From Candidatus Moraniibacteriota bacterium (GTDB lineage: Bacteria > Patescibacteriota > Minisyncoccia > Moranbacterales > UBA1568), in the NCBI GenBank assembly GCA_018062205.1, contig JAGOSP010000010.1:1-40539 (forward strand): DNA of 40,539 bases, given 5' to 3'. A model generated the notes under the pieces. It did no database searches. It had not been told where the DNA came from and saw only the letters and a program-made list of their open reading frames with translations. Both the position numbers and the translations under genes were made by a program. Of this stretch, positions 1-40,539 are shown in pieces. How positions within the stretch are numbered: the first letter of the stretch is position 1; the number at the start of each line of letters is the position of its first letter.

Positions 1-138
1 TTCTCATTATCATCGGTATTCTGGAGTACGCTTGGTGGTTTCGTCGGCATCTATTTCGGTTTCATTCTTGGAAGAAAAATAGACTCACACTTACTCCTCT
101 TTCAAAATATGACTCCCTGCTATGAATGTTTCAAATAA
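1..138 (+). CDS. C-terminal fragment of a membrane protein (5' end outside window)
   Basis: An open frame runs from the first base to a TAA at 136-138 (45 codons). It encodes one Gly- and aromatic-rich hydrophobic segment (roughly residues 7-24, containing GGFVGIYFGFILG), then a basic RKID stretch and a short polar tail with two Cys. This looks like the last transmembrane helix and cytoplasmic tail of a membrane protein. No family can be named from so little sequence. The next gene on the same strand is also a membrane protein, so they may be related in function, but a weak promoter-like sequence lies between them. It could also be a chance open frame. Confidence 0.45.
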   Translation, partial: FSLSSVFWSTLGGFVGIYFGFILGRKIDSHLLLFQNMTPCYECFK

Positions 139-152
139 TGTGTGTTTTTCTT

Positions 153-181
153 TTGATTTTTCAGACGAAAAACATTAGTAT
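153..181 (+). promoter_or_regulatory. Possible sigma70 promoter before the 211-705 gene
   Basis: TTGATT (153-158) and TAGTAT (176-181) are separated by 17 bases. Each matches four of six consensus positions. The spacing and the position about 30 bases before the start codon fit, but the match is weak in AT-rich DNA. Confidence 0.3.
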
Positions 182-210
182 ACCAATATGTATCAAAAGG
201 CAAAAAACAT

Positions 211-705
211 ATGCACACAATGGACTTACTTCTCTCTTTCATAAGTACGCTTGGACTCATACTTGCAGTTGGTTCCTCGACATATGCCATCACGTTTTTT
301 CAGCAATCCATACTCGATGGACACATTGATAAGACTGAGCAACGCTTCCTTCACACCGTCTACTTCATCCTCAGACTCGGTATGACGCTACTCGCTCTTT
401 CTGTTCTCTGGAGAATGGTGCATCTTGCTTTTCTTGATACACCTCTCTCCTCCGACCAGACACTTTGGTTTCAATTCACATTGCTCTTCGCCATCAATAT
501 CAACGCCGTTCTCATGGATCGCCACCTCATCCCAATGTGGTTCGGTCCAGCTATTGCCGGTGGATCTTGGTATAGCTATTTTTTCTCAGTAGTTTTCGCT
601 CCACTATACCTCGTGTATCCGCTTCTTCTTCTCTATTGGTTTTGTCTTATTCTTTTCTTTGTCATTTTCCTGCGTATGCTTCATGAGCTCTCTCACAAGA
701 AATGA
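211..705 (+). CDS. Hypothetical polytopic membrane protein
   Basis: This encodes 164 residues with about four to five hydrophobic segments (near residues 8-30, 48-70, 85-100, 118-155) and short polar loops. The C-terminus is basic (ELSHKK), suggesting it lies in the cytoplasm. The middle has a conserved-looking stretch with ININAVLMDRH followed by a Gly-rich turn, which might be functional, but I do not recognise the family. The start at 211 follows a weak AAGG; a second ATG at 220 is equally possible. The stop is just upstream of the promoter of the secreted-protein gene at 787. Codon choice looks like that of the housekeeping genes. Confidence 0.72.
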   Translation: MHTMDLLLSFISTLGLILAVGSSTYAITFFQQSILDGHIDKTEQRFLHTVYFILRLGMTLLALSVLWRMVHLAFLDTPLSSDQTLWFQFTLLFAININAVLMDRHLIPMWFGPAIAGGSWYSYFFSVVFAPLYLVYPLLLLYWFCLILFFVIFLRMLHELSHKK

Positions 706-717
706 GTCTTCTAAAGT

Positions 718-746
718 TTGACAGTAAAGTAGAAAACCGCTACATT
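718..746 (+). promoter_or_regulatory. Promoter of the secreted-protein gene at 787
   Basis: A perfect TTGACA (718-723) lies 17 bases before TACATT (741-746, four of six). The expected start of transcription is about 753, giving a leader of about 34 bases that contains the strong SD of the gene at 787. Confidence 0.55.
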
Positions 747-786
747 CCACTTGCAGTTTTTTTTCAATTTGACCGAGGAGTACGCC

Positions 787-1392
787 ATGTTCCGCAAACT
801 GCTTCCTATCTTTTCAATCGTCTTGCTGCTCTTGCTGCCAAGCTACAGTTTCGGCGGCAGCCAACAATACCGCCAACCGACTGCCGAAGAAGTAAAGGGT
901 GGCCAAGCCATTAGACAGCAAATAACAACATCCCTCCACTTGCCCGCGAGTGCCAACTGGGATAAAATCTACCGGACTCTCTTTGACCAAACTCGCGTCG
1001 CAACTTGCGAAGATCTCAAGAAAAGAGGCCTGAAGGATTCTTGCGACTGGGATACCATCCTGATAACAATCATCATCACCAACGATTCCGAAGTCCGGAC
1101 GCAACCATCGGTCGATGCCGTTACCGCTCTGGTGGCGAAAAAACTCATTTCTCTCAAGATGTTTCTGGCGACTCAGTGCCCACTGCTCGATTTGCAATCA
1201 TCGTGGGAAGACCTCATGATATGTTCGCTGCAAAAAGACGCCAGCGACAAACGGCGGCAACTCAATTTTGCTCCGGACACGGCGACTGAATTAGTCAACT
1301 ATGTTTGGGGGAAAGAAAAGGGATCTGAAGCGGTAGACTCCAAAAGATTTCCGTTTCCACTACCGGATTTAAAAGGAAAGGAAAGAATGTAG
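787..1392 (+). CDS. Secreted or periplasmic hypothetical protein with signal peptide
   Basis: This encodes 201 residues. The start at ATG 787 is chosen because GAGGAG (775-780) sits at ideal distance and the protein then begins with a classical signal peptide: a basic start (MFRK), a Leu-rich core to about residue 20, and a likely cleavage near YSFGG. Upstream in-frame starts would bury this signal. The mature part is mostly polar and helical, with four Cys (two in the TCEDLKKRGLKDSC stretch, one in TQC, one in ICS) that could form disulphides outside the membrane. I do not recognise the family. The gene has its own promoter (718-746) and terminator (1416-1464), so it is a single-gene unit. 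Its more GC-rich codons and strong SD differ from nearby housekeeping genes, hinting at a different origin. Confidence 0.8.
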   Translation: MFRKLLPIFSIVLLLLLPSYSFGGSQQYRQPTAEEVKGGQAIRQQITTSLHLPASANWDKIYRTLFDQTRVATCEDLKKRGLKDSCDWDTILITIIITNDSEVRTQPSVDAVTALVAKKLISLKMFLATQCPLLDLQSSWEDLMICSLQKDASDKRRQLNFAPDTATELVNYVWGKEKGSEAVDSKRFPFPLPDLKGKERM

Positions 1393-1415
1393 GCCCTGCC
1401 TTGTATCGTGACTTT

Positions 1416-1464
1416 ACAGGAAAACCGAAACCAAGTAAGTATCGACGGTTTTCCTGTTTTTTTT
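1416..1464 (+). terminator. Rho-independent terminator after the 787 gene
   Basis: A perfect 12-bp stem (1416-1427 pairing with 1446-1457, ACAGGAAAACCG type) with an 18-base loop is followed by a T run to 1464. It ends the plus-strand unit just before the convergent ABC-F gene. Confidence 0.87.
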
Positions 1465-1466
1465 CT

Positions 1467-2924
1467 CTAAATAAGCTTGGCAAGATCAAGCTCTTCATCA
1501 ATACGAATTTGTGCCACAAAATCCGGAACGTGTGAGACAAATATCATGGCTCCTTCGTATTCATCTAGTGCCTTGGCAATAACTGGCAGATGACGAAAAT
1601 TGATATGATTGGTTGGTTCGTCGAGAATCAAGAGTTGTGGTCGAGTCAACACCAGTCGAGCAAATAGCAAGAGCCCCTTCTGCCCTTCCGAAAAACTTGC
1701 CACTTTGTTATTCAACAGTTCGCCCGAAATAAGAAAACTTCCAGCGGTACGGAATATATCCTCCTTCGTCCCTTGTTCCATAACTTCCTCAAGAGCCTCA
1801 AAGCCCGTCCGATCAAAATCAAGCGTCGAAAAATCCTGTCGATAATACCCTACCTTGATGCCCGGCGTCATTTCGGCCCGATCAATATTTCCCGAAGCAA
1901 TTTCTTCAAGAAAAGTGCTCTTCCCGATACCATTTGGCCCCGAAACAATCAGATGCATACCCCTCTTTAAGGTCAGATCAACACGCTTCACATTGGCTCC
2001 AAATTCCCCAACCAATGAAACCGTTTTCAGATGAATAATTGGTCCAGCGACATCAGGAAATGGAATACGAAAATCCGGTAACGTCTTGTCTTCCCGACGA
2101 ATGTCTACTTTGTTTTCTTCAAGCTCTTCTGCCAACGTACGCATACGTTTGGCTACCCCACGCAGTTTTCCTCCCTTATTCGCAAAGACATTCGCTTGAT
2201 CTTTCTTGTCCTTGATGGTTCGCTCGAGTCGAACATTCTCACTCTGCTCTTTCTCAATACGCTTCTTAATTTCTTCCACCACATCATAATAGTCACCGGC
2301 ATACTGCTCGAGTGTGTGCGTATGCACATCAAGATACAGCACACCTGCGGTAAAAGCATTGAGAAAATCAGCATCATGCGAAATCACCAATACGGTCTTC
2401 TCGTAATTGATAAGAAACTGCGTGAGATGTGCAATCCCCTCATAGTCAAGATTATTGGTCGGCTCATCAAGCAACAAAATGTCTGGATTTTGAATCAAAG
2501 CGGATGCCAAGAGAAGGCGTGCCTGTTGTCCGCCAGAGAACTCCCGCATTTTTTTCTCCAATGGTGGCATGGAAAGATTGACTGCATTCAAGGCACTCGC
2601 AATGAGCTTGGGCAAATTCCACTGCTTCTCGGTAAAAAACTGACCAAAAAATTCCTCTACCGTGAATTCGAGTTGCTCGCGCGGAATCGTCTGCCGACCA
2701 ATGGCGACGGTCGCCCCCCGATCGAGTGAAACGCGACCATTCTGCGGTTTCAGTTCGCCCATAATGAGCTTGAAAAGCGAACTCTTCCCAGCACCATTCT
2801 GACCCATCAGCGTCAATTTTGCCCCGCCACGAATCGCAAAACTTACCTCTTCAAGAAGAGGCTTTTTATGCTGATATTCAAATGTCACTTTCTCAAATCG
2901 AAGAACAACCGAATCTTTTGCCAT
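1467..2924 (-). CDS. ABC-F family ATPase (ribosome-associated type)
   Basis: This encodes 485 residues with two ABC ATPase domains and no membrane segments, the ABC-F layout (EttA, Uup, antibiotic-protection proteins). Domain 1 has Walker A GQNGAGKSS (41-49), signature SGGQQ (130-134) and Walker B ILLLDEPTNNLD (149-160). A charged helical linker with RLERTIKDKKDQ corresponds to the P-site tRNA-interaction motif region. Domain 2 has Walker A GPNGIGKST, Walker B LLILDEPTNH and a degenerate signature, SEGQ instead of SGGQ. Known members bind the ribosomal E site and regulate or rescue translation; the exact subfamily cannot be set here. The start at MAKDS (2924) is preferred over the upstream in-frame extension, which has no ABC homology. 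It is a single gene, convergent with the 787 unit. Confidence 0.95.
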   Translation of the reverse strand: MAKDSVVLRFEKVTFEYQHKKPLLEEVSFAIRGGAKLTLMGQNGAGKSSLFKLIMGELKPQNGRVSLDRGATVAIGRQTIPREQLEFTVEEFFGQFFTEKQWNLPKLIASALNAVNLSMPPLEKKMREFSGGQQARLLLASALIQNPDILLLDEPTNNLDYEGIAHLTQFLINYEKTVLVISHDADFLNAFTAGVLYLDVHTHTLEQYAGDYYDVVEEIKKRIEKEQSENVRLERTIKDKKDQANVFANKGGKLRGVAKRMRTLAEELEENKVDIRREDKTLPDFRIPFPDVAGPIIHLKTVSLVGEFGANVKRVDLTLKRGMHLIVSGPNGIGKSTFLEEIASGNIDRAEMTPGIKVGYYRQDFSTLDFDRTGFEALEEVMEQGTKEDIFRTAGSFLISGELLNNKVASFSEGQKGLLLFARLVLTRPQLLILDEPTNHINFRHLPVIAKALDEYEGAMIFVSHVPDFVAQIRIDEELDLAKLI

Positions 2925-3008
2925 ATATACACAAAAAAATATCAAAAATATTTCACCTCTAAGCAGGAACCATTGTGACACATAATCATGGCTCTTGCAA
3001 GCCACATA

Positions 3009-3037
3009 TTGACATTATTATTTTTATTTGCTCTAAT
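3009..3037 (+). promoter_or_regulatory. Strong sigma70-type promoter of the 3123-4175 operon
   Basis: A perfect TTGACA (3009-3014), a 17-base spacer and TCTAAT (3032-3037, five of six) form one of the best promoters in the window. It implies a leader of about 80 bases before the first gene at 3123. It is divergent from the ABC-F gene. Confidence 0.68.
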
Positions 3038-3122
3038 ATAGAGTTCGGTTTGACGCCATTTCAAATCCTCACACCGAGCACATTTTTTCGCACGTTTACA
3101 ATCTAATAGAAAAGGAGTTGGC

Positions 3123-3455
3123 ATGGAGAGAAAACAGGGTCGTCAAATCATGGCAGCAGCAATCGCCATTATTGCGTTACGTGAGAGTTCTTTGGCCTCT
3201 GGACAGAACCGGGACCGTGATTGTTATAACAGATTCGATCGGCACATGTCAGCGATTCATTCCATAAGGAAGGAACTCGAATCATCCGAACCAGAGGTAG
3301 CCGATGCCCTAAACACGATACATTTTGAAATTCGAATACAAGGGATAGCATTCTTCACCTATCCCATGTCGCTTAGCGACGAAATTATCCGACAATCAGC
3401 TGGGATCGAAACTCACTGCAAGAATCTCATCGAACTGGCAAAAATGGCCGACTAA
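3123..3455 (+). CDS. Small hypothetical protein, tandem paralogue 1
   Basis: This encodes 110 residues, with AAGGAG nine bases before the ATG. The protein is probably all-helical: an Ala/Ile-rich N-terminal helix (QIMAAAIAIIALRE), a basic polar middle, then EPEVADALNTIHFEI and a C-terminal IETHCKNLIELAKM helix. The N-terminal helix is amphipathic rather than a clear signal peptide. The same three blocks recur in the same order in the next gene (3490), so the two are diverged tandem copies. I do not recognise the family. The gene is first in a three-gene operon with a strong promoter (3009-3037) and a terminator (4198-4242). Confidence 0.75.
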   Translation: MERKQGRQIMAAAIAIIALRESSLASGQNRDRDCYNRFDRHMSAIHSIRKELESSEPEVADALNTIHFEIRIQGIAFFTYPMSLSDEIIRQSAGIETHCKNLIELAKMAD

Positions 3456-3489
3456 TCAAGACTTCACAATCAAGCGGGAAGGAATCACC

Positions 3490-3843
3490 ATGCAAACAGA
3501 AGAACGGAAATTACTCGCCCTGCAACTATTTGCAGCGGCAGCAGCCATGCATGCGTTGCGATATCGAAAGCTCCTTTACCAGAATGAGCTCAACCAAAGA
3601 GATTTCCTCATAAGCTTGTCATCAGCACAAGCCGTCAAGGCAAAACTCTGTGTTGCAAAACCAGAGATTTCCATGTCCTTGGATACCATCTTGGCGCAGA
3701 TTACATTCGCTATGGACGTAGTGTGTACCGCGGAAGAGGCCCCAAATACATACAATCCAGACTGGAGATATGCTCACCAAGTAGAGCGCATGAGCATAAG
3801 CTGTGAACACCTCATGCGGTTTGCCGAACTGCTTGGAAGGTAA
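3490..3843 (+). CDS. Small hypothetical protein, tandem paralogue 2
   Basis: This encodes 117 residues behind a GGAAGGAA ribosome-binding site. It aligns by eye with the preceding protein: QLFAAAAAMHALR matches QIMAAAIAIIALR, KPEISMSLDTILAQI matches EPEVADALNTIHFEI, and ISCEHLMRFAEL matches IETHCKNLIELAKM. One Cys near the C-terminus is close to a shared position. It is predicted to be helical and cytoplasmic, with no transmembrane segment long enough to be convincing. No known family is recognised. It lies 34 bases after the first paralogue and 71 bases before the third gene of the operon, and probably has a linked function. Confidence 0.75.
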   Translation: MQTEERKLLALQLFAAAAAMHALRYRKLLYQNELNQRDFLISLSSAQAVKAKLCVAKPEISMSLDTILAQITFAMDVVCTAEEAPNTYNPDWRYAHQVERMSISCEHLMRFAELLGR

Positions 3844-3914
3844 TCAGGCACTAATCTGGGTGTGGATAGGCACAGCTGCCCACAATAGGCCATCGACTGA
3901 AGGAGGAAAGTAAC

Positions 3915-4175
3915 ATGGATGCGAGCGAAAAAAAATATTATATCGTACTCGGAAAAGACCATCGCCGAGTGTTGAGCGTCCCAGGAAGCGATCTTACTGT
4001 CCGAGAATACGACGGGAAATTTGTACCAGGCGACCTCCTTAGTAAGACTGCTGTACAACTTGCTCGCTACATGCTGGATGACGGACTCACATCGGAAAAT
4101 TGTGATATGTTCGTTGCCGATGAAAGTGACGGGACAATACGCCTCGGGGAACGTGTCAATCCGAACTCCATCTGA
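3915..4175 (+). CDS. Small hypothetical protein, third gene of operon
   Basis: This encodes 86 residues with a near-perfect SD (AAGGAGG, 3900-3906) before the ATG. The protein is soluble, mixed alpha/beta and fairly acidic, with KKYYIVLGKDHRRVLSV at the start and a DGTIRLGERVNP end that looks like beta strands. It has one Cys. It does not resemble the two paralogues upstream and I do not recognise it. It is followed after 22 bases by a strong terminator, so it closes the operon. The strong SD suggests high translation compared with most genes in this window. Confidence 0.78.
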   Translation: MDASEKKYYIVLGKDHRRVLSVPGSDLTVREYDGKFVPGDLLSKTAVQLARYMLDDGLTSENCDMFVADESDGTIRLGERVNPNSI

Positions 4176-4197
4176 CACATCTGAACAAGATGCCAAA

Positions 4198-4242
4198 CGC
4201 CGCCACAATCTCCTCATCGGGATAGGCGGCGTGTTTTTTTTA
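4198..4242 (+). terminator. Rho-independent terminator of the small-protein operon
   Basis: ACGCCGCC (4198-4205) pairs with GGCGGCGT (4226-4233) around a 20-base loop, followed by eight T residues. It also separates this operon from the convergent Ehr-like operon ending at 4269. Confidence 0.88.
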
Positions 4243-4268
4243 TAGAATTTCCTCTTCACCCACTCGGG

Positions 4269-5852
4269 CTAGAGATCGTTTCCTGAATACGACAGGTCAA
4301 AGCTTTTATTAATGAGTGGGAAGTCCGGAACAATATCACGGGTGAGCGCATGTGGTACCACTTGCCAATTAATGAAGGATGGATCGCGCACCTTGACCCG
4401 ATCGAGCTTGCCGTTCGACCCTGTTGCAACAAAAGTCACGATATCCCCACGCCAGCCCTCAACCATGCCTAAGGCCATACGATTTGCCGGAAGCGCTCCA
4501 AGCGGAGTCTTAAGTGATGAGTTTTCAAAAGGAAGCAATGCCAACACCTGATTGAGAATACGAAATGACTGATAAACTTCTTTGATACGAACCAGAAAAC
4601 GAGCATGCACATCACCATACTCTTCAGTAGCAACAGCAAATTGCACTGCCTCATAGGCTGCATACGGAAAATCCACTCGTGCATCCATCGCTTTCCCAAG
4701 GGCCCGAGCGGGTACCCCGACTACACCGTAATCATCCGCAATCTGCTTCTCAAGACGACCTGTTTCTTTTAATCGGTTGTACAATGAATCAGAATCTTTG
4801 GCAATGGTAATAACTTCCTTGAAATCAGTCTCTAGTAACTCAAGATCATCTGCCAAGTCATCTGCCAAGGTTTCTTCGATATCACGATTCACACCACCAA
4901 AGATAATCATCCCTCGCAGAAAACGACTCCCAGAAATACGCTCATTCCACTGCATGATACGCTCACGCAAGCGTGCGCCATGACTCCCGCCAAAAGAGAA
5001 TCCCGTATCCAGCATGATGAATCCAATATCATTGAAATGATTTGCTAACCGTTCGAGTTCCGCACACACCATACGAATCAGCTTGGCTCGCTCCGGAAGG
5101 ACTCCTTCAGACAATGTCTCTACGGCCTGAGTAAAAGCAAGTGCGTGATGTACAGAACTGTCCCCTGAAATATGCTCTGCCAAAGACAATGTTTTTTCAA
5201 GAGGGAGTGTTTCAAAAAGTTTCTCTGTTCCCTTGTGAACATACCCGAGCTCTGCCTCAAACTTGATGATTTCTTCCCCCAAGACACTGAAACGAAAATG
5301 TCCCGGTTCAATAATACCCGCGTGTACCGGTCCCACTGGAATTTGATAAATACCCTCCCCAAGAACCCCCTGAACCTCGGTAATTGTGTCTTCTGTTTGC
5401 AATGGAAATGAGGTATTCCAGGCGAAATCCTTGCGAAGTGGATAGAGATCTTTTGGATAATGCTGATGGAGAATAATACGAGATGGGTTTGGATGGCCAA
5501 CCGGTTCAAGTCCAAAAAAACTTTTTATCTCTTGCTCATACAAAGCGAAAGCTTGATTCACTGAAACCAGGGACGGAAAAGTAGCCGTCATAGAAGGCAC
5601 CGATAGCTCCACGGCAAAGAACACCGCTTCTTTGGGAACGGCAAAAATATATCGGATGAAAAAACGCTGGTGAGTTCGGCGTTCGTCGGTCGCCACCACT
5701 GTCTTTAATTCAAGATGCTGTTCTTCAAGTAAACTTTTCACAGCTGGTATCAGATCTTTTTCTGGTACCAAAACAATCAACATATTTGATTCTTTTCGAG
5801 ACGAGAATCGTTCGAATCCAAAGCGAGAAAGAAGTGGGTGTGTGTCATGCAT
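4269..5852 (-). CDS. Hydrogenase-like large subunit (NuoCD/HyfG-like, Ehr type) lacking NiFe cysteines
   Basis: This encodes 527 residues: a NuoC-like 30-kDa domain (about 24-150) fused to a NuoD/hydrogenase-large-subunit domain (about 170-527), the HycE/HyfG layout. Family landmarks include PVGPVHAGIIEPGHFRF and GYVHKGTEKL. In true group 4 hydrogenases the next motif is RxCGxC; here the aligned residues are HISGDS (227-232), so both Cys are Ser. The C-terminal DPCxxC motif is DPSFIN (490-495), so both remaining nickel ligands are Ser and Asn. NiFe binding is therefore not expected. SGDS in place of CGxC is known for Ehr (energy-converting hydrogenase-related) complexes, which sit between hydrogenases and complex I. 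No C-terminal maturation-peptide signature is evident. Last gene of the operon, 18 bases after its neighbour. Confidence 0.93.
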   Translation of the reverse strand: MHDTHPLLSRFGFERFSSRKESNMLIVLVPEKDLIPAVKSLLEEQHLELKTVVATDERRTHQRFFIRYIFAVPKEAVFFAVELSVPSMTATFPSLVSVNQAFALYEQEIKSFFGLEPVGHPNPSRIILHQHYPKDLYPLRKDFAWNTSFPLQTEDTITEVQGVLGEGIYQIPVGPVHAGIIEPGHFRFSVLGEEIIKFEAELGYVHKGTEKLFETLPLEKTLSLAEHISGDSSVHHALAFTQAVETLSEGVLPERAKLIRMVCAELERLANHFNDIGFIMLDTGFSFGGSHGARLRERIMQWNERISGSRFLRGMIIFGGVNRDIEETLADDLADDLELLETDFKEVITIAKDSDSLYNRLKETGRLEKQIADDYGVVGVPARALGKAMDARVDFPYAAYEAVQFAVATEEYGDVHARFLVRIKEVYQSFRILNQVLALLPFENSSLKTPLGALPANRMALGMVEGWRGDIVTFVATGSNGKLDRVKVRDPSFINWQVVPHALTRDIVPDFPLINKSFDLSYSGNDL

Positions 5853-5870
5853 AAAACCAGTACGAAAAAA

Positions 5871-7328
5871 TTATTTGAGACTAACCATAGCAGCTGCATC
5901 GTGGAATACCGCCAGAAGAGAATCGGGGAAAAAGAAACTCCCTATCAAATAGATACCTACAAGAATACAAAGCGGAACAATCGTAGAAATCTGCGCTTCA
6001 CCTCGTTCAACACCTTCAGTGAGCGGACCAAAAAGCATTGGCGATATGTGCCGAAAAAAACCATAGAATGCGAGGGCGAGGGCGATAAGTGCTATCATGA
6101 CCACCCACATGTGTGAATCGGCGCCCGAAGAAAGAATAAGAAATTTTGAGAAAAACATGCCGAATGGAGGTAGCCCAGAAATAGCCAAAAAACCAGCCAA
6201 AAACAACGCCCCGGTAATTGGCAAAGCTCGAATCACTCCCGACACATTTTCAAACTTTGTCGATCCAAAACGAAGCAGAATATTTCCCGCTGCAAGAAAG
6301 AGCAGAGTCTTTGACACGGAATGATACAAAATATGAAAGAATGCTGCCAAAGTTCCTACGCCACCAAAACCAATACCAAGGACAATAATACCCATGTGTT
6401 CAATACTTGAATAAGCAAGCAGCCGTTTGTAGCTCCGTTGGGTGAAAATAATAATTGCTGCAACAACAATTGAAGCCAATCCAAAATACATGAGTAGCGT
6501 CGAGGAAAACTCTTGGCCGATAGAAAGATCAACCAGACCCTTAAATCGCAATACGGAAACAAGAGCTACGTTTAAGAGTACACCGGAAAGTAAAGCAGAA
6601 ATTGGCGAGGGCGCTTTGCCATGAGCATCTGGAAGCCAGGTGTGCATCGGCACCAATCCAATCTTGGTACCATATCCAACCAAGACAAAGATGAACGCTA
6701 CTTTCACAACAACCGGATGAAATTCTGAAGCCGCAGCACGAAGATCGGCCCAAGTCATAATTCCTCCTCCAATAGCCTCTGCCGGTAAAGCGAGGAAAAG
6801 TAGTGTCCCGAGAAAACCAATCAGTAATCCAAGCGAGTTGATAATCAAGTACTTCCAAGCGGCTTCGGTGGCTGTTGGTTTATTATAAAAACTGATCAAG
6901 AAAGCAGTGGAAAGAGTTGTCGCTTCAATAGCTATCCACATCAATACCGGATTAGCAGCGTTTGCCGCTACCAACATAGCGAAAAGAAAGAGTTCAAACA
7001 AAATAAAGAATTGCTTAACGCGACGCGGACCGATAATATTCTTCTTTACTTCTTGTCGTAAATATCCAATTGAATAAAAAGCAACAATGCATCCCACAAT
7101 CGAAATAAGCAATGTCAACAAGAGAGAGAGAGCATCTAAGGCAAAATATTTCCCAGATACAAATGTCGCTCCAGATTCAAACATAGTAAGGATGTTTGCG
7201 CACAGCACCACGCCAATAAGCCCTGCCACCTGCACAGCACGCTCAATAATACGAATTTGAGAAGGCCGTAAAAACACAATGAAAAGAGCGGCGAGAAATG
7301 GCATGGCAATAAGGTAGGAAAGCAACAT
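5871..7328 (-). CDS. Antiporter-like membrane subunit (HyfF/NuoN-like) of the Ehr-like complex
   Basis: This encodes 485 residues with about 14 transmembrane helices, of the Mrp/NuoLMN antiporter fold. Residues used in proton transfer in complex I appear present: Glu in LMWIAIEATTLS (TM5 region), Lys in GYGTKIGLVPMHTWLP (TM7 region), Lys/Arg and His in YKRLLAYSSIEHMG (TM8 region) and Lys in SVSKTLLFLAAG (TM12 region). HAPSP-type loop residues (HGKAPSPISALLSG) are also kept. It is thus predicted to be a working ion-translocating module in the cytoplasmic membrane. It is the fifth gene of the operon. It resembles HyfF more than HyfB in length and lacks a long C-terminal extension. Confidence 0.93.
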   Translation of the reverse strand: MLLSYLIAMPFLAALFIVFLRPSQIRIIERAVQVAGLIGVVLCANILTMFESGATFVSGKYFALDALSLLLTLLISIVGCIVAFYSIGYLRQEVKKNIIGPRRVKQFFILFELFLFAMLVAANAANPVLMWIAIEATTLSTAFLISFYNKPTATEAAWKYLIINSLGLLIGFLGTLLFLALPAEAIGGGIMTWADLRAAASEFHPVVVKVAFIFVLVGYGTKIGLVPMHTWLPDAHGKAPSPISALLSGVLLNVALVSVLRFKGLVDLSIGQEFSSTLLMYFGLASIVVAAIIIFTQRSYKRLLAYSSIEHMGIIVLGIGFGGVGTLAAFFHILYHSVSKTLLFLAAGNILLRFGSTKFENVSGVIRALPITGALFLAGFLAISGLPPFGMFFSKFLILSSGADSHMWVVMIALIALALAFYGFFRHISPMLFGPLTEGVERGEAQISTIVPLCILVGIYLIGSFFFPDSLLAVFHDAAAMVSLK

Positions 7329-7338
7329 AGGGGGAAAA

Positions 7339-7995
7339 TTATTCAGTAAGACGTTTCATATCAGCAGTCGATAAAGTTCCAAATTGGCGATAGATCATAC
7401 CGAGAAAAAAGGAAGCGATCACCATCCAGATGACGATATCAAAAATCATTCCAATCTCAAGTGGTAACGGATGGCGCAAGCCGAAAAAAGCCGCAAACAA
7501 AATAATACTATTCTCAAGAGAAAGCATGCCTACCATTTGAGCGAATACCCCTCTTCTGTTAATCAAAAGAAAAATGGAAATAAATATGAGTGCGATATTG
7601 AGAGCAACCGAAACAAACGCTTGTGGATAAATAGCCGAGAGCGGCAAAAAAACTTTCGAAAAAGCAAACAATACAAGTCCCGTCAACACAAGAAGAGTTA
7701 TCGGTGTATTGAGATAATTACTCGTGCTCGAAGATCCGCTCAACTTGTGAAGAATTTTTCCAAAAAAGACTGGCGCCACGAGTACCTTCACAAAGAAAAT
7801 AATGCTCGCCACAATCATAAGACTTTTGTCATCACCAAAAAAACCAAGTAAGAAAAATGTGAGGGACACAGCAAAAGACTGGAGAGCATAGAGGCGCACC
7901 AATGAACGCGAACGTCTCACAAGATGCATGAATACAGCTGCTAAAAAAGCAACGATATCAAGGAGAAAAAATATCCCAAGAAAATTTTCAGACAT
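7339..7995 (-). CDS. HyfE-like membrane subunit of the Ehr-like complex
   Basis: This encodes 218 residues starting at MSENFLG. The upstream in-frame MLLVSM start lies deeper inside the previous gene; the chosen start overlaps that gene by eight bases. It has about six to seven hydrophobic helices and matches the HyfE family in size and position. The latter half includes LSLENSIILFAAFFGLRHPLPLEIGMIFDIV, where the Glu in LEN and the Glu in LEIG correspond to the buried acids of NuoK-like proteins that form part of the proton path. It is short on soluble loops, so it is an all-membrane connector between the NuoH-like and antiporter-like subunits. Co-directional and overlapping with its neighbours. 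Confidence 0.88.
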   Translation of the reverse strand: MSENFLGIFFLLDIVAFLAAVFMHLVRRSRSLVRLYALQSFAVSLTFFLLGFFGDDKSLMIVASIIFFVKVLVAPVFFGKILHKLSGSSSTSNYLNTPITLLVLTGLVLFAFSKVFLPLSAIYPQAFVSVALNIALIFISIFLLINRRGVFAQMVGMLSLENSIILFAAFFGLRHPLPLEIGMIFDIVIWMVIASFFLGMIYRQFGTLSTADMKRLTE

Positions 7996-8965
7996 AGGCG
8001 CCAACATAGATACCAATAGCAATCACCGAAAGGATAAACGAGGTAAATAATACATCAGGCAAACGAAAAATACGAAATTTCGCCATCAGTGATTCTACTA
8101 AGGCAATCATCAAGGCAAAAACCAAAACCTTCACAGCAAAAATAGCGGTGACAAATACAAGCTCCATGCCGAAACCTGTCGTTTCTGAAACCCCAAAAGG
8201 AAAAAAAAGATTTGCTCCCAGCGCAACAAAAATCATCAATTTATTAGCCGCTGCCCATTCCATAAGTGCAAGTCTTTTCCCGGAAAGATCCAGGATCATC
8301 GCCTCATGAATCATTGTGAGCTCCAAATGAGTAGCTGGGTTATCAAACGGAAACCGGGCATTCTCCGCAAGCAACACCAGAAAAAATCCGATGAAAGCAA
8401 TGAAAAGAGGAAGCAGCGTTAGTAGAGGAAGATTATTCATGCCAGAAGAAACCATATCCATAACATTCCCCGTTTGTGTCGCAATTGAAACCGCAAATAG
8501 TGCGAAGAAAAAACCACCTTCGGCAAGCGCTGATACCATCATTTCTCGACTGGAACCAAAGCCACCAAAAGCACTCCCTTGATCCATACCGATCAAAACC
8601 AGAAGAAACGTTGTGAGAGCGAAAAGATATACAATAACAATAAAATCAGAAACTGCACCTAAAGAGAAAACTCCCCATTCACCCAAAACAAGCTCTGGAA
8701 TCACTGAAGTTGCCAGGGGTACCGAAGCACCAAGGAGGACGGTAATTGCGAAGATAAGATATGGAAAATAGCGCGTCACCCAAGAAGCCTCGTTCGAAAT
8801 AATTTCATCTTTTTGAAAAAGTTTTCGAAGATCGCGGTATGGCTGCCAAATATCAGCTCCCACACGATTTTGCATCAGTGCTTTTATCTTTCTAATAACA
8901 CCAATAAGAAGCGGTGAAATGACCGGGACAGAAATGATTTGTATGAGAAAAAATAATGTATCCAT
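7988..8965 (-). CDS. HyfC/HycD/NuoH-like membrane anchor subunit
   Basis: This encodes 325 residues and about eight helices. The start at MDTLFF (8965) is chosen because it lies four bases after the stop of the preceding gene; the longer frame would overlap it. Family landmarks are present: IKALMQNRVGADIWQPYRDL near the N-terminus, and the acidic cytoplasmic loop LAENARFPFDNPATHLELT with the conserved Glu and Asp residues, followed by MIHEAM. NuoH-type subunits hold the peripheral arm to the membrane and form the first part of the coupling channel, and these acids are intact. It fits the usual position between the HyfB-like and HyfE-like genes. Confidence 0.93.
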   Translation of the reverse strand: MDTLFFLIQIISVPVISPLLIGVIRKIKALMQNRVGADIWQPYRDLRKLFQKDEIISNEASWVTRYFPYLIFAITVLLGASVPLATSVIPELVLGEWGVFSLGAVSDFIVIVYLFALTTFLLVLIGMDQGSAFGGFGSSREMMVSALAEGGFFFALFAVSIATQTGNVMDMVSSGMNNLPLLTLLPLFIAFIGFFLVLLAENARFPFDNPATHLELTMIHEAMILDLSGKRLALMEWAAANKLMIFVALGANLFFPFGVSETTGFGMELVFVTAIFAVKVLVFALMIALVESLMAKFRIFRLPDVLFTSFILSVIAIGIYVGAYV

Positions 8966-8969
8966 ACGG

Positions 8970-11042
8970 TTATCGTATCGTGAAAATGAGGAGAGCAATA
9001 AGCGTTACAAAAACATACAACATATAGATGTTCACGTTTCCACTTTGGATTTTTTTTACTCGATCAGAAAAATATCCGATTGCGTCTGTAATTGGATGAA
9101 AAACATAGTTTCGATATACATCAAAAAAATCAGTTTTCACGCTCTGAACCGAAGTAAAATAACGTGTCTCGGCGTCACAATACTCCACATCGGTTTGTTT
9201 GGTTGGGCGGAGAATCCCTCGAAAAATAATAACCAATGAGCGAGAGAAGCTTGTCGCTGTAATCTGCATTTTTGGAGAAAGTGGCATCCCACAATCCCAA
9301 GTTGGAGCAAATATGACCTTGCGCTTACGGGTCAACCATCCAACCGTGGCACCAATAATAGCTATAAAAACAACCAGGGCTACTGCTGTTCCGTGTGCAG
9401 GAAGAATACCTGAAAAATTTTCACTCATGCCCATGAACTGCAGGTATGGGAAAACAAGAGTTTCTCCGCCAGCTCCAAAAACAAGACTCGCTACAATCCC
9501 CACAAGAAAAGAGACCACGAAGGGGGCACCAATTCCCATAACAATAGTCAGCACCGCAAGTACAAACATTGGAAGATGTACCAACCAATTCAATTTTTCT
9601 TTTTTTGGTTTCTGTTCCCGGGGATGACGATCTCTCCGTCGTCCAAGGAAAGTAATGCCAAATGCTTTTGCAAAACAAGCCATGGCTAAGCCACCAGTAA
9701 ACGAAAGACTCGCGATACTGACAAGAAAAGTCATTTTTACCAGGAGACTTGATGCTGCTACGCCAACAAAAAGCGATTGAAAAATAAGCCATTCGCTTGC
9801 AAATCCATTAAACGGCGGGAAAGCAGCAATAGCCAGAGATCCAATCAGAAAGAAAAATGCAGAATAAGGAAGAATATGAATAAGCCCCCCATAAGATTCC
9901 ATGTTTCGCGTCCCTGTTGCGCCCACAACTACCCCCGAAGTTAAAAACAGAAGTGATTTAAAAATTGCATGGTTAACCGTATGAAAAAGTGCCGCTGCCA
10001 AAGCGAAGACAAAAAAATCTTGTAGGCCATACCCCGCAAACACAAGTGCCGCACCAACACCTAATAAGATGATCCCGATGTGTTCAATACTTGAATAAGC
10101 AAGCAGCCTTTTGATGTCGTGTTCCGATAAAGCATACAAAACACCAAGGAGCGAAGAAATGGCACCAAGAGTAAGAATAACTAATCCCCACTCTAATGGC
10201 GCACCAGGGAAAAAATCAAAGAAAAAACGAATAATCATAAAAATGGCTGTCTTGATCATGACACCAGACATAAGAGCCGAAACATGAGAAGGGGCAGCCG
10301 GGTGCGCTTCTGGCAACCAAATATGCAATGGAATAATACCAGCCTTTGTACCGAATCCAATCAATACCGAACCAAAAAGTACCCCCTGCCAAACGGGTGA
10401 GAGATTTACTAAGCCAATGAGTCGCCATGTATCAAAATCAAATGAACCAGTTGCTTTGTAAGCCAAGAAAAACGCACACGCGATAAACACCATTCCTAAT
10501 TGCGTCATAAGTAAATACAAGAATCCAGCCCGAATATTTCGAGCTTCTTCTCGATCAAATATGACCAGAAAATAAGAGGCAATCGACATGAGCTCCCAAG
10601 CAAAAAGAAAAAATAAAGCATGATTGGACGACACGACAAGCACCATACCCAAAAGAAAAACATTATAGAAAAATCCAAAAATTCCAAGATTATATTTCCC
10701 AATAAAGTGTTTCTGGTAACTCACTCCAAACCAAGAGACTAGGGCGGCTACGCTTCCGATCAATCCCAAAAAGAATGCGGACAAACCATCTATATGAAAA
10801 GAAAAAGCTACATCAGGAAACGGCGATCCAAACGAGAGAGCTTTCCCTTCTCCATTCAAAAAGACTCCAACCGAAAAAACTAACAGCAAAATAGATGACA
10901 AAAAAGCCCCCAGATGAGCTACCCAGTTAGCTGTTTTTCCACCATCACGCAGTTGCCATCCGACAATCAGTGAAAACAACGCTGAACCAGCGTACATAGC
11001 AAGTACAACTACGAATACATCAGTTTGAAAAAATATATCCAT
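8970..11042 (-). CDS. Antiporter-like membrane subunit (HyfB/NuoL-like) of the Ehr-like complex
   Basis: This encodes about 690 residues with about 14 core helices and an extra C-terminal region ending in a helix, as in HyfB. Key residues are present: Glu in FAWELMSIASYF (TM5 region), Lys in GFGTKAGIIPLHIWLP (TM7 region), KRLLAYSSIEHIG (TM8 region) and Lys in NHAIFKSLLFLTSG (TM12 region). EAHPAAPSHVSALMSG is the usual loop. The start is uncertain: a TTG at 11054 overlaps the stop of the small-subunit gene, while the ATG at 11042 has GAGAG upstream; I prefer the ATG. A basic loop (GRRRDRHPREQKPKKEK, near residue 480) faces the cytoplasm. Likely a proton- or sodium-translocating module. Confidence 0.93.
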   Translation of the reverse strand: MDIFFQTDVFVVVLAMYAGSALFSLIVGWQLRDGGKTANWVAHLGAFLSSILLLVFSVGVFLNGEGKALSFGSPFPDVAFSFHIDGLSAFFLGLIGSVAALVSWFGVSYQKHFIGKYNLGIFGFFYNVFLLGMVLVVSSNHALFFLFAWELMSIASYFLVIFDREEARNIRAGFLYLLMTQLGMVFIACAFFLAYKATGSFDFDTWRLIGLVNLSPVWQGVLFGSVLIGFGTKAGIIPLHIWLPEAHPAAPSHVSALMSGVMIKTAIFMIIRFFFDFFPGAPLEWGLVILTLGAISSLLGVLYALSEHDIKRLLAYSSIEHIGIILLGVGAALVFAGYGLQDFFVFALAAALFHTVNHAIFKSLLFLTSGVVVGATGTRNMESYGGLIHILPYSAFFFLIGSLAIAAFPPFNGFASEWLIFQSLFVGVAASSLLVKMTFLVSIASLSFTGGLAMACFAKAFGITFLGRRRDRHPREQKPKKEKLNWLVHLPMFVLAVLTIVMGIGAPFVVSFLVGIVASLVFGAGGETLVFPYLQFMGMSENFSGILPAHGTAVALVVFIAIIGATVGWLTRKRKVIFAPTWDCGMPLSPKMQITATSFSRSLVIIFRGILRPTKQTDVEYCDAETRYFTSVQSVKTDFFDVYRNYVFHPITDAIGYFSDRVKKIQSGNVNIYMLYVFVTLIALLIFTIR

Positions 11043-11050
11043 AAACACTC

Positions 11051-11614
11051 TCAATGATGAGGATGATCGGTATCGTCTGATTCTTTCTGCTTTTCAGACT
11101 GCTCCAAATCATGAAACAAACCTAGAAGTGACATCAAAATTTGTCGCGGTGAAGGAGGATCCCCAGGAATGCCAAAATCTACTGGGATAATATCAGAGAC
11201 TTGATTGACAACTGCATAGGAATCTTTAAAAACACTCCCTTGAATAGCGCCATCGCCAAGAGCAACAACCAAACAGGGTTTCGGCATGGCTTCGTATGTA
11301 TGCCGTAAGCCCTGAATCATGTTTCGAGAGACCGGCCCAGAAACAAAAAGTGCATCTGCATGCCGAGGAGAAGCAACAAAACGAATACCAAAACGCTCAA
11401 TATCATAGTAGACATTTCCCAGCGCCGTAAGCTCTTGTTCTTCGGCGTTCGATGAGCCGGCAGCGACACTCCGAATAGCAAACGACCCACCGAAAAGTCT
11501 TTTCACGGAAGCAGATACTTTTTCACCTACAACCTCGAATGGAGCGTCTGTCAATTCTTCAAAAGACAAAGCGAGGCGGGGAGTTTTTCGGATTTTATTC
11601 AGCATTTGAAACAT
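11051..11614 (-). CDS. Hydrogenase small-subunit-like protein (NuoB/HycG-like, Ehr type) without iron-sulphur ligands
   Basis: This encodes 187 residues, first gene of the operon. The NuoB/HycG fold is clear from YYDIERFGIRFVASPRHAD, LFVSGPVSRNM, VVALGD, VFKDSYAV and IPGDPPSPRQIL. In the family the cluster is held by GSCNGCE, GDC and GCPP. Here these read GSSNAEE (53-59), GDG (120-122) and GDPP (151-154). All four ligands are replaced (Ser55, Glu58, Gly122, Asp152). The only Cys is 114, at a non-ligand position. Known Ehr complexes lose the nickel site; loss of the proximal [4Fe-4S] cluster too is unexpected to me. The fold-defining residues around each lost Cys are conserved, so the protein is unlikely to be decaying. 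A His-rich acidic tail (DDTDHPHH) ends it. The start may be 11605 instead. Confidence 0.92.
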   Translation of the reverse strand: MFQMLNKIRKTPRLALSFEELTDAPFEVVGEKVSASVKRLFGGSFAIRSVAAGSSNAEEQELTALGNVYYDIERFGIRFVASPRHADALFVSGPVSRNMIQGLRHTYEAMPKPCLVVALGDGAIQGSVFKDSYAVVNQVSDIIPVDFGIPGDPPSPRQILMSLLGLFHDLEQSEKQKESDDTDHPHH

Positions 11615-11683
11615 ACCCTAGCCATCAATCAATCATTCACAGCCCATGCAACAAGAAACACATCTCCTCTCAGAATATCCAAT

Positions 11684-11711
11684 ATCTTACACCTCTCATT
11701 TTTTTTGTCAA
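11684..11711 (-). promoter_or_regulatory. Predicted promoter of the Ehr-like operon
   Basis: On the minus strand a perfect TTGACA (11706-11711) precedes TAAGAT (11684-11689, four of six) with a 16-base spacer. The leader would be about 65 bases. No other good promoter lies inside the tightly packed six-gene operon, so this may drive all of it. Confidence 0.5.
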
Positions 11712-11767
11712 AATATCTCTTATTTTTAACATATTTTGAATACAACAACCTTCATAACACACCCCCA

Positions 11768-12373
11768 TTACGCTACCGACTGTCGCTCCTTCCAGATATG
11801 CCATACGGCCGGGAGAAAAGAAATAACAATGATCGCAAGAATGACTGGCAGTAAATACCGATCAACATCTGTAATGAGGTTTCCAAAAAGATACCCTCCC
11901 GAAGTTAATCCAACCGTCCAAAGAACAGCACCAAGGATGTTGTATGTTAAAAAACTCCGATAATTCATCCCCGCAATACCAGCCACAATTGGTCCAAAAG
12001 TTCGTACAATCGGAATAAAACGAGCTAGCATAATTGTCTTTGCCCCATGTTTTTCATAAAAGGATTGTGCTCGCCGTACATGTGCCTTGTGAAAGAAAAA
12101 TGAATCATCACGTTCAAAAAGTTTTGGGCCAACTTTTTTCCCAAACCAATATCCAACCATATTTCCTGTGATGGCCGCAACCAAAAGCACAACTATCAAA
12201 ATCGGCAATACAAACAATCCTTGCGCGGCAAGCAAACCAGCAACAAAAAGCAAGCTATCTCCAGGAAGAAAAAATCCAAGGAAAAGCCCTGTTTCAGCAA
12301 AGACAATAAAAAACAATCCGATCAGCCCCACTGTCTGAATAAGTTCTCCCAAATCAACACCAAAATAATGCAT
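11768..12373 (-). CDS. DedA family membrane protein
   Basis: This encodes 201 residues of the DedA/VTT (SNARE-associated) family. Landmarks are FAETGLFLGFFLPGDSLLF (acidic Glu27 and Gly38-Asp39) and RFIPIVRTFGPIVAG, the conserved Arg- and Pro-containing motif in the second re-entrant loop. It has about five hydrophobic segments and a basic C-terminus. DedA proteins act in the cytoplasmic membrane; several have been shown to flip phospholipids or undecaprenyl phosphate and to depend on proton motive force. That would suit the glycan genes later in the window, but the link is inferred. The gene is 27 bases downstream of the adaptor gene, with no clear SD, so it probably shares that transcript. 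Confidence 0.93.
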   Translation of the reverse strand: MHYFGVDLGELIQTVGLIGLFFIVFAETGLFLGFFLPGDSLLFVAGLLAAQGLFVLPILIVVLLVAAITGNMVGYWFGKKVGPKLFERDDSFFFHKAHVRRAQSFYEKHGAKTIMLARFIPIVRTFGPIVAGIAGMNYRSFLTYNILGAVLWTVGLTSGGYLFGNLITDVDRYLLPVILAIIVISFLPAVWHIWKERQSVA

Positions 12374-12400
12374 AGAGATAATTCCAATCGAAATAAAATG

Positions 12401-13399
12401 CTACTTTATCTTACTCACGATCACGCGCTCCCCCTCTCTTATTCCCGACAACACCTCCGTTGAACCATCATCACCCTCCACTCCAGTCTCAATAAATCTG
12501 CGCTCCGATGAAATACTATCGTTCGCTATCTCAACGAATACACGACCACCTTCACGTCCCAATGAACGGTAAGGTACCATCAAAACTTGTTTCCGCTGAG
12601 AAATCATCACGTCAATATTTGCGCTCATACCCTCCTTTAAACGAGCATCTTGCCCCTGAAGTCCAAAGGTGACCGTATAGTAAATGACATCCTGAATCAC
12701 CGTAGAAGAAGGCTCAATCGAGGTAACTTTTGCGACAAACTTCTCATCGGAAGAGAGCGCATCGAAAGTAATTTCAGCTTCTTTTCCAGGTACTACTTTG
12801 TCAATATCGGCCTCTGGGACATCGGCTTTTAACAAAAAATCTTCCGCCCCAGAAACTCGACCAATCACTTTCCCAAGTGTCACAGTTTCACCAATTCGTA
12901 CGTCCAATTTTGAAAGAGTTCCGTCGATTGGAGCTACAAGACTACTCTTTTTCTTCTCCGCCCAAATGGTTCGAATATTTTCTCGAGCTTGTTTGGTTGT
13001 CAGTTTTTTTACTGCTTTTTCTTCCGGACTCAAATCATCCCAACTTCGCCGAGCTAATTTTTCATTTTCTTCCGCTATAGAAAGTGCGACTGCGGCTTTT
13101 CTGCCTTCCGATTGCAAAACAGTGGTATCGAGTACTGCGACAATATCTCCTTTTTGTATCGCCGCACCCTGCGCAACCAATATCTTATCCACCATACCAG
13201 TGGCTAAAAACGAAAGATCTGCATAACTATTTGGTTCAAGTCTTCCTACCACGGAGACTGTTTCACGAACATCACCTTTTACAACAGGCTCGCTTACCCA
13301 AAGTGCCTTGGGTGGTCGCGACTGCCACCAATACCATATTCCGCCAATACCAGCTAATAAAATAATCCCTACTATAATTTTCTTTTTTCCTCCAAACAT
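12401..13399 (-). CDS. Periplasmic adaptor (membrane fusion) protein, MacA/RND type
   Basis: This encodes 332 residues. An N-terminal membrane anchor (7-26) is followed by the adaptor pattern: first half of a lipoyl-like barrel-sandwich domain (VGRLEPNSYADLSFLATGMVDKI and GAAIQKGDIVAVLD), a short helical hairpin rich in Glu/Lys, the second lipoyl half (VAPIDGTLSKLDVRIGETV), then beta-barrel and membrane-proximal domains. Such proteins link an inner-membrane ABC or RND transporter to export. The hairpin is short, as in adaptors of single-membrane organisms. The usual MacB-like ABC permease and ATPase are not next to it, so the partner must be encoded elsewhere or be missing. It lies between rnhA and dedA with gaps of 18 and 27 bases, likely one operon. 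Confidence 0.92.
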   Translation of the reverse strand: MFGGKKKIIVGIILLAGIGGIWYWWQSRPPKALWVSEPVVKGDVRETVSVVGRLEPNSYADLSFLATGMVDKILVAQGAAIQKGDIVAVLDTTVLQSEGRKAAVALSIAEENEKLARRSWDDLSPEEKAVKKLTTKQARENIRTIWAEKKKSSLVAPIDGTLSKLDVRIGETVTLGKVIGRVSGAEDFLLKADVPEADIDKVVPGKEAEITFDALSSDEKFVAKVTSIEPSSTVIQDVIYYTVTFGLQGQDARLKEGMSANIDVMISQRKQVLMVPYRSLGREGGRVFVEIANDSISSERRFIETGVEGDDGSTEVLSGIREGERVIVSKIK

Positions 13400-13417
13400 A
13401 TTCTTGATATTTTAACT

Positions 13418-13852
13418 TTACAGAAGACCGGGTTGTTTGAGAACCATATCCATTGCCTTATTCGCCTGCGCGTCAGCTAATGTATTCTGCTCTCTCGGCA
13501 CATGAACAAAAATTACTTGCCCAAAATCCAAAGTAAGATTCCATGCTTCAAGAAAAAGTGGCTGCAATTTCACATTTTCAATTTTATACTCGTGATTCAG
13601 TTGTTTGCATGCTAATTCGCTATCCATGCGTACTTCAATAGCAGCTTTCTTTGCTCGTTCCTTCCCGATAAGCGACTTTACTTTTTTAAGCGCCGAAACA
13701 ATAGCAGCGTATTCTGCCTCATTATTTGTTTTATCACCTAAAAACTCACCATAGCTTTTGCTAAGCGTCTCAATGTACACTCCGAGTGCCGATGGTCCAG
13801 GATTCCCCCGAGATCCGCCATCCGTATACAGAATAATTTTTTCCATACTCAT
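13418..13852 (-). CDS. rnhA: Ribonuclease HI family protein
   Basis: This encodes 144 residues. The four catalytic carboxylates of RNase HI are visible: Asp11 (YTDGGSRGN), Glu45 (NNEAEY), Asp77 (RMDSEL) and Asp127 (LADAQAN). It cleaves the RNA strand of RNA-DNA hybrids in the cytoplasm, removing primers and R-loops. The basic handle helix of E. coli RNase HI is not obvious, placing it with the shorter, Bacillus/archaeal-like RNase HI group. It starts at ATG 13852, with an alternative at 13846. It begins a likely operon with the adaptor and dedA genes and follows a terminator that closes the recJ operon. Confidence 0.93.
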   Translation of the reverse strand: MSMEKIILYTDGGSRGNPGPSALGVYIETLSKSYGEFLGDKTNNEAEYAAIVSALKKVKSLIGKERAKKAAIEVRMDSELACKQLNHEYKIENVKLQPLFLEAWNLTLDFGQVIFVHVPREQNTLADAQANKAMDMVLKQPGLL

Positions 13853-13888
13853 AAGTCCACTTTACCATACTCAACGATTTTCTCGAAG

Positions 13889-13916
13889 AAAACTACCCAA
13901 GGTTCTGGGCAGTTTT
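13889..13916 (-). terminator. Terminator closing the recJ operon (minus strand)
   Basis: On the minus strand AAAACTGCCCA pairs with TGGGTAGTTTT (one G-T pair, 11-bp stem, six-base loop), followed by CTTC. Its 5' edge overlaps the stop codon of the 13915 gene. The U-tract is mostly inside the stem, so efficiency is uncertain. Confidence 0.65.
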
Positions 13917-14292
13917 ACGCATGCTCGAATATTTTTCGAAAAAGCAACACCGGATCGGCCGGACACACCTTCGAATATGCCACCCGATATAATCGACGCT
14001 GTTTTAATACCTGGCCACAGACAAAGGCTTGCAAGAATGCCCTCGATGAAATTCGAGCAATCAAAAGACGTACTGGATCATGAATCGATAATCCGGAGTC
14101 AAACCATCTTCTGATTTCTGCCACATCATCTCTCGACCATGTCACGTCTTCTTCATAATGGACGGAGACTACACAGGTGTCTGGACTGACATTGTATGAT
14201 TGCTCACCGAGAATCATTCCCAGGCACCATCGCCATTGCTGCCTACTAAACCCCAGCTTGACGCAGACGGCTTGATTAACCCTGTACTTCAT
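13915..14292 (-). CDS. Small hypothetical protein coupled to recJ
   Basis: This encodes 125 residues. The ATG at 14292 lies three bases after the recJ stop, and GGAG within the last recJ codons is an ideal SD, so translation is probably coupled. The protein is soluble, basic and Trp/Cys-containing: FSRQQWRWCLGM near the start, a VVSVHYEEDVTWSRDDVAEIRRWFDSG middle, and a basic end (LKQRRLYRVAYSKVCPADP). No signal peptide or membrane segment is seen. I do not recognise the family. Its position after a DNA-repair nuclease might point to nucleic acid work, but nothing in the sequence shows it. A terminator follows at once. Confidence 0.75.
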   Translation of the reverse strand: MKYRVNQAVCVKLGFSRQQWRWCLGMILGEQSYNVSPDTCVVSVHYEEDVTWSRDDVAEIRRWFDSGLSIHDPVRLLIARISSRAFLQAFVCGQVLKQRRLYRVAYSKVCPADPVLLFRKIFEHA

Positions 14293-14295
14293 GGT

Positions 14296-15999
14296 TTATG
14301 CTCCTTTCCGACACAGATCAATAAGTTTGAGTTGAATGGACGAGCGCCCATTCCATGTATTTTCCTCCAAAGTGAAAGCAATATCAAGTCGGTCTCCTTC
14401 GACGATCATTGGAAACCGCTCACCTAAAGAAAAACCAATAGCATCAAATGATTTCAATCCATCAGGTGATTCCAAAGAAAATTTGAGATGTTTATTTCCA
14501 TTCCCTACAAAACGAACTTGTTTCACTCTCATATCAGAAAGAGCGAAAACTGGCTCGGTATTTCCTTCGCCAAAAGGTGCGAAGCGAGTAATATCCGTGA
14601 CGAGTCGGGGGACGATATCCGTTGGCTGTATTTCCATGTCAATCCACATTTCTGGCTCAGTCACAACTTCACGAAGATTCTCTTCCACTAGCGCACTAAA
14701 GCGTTCATAAAATACATCGAGATTCTCATTTTTAATTGTCATGCCAGCCGCCTGAGTATGTCCACCGAACTTCACCAAAAGATCAGAACACTTCTCAATA
14801 GCTTCAATAATATTAAATTCTGGAATACTTCGAAATGACCCCATGCTTTCTGTGGCGCCCCGAAATAATACACAAGTCGGTTTCCGATAGGTATGTGCGA
14901 TCCGTCCCGCAATCAGCCCAACGATACCAAATGGATATTCTTCTCCTACCGCAAAGATGAATTTTTTATTTTGATATTCTGTTTCAACTAAAAGTTTTAC
15001 CTGCTCTGTCGTATCGGTGCTCAATTTTCTCCGAGCATTATTATGATTCTCCAGTTCAAGAGCAAGATTCCCAGCGACATCCACATTCGACTCCATGAGC
15101 AAATCATGAGCCAACATAGCATGTGCCATACGAGAAGCGGCGTTGATGCGTGGCGCAATCTGAAAAGCAATATCTCGAGCGGACGGTTTTTTCTCAGAAG
15201 AAAAAGGCATTCTCCCAACTCGAAACATCTCTTGAAATCCAACGCGTCTTGTTCGAGAAAGAACAATCAAGCCATACGTTACCAATACCCTATTTTCCCC
15301 TATAAGCGGCATCACATCCGCAACAGTACCGGTCGCGACAATATCAAGAAGCCATTTCGCTTGATCCTCCTGTTCAGGTGCGAAGCGTTGAAAAAGCGCT
15401 TGCGCAACTTTGAATGCCGTCCCTGCTCCGCAAAGGTCTCGAAAAGGATATGTTTCACCAATCAATTTCGGATTAATAATCGCATACGCAGATGGGAGCA
15501 CCTCGGGAACATGGTGGTGATCAATAATAATAACGTCTAGCCCGAGCATATTAGCCTCATCGATTTCTTCGTGATTCATCATGCCGCAATCAAGCGTCAT
15601 CATCAGCCGGACATCCTGCTTGGTAAAAAAATCGAGTGCTCGGGTATTGAGCCCATGACCTTCAGTATCTTTCTGCGGAATATATACCACCACGCGTCCA
15701 CCGAGAATTTGTATCGCTTCTCGCATCACTACTGATGACGTTACGCCATCAGCATCATAATCACCAAAAATTCCAATCACCTCATCTCGCTTCAAAGAAC
15801 CTCCTATACGCTCAACAACACGTTCCATTTGAGAAAACAAAAATGGATCATGAAGATCACGATCATATTGCGGGGAAAGGAATCGTACCTGCTCCTCCTC
15901 TTGATTGTACCCCCGCTGTTCCAATAGCAATGCAACTATAGGATGCAGAGAACCCGGTAGCGTTTTTCGCTCCGGTATACGGAATTTCCACGTAGCCAT
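14296..15999 (-). CDS. recJ: Single-stranded-DNA-specific exonuclease RecJ
   Basis: This encodes 567 residues, the usual RecJ length. DHH phosphoesterase motifs are complete: DYDADG (80-85) at metal site I, a TLDCGM stretch, DHH (160-162), and the DHHA1 domain with GGHTQAAG. An OB-fold C-terminal domain follows (FAPFGEGNTEPVF and onward). RecJ degrades single-stranded DNA 5' to 3' in mismatch repair, base excision repair and the RecFOR pathway, using Mn2+ or Mg2+. It lies 20 bases after the receiver-domain gene and just before the small 13915 gene, in one apparent operon driven by the promoter at 16613-16641. Confidence 0.97.
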   Translation of the reverse strand: MATWKFRIPERKTLPGSLHPIVALLLEQRGYNQEEEQVRFLSPQYDRDLHDPFLFSQMERVVERIGGSLKRDEVIGIFGDYDADGVTSSVVMREAIQILGGRVVVYIPQKDTEGHGLNTRALDFFTKQDVRLMMTLDCGMMNHEEIDEANMLGLDVIIIDHHHVPEVLPSAYAIINPKLIGETYPFRDLCGAGTAFKVAQALFQRFAPEQEDQAKWLLDIVATGTVADVMPLIGENRVLVTYGLIVLSRTRRVGFQEMFRVGRMPFSSEKKPSARDIAFQIAPRINAASRMAHAMLAHDLLMESNVDVAGNLALELENHNNARRKLSTDTTEQVKLLVETEYQNKKFIFAVGEEYPFGIVGLIAGRIAHTYRKPTCVLFRGATESMGSFRSIPEFNIIEAIEKCSDLLVKFGGHTQAAGMTIKNENLDVFYERFSALVEENLREVVTEPEMWIDMEIQPTDIVPRLVTDITRFAPFGEGNTEPVFALSDMRVKQVRFVGNGNKHLKFSLESPDGLKSFDAIGFSLGERFPMIVEGDRLDIAFTLEENTWNGRSSIQLKLIDLCRKGA

Positions 16000-16019
16000 A
16001 TTTTTCTCAAAAAATCCAA

Positions 16020-16568
16020 CTACTCAGCAATCAGTTCGGCATCGAACTCTTGCTTATCAAGATTCCTCAAACGTAGTCGGAGTACCCATTTTCCACCATC
16101 AGGTGTTTTAAAATTCTCATCGATACCTAGCTCTCGCGAGAGTCGCTCGGCATCCAAACTGTGAGGATCGATATTAATACAGTATTCCTTATTCTCAAGA
16201 ATATTCTTCACCCGATTCATTCCTTCGGTCGGTGTCACAATAGTTTGCACGATGAAGTCTCTCACACCGAGTGACTTTGCTCGAATCTCATCTTCCTCTC
16301 GTCCGAGATGTGAAAGAAACACAACTGGGATATCAGCTGTTGCTACATTTTTCTGAAGAGCTTCAACGAGCTGAAACCCATCCATGCGCGGCATGATAAT
16401 ACCAGAGACAATAATATCTGGTACGATTTGATTCGCCATCTCCAGACCTTCTAATCCATCATTTGCTTCGCGAATATCGTAATGCTCTTCTCGAAAAATA
16501 TCCGCATACAAACCCCGAACATTCACATCGTCGTCTATCAATAAAATTTTTCGCGCTTGATTGCTCAT
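16020..16568 (-). CDS. Atypical response-regulator receiver protein without phosphoacceptor Asp
   Basis: This encodes 182 residues: a CheY-like receiver domain (about 6-125) and a small C-terminal region with no recognised output domain. The acidic Mg2+ triad (Asp12-14) is kept. The phosphoacceptor site, normally DxxMP, reads GIIMP, so the Asp is Gly56. The conserved Lys that normally precedes Pro is Gln108, and the Thr/Ser switch residue is Ser86. Classical phosphotransfer is therefore not expected. Pseudo-receivers act as protein-interaction or ligand-sensing modules. The C-terminal part (KEYCINIDPHSLDAERLSREL to the end) looks alpha/beta and may be a binding domain. No histidine kinase is nearby; it shares a transcript with recJ. 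Confidence 0.9.
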   Translation of the reverse strand: MSNQARKILLIDDDVNVRGLYADIFREEHYDIREANDGLEGLEMANQIVPDIIVSGIIMPRMDGFQLVEALQKNVATADIPVVFLSHLGREEDEIRAKSLGVRDFIVQTIVTPTEGMNRVKNILENKEYCINIDPHSLDAERLSRELGIDENFKTPDGGKWVLRLRLRNLDKQEFDAELIAE

Positions 16569-16612
16569 AGAAAATATTCATTCAGAACAACTCACCTTAA
16601 GAACCTACAATG

Positions 16613-16641
16613 AGTATATCATGCGCAATACACCGAAACAA
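16613..16641 (-). promoter_or_regulatory. Promoter of the receiver-recJ operon
   Basis: On the minus strand TTGTTT (16636-16641), 17 bases, then TATACT (16613-16618, five of six). The -35 box abuts the dnaJ terminator. TATACT recurs as the -10 box of several other genes here. Confidence 0.5.
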
Positions 16642-16666
16642 AAAAACAGGATTTCTCCTGTTTTTT
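16641..16666 (-). terminator. Terminator after dnaJ
   Basis: AAAAAACAGGA and TCCTGTTTTTT form a perfect 11-bp inverted repeat with a four-base loop. On the minus strand it lies 15 bases after the dnaJ stop and ends in a T run. It is symmetric and could also work on the plus strand. Confidence 0.8.
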
Positions 16667-16680
16667 CTAGCAAGAACCTT

Positions 16681-17772
16681 CTATTTTTGAGGAATCACTT
16701 TAGCTAATTTTTCAATAAGCTGCTTCTCATCATGAGACATTTTCTTTGGGACAAGCAATTTTACGGTCACCAAGTGATCCCCTCGTCCATAACGACCCAG
16801 ATGTGGAATTCCCTTCCCTCGAATACGGAATACCTCCCCTCCCTGTGTTCCAGCGGGTATTTTCATGGTTACACGACCTTCAACCGTATTTACCTCAACC
16901 TTATCTCCTAGTGCCGCCTGAGGATACCGTATATCAAGAAAAGAAAAAACATCATCTCCGCGTCGCTTCCATTCTTCATGCGGTTTTACATGAACAGCGA
17001 CAAAAAGATCTCCTGCCCGAGCACCATACTCCCCAGCAGCACCACGCCCCTCAAGCGAAAGCGCTTGTCCATCTTGTATCCCTGCCGGAATATTCACCTC
17101 GATAGTTTCTGGCTGCTGAGACCTCCCTACCCCATGACAAGTCCGGCATGATTCGGTATATGTCTTACCTTTTCCATGACACGCATCACAGGTCACCACC
17201 TGAGCCATCATACCAAAAATACTCTGCACCTGTTTTTGTATTCGACCGCGACCATCACATCGTTTACAATTATTCTCTTTACTCCCTGGCTGGCCGCCTG
17301 TTCCCTTGCAATGACTACAGTGAGTAAGTTTTCGTAGTGAAATTGATTTTTGGGTGCCACTCACCATTTCCTCAAATGATATTTCAACATCTACTTGAAT
17401 ATCCTGTCCTTGCTTAGATCGCCCAGATTGGCCAGAACCGCCGAACACACCAGAAAAAATATCCTCAAATCCTTCCCCAAAATCGAATTTTACATTTCCG
17501 TTTCCTCCATACTGACCAAAATCCCATCCACCAGAAGACGCTCCGCCACCAGTGTTCCCGCCTTGAAATGTTTGCCCAAATCGATCATACTGAGCTCGTT
17601 TTTCCGGATCGGAAAGCGTTCCATATGCTTCATTCATCTCCTTAAAAAGAGCTTCATTCCCTCCTGATTTGTCAGGGTGATGTTGATGCGCTAATTTTCG
17701 AAATGCTTTTTTAATTTCGTCTTGTGAAGCGCTTTTCGAAACACCCAATATTTCATAATAATCTTTTGCCAT
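16681..17772 (-). CDS. dnaJ: Chaperone protein DnaJ
   Basis: This encodes 363 residues in the full type I layout: J domain with HPD at 32-34, a Gly/Phe-rich linker (about 70-130), a zinc domain with four repeats [24 protein letters not shown] and CRTCHGVG, and C-terminal substrate-binding domains. It stimulates the ATPase of DnaK and delivers unfolded proteins to it. dnaK and grpE, its usual neighbours, are not in this window, so dnaJ stands as a separate unit here. A CIRCE operator (17832-17858) upstream shows HrcA-type heat-shock repression, and a terminator follows. All zinc ligands are present. Confidence 0.98.
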
Positions 17773-17809
17773 AATTCTTTTCCATTTTTCTCAAAAACTC
17801 ACAAAAACT

Positions 17810-17838
17810 AGCATACCCGAAAAAAAGAAAATTAGCAA
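17810..17838 (-). promoter_or_regulatory. Promoter of dnaJ overlapping CIRCE
   Basis: On the minus strand TTGCTA (17833-17838), a 17-base spacer and TATGCT (17810-17815), each four of six. The -35 box lies inside the CIRCE arm nearest the gene, so HrcA binding would block RNA polymerase directly. Confidence 0.5.
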
Positions 17839-17858
17839 TCGCTCTTTTCGAGTGCTAA
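17832..17858 (-). promoter_or_regulatory. CIRCE operator (HrcA binding site) upstream of dnaJ
   Basis: TTAGCAATC (17832-17840), nine bases, GAGTGCTAA (17850-17858). This matches the CIRCE consensus TTAGCACTC-N9-GAGTGCTAA in 17 of 18 arm positions. Established role: HrcA binds it to repress heat-shock genes. The hrcA gene itself is not in the window. Confidence 0.93.
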
Positions 17859-17884
17859 ACTTAAGGAGATACACAATATACCCC

Positions 17885-18937
17885 TTACTCATCAAGTCGC
17901 TCTTGCGTTGTCATGTGACCAACAAAAGTAATCCACCCAAAAGAACGAAGGAGAGCAATAAAAATTGCCGCAATTACACTCCAAATCAAAAATAGGAGCA
18001 GCCCCACCGGCCAGACAGTCAAGAAAAAAAGCAAAGTAACAAAAAATGGGAGCACTTGATCAGAAATATGTTCCTGCACACGACTCCCCTCAAGCAAGGT
18101 CGAGAGTTTTGTCTGTAATACTTCAGCGAAAACGACTCCTATTTCTTCATTTCCCTGGACCGGCCTTCCAGCTAATTCGCTTAATTGTTTTCGGCCGGCT
18201 GTAAGCGCATTGTTTTGTGCTACTCCCCGAACTGAAGAAAGAGCATCACCAGAAAATTCAACATTGATTCCTTGAGCCCGCAAACGACCAACTTCATCAT
18301 TCAGCTGTTTAAATTGTTTGGATTCATCATCACCAGACAAAGGAGATGCTTGATCAAGGGAAAGAATGTATTCATCGACTGTTTTCTTCTCTCGAATCAA
18401 CAAGCCAAGCTCGGGCTGAATATAACCGCCCCATTCAAGAATTTTCTCAATTGCACCTTTTCCTAAGCGGAACCTTGGTTCGAGATCGTCCCAGGAAAGC
18501 GCTCGAATAGAAGCGTAGTAACCGAGAGATAGCGCCAATGAAAAAGCAAATATGCTCATTTGCTTGGTTACCAAAAGAATCCGAATCGAAGAAAATTTCA
18601 GACGCCCTTTCTGTTCATGCTCTGCCATCAAAGCAGATCCATACAAAAGCCCTATAACAAGAACTCCTCCGAGATACGCTTGCCAACCCGTCACCTGGAA
18701 AAAAATCGGCAGCGTAAAAGCGACACTTCCGATAACCTTTGACGCCTTCTCTCTCCAAAGAATAAACCCTGAAAACATCCAAACAAAAACGATCGAAGCA
18801 AACGCCAATGTCATAATAAGGCGAAATGTTTCTGGAGATTGCACCGTTCCAAAAAAATATCTCCAAAAAGTTACTGAGAGAATACAAAGAATCACCAGAT
18901 GCCCCACTAAAAATTTTTTCCGGTTTGTCCACTCCAT
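17885..18937 (-). CDS. Hypothetical polytopic membrane protein downstream of mltG
   Basis: This encodes 350 residues. About five hydrophobic segments lie in the first 150 residues. A polar stretch of about 140 residues follows, with heptad-like helices (ESKQFKQLNDEVGRLRAQGINVEF), and then two further membrane segments near 293-335. The polar part is probably on the outer face of the membrane. There are no Cys-rich or catalytic motifs that I recognise. It starts nine bases after the mltG stop and so is very likely co-transcribed with it. A cell-envelope role is a fair inference from that, but no more. Confidence 0.85.
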   Translation of the reverse strand: MEWTNRKKFLVGHLVILCILSVTFWRYFFGTVQSPETFRLIMTLAFASIVFVWMFSGFILWREKASKVIGSVAFTLPIFFQVTGWQAYLGGVLVIGLLYGSALMAEHEQKGRLKFSSIRILLVTKQMSIFAFSLALSLGYYASIRALSWDDLEPRFRLGKGAIEKILEWGGYIQPELGLLIREKKTVDEYILSLDQASPLSGDDESKQFKQLNDEVGRLRAQGINVEFSGDALSSVRGVAQNNALTAGRKQLSELAGRPVQGNEEIGVVFAEVLQTKLSTLLEGSRVQEHISDQVLPFFVTLLFFLTVWPVGLLLFLIWSVIAAIFIALLRSFGWITFVGHMTTQERLDE

Positions 18938-18946
18938 ATATTTTTC

Positions 18947-19954
18947 TTACAAGCCATGCGCCGCCTTATTTCGTACATGTTCCTCAAAGGTTTTTGAGAA
19001 AACCGTCTCACCAGTCTGTGTGTCACTCAAGAAATAGAGATATTCATTTTTTGCTGGATGCAAAGTTGCCGTAAGAGACGACAGACCTGGATTTGCAATT
19101 GGACCAGGAGGCAAACCTTTATGAATATAGGTATTATACGGAGAGTCAGTTCGTGTTTCCTCAAAAGAATGCTGTATTTTACTGAAGCCGAGTACATATT
19201 TTACCGTTGCATCGCTTTGTAGCGGCTGTCCGATAGCGAGCCGCTGCAGAAAAAGACCTGCCACAAGTGCGCGATCTTGATCACTTCGAACTTCAGTCTC
19301 AACGATACTTGCAAGTACCAATGTTTCATATGCAGATAATGTCGTCTGTTCAGCAAACAGCGGCCAGGCTTTTTTCTTAAATACCTCAAGCATAGTATAA
19401 ATGATGGTTTCGGCACTCGCTTGGCGATCAAAACGATAGGTATCAGGAAAAAGAAATCCCTCCAGTCCAACTTCTGGCGGTAACGATTGAAGGAATGGAA
19501 ACTCAGAACGCCAGACATCCTGAGGTTTCATGGCAAGCGAAAAAAATACATCGCCCGGCAAATCTAATTCCGTAAGTCGATTCGCCATCTGTCGAGCAGT
19601 AAAACCCTCTGGAAATGTCACGCGAATATCCTGGGAGAGAACTTGTCCCGTGGTTATTCTTAATGCGATTTCTCGTGATGACAAAGTAGGAGAAAGATGA
19701 TATTCACCGGCTATTATTCCCCCATCAAGTTTTTTTAAACGAGCAAGGGTATATAAAAAACCAAAACGATTTCGTATAATACGAGCCTCTTCCAAATGCG
19801 TCGCGACGACGAGTGCGTTTTCCCCGCGTTTTACTTCGAATACCTGTTCGGATATTGCCAATCCAGATTGACCAGACCACATCTCAAGCAAGCCCAAAAC
19901 AACAACGCTGCTCACCGTTATAGCGAAAAAAAAGGAAAGAAGAAAAAAACGCAT
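18947..19954 (-). CDS. mltG: Endolytic murein transglycosylase MltG (YceG-like)
   Basis: This encodes 335 residues with one N-terminal membrane anchor (about 3-23) and the rest outside. It contains an early LysM-like part (EVKRGENALVVATHLEEARII) and the YceG catalytic core: LEGFLFPDTYRF, ASIVETEV with the catalytic Glu, LQSDATVKYVLG, and SPYNTYIHKGLPPGPIANPG. MltG cuts nascent peptidoglycan strands and sets their length. Its presence shows the cell makes a peptidoglycan wall. It has no clear SD and is the first gene of a two-gene unit with the 17885 membrane protein. Confidence 0.96.
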   Translation of the reverse strand: MRFFLLSFFFAITVSSVVVLGLLEMWSGQSGLAISEQVFEVKRGENALVVATHLEEARIIRNRFGFLYTLARLKKLDGGIIAGEYHLSPTLSSREIALRITTGQVLSQDIRVTFPEGFTARQMANRLTELDLPGDVFFSLAMKPQDVWRSEFPFLQSLPPEVGLEGFLFPDTYRFDRQASAETIIYTMLEVFKKKAWPLFAEQTTLSAYETLVLASIVETEVRSDQDRALVAGLFLQRLAIGQPLQSDATVKYVLGFSKIQHSFEETRTDSPYNTYIHKGLPPGPIANPGLSSLTATLHPAKNEYLYFLSDTQTGETVFSKTFEEHVRNKAAHGL

Positions 19955-20038
19955 ACATTCAAATTACGAGATAACAAATCACTTTTTTCGAAGGAGATTT
20001 TTGGAGAATTTCTCCCTCAAGAACAAAAAAAATTCTTC

Positions 20039-20662
20039 TTAAAATGATCTCAGGATAAGTGGAACAAAAAAGAACCCCGGAAACTCTTCCTTATAAAGAT
20101 CGTCATCACTTCGTTTTTCAAAATAGCACAAGTGATTTCGAATCGGCATAACCATTTTTCCTGAAAGTACCAACCTTTGCCGAAAAGATACAGGAACTGT
20201 TTCAACTGAAGCTAAGACCAAAATACGGTCAAAGGGCACGTCATCTTGAAATCCATCTTGCCCTTCACCCAAAAAACATTCAGCACGCCCACTCTTTATA
20301 AAATCAAACTTCTCTAAATTTTGCTGACCTAATATATGAAGCTCTTCGATTCTCTCAAAAGCAACCACTCTCCCTTGATGTCCTACCGCATATGCAATCA
20401 GCCCAGTCACCCAACCCGATCCGCTTCCAACAACTAATACCCGCTGTCCTTCCTTGATTTCGAGTAACTCCAGCATAACAGCAACCAGACTTGGCTGTGG
20501 TTCCATTTGACCATGCCCAATTGGCAAGGGAATATCCGCGTCAGCCTCACTTTCAAATTCTTGAGGGAGAAACTCTGCGCGAGAAACAGAATCAAAAGCA
20601 ACAATAAGCTCTTCTGAACGTAAGTAATTATTTTGCTTCAACATTTCTACTAGGGGCATCAT
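20039..20662 (-). CDS. pcm: Protein-L-isoaspartate O-methyltransferase family protein
   Basis: This encodes 207 residues. It has the PCMT signature IGHGQMEPQPSLVAVMLELL and the SAM-binding motif VLVVGSGSGWVTGLIA, with an acidic residue ending the next strand (VVAFERI). The enzyme methylates isoaspartyl residues in aged proteins, starting their repair, in the cytoplasm. Typical members read GHGQTISQP and EIGTGSGY; the Met-Glu-Pro and Val-Val changes are mild departures, so substrate choice might differ. The start at ATG 20662 may instead be the adjacent ATG at 20659. It lies 12 bases after the yjbQ-like gene, in the trxA operon. Confidence 0.9.
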   Translation of the reverse strand: MMPLVEMLKQNNYLRSEELIVAFDSVSRAEFLPQEFESEADADIPLPIGHGQMEPQPSLVAVMLELLEIKEGQRVLVVGSGSGWVTGLIAYAVGHQGRVVAFERIEELHILGQQNLEKFDFIKSGRAECFLGEGQDGFQDDVPFDRILVLASVETVPVSFRQRLVLSGKMVMPIRNHLCYFEKRSDDDLYKEEFPGFFFVPLILRSF

Positions 20663-20674
20663 ACAAGCAGTACA

Positions 20675-21115
20675 TTATATGCCGATAACTTGTATCAAAA
20701 CATCGCGTTTTCGTGAACCATCAAACTCAACCGCAAAAATATTTTGCCGCTCTGTAAGACGCATTTTCCCTTTTTCAACAGGAATAGTCTCACTGTTTCC
20801 CAAAAGAATTGCCTTACAATGGGAGTGTCCATTACTCCGGCCATCCGACATGCTGTCTCGTTTTAACTCAAAGAGGTCATGTGTGTATTGGTCGTCCACT
20901 GGTACGATTTTGTACAGAACACGCATAAAATCCTGCAAAAGCATCGATTCATTGTGATTAATAGCGACGCCCATCGTGGTATGCGGCACGTAAATCAGCA
21001 CCTGGCCCTCACGTATTCCTGAACGATCAATAATCTCTTGAACCTGATCGGTAATATCCATGAATTGAATCTGCGTCTTGCTTTCAAGATCGATTTGTTC
21101 TCGATGAATTTTCAT
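20675..21115 (-). CDS. YjbQ/UPF0047 family protein
   Basis: This encodes 146 residues starting at MKIHREQ (21115); the longer frame overlaps trxA and lacks homology. Family features are the VPHTTMGVAINHNE stretch, HDLFE, and the SNGHSHCKAILLGNSETIPVEKGKM block, where the conserved His and Asn residues lie. YjbQ proteins have been reported to show thiamine-phosphate-synthase-like activity, but their main role is unclear. It sits between trxA and pcm, with gaps of 34 and 12 bases, so the operon groups redox and protein-repair functions. Confidence 0.92.
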   Translation of the reverse strand: MKIHREQIDLESKTQIQFMDITDQVQEIIDRSGIREGQVLIYVPHTTMGVAINHNESMLLQDFMRVLYKIVPVDDQYTHDLFELKRDSMSDGRSNGHSHCKAILLGNSETIPVEKGKMRLTERQNIFAVEFDGSRKRDVLIQVIGI

Positions 21116-21149
21116 ATTTGTTTTTATGAGACAGATGCAAAGGAAATCC

Positions 21150-21461
21150 CTATGCTGCACCAAGCTCTGTTTTCAATTTGTCTTTTGTTTGAACACCAAC
21201 AAGTTCCTTAACTACCTGACCGCCCTTAAAAATTTTTAGAGCTGGGATAGACATAATGCCATATTTCTGGGCAATCGCCGGATTTTCGTCGACATTCAAT
21301 TTTGCAACTTTGGCATTGGTAAGTTCGCTTGCGAGCTCGTCAATAACCGGACCCATCATCTGGCATGGACCGCACCATGGCGCCCAAAAATCTACCAACA
21401 CGGGCTTGTCGCTTTTCAACACCTCTGCATCAAAGTTTGCTTCCGTAAGTTCTAAAGCCAT
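21150..21461 (-). CDS. trxA: Thioredoxin
   Basis: This encodes 103 residues with the active site WCGPC (Cys30, Cys33) after VLVDFWAP, and the cis-Pro loop [11 protein letters not shown]. It reduces disulphides of cytoplasmic proteins using thioredoxin reductase, which is not in this window. No signal peptide is present with the start at MALELT (21461); the five extra in-frame residues upstream are not typical of the family. A good promoter (21490-21518) precedes it, and yjbQ-like and pcm genes follow in the same direction. Confidence 0.97.
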
Positions 21462-21489
21462 AAACGTGCATAACAATAATTACTCTCAT

Positions 21490-21518
21490 AGTATACCGTT
21501 TTTCACTTTTTTTTCCAA
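21490..21518 (-). promoter_or_regulatory. Promoter of the trxA-yjbQ-pcm operon
   Basis: On the minus strand TTGGAA (21513-21518, four of six), 17 bases, TATACT (21490-21495, five of six). The leader would be about 25 bases and has no SD. Confidence 0.55.
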
Positions 21519-21530
21519 GAACACGAAAAG

Positions 21531-23342
21531 TTAATTTTTCAATATCGCCAGAAATGCCTCACCTGGAATAGAAACCTTTCCTTGACCAAGTTCTTTCGCT
21601 TTCTTTTTCCCTCGCTTCTGTTTTTCAAGCAACTTTTTCTTGCGAGAAAAGTCCCCTCCATACAGTCCTCCAGTCACGTCTTTTCGATATGCAGAAATAG
21701 TTTCGCGAGCAATCACCTTGGCGCCCACTGTAGCCTGAATTGCTACAGCAAAGTTCTGACGAGGAATGACGAGTTTGAGTTTCTCGGCAATACGCTTCCC
21801 TTCTTCTTGGAGCAACCGCTTTGGTATCATTCGTGAAAAAGCATCAATTCTGTCCCCTGCCACCAAAATATCCAGTCGCTCAACATCACTCTCTCGATAT
21901 CCAATCGGCTCATAATTCATCGAAGCATATCCTTGTGTCGCACTCTTCAGCTCATCGTGAAAATTCACGATCACATCCATAAGTGGCGCCTCAAACGAAA
22001 GCAAGACTCTCGTCTCATCAAGATACTCCGTATTTTTATAGGTCGCTCGAATTTTTTGCGACAAATTCATCACATTTCCGAGATATTCACTTGGAGTAAT
22101 GATAGAGAGATCGACATACGGCTCATAAATCATTTCAATATTTGATGGATCAGGAAGGCTTGAGGGCGAATACATAGAAAAACGCTCTTCCTGAGCAATG
22201 ATTTTAATTTCATAAACGACTGAGGGCGTGGTAATGGTCGGCTCCATATCGAACTCGCGACGTAACCGCTCCTGAATAATCTCCAGATGCAGCAAACCAA
22301 GAAAGCCACAACGGAATCCTCGTCCAAGTGCCTCGTTTGATTCCGGCTCAAAAACAAAAGCAGCATCATTGAGCTTGAGCTTCTCAAGTGCATCACGCAT
22401 TGATCCATACTCATCTCCATCAACGGGATACAAGCTCGCATAAACTGTCGGCTTGATTTCTCGATATCCCGGCAGCATTTCTACGCCAACGGGCTCGCGA
22501 TCTTTCGGTTTCCAGGTAATCGTGTCTCCAACGCGACAGTGTGCGACTTCCTTGAGCCCAGTGGCGATGTATCCGATCATGCCTGCTTCCAACACTGACG
22601 TAGGAACAAGATTCGGTTTAAAAAATCCCACTTCTACCGTCACACTCTCATTGCCTGTCCCGAGCATATGCAGGATATCCTCGCGCTTCACACTCCCATC
22701 GACAATGCGAACACATGCGACGACGCCTTTGTATACGTTGTACACGGAATCAAAGATAAGCGCACGCAATTTCCCGTCACGATTCCCTTTTGGTGCTGGC
22801 ACTCGCTCAATAACACGCTCAAGTACTGCTTGCACTCCAAGGCCTGTTTTCCCACTTGCTTCTAAAATATCTTCCTCCAAGCACCCGAGAATATGCACGA
22901 TTTCTTTCTTCGTTTTTTCCACTTGTGCGTTCGGCAAATCAATTTTGTTCACTACTGGTATAACTGTGAGTCCTTGTTCGATAGCAAGATAGAGATTCGC
23001 AAGCGTTTGAGCCTGTACGCCTTTAGTGGCATCAACCAGAAGCACTGCGCCTTCCACGGCTGCCAAGGAGCGCGAAACCTCATAATGAAAGTCCACATGC
23101 CCAGGCGTATCAACCAAATTCAACTGATAAAAAACATCGCCAAAAGTATACTCCATCTGCACCGGCTGAAGTTTAATAGTGATACCACGCTCTCGTTCGA
23201 GGTCCATCTGATCAAGCATTTGATCCTTCATTTTACGATTCTCAACCGTGTGTGTCAGCTCAATCAAACGATCGGCCAAGGTACTTTTTCCATGGTCAAT
23301 ATGCGCGATAATACAAAAATTTCGAATATTCTTCTGATTCAT
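21531..23342 (-). CDS. lepA: Elongation factor 4 (LepA)
   Basis: This encodes 603 residues, the normal LepA length, starting at MNQKNIRNF (23342). GTPase motifs are AHIDHGKST (G1), the RGITI switch, DTPGHVDF (G3) and NKIDLP (G4). The EF-G-like domains and the LepA-specific C-terminal domain follow (YKNTEYLDETR, then a basic end rich in KKK and RGKKKAKELGQGKVSIPGEAF). LepA acts on ribosomes and helps translation initiation or 30S maturation. No SD is visible before the start codon. It is a single gene upstream of the trxA promoter. Confidence 0.98.
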   Translation of the reverse strand: MNQKNIRNFCIIAHIDHGKSTLADRLIELTHTVENRKMKDQMLDQMDLERERGITIKLQPVQMEYTFGDVFYQLNLVDTPGHVDFHYEVSRSLAAVEGAVLLVDATKGVQAQTLANLYLAIEQGLTVIPVVNKIDLPNAQVEKTKKEIVHILGCLEEDILEASGKTGLGVQAVLERVIERVPAPKGNRDGKLRALIFDSVYNVYKGVVACVRIVDGSVKREDILHMLGTGNESVTVEVGFFKPNLVPTSVLEAGMIGYIATGLKEVAHCRVGDTITWKPKDREPVGVEMLPGYREIKPTVYASLYPVDGDEYGSMRDALEKLKLNDAAFVFEPESNEALGRGFRCGFLGLLHLEIIQERLRREFDMEPTITTPSVVYEIKIIAQEERFSMYSPSSLPDPSNIEMIYEPYVDLSIITPSEYLGNVMNLSQKIRATYKNTEYLDETRVLLSFEAPLMDVIVNFHDELKSATQGYASMNYEPIGYRESDVERLDILVAGDRIDAFSRMIPKRLLQEEGKRIAEKLKLVIPRQNFAVAIQATVGAKVIARETISAYRKDVTGGLYGGDFSRKKKLLEKQKRGKKKAKELGQGKVSIPGEAFLAILKN

Positions 23343-23548
23343 AGTCTTTTTCTCAAATATGAGCTCATACACAACCATCCAACTCAAAAAGCTCACCTCT
23401 CTCTCACACTACGGAAAAAAGCACTTTAAAGCAAGCGAAAACATAAAATCAATAATTAGACTCTCGACACCAAAAGATACGCCTCCATCAATGTATATAT
23501 CACTCTTTTTCTTTTTTGAAGCCCAAAAAGAGGTCCTTGATACCGCAG
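23343..23548. other. Intergenic region upstream of lepA
   Basis: This is the first part of a 399-base stretch without a protein gene (23343-23741). It must hold the minus-strand lepA promoter, but I see no convincing -35/-10 pair; the best is TTGCTT with a poor -10 about 17 bases away. I see no repeats or RNA gene here. Confidence 0.4.
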
Positions 23549-23577
23549 TTGACAAAACAAGCCCGAAGATGCATACT
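23549..23577 (+). promoter_or_regulatory. Promoter of the Cys-rich mini-protein cassette
   Basis: A perfect TTGACA (23549-23554), a 17-base spacer and CATACT (23572-23577, four of six). It would give a leader of about 155 bases before the ATG at 23742. Confidence 0.55.
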
Positions 23578-23587
23578 TTTACCATAA

Positions 23588-23741
23588 CCGTTCAATTTCG
23601 AGGAAGTCTTCAAATGAACGGCGAAAACCCGCATCTCAAAACTGCGGACATCGTCCCCTCACCCGACAGGTGGGGTTTGAAAACCGAAAGGTTCTGACAA
23701 GAGATACTCCCAAAGGACTTTTCATCATTTTGGAGAACGTC
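23588..23741 (+). ncRNA. Possible structured 5' leader of the Cys-rich mini-protein
   Basis: Four helices can be drawn in order: CCGTTCA (23588-23594) with TGAACGG (23615-23621); CCGCA (23629-23633) with TGCGG (23643-23647); CCC-T-CACC (23656-23663) with GGTGGGG (23669-23675, one bulge); and AACC-GAAA-GGTT (23682-23693), a GNRA tetraloop hairpin. A CTCC (23707-23710) could pair with the GGAG of the SD (about 23732-23735). This density of helices in a long leader suggests a cis-regulatory RNA, but it matches no riboswitch class I know and is unproven. Confidence 0.4.
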
Positions 23742-23927
23742 ATGAGATTTTTTACTGCGACAGCAAACGAATCGGGAGGGGTAGTGCTCCATGCTCTCGA
23801 ACCCGAGGAGCAACAGATGTTGTTCCAAATGAAAGGCATCAAGAGGAATTGCGGCGGCACATGCGACGATTGTCCCGCATCAGCGGAAGGCTGCGGAGCA
23901 CCAACGGAAGGTGCGACGCTTCACTAG
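23742..23927 (+). CDS. Cys-rich 61-residue hypothetical protein
   Basis: The ATG at 23742 follows GGAG at good distance. An in-frame start at 23670 would extend through the leader hairpins and is less likely. The protein begins with a short beta-like part (MRFFTATANESGGVVLHAL), then a Glu/Gln helix (EPEEQQMLFQMKGIKRN), and ends in a Cys cluster at 37, 41, 44 and 51 (CxxxCxxC, then GC). Four closely spaced Cys with an Asp pair could bind zinc or an iron-sulphur cluster. No signal peptide is present. I do not recognise the family. It is a complete one-gene unit with promoter, leader and terminator. Confidence 0.72.
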   Translation: MRFFTATANESGGVVLHALEPEEQQMLFQMKGIKRNCGGTCDDCPASAEGCGAPTEGATLH

Positions 23928-23983
23928 ACCACGTCGAACAGGTACAGTGGGAGAGGAGACGCCTCCGATTTCAAAAAAAATAA

Positions 23984-23999
23984 GTTGCCCTTAGGCAAC
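23984..23999. other. Short perfect hairpin between mini-protein and terminator
   Basis: GTTGCC, four bases, GGCAAC. A stable small stem in the 3' untranslated region, with no T run of its own. It may add to 3' end stability. Confidence 0.5.
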
Positions 24000-24007
24000 A
24001 TTTCGAG

Positions 24008-24051
24008 AAAAGCCGGTAAGCGACGTCACAACGTACTGCCGGCCTTTTTTT
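24008..24051 (+). terminator. Rho-independent terminator of the mini-protein cassette
   Basis: AAAAGCCGG (24008-24016) pairs with CCGGC (24039-24043) and the T run that follows (24045-24051), with one extra C. The loop holds a smaller ACGT repeat. It faces the end of the minus-strand glycosyltransferase gene. Confidence 0.8.
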
Positions 24052-24089
24052 ATTCAAAAAACAGGAATTTCGATTTAGTATTTTCCCTT

Positions 24090-25253
24090 TTACCGATGTG
24101 CTTGTGACTCAAGTACCACCTTAAATTGTACAGCGACCTGCTGCCAGTTACAGGCTTCAGCTCGACGCCGACTGTCTCGACCAAAATTTTGTGCCTGCTC
24201 TTGATGAAGGAGATATGTTTCAAGAGCGTCAGCAATTTTTTGAGCAGATCGAAATGGAACGAGAATACCATTCTTGCCATCTTCTACCAGTTCTTTTGTC
24301 CCACCAGTTTGCGTGGTAATAATAGGGAGCCCACAGGCAAGTGCCTCCAAAAGCGCATTGCTCATTCCTTCGTTCAGTGACGGAAGAACAAAAACGGATG
24401 CCTCTTGATAATAAGCTCGCGTCTCTTCCCTTGGAACTCGCCCAACAAAAGTAACCTTTTCTTCCAGATGCGTGTCCCGAACAAGTTTTTCAAGAGAAGC
24501 GCGGCCACTCCCGTCACCCAAAATTTTCAGACGAAGCATCGGATAACGAGGCAGGAGGAGCGCTATCGCTTGAATGAGATACTTGAGTCCTTTTCGATCT
24601 GTAATACGAGAAGCCCCGGGAGTCACGATATATTCTTCTTGAGGACGTTTTTCATAGGCCGGAAAAAACTGCTTTGTATCAACACCATTCGGAATAATAT
24701 CAAAATGTTGCGAAGGACTGGTTGCCAAAGCAAGCGTACGAAGACCCTCGCTATTCGATACTACTCGAGCTGCTTTTTTCCAAATAAAGCGAATAACTGG
24801 TTTTAAAAAAACATACAGGAATGTATATTTTTCATTATACCCAGGAACGTCTGACCCACGCATGGCGACAATATATGGTATATGGAAACATCGCTTCAGC
24901 AAATAAGCAACAAAACCACACGGGACGCCAAAAAAAGCCAACGTTATATCGAAAGACTCCTTCTGCTCCACCACCAATCGACGTGCGAAGAAAAAGCTCT
25001 TCCAGCTATACATGGCAATATCCTTCACTGATTGCCTATGCAGATTATGACTCTTTTTCCCAATAGGCAGTCGATAGATATGCACATTGTTTCCAATCAT
25101 TCCCTTTTCTTCGTCGGAACCAACAGCTGATGTAATTAGATGAACTTCTATATCGGGCATCTGAGCAAACTCAGCAAGAAGATAGGCTGTCGCATTCGCA
25201 GCTCCCCCTCCAAGCGGAGGATACTCATAATTAAAAAAAAGAACTTTCGTCAT
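24090..25253 (-). CDS. Glycosyltransferase family 4 protein
   Basis: This encodes 387 residues in the two-domain GT-B fold. The N-terminal domain begins NYEYPPLGGGAANAT, the usual acceptor-side Gly-rich loop. The C-terminal donor domain has IPNGVDTKQFFP, GDGSGRASLEKL, FVGRVPREE and the retaining GT4 EX7E motif (SLNEGMSNALLEALACGLPII). It transfers a sugar from a nucleotide donor to a lipid-linked or polysaccharide acceptor at the inner face of the membrane. Sugar and acceptor cannot be told. It is the last gene of a three-gene operon after ugd and a GT2 gene, with a gap of 18 bases. Confidence 0.95.
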   Translation of the reverse strand: MTKVLFFNYEYPPLGGGAANATAYLLAEFAQMPDIEVHLITSAVGSDEEKGMIGNNVHIYRLPIGKKSHNLHRQSVKDIAMYSWKSFFFARRLVVEQKESFDITLAFFGVPCGFVAYLLKRCFHIPYIVAMRGSDVPGYNEKYTFLYVFLKPVIRFIWKKAARVVSNSEGLRTLALATSPSQHFDIIPNGVDTKQFFPAYEKRPQEEYIVTPGASRITDRKGLKYLIQAIALLLPRYPMLRLKILGDGSGRASLEKLVRDTHLEEKVTFVGRVPREETRAYYQEASVFVLPSLNEGMSNALLEALACGLPIITTQTGGTKELVEDGKNGILVPFRSAQKIADALETYLLHQEQAQNFGRDSRRRAEACNWQQVAVQFKVVLESQAHR

Positions 25254-25271
25254 ATTCAGAGAAATTCTTCA

Positions 25272-26579
25272 TTAAACACCGATACCAAAATACACGAATC
25301 CCGCTGCTTCCATTTCTTTTCGATCAAAAATATTGCGTCCATCCATCACAACTAAATCCTTCATCGCTCGCGCCAAATCTGTTGCTTCAATCGTTCGAAG
25401 TTCATCCCACTCAGTGCAAACGATAAGCGCGTCTGCTCCCTGAGCCGCCTCCAACGCTGATTCAGCGTAGCGCATTCGCTTATCAGGAAAGGCAGATCTG
25501 AAACTCTCAGTTGCCACTGGGTCAAATGCGGTCACTTTGGCACCGGCCTGCAACAAGGCAGCCGCGATATACTGCGCTGGCGCCTCGCGAACGTCATCAG
25601 TTCGTGGTTTGAAGGAGAGCCCCCAAAGTGCTACTTTCTTTCCCTGGTGTGACTTCCAGTGCTTTGCCAAGTATTCCACCGGTCGCATTTTCTGGCGATC
25701 ATTCAGGGCATCAGCCGCTTCAATGATTGTAAATTGCATTCCGTATTCCTTCCCAGTTTCTCGAAGTGCCTGCACATCCTTCGGAAAACAAGACCCGCCA
25801 TACCCAATACCCGCATATAGAAAACGCCCGCCAATCCGCGTATCAAGACCCATTCCCTTGGCAACCTCTTTTGCGTTTGCTCCAGCTTTTTCGCAAAAAT
25901 TCGCAATCTCATTAATAAAACTGATCTTCGTCGCCAAGAAAGCGTTCGACGCATATTTGATCAGCTCAGCCGAACGAATATCGGTAAACATAACCGGTCG
26001 TCCGTTTCGAGCGACTGGACGATAAATTTTCTCCATTAATTTCCGTGCCTCGTCAGAACTTACCCCAACAACAACTCGATCTGGATTCAGAAAATCCTTA
26101 ATGGCTGCTCCCTCACGAAGAAATTCTGGATTGGATACAACATCAAAATTTCCGCTCTCTCCACTCGCGTGAAGAATAATATCCCTGGTTTTATCAGCGG
26201 TTCCTACTGGTACCGTTGATTTGTTCACGAGTATTTTATAGCCATTCAAATTTTCTCCGAATGTTTTTGCAACAGAAAAAACATAACTCAAATCTGCCTG
26301 ACCAGTTTTTGGATCTTCCGGTGTTCCAACGGCGTTAAAAACCACTTCCGCCCCGCGAATCGCTTTGGCAATATCCGTGGTAAACGAGATACGCTTCTCC
26401 TTCACATTCTTCTCAACCAATTCCTCAAGTCCAAGTTCATAAATCGGCATGATCCCTTTTTTGAGCTTTTTGATTTTCTCAACATTAATATCGGCACACA
26501 CCACTGTATGACCGAGTTCTGCCATACAAACTCCGGAAACTAATCCGACATACCCCGTTCCAACAAAAGCGAGTTTCAT
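25272..26579 (-). CDS. ugd: UDP-glucose 6-dehydrogenase
   Basis: This encodes 435 residues. The NAD-binding motif GTGYVG (7-12) is at the N-terminus, then NKSTVPVGT, SNPEFLREGAAIKDFLNPDRVVVG, the central helix with KYASNAFLATKISFINE, the catalytic Cys in GYGGSCFPKD (about 265), and the UDP-binding C-terminal domain with LSFKPRTDDVREAPA. It oxidises UDP-glucose to UDP-glucuronate with two NAD+. The product can enter surface polysaccharides or be turned into other sugars. All catalytic residues appear present. It lies in an operon with the GT2 and GT4 genes. Confidence 0.96.
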   Translation of the reverse strand: MKLAFVGTGYVGLVSGVCMAELGHTVVCADINVEKIKKLKKGIMPIYELGLEELVEKNVKEKRISFTTDIAKAIRGAEVVFNAVGTPEDPKTGQADLSYVFSVAKTFGENLNGYKILVNKSTVPVGTADKTRDIILHASGESGNFDVVSNPEFLREGAAIKDFLNPDRVVVGVSSDEARKLMEKIYRPVARNGRPVMFTDIRSAELIKYASNAFLATKISFINEIANFCEKAGANAKEVAKGMGLDTRIGGRFLYAGIGYGGSCFPKDVQALRETGKEYGMQFTIIEAADALNDRQKMRPVEYLAKHWKSHQGKKVALWGLSFKPRTDDVREAPAQYIAAALLQAGAKVTAFDPVATESFRSAFPDKRMRYAESALEAAQGADALIVCTEWDELRTIEATDLARAMKDLVVMDGRNIFDRKEMEAAGFVYFGIGV

Positions 26580-26598
26580 AAGTATTTTTCTTCTTTTG

Positions 26599-27537
26599 CT
26601 ATCGGATTACAGTTTCTTTCACGGTATAATTCATTCGATTCCGTGCCTGATAATAATTTCGAACGGTGATATCCGCTAAAAGTCCAGAAATAAAAAGCTG
26701 CACACCAATCAAAACAGAAAAAATCCCTATAAGCGGCCAAATACGCTCAGCAAGTGATGATCCAAAAATGAGCTTCTCAATAAGCATCCAAAAAAGTATC
26801 ATTCCGCCAAGCCCCGCGAGCGTCACACCAGCTCCCCCGAAAAGATGCAGCGGGCGATGAGAATACTTTCTCCAGAACCAAATGGAAATCATGTCTACAA
26901 AACCCTTCATACCTCGCTTCCAATTGTATTTGGTCACGCCGTGAACACGAGGATGATGACTTACTTTGACTTCGGTTACCCGAAAACCTTCCAGCTGGAG
27001 CAGCGCTGGAATAAAACGATGCATTTCACCAAATAAATCAACATCTTTGAAACACTCCTTCCGATATGCTTTCAGGCTACATCCAGAATCGTGAATATTA
27101 TCGTGGATGAGTAATTTACGAAGAAAGTTCGCGATACGAGAAGGAATTTTTTTGCTCCATGGATCATGTCGTTTGTGTCGCCATCCCGAGACGACATCAA
27201 AGCCTTCATCAATCTTCGCGAGTAAAAGTGGGATATCAGCTGGATCATTCTGAAGATCTCCATCAAGCGTGACGATAACCTCGCCCTTCGCCGCCTTGAT
27301 CCCTGCATCAAAAGCAGCCGTCTGCCCAAAGTTCTTACGAAATACAATAAGAGTGACTGGTTTACAGCGCTCAACTTCAATGCGCGTTTTGTCCTTCGAC
27401 CCATCATCAATAAAAAGAATTTCAAATGGTCTCCCAATCTTTTTGAGAGCCGCATGGATTTTCTGATGAAGAATCTCCACATTCCCTTCTTCATTGTACA
27501 AAGGCACAACTACCGAAAGATATGGTCGCTCAGTCAT
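26599..27537 (-). CDS. Membrane-anchored GT2 glycosyltransferase (GtrB/ArnC/DPM1-like)
   Basis: This encodes 312 residues. A GT-A catalytic domain contains VVPLYNEEGNV, IDDGSKDKT, RKNFGQTAAFDAGI and the DxD-type TLDGDLQNDP near residue 95. It is followed by two C-terminal transmembrane helices (about 235-258 and 268-292). This pattern makes polyprenyl-phosphate-linked sugars such as undecaprenyl-phosphate glucose or aminoarabinose at the cytoplasmic face. Such lipids feed GT-C enzymes outside. It is first in the operon with ugd and the GT4 gene, behind a TATACT promoter. Confidence 0.94.
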   Translation of the reverse strand: MTERPYLSVVVPLYNEEGNVEILHQKIHAALKKIGRPFEILFIDDGSKDKTRIEVERCKPVTLIVFRKNFGQTAAFDAGIKAAKGEVIVTLDGDLQNDPADIPLLLAKIDEGFDVVSGWRHKRHDPWSKKIPSRIANFLRKLLIHDNIHDSGCSLKAYRKECFKDVDLFGEMHRFIPALLQLEGFRVTEVKVSHHPRVHGVTKYNWKRGMKGFVDMISIWFWRKYSHRPLHLFGGAGVTLAGLGGMILFWMLIEKLIFGSSLAERIWPLIGIFSVLIGVQLFISGLLADITVRNYYQARNRMNYTVKETVIR

Positions 27538-27583
27538 AGTCTTACTTAATCATATAAACAAACGCCTCCATTGATATTTCCAC

Positions 27584-27612
27584 AGTATACCGAGAAGAAG
27601 AAATAGTCGCAA
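27584..27612 (-). promoter_or_regulatory. Promoter of the GT2-ugd-GT4 operon
   Basis: On the minus strand TTGCGA (27607-27612, four of six), 17 bases, TATACT (27584-27589, five of six). It is divergent from the plus-strand promoter at 27635-27663. Confidence 0.55.
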
Positions 27613-27634
27613 ACCAAGCAAATTAAGCACCCCC

Positions 27635-27663
27635 CTTACAAGTCAACCAAAAGCCAGTATACT
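27635..27663 (+). promoter_or_regulatory. Promoter of the GT-C gene at 27707
   Basis: CTTACA (27635-27640, four of six), 17 bases, TATACT (27658-27663). The AGCCAGTATACT context is repeated exactly at 31137-31148, before the next glycosylation operon. Confidence 0.5.
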
Positions 27664-27706
27664 AGAAATACAGAGAATATAAGCGATTCCTTTCGTTTGT
27701 ATTTGC

Positions 27707-29998
27707 ATGTCAAACAGTTACACCCTCAAAAATATGCCTTCCAATCAAGAAAATCGCCTTCTTTTGATACTAAGTCTCTTGCTCGGAGCAAACGCCCTCC
27801 TTTTCATTGCTCCGCGAGTAGCCTCTCTTGGCCTACTCAGTCTCACGGAAAACAATTTGTATTTTTACGAAGGATTTGCCTTCTTCGGTGTCATACTTAT
27901 TGGGACGCTCTTCTACTATAATCAATCAATTTCTTGGCAAACCATACTTCGCAAATTCCTTTTTGCGACATTCCCCGCGTGGCTCTTCCTCACTTACGGA
28001 CTCATGGAGTCAAAAAAGTTCCATTATCTCTTTCAGATTACACAGAGCGCCTACTTGATGCTCTTCGGATTTTTCATTGTAACACTTGCAATTCCTCATC
28101 TCCGCCTCCCTCATAAATCTCCAATTCCATCAGAGAGTATTCGTGGATGGTTTCATAGTCAAGGCACTCTCACGCTCCTCCTTGTTTCCATCGGTACTCT
28201 GATTTTCTTTTGTTTTGGTCTTATTCATATCACCAAGTTTGCCGCTGTCGATGAACCACTCTGGTACAACAACCGAATCTCAAAATACTGGAAAAATATT
28301 GGGGAACGTGATTGGAAAAGGACGAGTATGAGTGATAAGCCAGGCATTACGCTCGCGTGGGCTGCTGGTCCAGGCCTTTGGTTCAAAACACCGAAAGAAT
28401 ACAGATCTATTCAATACGAAGGAAAGGAATTCAGTGCGAACCAAAACAGTATTGAGAACTTCTATCTTGCATTTCGTCTTCCTCTCCTAATTATCATTAC
28501 ACTTCTCCTTCCATTTTTCTACTTTTTTATTGAACGACTTCTCGGAAAAACGACCGCACTCTTCTCGTATGCTTTTCTTGTCACATCGCCAATCCTTATT
28601 GGAATATCAAAAATTATCAATCCCGATTCATTACTCTGGATTTTTGCTCCACTCTCTATTCTTTCTTATTTCCTTTTCCTCAACAAACGTTTTTTCCGGT
28701 ATCTTATTCTCTCTGGCGTATTACTCGGCCTTGCTCTCCTTACAAAATATGTCGCAAATATTCTTCTGATCTTTTTTATCGGTCTGATCTTTCTTGAATA
28801 TCTCTACCATCGTCGAGAACACGAACTATTCAAAACATTTCTCAGGCGATCTTTCCTGGAACTTGGCATATTGATTTATGCCGCACTTGCCACATTTTAT
28901 CTTTTGTTTCCTGCCGTATGGATTAAGCCAACCAAGCTCCTGACCGCAACCATTTATAGTCAGGCGTTTGAGAAAGTTACGCCTCTTCTCCTTATGCTTC
29001 TTGCTTTTATTTTTATCGACCAGCTTGCAAATCGAGCACGGATTACCAATGCGACTATCATATTTTTTGATCGATTCAAACACCTGATCACGCTTAGCAT
29101 TGCCTCTCTTTTTCTTATCAGTTTACTTATCACGCTTTTCATTGTTTTGAGAGGTATGGTTCCTTATGATTTTGTAGAACTTCTCAACTCACCAAAACAT
29201 ATCAGCGACCGAAGTAATTTCATCGGTGTCTTTCTCACAAATTTCTATCCATTTATTTTCGGTGTTTCCCCTCTCGTTCTCTTCCTTATTCTTATTGCTC
29301 CATTTACCATCCTCAGGCGCTCGCTCCGCACATATCCATCAGGTCGAGTCGTTCTCTATCTTCTTATTTTTACGCTACTCTATTATCTCGGCGCGACAGT
29401 CAACGACGTTGCAATGATTACTCGATACCAAATTATTCTCTTCCCAGTTGCTGCTTTGTTCGCTGGTATTTCGCTCGCCTGGCTTTTCAACCTACTCCGT
29501 ACTCATTTCTCATTTCACTCCCCCTCTGCCTCATTCGTAGTAACAGCCTGTATTCTCATTATCGGTAGCGCCACCCTTTTCACTACCCCCTTTCCTCTTT
29601 CTTATGCCTCCTCACTCTTACCTAAGGCATATCATACCGACGTCAAAGGCATGGGAGCAGGAAGCTATGAAGCAGCGCAATACCTCAATACTTTGCCCAA
29701 TGCGAAACAACTCTTTATCTGGACTGATAAAGATGGTGTTTGTAAATTTTTCATTGGAAAATGTAATCGTGGACGAAACTACCAAGCGCTTCGTCGTGAT
29801 GGACTCGACTACGTTGTTGTCTCCTCGGACCGCAAAAACCGAATGGACAGAATGATGTCTCCCGAGATCACCGCTCAAAAACCTGGTCTCATCCGTTTTG
29901 ATCAGTACTATCAAAAGCCATCTCCCGATTTTGAATTAATCATAAACAATCGGCCATCACAACATGTTCGCGTTTACCGCTTCGACGATCAAAAGTAA
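27707..29998 (+). CDS. GT-C membrane glycosyltransferase (ArnT/PMT-like, GT39-type)
   Basis: This encodes 763 residues with about 12-13 transmembrane helices. The first large outer loop has an acidic pair (VDEPLW, Asp182-Glu183), then KYWKNIGERDWKRTSMSDKPGITLAW, the arrangement of ArnT and PMT enzymes, where these acids hold the catalytic metal. A soluble C-terminal part (about 655-763) follows the last helix. Such enzymes move a sugar from a polyprenyl-phosphate donor to a lipid or protein on the outer face. The donor may come from the neighbouring GT2 enzymes. The start at 27707 has no SD; ATG at 27734 is an alternative. It is a single gene, divergent from the ugd operon. Confidence 0.88.
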   Translation: MSNSYTLKNMPSNQENRLLLILSLLLGANALLFIAPRVASLGLLSLTENNLYFYEGFAFFGVILIGTLFYYNQSISWQTILRKFLFATFPAWLFLTYGLMESKKFHYLFQITQSAYLMLFGFFIVTLAIPHLRLPHKSPIPSESIRGWFHSQGTLTLLLVSIGTLIFFCFGLIHITKFAAVDEPLWYNNRISKYWKNIGERDWKRTSMSDKPGITLAWAAGPGLWFKTPKEYRSIQYEGKEFSANQNSIENFYLAFRLPLLIIITLLLPFFYFFIERLLGKTTALFSYAFLVTSPILIGISKIINPDSLLWIFAPLSILSYFLFLNKRFFRYLILSGVLLGLALLTKYVANILLIFFIGLIFLEYLYHRREHELFKTFLRRSFLELGILIYAALATFYLLFPAVWIKPTKLLTATIYSQAFEKVTPLLLMLLAFIFIDQLANRARITNATIIFFDRFKHLITLSIASLFLISLLITLFIVLRGMVPYDFVELLNSPKHISDRSNFIGVFLTNFYPFIFGVSPLVLFLILIAPFTILRRSLRTYPSGRVVLYLLIFTLLYYLGATVNDVAMITRYQIILFPVAALFAGISLAWLFNLLRTHFSFHSPSASFVVTACILIIGSATLFTTPFPLSYASSLLPKAYHTDVKGMGAGSYEAAQYLNTLPNAKQLFIWTDKDGVCKFFIGKCNRGRNYQALRRDGLDYVVVSSDRKNRMDRMMSPEITAQKPGLIRFDQYYQKPSPDFELIINNRPSQHVRVYRFDDQK

Positions 29999-30125
29999 AG
30001 TCTTTCTGGTTCCTCGCTTCTGTTTCCTCAAATACCAATACGCAACAGTCCACATCATGCTGATATTGATATTCGGAAGCTTTTTCTCATTAAGTTTCTC
30101 CCGTGAGAGAAAAATTTCTCATCAC

Positions 30126-31073
30126 TCATAAGTACTCTTGCTTTTTATTATGGATATAGTGCGGAAGCGCAATAAATGAGATAAACATCTGAATGAAACG
30201 GGAGAGAAGAGCGGCAGTGACCGCAATCTCTGCATTTACTCCAACCAAAGCAAAAAAGGTGATATACGCCCATTCTTTGATGCCGATATTATTAATTGAA
30301 AGAGGAACTGAGGATACGATTGTCACCAAAAAAATAATACTCAAAAAAGATGGAAAGCTGATAGCGCTCCCAAGCGCATGAAACAGTATCCAATTTGACA
30401 ATGCGATTCCCACGAAAGCAAACAAGAGTGAATAGAGACTTCCTATTGTCCAGATTCCCTTCTTCGTAAAGCCAATCACCTCCCGGATAAGGCGCTGGAT
30501 TTGAAAAGGAAACCATTCCAATAAATGATAGAACCAAGGCCGAAAATAAGCATACGTGATACATAAATCACCCAGCAAAAATATTCCCAGCAAAGACAGA
30601 GTGATCTGAAAGACCGTATCAACGAAAAAGAGGTGCCACAATGGAAAAGAATAAAGAACCGCGAGGATAGCAATGGTCCAAAGTCCAATAAATCGATCAA
30701 AAACGACCGTCGAAAGAGAGGCTGCTTTGGCATTGGTTTTCTTGGCAAGCCAGAGTCCTCGATAGGCATCACCGCCCAGAGTTGAAGGCAAGAAATTATT
30801 AATAAATGCGCCCGTAAGATAGGCGAAAAAACCTTCTTTTACGGTAAATATGAGTTTCTGATGTTTGTGCGAAGCAATAATTTGCCATTTTTTCGCTGAA
30901 ATAAGATTCCCTATTAATTGAAATACTATATACAGAATAATAAAAATCGGTGAAATATCCCGAAGCTTCTCAAGAACAACTCCCCAGCTTACCTTTTCAA
31001 CCAACCAAAAAATTAACCCGACTCCGACGCCGAGCTTTACCAGCACTATCCAAAACATTTTCTTCTTTTTCAT
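30126..31073 (-). CDS. Flippase-like membrane protein (LPG-synthase TM domain family, UPF0104)
   Basis: This encodes about 315 residues starting at MKKKKMFW (31073), with about eight helices. It shows the family pattern NNFLPSTLGGDAYRGLWLAKK followed by VVFDRFIGL, and SVPLSINNIGIKEWAYITFF later. Related proteins are the membrane part of lysyl-phosphatidylglycerol synthase (MprF) and AglD-like glycosylation proteins, thought to flip or carry lipid substrates. Among these glycosyltransferases a lipid-flipping role is plausible but inferred. The TATACT box (31084-31089) lies only about ten bases before the ATG, so the mRNA may be nearly leaderless, or the start may be at 31058. Confidence 0.88.
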   Translation of the reverse strand: MKKKKMFWIVLVKLGVGVGLIFWLVEKVSWGVVLEKLRDISPIFIILYIVFQLIGNLISAKKWQIIASHKHQKLIFTVKEGFFAYLTGAFINNFLPSTLGGDAYRGLWLAKKTNAKAASLSTVVFDRFIGLWTIAILAVLYSFPLWHLFFVDTVFQITLSLLGIFLLGDLCITYAYFRPWFYHLLEWFPFQIQRLIREVIGFTKKGIWTIGSLYSLLFAFVGIALSNWILFHALGSAISFPSFLSIIFLVTIVSSVPLSINNIGIKEWAYITFFALVGVNAEIAVTAALLSRFIQMFISFIALPHYIHNKKQEYL

Positions 31074-31083
31074 GACTTTTTTC

Positions 31084-31112
31084 AGTATACATCGACTCAA
31101 AATCTCCCACAA
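31084..31112 (-). promoter_or_regulatory. Promoter of the flippase-like gene
   Basis: On the minus strand TTGTGG (31107-31112, weak), 17 bases, TATACT (31084-31089). The predicted transcript starts only a few bases before the ATG at 31073. Confidence 0.4.
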
Positions 31113-31119
31113 TTACCCC

Positions 31120-31148
31120 TTTTCTCAGGAGGAGAAAGCCAGTATACT
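31120..31148 (+). promoter_or_regulatory. Promoter of the glycosylation operon starting at 31201
   Basis: TATACT (31143-31148) in the context AGCCAGTATACT, identical to the one at 27652-27663. The -35 (TTTTCT, 31120-31125) is poor, so recognition may rely on the extended -10 context or on an activator. Confidence 0.42.
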
Positions 31149-31200
31149 AAAAACTCAAGGGATGAGATAATTCTTTGTGTTGTATTTTGCATATATTTAT

Positions 31201-31941
31201 ATGTATTCAGAAATTTCCATTATCATTCCCTGTTACAAAGAGGCCGCCGTTATTCGAGAGACACTCCTCTCTATTGATACATTTTTAAGACCACGTTTTG
31301 AGCGGTTTGAAATTCTCGTTGTAACAGATGGCAGTCCAGACGAGACTATTAGCGTTGTCAAAGAAACCCAGAAGGAACACCCTGCTATCCCGATTATTCT
31401 TTTCTCATTTAAAAAGAATCGCGGTAAAGGAGCGGCTATTCGCACGGGCATAATGAAAAGTATTTACGATCCGATTCTTTTTCTCGATGCAGATTTGACC
31501 ATCTCGATTCATGAGCTCGAAGTCTTTCTATTTGCCCTAAAGAACAATGTCGACATAGTCATTGCTTCGCGCCTCCTCTCTGGCTCGCGATTCGAAGAAC
31601 CTTCGCCTTGGCATCGTATTCTGATGGCGCGCGTCTTCCATCTTCTCCAGATTTTCATTCTTGGCAATTTTGAGTTCCCTGACACCCAGTGTGGATTCAA
31701 ACTTTTCCGTCGTTCTACTGCTCTTAACCTCTTCCGTAAATCGACTGTCAATCGATTCGCCTTCGATGCAGAAATCCTTTTTCTTGCACGCCAAAACAAT
31801 TACAAAATCACCACCCTACCCGTCACTATCAAAATTGACCAACGGAATACAAATGTCCGTATCATCCGAGACTCCCTCAACATGATTTTTGCCCTCTTCA
31901 AAATCCGTCTCAATCAACTCTCTGGCCGCTACCGAACATAA
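31201..31941 (+). CDS. GT2 glycosyltransferase, ALG5-like (polyprenyl-phosphate glucosyltransferase type)
   Basis: This encodes 246 residues. The start at ATG 31201 places SIIIPCYKEAAVI near the N-terminus as usual; an upstream GTG frame adds eight residues. Further motifs are VVTDGSPDET, KKNRGKGAAIRTGI, DxD in FLDADLTI, and DTQCGFKLFRR. The RGKGAA and QCGFK features are those of dolichyl-phosphate beta-glucosyltransferase (ALG5). It probably makes a polyprenyl-phosphate sugar at the inner face. There are no strong membrane anchors apart from a hydrophobic patch near 145-160. It opens a run of plus-strand glycan genes. Confidence 0.92.
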   Translation: MYSEISIIIPCYKEAAVIRETLLSIDTFLRPRFERFEILVVTDGSPDETISVVKETQKEHPAIPIILFSFKKNRGKGAAIRTGIMKSIYDPILFLDADLTISIHELEVFLFALKNNVDIVIASRLLSGSRFEEPSPWHRILMARVFHLLQIFILGNFEFPDTQCGFKLFRRSTALNLFRKSTVNRFAFDAEILFLARQNNYKITTLPVTIKIDQRNTNVRIIRDSLNMIFALFKIRLNQLSGRYRT

Positions 31942-31961
31942 AGAATTTCTATTATTCCCTT

Positions 31962-32654
31962 ATGCCTCTCCAAACCAACGCTGATATCTGGATTGTTATC
32001 CCTGCCTACAATGAAGCAACAATCATCGGCGATGTTATTCATGAAATCCGTCATGCTGGATATACCAATATTCTCATCATTGACGATGGTTCAAAAGACA
32101 ATACCCTTGAACAAGCTCGCCATGCTGGAATACGAGCTCTCAAGCATCGACTCAATCGTGGCAAAGGTGCAGCAACTAAAACCGGCATCGAAGCAGCTAA
32201 ACTCCTCGGAGCAGACATTATTGTTACTTTTGATGGCGATGGTCAACACGATCCGAGTGATATTAAAAAACTCATTGAACCAATCCAAAACGCTCATTGC
32301 GACGTTGTTCTTGGCTCCCGCCTCATTCATTGCCATGGTATGCCATGGTACAAGATCATACACAATAAAATCGGTAATATTCTTGTTTGGTATCTCTATG
32401 GACTCTACGTTACCGATAGTCAGTCTGGATTTCGAGCTTATTCACGTCATGCGGCTGAAGTCATTAATACTCAAACCGACCGTTACGAATACGATAGCGA
32501 AGTCATTCGTGAAATCTATCTCTATAAGCTAAAATACCAAGAGATGCCCATAGAGGTTCGTTACACTGATTATTCCATGGGTAAAATCAATAAACAAAGC
32601 TTCTGGAATGGCATCAAAACCCTCTATCGCATGATTTGGCGTCTTATTAACTAA
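31962..32654 (+). CDS. GT2 glycosyltransferase, DPM1-like
   Basis: This encodes 230 residues with IVIPAYNEATIIGDVI, IDDGSKDNT, RLNRGKGAATKTGI, the DxD region TFDGDGQHDP, and DSQSGFRAYSR. It resembles dolichyl-phosphate mannose synthases lacking membrane helices. This form is often encoded next to a DUF2304 membrane protein, as here (32663), which may anchor it. Likely product: a polyprenyl-phosphate sugar used by the GT-C proteins on the outer face. It lies 20 bases after the ALG5-like gene. Both GT2 genes are full length, so two different donors are probably made. Confidence 0.92.
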   Translation: MPLQTNADIWIVIPAYNEATIIGDVIHEIRHAGYTNILIIDDGSKDNTLEQARHAGIRALKHRLNRGKGAATKTGIEAAKLLGADIIVTFDGDGQHDPSDIKKLIEPIQNAHCDVVLGSRLIHCHGMPWYKIIHNKIGNILVWYLYGLYVTDSQSGFRAYSRHAAEVINTQTDRYEYDSEVIREIYLYKLKYQEMPIEVRYTDYSMGKINKQSFWNGIKTLYRMIWRLIN

Positions 32655-32662
32655 AAACCATT

Positions 32663-33016
32663 ATGGAATTCAAACTCTATCAAGTCGTCATCACCCTTAT
32701 TGCTATATTCATGATATATCAAGGCGGAAAAGACTATTTCCGCGGTGGGAACAATCAGACATTCATCAAATTTTTCGTACGAGTTCTTGTCTGGGGAGGG
32801 ATGACTGCCATTGTCATTTTTCCCCATCTTACCAATTTCGCCGCAACAGTAATTGGTATTCAAGACAATGTGAACGCCGCAATTCTTGCCGGATTTATCT
32901 TAACCTTTCTTATGATTTTCAAGCTCCTCTCTGCTATCGAACGACTCGAACAACAGATTACCACCCTCACTCGAACAGAAACCCTTCAAAAACTCAACCT
33001 GAAAAAATCAAAATAA
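32663..33016 (+). CDS. DUF2304 family small membrane protein
   Basis: This encodes 117 residues with three hydrophobic segments (about 5-22, 37-54, 68-90), then a helical, probably coiled-coil tail (SAIERLEQQITTLTRTETLQKLNL) and a basic end. Size, topology and its place directly after a DPM1-like GT2 gene (eight bases) are those of DUF2304 proteins. It probably anchors or regulates that enzyme, by analogy with the membrane partner subunits of eukaryotic DPM synthase. No catalytic residues are seen. Confidence 0.87.
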   Translation: MEFKLYQVVITLIAIFMIYQGGKDYFRGGNNQTFIKFFVRVLVWGGMTAIVIFPHLTNFAATVIGIQDNVNAAILAGFILTFLMIFKLLSAIERLEQQITTLTRTETLQKLNLKKSK

Positions 33017-33030
33017 ACTCTGCGGACGAT

Positions 33031-35088
33031 ATGCGCCAATTTCTTACTCTCAACGGCATACTATTCACTATATTTGCTTTTCTTTCATTCCTACCCCATG
33101 AGGGAGCGTTGCTTACTCGACTTATCTTTTCAATCTCCGCTTTATCAATAGTCTTCCTACTTCCAGGCTGGAATACTGCCGTGATTATTGCGACCATTTT
33201 CAAAAAAAAATTCTCTTCTCTTGAGTTCTTTACGTTCTCAATTGTCGCATCATTTATTGTTCCGGCACTGCTTCTTGCTGTCGAATATCAATATCTTCAT
33301 ATTCTTTTCCCTTCTCTTCCAATAATAAATACTCTTCTTATTTTTTTCGCCGCAACCATTTGCCTCCAACAAAACAAGAAACATTCTCTTCTTTTCAATA
33401 TCCCTCACAATCCAGGATCTTTTCGAAATCTTAAAATACTCTCTGCCGCAACGTTTCTCTATCTCTCTATCATGGTAAGCATGACTACCGCATATTATCC
33501 ACTGCCTGATCTTGACCCATACTATTGGCTCTCTCAAGCTCGTGACTTCTTTGCGAAAGAAAGCCTTCCGACATTTCTCAATTCAAGACCGCTTTTTATC
33601 GCATTCACCTACCTCTTTTCCATTGGTGCACAGATTGACCTCTATGCTTACTTCAAATACGCCCTCCCCTTACTCTCTGTGGTTCTTATTTTTCCAGCAG
33701 CGCTCATAGCGAAAAATTTCCGTTATCCGCTCCAGAAATCTCTTGCCTTCCTTTTTCCGTTCACAAGCGGAATTATCATTATTTTCCTCGGAGAATCAAT
33801 CCCACAAACAATCGTCAGTATTCTTGCTTTTTTCGTCGTTGCATTTGCTATCCACGCCTACTCCCAAAAGAATATCTTTTTCTTTTTTTTAGCGGGAGCC
33901 ACTGTCCTCTTTGGATATTTCTTTCACGAAGCGTTCATCATTCCACTTGTATCTTGGATACTTACCACGCTCTACTTTTTTCATGCACCCATTTTTCGCC
34001 TCATCAAAAAACACTTTCTGGTCGTTATCCTCCTTACCATTATTCTCCTCCCTTACTTAACACAAATTGGACAATACTGCCTAGGTATTTCAAAAATTTT
34101 TCTCAATAGTCTCTCAAATATCCATCCGAATCTTCTCTTTCCGCAAGAATATGTTAATGTCGACGGAAATCAAATGGGCTGGGGCAGCCTCTTCGGTGTT
34201 GCTAAATACTATCTCTTCTATGTTGGTCCAGCCTTACTTTTACTATTGTTTCTCCTCCCTACCATCAAGAAACATCTCTGGAAAGAATACCTGCGATCAC
34301 CTGAAGGGGTTTTTCTTTCGCTTTCCTTTCTTTGTTTTTTTATCATAGCGGAGGTACTTCCCCGAGCTATCGGGATAGCGTTCCTCCCTGATCGAGCGTG
34401 GATTTTCAGCGGAGTATTTGCGCTCGGTTTTTTTCTCCCTCTTTTCAAAACAAGAATCGGGGGAAATAAACTGGTCCTCATTTTTTTTCTCCTCGGTTTT
34501 TCAGCTAATATCGGCGCTGCGATTTATATCAACACCCTGAAAAAATATCTCATCCCTAGCGAACAACTCGCATCAGCAGAATGGATCAAAACACATCTTC
34601 CTCAAGAAAGAATCATTTTTACCGCCGAAAGCAGCCGGCTCTTAAAATTCTTTTCAAATTCACAAGTTGTCAGCATCAAAGATCCAAATTTTCTTTTTGA
34701 CGAATCCGTATTCGCAGAAAAATCTGAAACACGACAAGATGTCTCGATCACGTCAGAAAAGAAAGCTGCTATTGAATCCCTCCAAATAAGCGTGAACAAT
34801 CTTGATCTAGAAAGCGCTCTCTCTGATATTCAAAAAACAAAAAAACTCCTCGAAAAAATAGAAATACTTGAAGAAGAAAAGCAAGGAAAAGAACAAATTC
34901 AGAACAAAAAATATACACATTACGTATATTATGCTGCCCCAAATAAAAAAAATCCATATGCGGATCGTCCCTACATGGATAAAAAACCAGAAAGAGAAAT
35001 GGAAATGATTTTTAACAAACACCCCGAAAAATTCAAACTTCTGTACTCAGATGAAAAAAATCAAATCTTCTTATGGGAAATTCTCTAA
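33031..35088 (+). CDS. Large membrane protein, probable GT-C glycosyltransferase
   Basis: This encodes 685 residues with about 13 transmembrane helices. In the first large outer loop PLPDLDPYYWLSQARDF contains a DxD motif (Asp160, Asp162), as in GT-C enzymes such as oligosaccharyltransferases, and an HEAF motif follows later on. After the last helix (about 500) comes a soluble region of some 180 residues with a Lys/Glu-rich coiled coil (about 590-630) and a Tyr-rich end. No exact family is recognised. Function as a polyprenyl-phosphate-dependent glycosyltransferase is inferred from fold and neighbours. It overlaps the next gene by 16 bases, suggesting translational coupling. Confidence 0.82.
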   Translation: MRQFLTLNGILFTIFAFLSFLPHEGALLTRLIFSISALSIVFLLPGWNTAVIIATIFKKKFSSLEFFTFSIVASFIVPALLLAVEYQYLHILFPSLPIINTLLIFFAATICLQQNKKHSLLFNIPHNPGSFRNLKILSAATFLYLSIMVSMTTAYYPLPDLDPYYWLSQARDFFAKESLPTFLNSRPLFIAFTYLFSIGAQIDLYAYFKYALPLLSVVLIFPAALIAKNFRYPLQKSLAFLFPFTSGIIIIFLGESIPQTIVSILAFFVVAFAIHAYSQKNIFFFFLAGATVLFGYFFHEAFIIPLVSWILTTLYFFHAPIFRLIKKHFLVVILLTIILLPYLTQIGQYCLGISKIFLNSLSNIHPNLLFPQEYVNVDGNQMGWGSLFGVAKYYLFYVGPALLLLLFLLPTIKKHLWKEYLRSPEGVFLSLSFLCFFIIAEVLPRAIGIAFLPDRAWIFSGVFALGFFLPLFKTRIGGNKLVLIFFLLGFSANIGAAIYINTLKKYLIPSEQLASAEWIKTHLPQERIIFTAESSRLLKFFSNSQVVSIKDPNFLFDESVFAEKSETRQDVSITSEKKAAIESLQISVNNLDLESALSDIQKTKKLLEKIEILEEEKQGKEQIQNKKYTHYVYYAAPNKKNPYADRPYMDKKPEREMEMIFNKHPEKFKLLYSDEKNQIFLWEIL

Positions 35089-36269
35089 AAAAAATTGTTG
35101 TCTTTTCTCCATTCTACCCCCCGCATACCGGAGGACTTGAATCGCATAGCGACGAATTCAACAAACATCTCTCGAGTCGAGGGGTTGATATTCATGTCTT
35201 TGCCCCCCGTCTTCCAGAAGACGCTCCGAGGCAAGAAAATCGATACCAACGAGTCTCTATCACCAGATTCCCAGCCTGGGAAATTATTCATAATTATCCC
35301 CTCCCAAAATATTGGCCATTCTGGTGGAATCAAGAATTCTTTATCCTCTTTAAAAAGCTCTTTCAAGAGCAACCGGATATTGTCATTTCGAGAACCCGTT
35401 TCTTTAGCACGTCCCTTCTGGCAATCATCTACGCAAAACTTAAAAAAGTTCCCCTCGTACACATTGAACACGGATCAGGATTTGCTGAGTTCAACGGGTA
35501 TTTCAAAACGAAACTCGGACAAATCTATGACTTAATTTTTGGACAATTCGTTCTTCGATCTGCTCATCGTATTGTTGGCAACTCACATGCCACAAAACTG
35601 TTTGTCAAGAAACTTTGCGGACGATCTGACTGTAAGGTGATTTACCGTGGTGTTGAAATAAAAAAAATACTCTCAGCTCAAATCGATACTTCTCTTGCCT
35701 CAACAAAAGAAGATCAAAAAGATATCTATATTGGCTATATTGGAAGGCTTATTGATGGGAAAGGTGTGACAGATCTTCTTTTGGCACTCGCAAAACTCAA
35801 ATCCAATCACTGGCGATGTCTCATCGTCGGCGATGGCCCTGAAAAATCAAAACTCGAAGACATATCCCGAGAACTCGGTATTCAACATCAAGTTGATTTT
35901 TTCGGAAACCAATCCTTCGAAAAAGCAATGGGAATTCTTAAGGCATGCGACATCATTGTTAATCCAAGCTACACTGAAGGTATTCCCACTTCCATCATTG
36001 AAGCAGCTCTCTGCAGAAAAGCCATCATTGCGACCGATGTAGGCGGCACGAAAGAAATCATTACCGGAAAAGATGATGGATTTCTTATTCCACCAAGACA
36101 TCCTGAAATTTTACTCGAAAAACTCGAAATACTCATGGAAAACGAATACCTCCGAAACCGATTCTCCGAAGCAGCTTTTTTCCTTGTTCATGAAAAGTTT
36201 TCGTGGAATCGGGCAATCGATGAATACCTCGAAATTTTCTCTGCTCTCCTTGCCAATAAAAAAAATTAA
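35073..36269 (+). CDS. Glycosyltransferase family 4 protein
   Basis: This encodes 398 residues, GT-B fold. FSPFYPPHTGGLESHSDEF is the N-terminal Gly loop. The donor domain has IYRGVEIKKIL, YIGRLIDGKGV, IVGDGPEKSKLE, and the EX7E motif in SYTEGIPTSIIEAALCRKAIIATDVGG. It is a retaining sugar transferase at the cytoplasmic face, probably building a lipid-linked glycan. The ATG at 35073 lies inside the end of the upstream GT-C-like gene (16-base overlap) and has no SD, so re-initiation is likely. The sugar donor is unknown. Confidence 0.94.
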   Translation: MGNSLKKIVVFSPFYPPHTGGLESHSDEFNKHLSSRGVDIHVFAPRLPEDAPRQENRYQRVSITRFPAWEIIHNYPLPKYWPFWWNQEFFILFKKLFQEQPDIVISRTRFFSTSLLAIIYAKLKKVPLVHIEHGSGFAEFNGYFKTKLGQIYDLIFGQFVLRSAHRIVGNSHATKLFVKKLCGRSDCKVIYRGVEIKKILSAQIDTSLASTKEDQKDIYIGYIGRLIDGKGVTDLLLALAKLKSNHWRCLIVGDGPEKSKLEDISRELGIQHQVDFFGNQSFEKAMGILKACDIIVNPSYTEGIPTSIIEAALCRKAIIATDVGGTKEIITGKDDGFLIPPRHPEILLEKLEILMENEYLRNRFSEAAFFLVHEKFSWNRAIDEYLEIFSALLANKKN

Positions 36270-36318
36270 CTTTTATTTCTTTTCCATTCATTTCTCATTA
36301 CTTGTTCACTGATTACTT

Positions 36319-38211
36319 ATGTGTGGCATCGCTGGCAAAATTTCCTTCTCATCAAAATCTATCTCTCCTCAAGAGATAGAAAAAATGACTGATGCTATCA
36401 AACACCGTGGTCCAGATGATAGCGGTTCCTATGTCTCTCCGAACCAAAAAGTTGGGCTCGGACACCGGAGACTTGCTATTATCGATCTCTCCCCGCTTGG
36501 ACATCAACCAATGCGTTATCTTGATCGCTACGAAATCGTCTTCAATGGAGAAATCTACAACTTCCAGGAGAAACGAGACGCACTTGAAAAAGAAGGTTCC
36601 GTATTCACTTCACATTCCGATACCGAAGTTATTCTTGCTCTCTACGACAAATATCGCGAAAAATGCCTCGACCATCTCCGCGGAATGTTCGCCTTCGCCA
36701 TCTACGACGAAAAGGAAAACACACTCTTTGCGGCCCGTGACCGAGTTGGGAAAAAGCCTTTCAAGTACTACCAGGATGAAAATGTCTTCCTATTTGGCTC
36801 TGAATTAAAAACTATTCTCACTCAGCCTGAATACCATCGAGAGCCAGACTATACGGCTATTCATCACTATCTTACTCTACAATACGTACCAGCTCCGCTC
36901 ACCGGATTCAAAGGTATCAAGAAACTTGAACCAGCTCACTATTTTCTTCTTGATCTAAATACGAAAAAATTCCAGAAAGAACGCTACTGGAAGCTCGACT
37001 ATTCTCACAAACTTCAGCTTCCAGAATCTGAGTGGAAAACAAGAATCATCAACAAACTGGATGAATCTACACGGCTCCGTATGATTTCCGATGTGCCACT
37101 TGGAGCATTTCTTTCGGGTGGTGTTGATTCGAGCGCTATTGTTGCCATGATGGCACGGCACTCAAGCAAACCGATTAAAACTTTTTCTGTTGGTTTTAAG
37201 GAAGAAAAGTATAATGAGCTCCCCTATGCGAAACGAGTCGCTGAAACTTTTAAAACTGACCACACCGAATTTATTGTTGAACCTCATGCGATTGATGTTC
37301 TTCCATTGCTTGTCCACCACTACGAAGAGCCTTTCGCTGATTCGAGCGCTCTCCCGACTTACTATGTCTCCAAACTCACTCGGGACCACGTAACAGTCGC
37401 ACTCAATGGAGATGGTGGGGACGAAAATTTTGGGGGATATAGTCGATATAGCGCTTTCCAAATTTCTCTACTTTGTGATCGCTTGAGTTTTCTCCATAAA
37501 AATATCGGGACACCCCTCGCCAAATTTGCCGCGAACACTATTCAAAATACCTTCTTTGATCGTATTCATCGCTTTAGCCGATCACTCTCTGAAGACTACC
37601 GAAAGCGCTACATGGACTACACTTCCTACTTTACCAATCCACAAAAAGCACAGCTCTATACTGATGAATTTAAACAAAAAGTCTGGGAAGAAAATACGTA
37701 CGATCTTATCGCTCAAAAGTTTGATCAGAGCGGATCATCTAACCGAACCGAGCAGGCCGTCTTCGCAGATTTCAATACCTATCTTCCAGACGACCTCATG
37801 GTCAAGGTAGACATCGCCAGTATGGCTGTTGCGCTCGAAGGACGCTCTCCGTTTCTTGATCACGAAATGCTCGAGCTTTCTGCTCAAATACCTTTCCATC
37901 TTAAAATCAAGGGACTCAATAATAAAAAATATATTCTGAAAGAGGCACTCCGTGGCATTGTTCCTGATGAAGTTATGTTCCGTCCGAAAATGGGCTTCGG
38001 CATCCCAATTGCCGACTGGTTCCGAAATGAACTCAAAGAATACGCAAGTGAAAAACTCCTTGAAGGGAGACTCGTCAAAGAAAATTTTTTTCGCCGAGAA
38101 TATATTGCTCATATACTCAACCAACATTGCACAACTCGCATAAATTTTTCCCCCCATATTTGGGCGCTTCTCACTCTTGAACTTTGGTTTGAGGAATATT
38201 TTCCATCATGA
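36319..38211 (+). CDS. asnB: Asparagine synthetase (glutamine-hydrolysing)
   Basis: This encodes 630 residues. Cys2 is the N-terminal nucleophile of the glutamine amidotransferase domain (MCGIAG, then RGPDDSG and NGEIYN). The synthetase domain has the ATP-pyrophosphate loop SGGVDSS (266-272). It makes Asn from Asp, Gln and ATP. AsnB homologues inside surface-glycan clusters may instead amidate sugar acids such as glucuronic acid derivatives, which would suit the nearby ugd. This is speculative; the sequence has all the residues for the usual reaction. No SD is seen; a 49-base AT-rich gap separates it from the GT4 gene. Confidence 0.95.
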   Translation: MCGIAGKISFSSKSISPQEIEKMTDAIKHRGPDDSGSYVSPNQKVGLGHRRLAIIDLSPLGHQPMRYLDRYEIVFNGEIYNFQEKRDALEKEGSVFTSHSDTEVILALYDKYREKCLDHLRGMFAFAIYDEKENTLFAARDRVGKKPFKYYQDENVFLFGSELKTILTQPEYHREPDYTAIHHYLTLQYVPAPLTGFKGIKKLEPAHYFLLDLNTKKFQKERYWKLDYSHKLQLPESEWKTRIINKLDESTRLRMISDVPLGAFLSGGVDSSAIVAMMARHSSKPIKTFSVGFKEEKYNELPYAKRVAETFKTDHTEFIVEPHAIDVLPLLVHHYEEPFADSSALPTYYVSKLTRDHVTVALNGDGGDENFGGYSRYSAFQISLLCDRLSFLHKNIGTPLAKFAANTIQNTFFDRIHRFSRSLSEDYRKRYMDYTSYFTNPQKAQLYTDEFKQKVWEENTYDLIAQKFDQSGSSNRTEQAVFADFNTYLPDDLMVKVDIASMAVALEGRSPFLDHEMLELSAQIPFHLKIKGLNNKKYILKEALRGIVPDEVMFRPKMGFGIPIADWFRNELKEYASEKLLEGRLVKENFFRREYIAHILNQHCTTRINFSPHIWALLTLELWFEEYFPS

Positions 38212-38265
38212 TATAATGGCAGAAATAATGGGTATTAAACCCCTATTTTATCTGCGCTCAGCTCG

Positions 38266-38289
38266 GAAACGAAAGTAAATTTTCGTTTC
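38266..38289 (+). promoter_or_regulatory. Perfect hairpin in the leader of the methyltransferase gene
   Basis: GAAACGAAA, six bases, TTTCGTTTC: a perfect 9-bp inverted repeat 40 bases before the start codon. There is no T run after it on either strand, so it is not a typical terminator. It may be an operator or an RNA stem. A TATAAT box (38211-38216) lies upstream. Confidence 0.45.
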
Positions 38290-38329
38290 ACTCACTACGC
38301 TTGGTAATAAGCAATAAAGACTGAAATAC

Positions 38330-39418
38330 ATGCGACGAAACCATCTCCCGTATCTCTCTGATCCGCTTTCAGGCACCTCTTTCGAAATAATAAACTTTCA
38401 GGAAAAAAGTTCTCATATTATTTCCGGCATACTCATCGCTCAGAATACTTGGTATCCAATTATCAACGGCGTACCGCGTATTCTTGTAGATGAACTCAAA
38501 GAAAATCTCCTCCAAACACATCAAGAATTTTTCAATACCTGGAAAGAAAAACTCCCTGAAAATGTTCGTGGTGAATGGCAAAAATCTATCGACGCTATCC
38601 CAGATCTTGATGCCTTTTGGAAGCACCAAAAAAGAACTGCTGAAAGCTTTGCTTACGAATGGAAATACATCTACAAAGAGAACAGTTATGAAAAGAATAA
38701 CTTTTTTCATTTTCTCTCCCCCTTTCTCAATGAATCACAACTCAAAGGGAAAAAGACTCTGGACATCGGGTGTGGTTCCGGAAGATTTACCAAATGGGCA
38801 GCGCTCTCAGGAACAGAAGTTTCCTTTGGATCTGATCTCGGTGAAACCGTTGAGGTTGCCTACAACATGACTCAAGATCTTCCGAATGTCTGCATTGTCC
38901 AGTCAGATATTTATCGCATGCCATTCCTTGATACTTTCGATATTTCTTACTCTATCGGAGTGCTCCATCATCTTCCTCGTCCAAAACAAGGTTTTTTGAA
39001 ACTTCTCAAAGTCATCAAAAAAAATGGACAATTTCTCATATGGGTCTACAATCGTCGCAATAACGCCCGAGCGATCTACTTCTACGAACCACTTCGAAAT
39101 ATACTCAAGAAACTTCCAAAACCATTCCTCTTTCAGCTCTGCTATATCCCAGGCGGTATCGTTCATCTGATTAACCTCTTCGGCAATCTCCTCACGAAAA
39201 TCGGATTGACATCGCTCGCGCAAAAACTCCCCTTCGCCTATTATGCCCATTTCCCTTTCAATATGAAACTCAACGATGCCTTCGATGTTCTTGCCACACC
39301 AAAGAGCAATTATTACTACGTCGAAGATATTGAACGATGGTTTCACGACGGACGACTCAGTAAGGTGCGCTCTTTTGAACACCCCGAGGCTGGCATCACC
39401 TGCATCGGCATCCGCTAA
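38330..39418 (+). CDS. Class I SAM-dependent methyltransferase with Trm112-like N-terminus
   Basis: This encodes 362 residues. The first 55 residues resemble a Trm112-like domain (YLSDPLSGTSFEI, then WYPIINGVPRIL), but the four zinc Cys usual in that domain are absent. Motif I LDIGCGSGRF (144-153) starts a Rossmann-type methyltransferase domain, with SDLGE and a post-motif SYSIGVLHHLPRP typical of small-molecule or glycan methyltransferases. A C-terminal part of about 120 residues with hydrophobic helices (LFQLCYIPGGIVHLINLFG) may touch the membrane or a lipid acceptor. In this cluster it may methylate a sugar or a lipid-linked glycan. It follows asnB after 118 bases. Confidence 0.9.
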   Translation: MRRNHLPYLSDPLSGTSFEIINFQEKSSHIISGILIAQNTWYPIINGVPRILVDELKENLLQTHQEFFNTWKEKLPENVRGEWQKSIDAIPDLDAFWKHQKRTAESFAYEWKYIYKENSYEKNNFFHFLSPFLNESQLKGKKTLDIGCGSGRFTKWAALSGTEVSFGSDLGETVEVAYNMTQDLPNVCIVQSDIYRMPFLDTFDISYSIGVLHHLPRPKQGFLKLLKVIKKNGQFLIWVYNRRNNARAIYFYEPLRNILKKLPKPFLFQLCYIPGGIVHLINLFGNLLTKIGLTSLAQKLPFAYYAHFPFNMKLNDAFDVLATPKSNYYYVEDIERWFHDGRLSKVRSFEHPEAGITCIGIR

Positions 39419-39434
39419 TAAAAAGGGAGCGCAT

Positions 39435-39462
39435 CTTTTACTCTGATTCAGTATGGTAAAAG
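39435..39462 (+). promoter_or_regulatory. Inverted repeat over the likely -10 box of the RhuM gene
   Basis: CTTTTAC (39435-39441) and GTAAAAG (39456-39462) flank a 14-base spacer. A TATGGT box (39452-39457) overlaps the right arm. It is a plausible operator for autoregulation, but the -35 is poor. Confidence 0.35.
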
Positions 39463-39493
39463 TTCTCATTCCAACTTTAATCAAGCAGACAGC

Positions 39494-40504
39494 ATGAACG
39501 GAAAAACTCCAGTGGAATCTGAGTTCCTTCTCTATACCACCCCTGAAGGATTCATACGCATCGACGTCCTGTTTCAGGATGAAACCGCCTGGCTTACCCA
39601 AAAGCGGATGGCGGAACTTTTTGGTGTCGATATACGAACAATCAGCGAACACCTGCAAACTCTATTCAATAGCGCCGAATTAAAGCCAGATTCAGTTATC
39701 CGGAAATTCCGGAATACTGCCTCGGATGGTAAGTCGTACGAAACCCAATTCTATAACCTGGATGCCATCATTTCCGTCGGCTACCGGGTCAATTCCGAAC
39801 AAGCGACTCGTTTTCGTGCCTGGGCGACACGCACACTCCGCGAATATATTGTGAAAGGATTCGCCATTGATGACGAACACCTCAAAAACGGTCGTCATTT
39901 CGGAAAAGACTACTTCGACGAGCTGCTCGAAAAGATACGCGAGATACGCGCGAGTGAACGGAGGTTCTACCAGAAAATCACGGATATCTATGCACAATGC
40001 AGCATCGACTACAACAAGGATGCGACAATAACGGAAACATTCTACAAAACTGTCCAGAACAAACTTCATTTCGCCATAACCGGGTACACCGCCGCCGAAC
40101 TCATAGCCGAACGCGCGAAAAACACTGACCCACATATGGGGCTTTCGACATGGAAAAACGCCCCTCAAGGGAAGATTCTCAAGACAGATATCGTCGTAGC
40201 GAAAAACTATCTACACAAAAAAGAACTTTCGGAGTTGAACCGGATCGTTTCGATGTACCTCGACTACGCCGAAAATCAGGCGAAAAAGGAGCGGGCAATG
40301 ACCATGCACGATTGGACCGGGAAACTCGATGCCTTTCTCGGATTCAATGAGTACGAAATTCTTGATAACCCCGGAAAAGTTTCACACGAAGTCGCCAGAC
40401 ATCTCGCAGAAAACGAATACGAGAAATTCCGCGTCACACAAGATCGATTATTCGAGTCGGACTTTGATCGAGAAACAAAAAAATATCTGGATAAATCCGC
40501 ATGA
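39494..40504 (+). CDS. RhuM family protein
   Basis: This encodes 336 residues. It matches the RhuM (virulence-associated) family: EFLLYTTPEGFIRIDVLFQDETAWLTQKRMAELFGV near the N-terminus, with a helix-turn-helix-like segment (MAELFGVDIRTISEHL), RVNSEQATRFRAWATRTLREYIVKGF, and the C-terminal EKIREIRASERRFYQKITDIYA and LSELNRIVSMYLDYAE stretches. The biochemical role of RhuM is not established; homologues are scattered among bacteria and often sit on mobile or defence-like islands. Its codon use is more GC-rich than the flanking glycan genes, and it interrupts them. No toxin or antitoxin partner is seen beside it. Confidence 0.94.
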   Translation: MNGKTPVESEFLLYTTPEGFIRIDVLFQDETAWLTQKRMAELFGVDIRTISEHLQTLFNSAELKPDSVIRKFRNTASDGKSYETQFYNLDAIISVGYRVNSEQATRFRAWATRTLREYIVKGFAIDDEHLKNGRHFGKDYFDELLEKIREIRASERRFYQKITDIYAQCSIDYNKDATITETFYKTVQNKLHFAITGYTAAELIAERAKNTDPHMGLSTWKNAPQGKILKTDIVVAKNYLHKKELSELNRIVSMYLDYAENQAKKERAMTMHDWTGKLDAFLGFNEYEILDNPGKVSHEVARHLAENEYEKFRVTQDRLFESDFDRETKKYLDKSA

Positions 40505-40509
40505 TTTTT

Positions 40510-40539
40510 ATGCCTAAGAAAAAAATCATTCACATCATC
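40510..40539 (+). CDS. Start of a further gene (possible glycosyltransferase), cut by window end
   Basis: An ATG six bases after the RhuM stop opens a frame reading MPKKKIIHII up to the window end. This basic-then-hydrophobic start is common in GT4 glycosyltransferases, which would continue the glycan cluster. Ten residues cannot prove it. Confidence 0.4.
   Translation, partial: MPKKKIIHII

Follow-up and report, generated by a model that had tools for sequence, protein, structure and literature searches.

Ehr complexes, which are encoded by hydrogenase-4/complex-I-like membrane operons with a large subunit devoid of NiFe ligands, have either been called proteins of unknown function or been suggested to have formate-linked redox roles (PMC6349859, PMC7894505, PMC10284858, PMC10432482). 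The absence of the NiFe ligands from the Ehr of CPR bacteria (Patescibacteria, the phylum of the window) has already been reported by Jaffe and colleagues (PMC7304191); the main text of that report (as distinct from its supplements and from the founding Ehr papers) makes no mention of Ehr iron-sulfur ligands, ATP synthase or carbonic anhydrase. Retention of the small-subunit [4Fe-4S] ligands is usual in Ehr, does not figure among the defining features named in the literature covered, and is not seen in the locus described here. Ehr complexes are widespread, and the loss of this cluster bears on what they do. It also touches a broader issue, as there is continuing debate over how redox chemistry in complex I drives ion pumping at a distance, and a family with a full membrane arm and cap and no redox centres would set transport apart from electron transfer.

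The locus lies in the window, by which we mean the whole 40,539-nucleotide stretch analysed (contig JAGOSP010000010.1, Candidatus Moraniibacteriota bacterium). A tightly packed operon of six genes occupies its positions 11614 to 4269 on the minus strand, in the order small subunit, HyfB/NuoL-like, HyfC/NuoH-like, HyfE-like, HyfF/NuoM-like and, as the last gene, large subunit (Table 1); no ferredoxin-type gene was found within it. Overall, it appears to represent a known family, Ehr, in a CPR variant that has lost all of its redox cofactors and that in relatives stands amid ion- and CO2-related genes.

Table 1. Positions in the window of the Ehr operon products, of the former NiFe ligand motifs and of the adjoining gene
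Feature	Position	Strand	Basis
Large subunit EhrL (NuoCD/HycE/HyfG-like), 527 aa	4269..5852	minus	Pfam and alignment with HycE/HyfG/NuoCD
Former CGxC, now SGDS (residues 229-232)	5157..5168	minus	Alignment
Former DPCxxC, now DLSYSG (residues 519-524)	4281..4298	minus	Alignment with HycE/HyfG DPCYSC
HyfF/NuoM-like antiporter-like membrane subunit, 485 aa	5871..7328	minus	Proton_antipo_M 2.6e-51
HyfE-like membrane subunit, 227 aa	7339..8022	minus	Pfam Oxidored_q2 2.9e-06
HyfC/NuoH-like membrane subunit, 336 aa	7988..8998	minus	Pfam NADHdh 4.9e-37
HyfB/NuoL-like antiporter-like membrane subunit, 694 aa	8970..11054	minus	Proton_antipo_M 4.5e-57
Small subunit EhrS (NuoB/HycG-like), 187 aa	11051..11614	minus	Pfam Oxidored_q6 8.1e-21
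DedA/VTT-family membrane protein, directly upstream of the operon	11768..12373	minus	Pfam VTT_dom 4.2e-19

The EhrL frame runs from an ATG at 5852 to a stop at 4269, the plus strand of the same span being riddled with stops, and its Pfam matches (Complex1_30kDa, 6.8e-17; Complex1_49kDa, 1.5e-45) are those of a NuoCD/HycE-type fusion; it is thus a real hydrogenase-type large subunit, as a preliminary description of the sequence had proposed. The alignment with E. coli HycE (PDB 7z0s chain E) and HyfG, used as the reference for the ligand positions, pairs 'EHISGDSS' with 'DRVCGICG' and 'SFDLSYSGND' with 'SLDPCYSCTD', placing S229, S232, S521 and G524 at the four NiFe cysteines of group 4 [NiFe] hydrogenases. 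The earlier assertions that all four ligands are replaced and that CGxC reads SGDS at residues 229-232 were therefore correct, and the cysteines whose presence at these positions would have spoken against them are lacking in the alignment with HycE, HyfG and NuoCD. The counterpart of DPCxxC had been misplaced: the segment chosen, DPSFIN (490-495), is a separate conserved one that matches 'RTPSF' of NuoD and 'RAATYANW' of HycE, the ligand motif being DLSYSG at 519-524. A C-terminal maturation extension is absent, as EhrL stops at NDL, no more than three residues past this motif.

The SGD and LSYSG-type motifs recur in some 100 homologues, which come from CPR, Actinobacteria, Proteobacteria, Nitrospira and one archaeon (SGD is kept across Ehr at the former CGxC, the fourth residue being variable), and none of the Ehr large subunits that could be read at the ligand positions has NiFe ligands. 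As the motifs are so widely shared and the true hydrogenases in the same alignment (L121-L123, L181, L183, HycE and HyfG) keep all four cysteines, the substitutions in EhrL are due neither to chance nor to error. What is left at the old NiFe site is a conserved polar pocket, in which HAGIIEPGHFRF, SGD and NKS..LSY.G.D are invariant or nearly so.

The core of EhrS could be aligned with MbhJ (PDB alignment), HycG, HyfI, NuoB and Ehr homologues, and it has lost its cofactor ligands as well. All four [4Fe-4S] positions are replaced (S55, E58, G122 and D152, within GSSNAEE, LGDGA and PGDPP), giving SEGD against CCCC in HycG, HyfI and NuoB; the proximal [4Fe-4S] ligands of group 4 [NiFe] hydrogenases are accordingly absent. 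Together, the six operon proteins contain nine cysteines, none of them at a ligand position.

The distribution of this loss was assessed in relatives from the same phylum, in plasmids and in 80 loci of named genomes; the viral contigs searched yielded no relative of the Ehr operon. Each of the 27 fully readable CPR small subunits, the window's included, has lost at least three ligands, with none retained in 20 and the second cysteine only in the other 7; the residues found at the four positions vary (S/T/D, E/C/A/T/I, G/D/F/K and D/N). The loss is not universal in CPR, as a single further member, L257, keeps all four. Outside CPR the four ligands are retained in 62 of 67 small subunits; of the other five, four lack a single ligand (three Cryobacterium, one Rokubacteria) and the fifth, from Microbacteriaceae, lacks three. 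The Microbacteriaceae Ehr at L154, L155, L158 and L164 lack one to three of the four, a loss apparently separate from that in CPR and perhaps ongoing, and on this account the cluster seems to have become dispensable more than once. If such losses did recur, the core task of Ehr may be something other than electron transfer. A side observation concerns L259, L260 and L261, which come from genomes with a genetic code of the code 25 type, in which TGA encodes an amino acid; translated with TGA as glycine, their EhrS lack all four ligands.

In a maximum-likelihood tree of 80 large subunits, an analysis that the preliminary description had called for, the window sequence clusters with other CPR Ehr, and Ehr as a whole form one branch (support 100/95, with L181 and L183 outside) separate from HycE/HyfG and from group 4 hydrogenases. 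The two Firmicutes sequences nearest to this branch, L181 and L183, still have all four cysteines of the NiFe site, and their operons include a ferredoxin-type gene; they may represent a transitional form on the way from group 4 hydrogenases to Ehr. The cluster-less CPR Ehr fall into three groups in the tree, and a single-clade constraint was not rejected (p-AU 0.46), so that the cluster may have been lost in CPR either once or several times. Comparison with a genome of the same genus gave dN/dS values of 0.04-0.07, around 0.05 (approximate, for the genes with estimable dS, which is near saturation); together with the intact membrane-arm residues described below, this makes decay unlikely. Assembly error or decay as the source of the missing cysteines was likewise rejected on the grounds that the same losses occur in many genomes, that dN/dS is about 0.05 and that another hydrogenase of the same genome has its cysteines intact. 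The locus does not encode a hydrogenase, and the ligand loss in the large subunit is a trait of the family across CPR, Actinobacteria, Proteobacteria and Nitrospira and not decay, all of which agrees with the initial reading. Its assignment to an Ehr-type complex stands as far as the branch is concerned; it had overlooked the ligand loss in the small subunit, which makes the complex a derived variant and not an ordinary Ehr.

The membrane arm presents the opposite picture of conservation, the ion-translocation residues of complex I being present throughout it (residue census). The HyfB/NuoL-like subunit (NCBIfam hydrogenase 4 subunit B, 2.3e-184) keeps E154, K237, K268, H362 and E421; the HyfF/NuoM-like subunit has E135, K222, H336 and K395; and the HyfC/NuoH-like subunit keeps R45, E160, D219 and E226, with A222 and H224 at the positions of NuoH E216 and E218, as in other Ehr. 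K395 is a lysine in place of the usual Ehr glutamate at the NuoM E407 position, and is shared by 6 of 22 CPR relatives. The HyfE-like subunit matches the NCBIfam hydrogenase 4 membrane subunit model at 1.2e-18, under that model's cut-off. Among CPR members, the key Glu, Lys and His of the antiporter-like subunits and the Arg, Glu and Asp of the NuoH-like subunit are invariant or nearly so.

The rest of the source genome (0.97 Mb, 97% complete) was searched by tblastn over stretches spanning essentially all of it. No homologue of NuoE, NuoF, NuoG, NuoI, HycB or HycF was found, and the genome thus lacks the NADH-oxidising module and the NuoI clusters of a complex I. Genes for HypC, HypD, HypE and HypF, as expected for a group 4 hydrogenase, were detected in this search, HypA and HypB were not. 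Hyp genes in combination with a C-terminal maturation peptide had been named as evidence that would overturn the initial reading; only the genes materialized, EhrL having no such peptide, and their presence is accounted for by a second NiFe hydrogenase of the same genome, which is intact. This second locus (L079:10060-11910, plus strand, and L078:888-5358, on contig C13 of G000, hypC, D, E and F lying at a distance of about 25 kb) encodes a short small subunit (171 aa) and a large subunit that carries RICGTC and DPCMSC. Such a hydrogenase was found in the genus (G000, G002 and G003) and is missing from many other Ehr-bearing relatives, which makes it a weak candidate for an electron partner of Ehr. 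The genome also has homologues of SufB, SufC, SufD and SufS, ruling out a general inability to assemble iron-sulfur clusters. As the other hydrogenase keeps its cysteines and SUF genes are present, the losses in Ehr are due neither to sequencing error nor to such an inability. Genes for an F1Fo ATP synthase are located on contig C3, not adjoining Ehr; the c subunit, read by eye, lacks the Na+ motif, and protons are therefore the likely coupling ion. No carbonic anhydrase was found in the genome, either by a Pro_CA search or by searches with profiles of carbonic anhydrase (CA)-like families, and two candidates, L031 and L047, were ruled out by Pfam. The CA-like partner gene typical of DAB, or vectorial carbonic anhydrase, systems was found neither among the operon neighbours nor in the Pro_CA search of the genome (DabA lay outside the search).

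In CPR relatives the gene neighbourhood of Ehr includes ion- and CO2-related genes. Eight CPR genomes have ATP synthase genes adjacent to or enclosing the Ehr operon, and the arrangements differ: atpA-G-D-C lies upstream of Ehr in L022, L026, L118 and, as far as the contig reaches, L025; Ehr sits between atpG and atpD in L256; it lies inside the atp operon on the opposite strand in L197/L114; and the ATP synthase genes are convergent with or opposite to Ehr in L117 and L194. Among the contigs of named genomes and the plasmids, ATP synthase was seen near Ehr only at the two CPR loci. An NhaP-type Na+/H+ exchanger and a DedA gene are found upstream of Ehr in L017-L019, all three of which belong to the same family as the window; the window shares the DedA gene, which adjoins Ehr in L015-L019 (a synteny that indicates association only).

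A CA-like gene adjoins Ehr in 10 CPR genomes, with three families represented. CsoSCA-like neighbours (profile E 1.2e-10; Pfam above cut-off for two members) occur in L023 (2589-3644, plus), L024 (7194-8297, minus) and L117 (14915-16597, plus), and carry CxDGR and H-x9-C motifs. A homologue of the cadmium carbonic anhydrase CDCA (E 3.7e-7 to the solved enzyme) is encoded within the ATP synthase/Ehr cluster of Candidatus Daviesbacteria (L114:8631-9368, minus, the same gene as L197:3367-4104, minus). The third family, which we call HxPC for its C-x-D-G and H-x-P-C motifs, lies beside Ehr in L022 (a short copy), L026 (5-622), L110 (9840-10442), L118 (9981-10781), L256 (1346-1972) and L257 (790-1350 and 1323-1985), all those with coordinates being on the minus strand. 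It is divergent and without a Pfam match, its Cys, GG and HxPC being invariant; in hhalign comparisons it weakly resembles beta carbonic anhydrases (5e-4 and 8e-3 against E. coli Can and CynT; controls 0.09-0.14). The neighbours L115_up1, L116_up1 and L113_up1 bear no resemblance to carbonic anhydrases. Co-occurrence with Ehr gave hypergeometric P values of 0.003 for HxPC and 0.015 for the CsoSCA-like family, both uncorrected for phylogeny; these CA-like families are rare and are found in genomes without Ehr, too. A link to CO2 or bicarbonate is thus suggested in relatives, and none was seen in the window's genome. Adjacency of this kind is no proof of joint function, synteny being inherited among related genomes.

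Neither of the redox cofactors known from the large and small subunits, namely the NiFe site and the proximal/N2-type [4Fe-4S] cluster, has kept its ligands, and the complex appears, judging by its sequence, to be free of redox cofactors and yet functional. With both cofactors gone and no subunit for electron input, electrons are unlikely to pass through it. With the ion-conducting arm and the polar pocket conserved, we propose that this Ehr-derived six-subunit complex is a redox-independent secondary transporter coupled to an ion gradient, a reading that we hold to be probable without regarding it as secure. The remaining parts, two NuoL/M-like antiporter subunits, a HyfE-like and a NuoH-like one, would be capped by the cofactor-free large/small pair acting as a gate or coupling element. 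The F1Fo ATPase, with its proton-type c subunit, would set up a gradient, down which protons would flow through the complex, and this flow would be coupled via the antiporter-like channels to the movement of another ion or, alternatively, to chemistry in or beside the polar pocket. That the subunits assemble and transport at all, which ions are involved and how they are coupled is what we infer. To our knowledge, most CPR bacteria lack a respiratory chain; an energy-linked function is hereby proposed for them, whose ties to the neighbouring ATP synthase and carbonic-anhydrase-like genes can be tested, and the CPR variant makes a redox-free function of Ehr directly testable.

The same data can be read in other ways. 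Were the complex to energise a CA-like partner by the proton-motive force, in the manner of DabB acting on DabA or NDH-1MS on CupA, CO2 would be trapped as bicarbonate without electrons. The three CA-like families beside Ehr in relatives, their above-chance co-occurrence with it and the precedent of DAB2, in which a NuoL-like subunit drives a CA-like one without electrons (PMC13144422), are consistent with such a module; yet the window has no CA-like gene beside its operon, none was found elsewhere in its genome by the Pro_CA and profile searches (one weak match was rejected), the families are not confined to Ehr-bearing genomes, the CA-adjacent complex of L257 retains its iron-sulfur ligands, and the tie of HxPC to carbonic anhydrases is weak. 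We consider this explanation unlikely, and still less likely its extended form, in which a hydrogenase-descended, electron-free and proton-gradient-driven complex for CO2 hydration or bicarbonate, organised with the CPR ATP synthase and any CA-like partner, would constitute a third independent type beside DAB and NDH-1MS.

Quite improbable, too, is a redox enzyme in a new guise, which may carry an unconventional cluster (e.g. Ser/Asp/Glu-ligated) or bind a substrate in the old NiFe/quinone pocket, and may receive electrons from a diffusible partner, for instance the other NiFe hydrogenase of this genome. The pocket motifs do persist despite the cluster loss, and coupling to formate dehydrogenase has been proposed for other Ehr (PMC6349859). 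An alternative ligand set would, however, be expected to be conserved, whereas the EhrS positions vary in CPR; moreover, no electron-input subunit is encoded with the operon, and many Ehr-bearing relatives do not have the hydrogenase. As for a decaying or purely structural relic that no longer transports, decay would start with the loss of catalytic centres, just as seen here, but the low dN/dS where it could be estimated, the intact frames and membrane-arm residues and a gene order conserved across families render it extremely improbable.

When the proposed transporter is set beside known systems, the closest are the Ehr of Actinobacteria, Rhizobium, Cupriavidus and Nitrospira (Geobacter Ehr lay outside the comparison), which have six subunits and the large-subunit SGD and NLSYxG as in the window. 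The small-first order S-B-C-E-F-G is that of actinobacterial, rokubacterial and chloroflexal Ehr; the difference lies in the [4Fe-4S] ligands of EhrS, kept by nearly all non-CPR members (62/67) and missing here. The large, small and membrane subunits are also homologous to those of E. coli hydrogenase 4 and formate hydrogenlyase (HyfA-J, HycB-G) and of group 4 [NiFe] hydrogenases in general, from which the window complex differs in lacking the NiFe ligands, the small-subunit cluster ligands and the maturation peptide and, relative to the two E. coli enzymes, the ferredoxin subunits HycB/F or HyfA/H. DAB2/MpsAB offers the case of a NuoL-like subunit working without electrons (PMC13144422), and the window's relatives have CA-like neighbours; the window complex has many more subunits, is descended from a hydrogenase and has no CA-like gene in its operon, and the neighbours in relatives are CsoSCA-, CDCA- or HxPC-like (in searches that did not extend to DabA). 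Respiratory complex I (Nuo/Nqo) shares homology in NuoB, NuoCD, NuoH and NuoL/M, with the ion-translocation residues conserved in the window; on the other hand, its NADH module and NuoI have no counterpart here, and NuoB keeps the N2 ligands that EhrS has lost. Mrp-type cation/H+ antiporters combine antiporter-like NuoL/M-type subunits with the absence of redox centres, and relative to them (Mrp E, F and G were outside the search) the window complex retains a NuoH-like subunit and the large/small cap.

Follow-up and report, generated by a model that had tools for sequence, protein, structure and literature searches.

Introduction

A central open question about complex I is by what mechanism redox reactions of its peripheral arm power the transport of protons through its membrane arm. 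A natural and conserved relative that has the core architecture and lacks a redox centre would separate redox chemistry from proton transport. A second question, posed in PMC8080830, is why CPR bacteria lacking a respiratory chain or an obvious source of proton motive force keep F1Fo ATP synthase. The Ehr complexes described below bear on this question as well, and since in some of the lineages their genes are neighbours of the atp operon, and in one case stand within it, a partnership with F1Fo is testable.

Ehr is a described class (PMC7304191; PMC6349859; PMC10284858; PMC4378227), with the same subunit set as the complex encoded in the window (the whole stretch of 40,539 nucleotides analysed here, from a Candidatus Moraniibacteriota bacterium) and with the CxxC pairs of the large subunit likewise replaced (SGDS / SYSG). 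Typical Ehr, such as those of the Rhizobium, Methylococcales and Marichromatium loci, keep the four ligand Cys of the small subunit, whereas the window type lacks this set; the window type also mostly has the gene order B-L-H-E-F-G rather than L-H-E-F-G-B, and its operon is frequently linked to atp genes. For CPR bacteria, the main text of Jaffe et al. (2020) describes a monophyletic Ehr large subunit without metal-binding Cys and an inability to use H2 (PMC7304191), and this clade very probably overlaps the family of the window. That main text deals with the large subunit only, the small-subunit cluster and a linkage to ATP synthase being unmentioned in it. No description of small-subunit cluster loss or of atp linkage of Ehr was found in the main texts of the open-access literature, to which most subscription papers, including the original Ehr papers, do not belong. 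The initial annotation had known of no described complex I relative with the combination of features seen here; this has to be narrowed, because the Ehr class and the loss of large-subunit Cys in CPR bacteria (PMC7304191) are known, and it stands for the loss of the small-subunit cluster, which together with the ATP synthase linkage is what is new.

Hyf and Hyc of E. coli have subunits homologous to those of the window complex, but they carry ferredoxin-like subunits (HyfA, HyfH / HycB, HycF), a [NiFe] site and a small-subunit [4Fe-4S] cluster, none of which is present in the window complex; neither the four [NiFe] Cys nor the ferredoxin-like subunit of group 4 [NiFe] hydrogenases was found in the window. 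Respiratory complex I (NuoBCDHKLN core) contains the homologous core module, of which the window complex keeps the large subunit and, as predicted, the NuoB fold. The window complex differs in having no N2 or other clusters, no NADH module and no NuoI, the respective ligands and subunits being absent from the operon. In possible mode of action the comparison is with Mrp cation/proton antiporters, which assemble antiporter-like subunits of the complex I kind without redox centres. Mrp is not known to have homologues of NuoH, NuoB or NuoCD, whereas the window complex keeps a NuoH-like subunit and the whole peripheral core. Instead of the genes mrpA-G of Mrp, which has no peripheral arm, NuoH-, NuoB- and NuoCD-like genes are found in the operon, and the window genome has only two PF00361 antiporter-like genes, both of them in the Ehr operon.

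Subunits of the operon and their cofactor sites

The operon consists of six genes on the minus strand in the order B, L, H, E, F, G. B (11051..11614, minus strand, 187 aa) encodes a NuoB/HycG/HyfI-like small subunit in which no [4Fe-4S] ligand is left, as assigned by Pfam (PF01058, E 8e-21), PDB and predicted fold, and its best PDB sequence relative is MbhJ of membrane-bound hydrogenase (6cfw_J). An AlphaFold2 model with a mean pLDDT of 84, built on 27 sequences of the family, superimposed on 6cfw_J with 2.1 A rmsd over 137 columns, so the fold of the cluster-free B is predicted to be retained. Read against its relatives, B has S55, E58, G122 and D152 at the former ligand positions, i.e., none of the four ligands. 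In the alignment, residues 55-58 (S-N-A-E; 11441..11452, minus strand) stand in the place of the former CxxC, residues 121-122 (D-G; 11249..11254, minus strand) include the third former Cys position at 122, and D152 (11159..11161, minus strand) occupies the fourth, where GCPP has become GDPP. The initial annotation had claimed a small subunit without all four cluster-binding Cys (GSSNAEE / GDG / GDPP), with intact motifs beside the lost ligands (YDIERFGIRFVASPRHAD, SYAV and PPSP), and both points were confirmed for this minus-strand gene. It was also right that the sole Cys of the protein, C114, is not a ligand, the ligand positions being 55, 58, 122 and 152.

The large subunit G (HyfG/HycE (NuoCD)-like; 4269..5852, minus strand) has both [NiFe] CxxC motifs replaced. 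Alignment to HycE places residues 229-232 (S-G-D-S; 5157..5168, minus strand) at the N-terminal motif and residues 521-524 (S-Y-S-G; 4281..4292, minus strand) at the C-terminal one, so that S229, S232, S521 and G524 stand where the four [NiFe] Cys have gone. The predicted fold of G is closest to HycE (7z0s_E), and like that of B it is predicted to be retained.

The other four genes encode the membrane arm. The start of L (HyfB/NuoL-like antiporter-like subunit; 8970..11054, minus strand; Pfam and homology) overlaps the end of B, and its proton-path residues E154, K237, K268, H358, H362 and K366 are present. H (HyfC/NuoH-like; 7988..8998, minus strand; Pfam and residue conservation) has the membrane-facing acids E160, E212, D219, E226 and E232, and F (HyfF/NuoN-like antiporter-like subunit; 5871..7328, minus strand; Pfam and homology) has the ion-path residues E135, K222, H229 and K340. 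E (7339..8022, minus strand; Pfam and homology) is HyfE-like, with a NuoK-like C-terminal half.

A scan of all six frames of the window for the ferredoxin-type motif CxxCxxCxxxC gave no match, in agreement with the earlier statement that the operon has no ferredoxin-like subunit, and nearly all operons scanned had none inside, with few motif matches listed. On these scans a hidden ferredoxin subunit was rejected. With G lacking the [NiFe] Cys, B lacking the cluster Cys and the ferredoxin motif missing, there is no predicted redox site in the encoded complex.

One cluster in the clustering of flanking genes was a DedA-family gene (VTT domain), which immediately precedes the Ehr operon at six loci of the window's family: the window (11768-12373, minus strand), L124, L125, L127, L128 and L129.

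Distribution of cluster-free Ehr and number of losses

A contig scan for homologous loci gave 80 loci with names. Among CPR bacteria, cluster-free loci were present in Moran-, Magasanik-, Kaiser-, Staskawicz-, Uhr-, Falkow- and Levybacteria; they also occurred in some MAGs that bear the names Dadabacteria, Syntrophus, Actinomycetes and Thermoleophilia, although these labels may reflect binning. One cluster-free Ehr operon belongs to the record of an actinobacterial isolate, Cryobacterium sp. Y50 (L060, NZ_PJJM01000102.1), where its GC is 0.51 against 0.64 in the flanks, a deviation that makes acquisition by horizontal transfer likely; this copy offers possible laboratory access to cluster-free Ehr. 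A distinct cluster-free Ehr with DTDN at the ligand positions was found in Methanosarcina-labelled, Euryarchaeota and Dehalococcoidia MAGs (L090, L096, L107, L089), and the gene order of the Methanosarcina-labelled and Dehalococcoidia loci is L-H-E-F-G-B. The archaeal-labelled operons of this group have a higher GC than their flanks. Loci with a Cys-containing small subunit came from Rhizobium, Methylococcales, Marichromatium and others, plus the CPR locus L141. Since the SGDS/SYSG-type large subunit is common to the Cys-containing and the cluster-free loci, all of them are Ehr.

Several further variants were observed. L141 (G232:C25, Patescibacteria) has an Ehr-type large subunit and all four small-subunit Cys intact, with a nucleotide-sugar dehydrogenase-like gene between F and G. 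L170 (G643:C4), a divergent Patescibacteria Ehr with the order L-H-F-G-B, reads GGDNSAE / CGTD / CGNPP and represents another cluster-free type. In a second CPR clade (L056, L066, L073, L132, L134, L142 and others), H and E are apparently fused in a frame of ~530 aa, and in L062 the F gene is apparently duplicated, with copies before and after G. L040 and L041 (G166 and G137), of the same class, have a complex I-type NuoB with GAC/GCPP, and true complex I is apparently present in some small genomes.

Trees were built from B+G+H (1000 columns, ligand columns removed) and from B+G+H+L+F, with E. coli Hyf/Hyc as the outgroup, relative to which the placement of Ehr had a branch support of 100 in both. 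Both trees need three state changes, in the window clade, the second CPR clade and the Methanosarcina/Dehalococcoidia clade. In AU tests, a single origin of the loss was not rejected on three genes (p 0.31) and was weakly rejected on five genes under a simpler model without mixture (p 0.023), and the two CPR clades as one group were not rejected (p 0.17). From these results, the cluster is read as having been lost one to three times.

Conservation of the loss

The small subunit has homologues in 10 of the 28 genomes of the family and in 33 of the 131 genomes of the order. Intact ligands were missing in all 31 order homologues read (one only partly), so the homologue check proposed earlier came out in favour of conserved substitutions. 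In cluster-free rows, position 55 is S, T or D, position 58 is E, C, A, T or P, position 122 is G, D or E, and position 152 is D, N or E; Cys at position 55 occurs in none of these rows versus 100% of Cys-containing rows. Cys 58 survives in 23/64 cluster-free rows, the window not being one of them.

Compared with its genus mates, the window gave a dN/dS of 0.03-0.07 for B and of 0.02-0.06 for the other five genes, rough values because synonymous sites are near saturation, and the dN/dS of cluster-free B was comparable to that of Cys-containing Ehr pairs. In cluster-free rows, conservation of the ion-path Glu, Lys and His residues is 100% at most positions of L, F and H and never falls below 90%, and the gene order BLHEFG is kept in 47/54 full cluster-free loci. 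Since the replacements at all ligand positions of B and G are conserved in dozens of independent genomes, sequencing error and decay, both named beforehand as possible refutations, are excluded as their source, consistent with the low dN/dS. That the operon is nevertheless a decaying or functionless Ehr remnant is very improbable. The lost cofactor sites would fit such a state, as would the shortened L gene in L068 and a 2026 paper that calls the Ehr of Geobacter nonfunctional (PMC13194489), but the reading frames are intact, dN/dS is low in all six genes, the gene order is largely kept, and the isolate copy with its deviating GC suggests transfer followed by retention.

Binding of an iron-sulphur cluster through other residues was looked for as well. 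Scoring of B, G, L, H and F over the cluster-free rows gave a single conserved Cys column, at residue 588 of L, which is also present in E. coli HyfB and HycC, and the E subunit of the window has zero Cys; alternative iron-sulphur ligands were therefore rejected. The loss of the cofactor sites is thus well supported. The proposal of a redox-cofactor-free complex under selection, made in the initial annotation, is supported as far as the cofactor sites are concerned, by the conserved loss, the low dN/dS, the missing alternative Cys set and the retained proton-path residues, with the caveat that part of the family keeps Cys 58.

The former cluster site

D121 of B is invariant in cluster-free rows versus 71% in Cys-containing rows. 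Of positions 58 and 122, exactly one is acidic in 63/64 cluster-free rows, some of which are near-duplicates: 29 rows have E58/G122, and 34 have another residue at 58 with D or E at 122. D231 of G is likewise invariant in cluster-free rows. What stands in place of the cluster looks, in these alignments, like a conserved carboxylate site. The exchange between 58 and 122 corresponds to only two to three independent switches on the tree, too few for a sign test.

An alternative is that the complex has remained an ion pump driven by redox reactions and holds its cofactor otherwise, i.e., a quinone, flavin or nicotinamide in a cavity of the large or small subunit, or a metal in the acidic site. This explanation is unlikely. 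In its favour, the soluble arm is under strong selection, D121 and D231 are invariant, one carboxylate of the 58/122 pair is nearly always retained, and coupling to formate dehydrogenase has been proposed for Ehr of other organisms (PMC6349859). It is countered by the lack of a conserved ligand set for an Fe-S cluster, by an operon without an electron-entry subunit, by flanking-gene clustering that gave no conserved oxidoreductase, and by the small number of switches behind the carboxylate exchange. The soluble arm is as strongly conserved as the membrane arm, which counts against pure Mrp-type transport, as this does not obviously need such an arm and Mrp works without it; an organic or mononuclear cofactor may therefore support chemistry in the peripheral arm.

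Linkage to ATP synthase and energy context

Flanking genes were clustered across the loci to find conserved neighbours. Instead of a conserved redox neighbour, which was rejected on this result, the clustering yielded F1Fo genes; these precede operons of the cluster-free type, and no Cys-containing operon had them upstream. A mixed cluster of large ATPase/sensor-type genes was also obtained. On the same strand and 1.8-4.5 kb upstream of B, atpG was found in 15/24 informative genomes of the order; these 15 belong to two families, so the adjacency is partly inherited and does not represent 15 independent events. Among Cys-containing loci, atp adjacency was seen in 0/39, with only ~2 kb of upstream sequence for loci of the order LHEFGB.

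Close arrangements were found at L073, where atpB to atpC are followed by B after ~30 bp (15-31 bp from the end of the atpC match to B in L072/L073, 15 bp in L072), and at L057, where this distance is 108 bp. At L139:60-13952 (G285:C16), the six Ehr genes are inserted into the atp operon, with atpG on one side and atpD on the other, all on one strand and apparently as a 14-gene unit; Pfam confirmed B, G and the neighbouring atp genes. Within the family of the window, atp adjacency was found in 0/6 informative genomes, and in the window genome the Ehr operon and the atp genes are on different contigs.

Operons joined to the atp cluster in several lineages, including the one between atpG and atpD, would be expected if the complex were an accessory or regulator of F1Fo ATP synthase, e.g., a proton leak or coupling module, and not an independent transporter. 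This is unlikely, as many cluster-free loci, that of the window genome included, are unlinked to atp, and full translocation machinery with two antiporter subunits exceeds the needs of a regulator.

The c-subunit of the window genome (PGIGLG ... FTEA) and those of its relatives lack the Na+ ligands of Na+-type rings, so the F1Fo, judged by these motifs, is probably H+-coupled. Haem-copper oxidase and H+-pyrophosphatase gave no match in the window genome, whose completeness of 97% makes gene absences likely and not certain.

Proposed function

All predicted metal and iron-sulphur sites are gone, yet conservation is strict across many Patescibacteria lineages with tiny genomes and atp genes are often adjacent, which indicates that the complex probably moves protons or other ions without electron chemistry. 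The best reading is a redox-inactive Ehr-type, Mrp-like secondary ion transporter partnered with F1Fo, and we regard its chances as about even. Transport activity, the exchanged ion and its direction, the absence of a cofactor in the real protein and physical contact with F1Fo are what we infer here. In this transporter, the peripheral arm could assemble neither a [NiFe] site nor its single [4Fe-4S] site, and no electron-entry subunit is present; the arm would stay as a structural or gating cap, which may be fixed or may act as a conformational or protonic gate. The membrane arm, with its NuoH-like, HyfE-like and two antiporter-like subunits, would be an intact ion translocator, most likely exchanging protons of the proton motive force for another cation, or else allowing regulated proton passage. 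F1Fo would be the energetic partner in a non-respiring fermenter: it may spend ATP on pumping protons that the complex then uses, or the complex may turn a cation gradient into a proton gradient from which F1Fo makes ATP.

A more far-reaching version, which we offer tentatively and consider possible, is an electron-free complex I-type machine in which the [4Fe-4S] site has been rebuilt as a conserved carboxylate site, and which would work as one unit with the H+-ATP synthase, functionally and perhaps also physically, to convert ion gradients into one another in cells without a respiratory chain.

It could also be that a separate redox protein docks onto the peripheral arm with its cluster at the interface, the complex being cofactor-free only by itself. 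Other group 4 complexes do get electrons from separate partners, and the window genome encodes a soluble group 3-type hydrogenase (L002), but an arm without an N2-type cluster or a [NiFe] site has no acceptor and no conserved partner gene is located nearby, which makes this explanation improbable.

As an observation on the genome itself, the soluble NiFe hydrogenase at L002 (G000:C13) has a short small subunit (171 aa) and intact Cys motifs in the large subunit, and it resembles the CPR group 3b-like hyd2 of PMC7304191.
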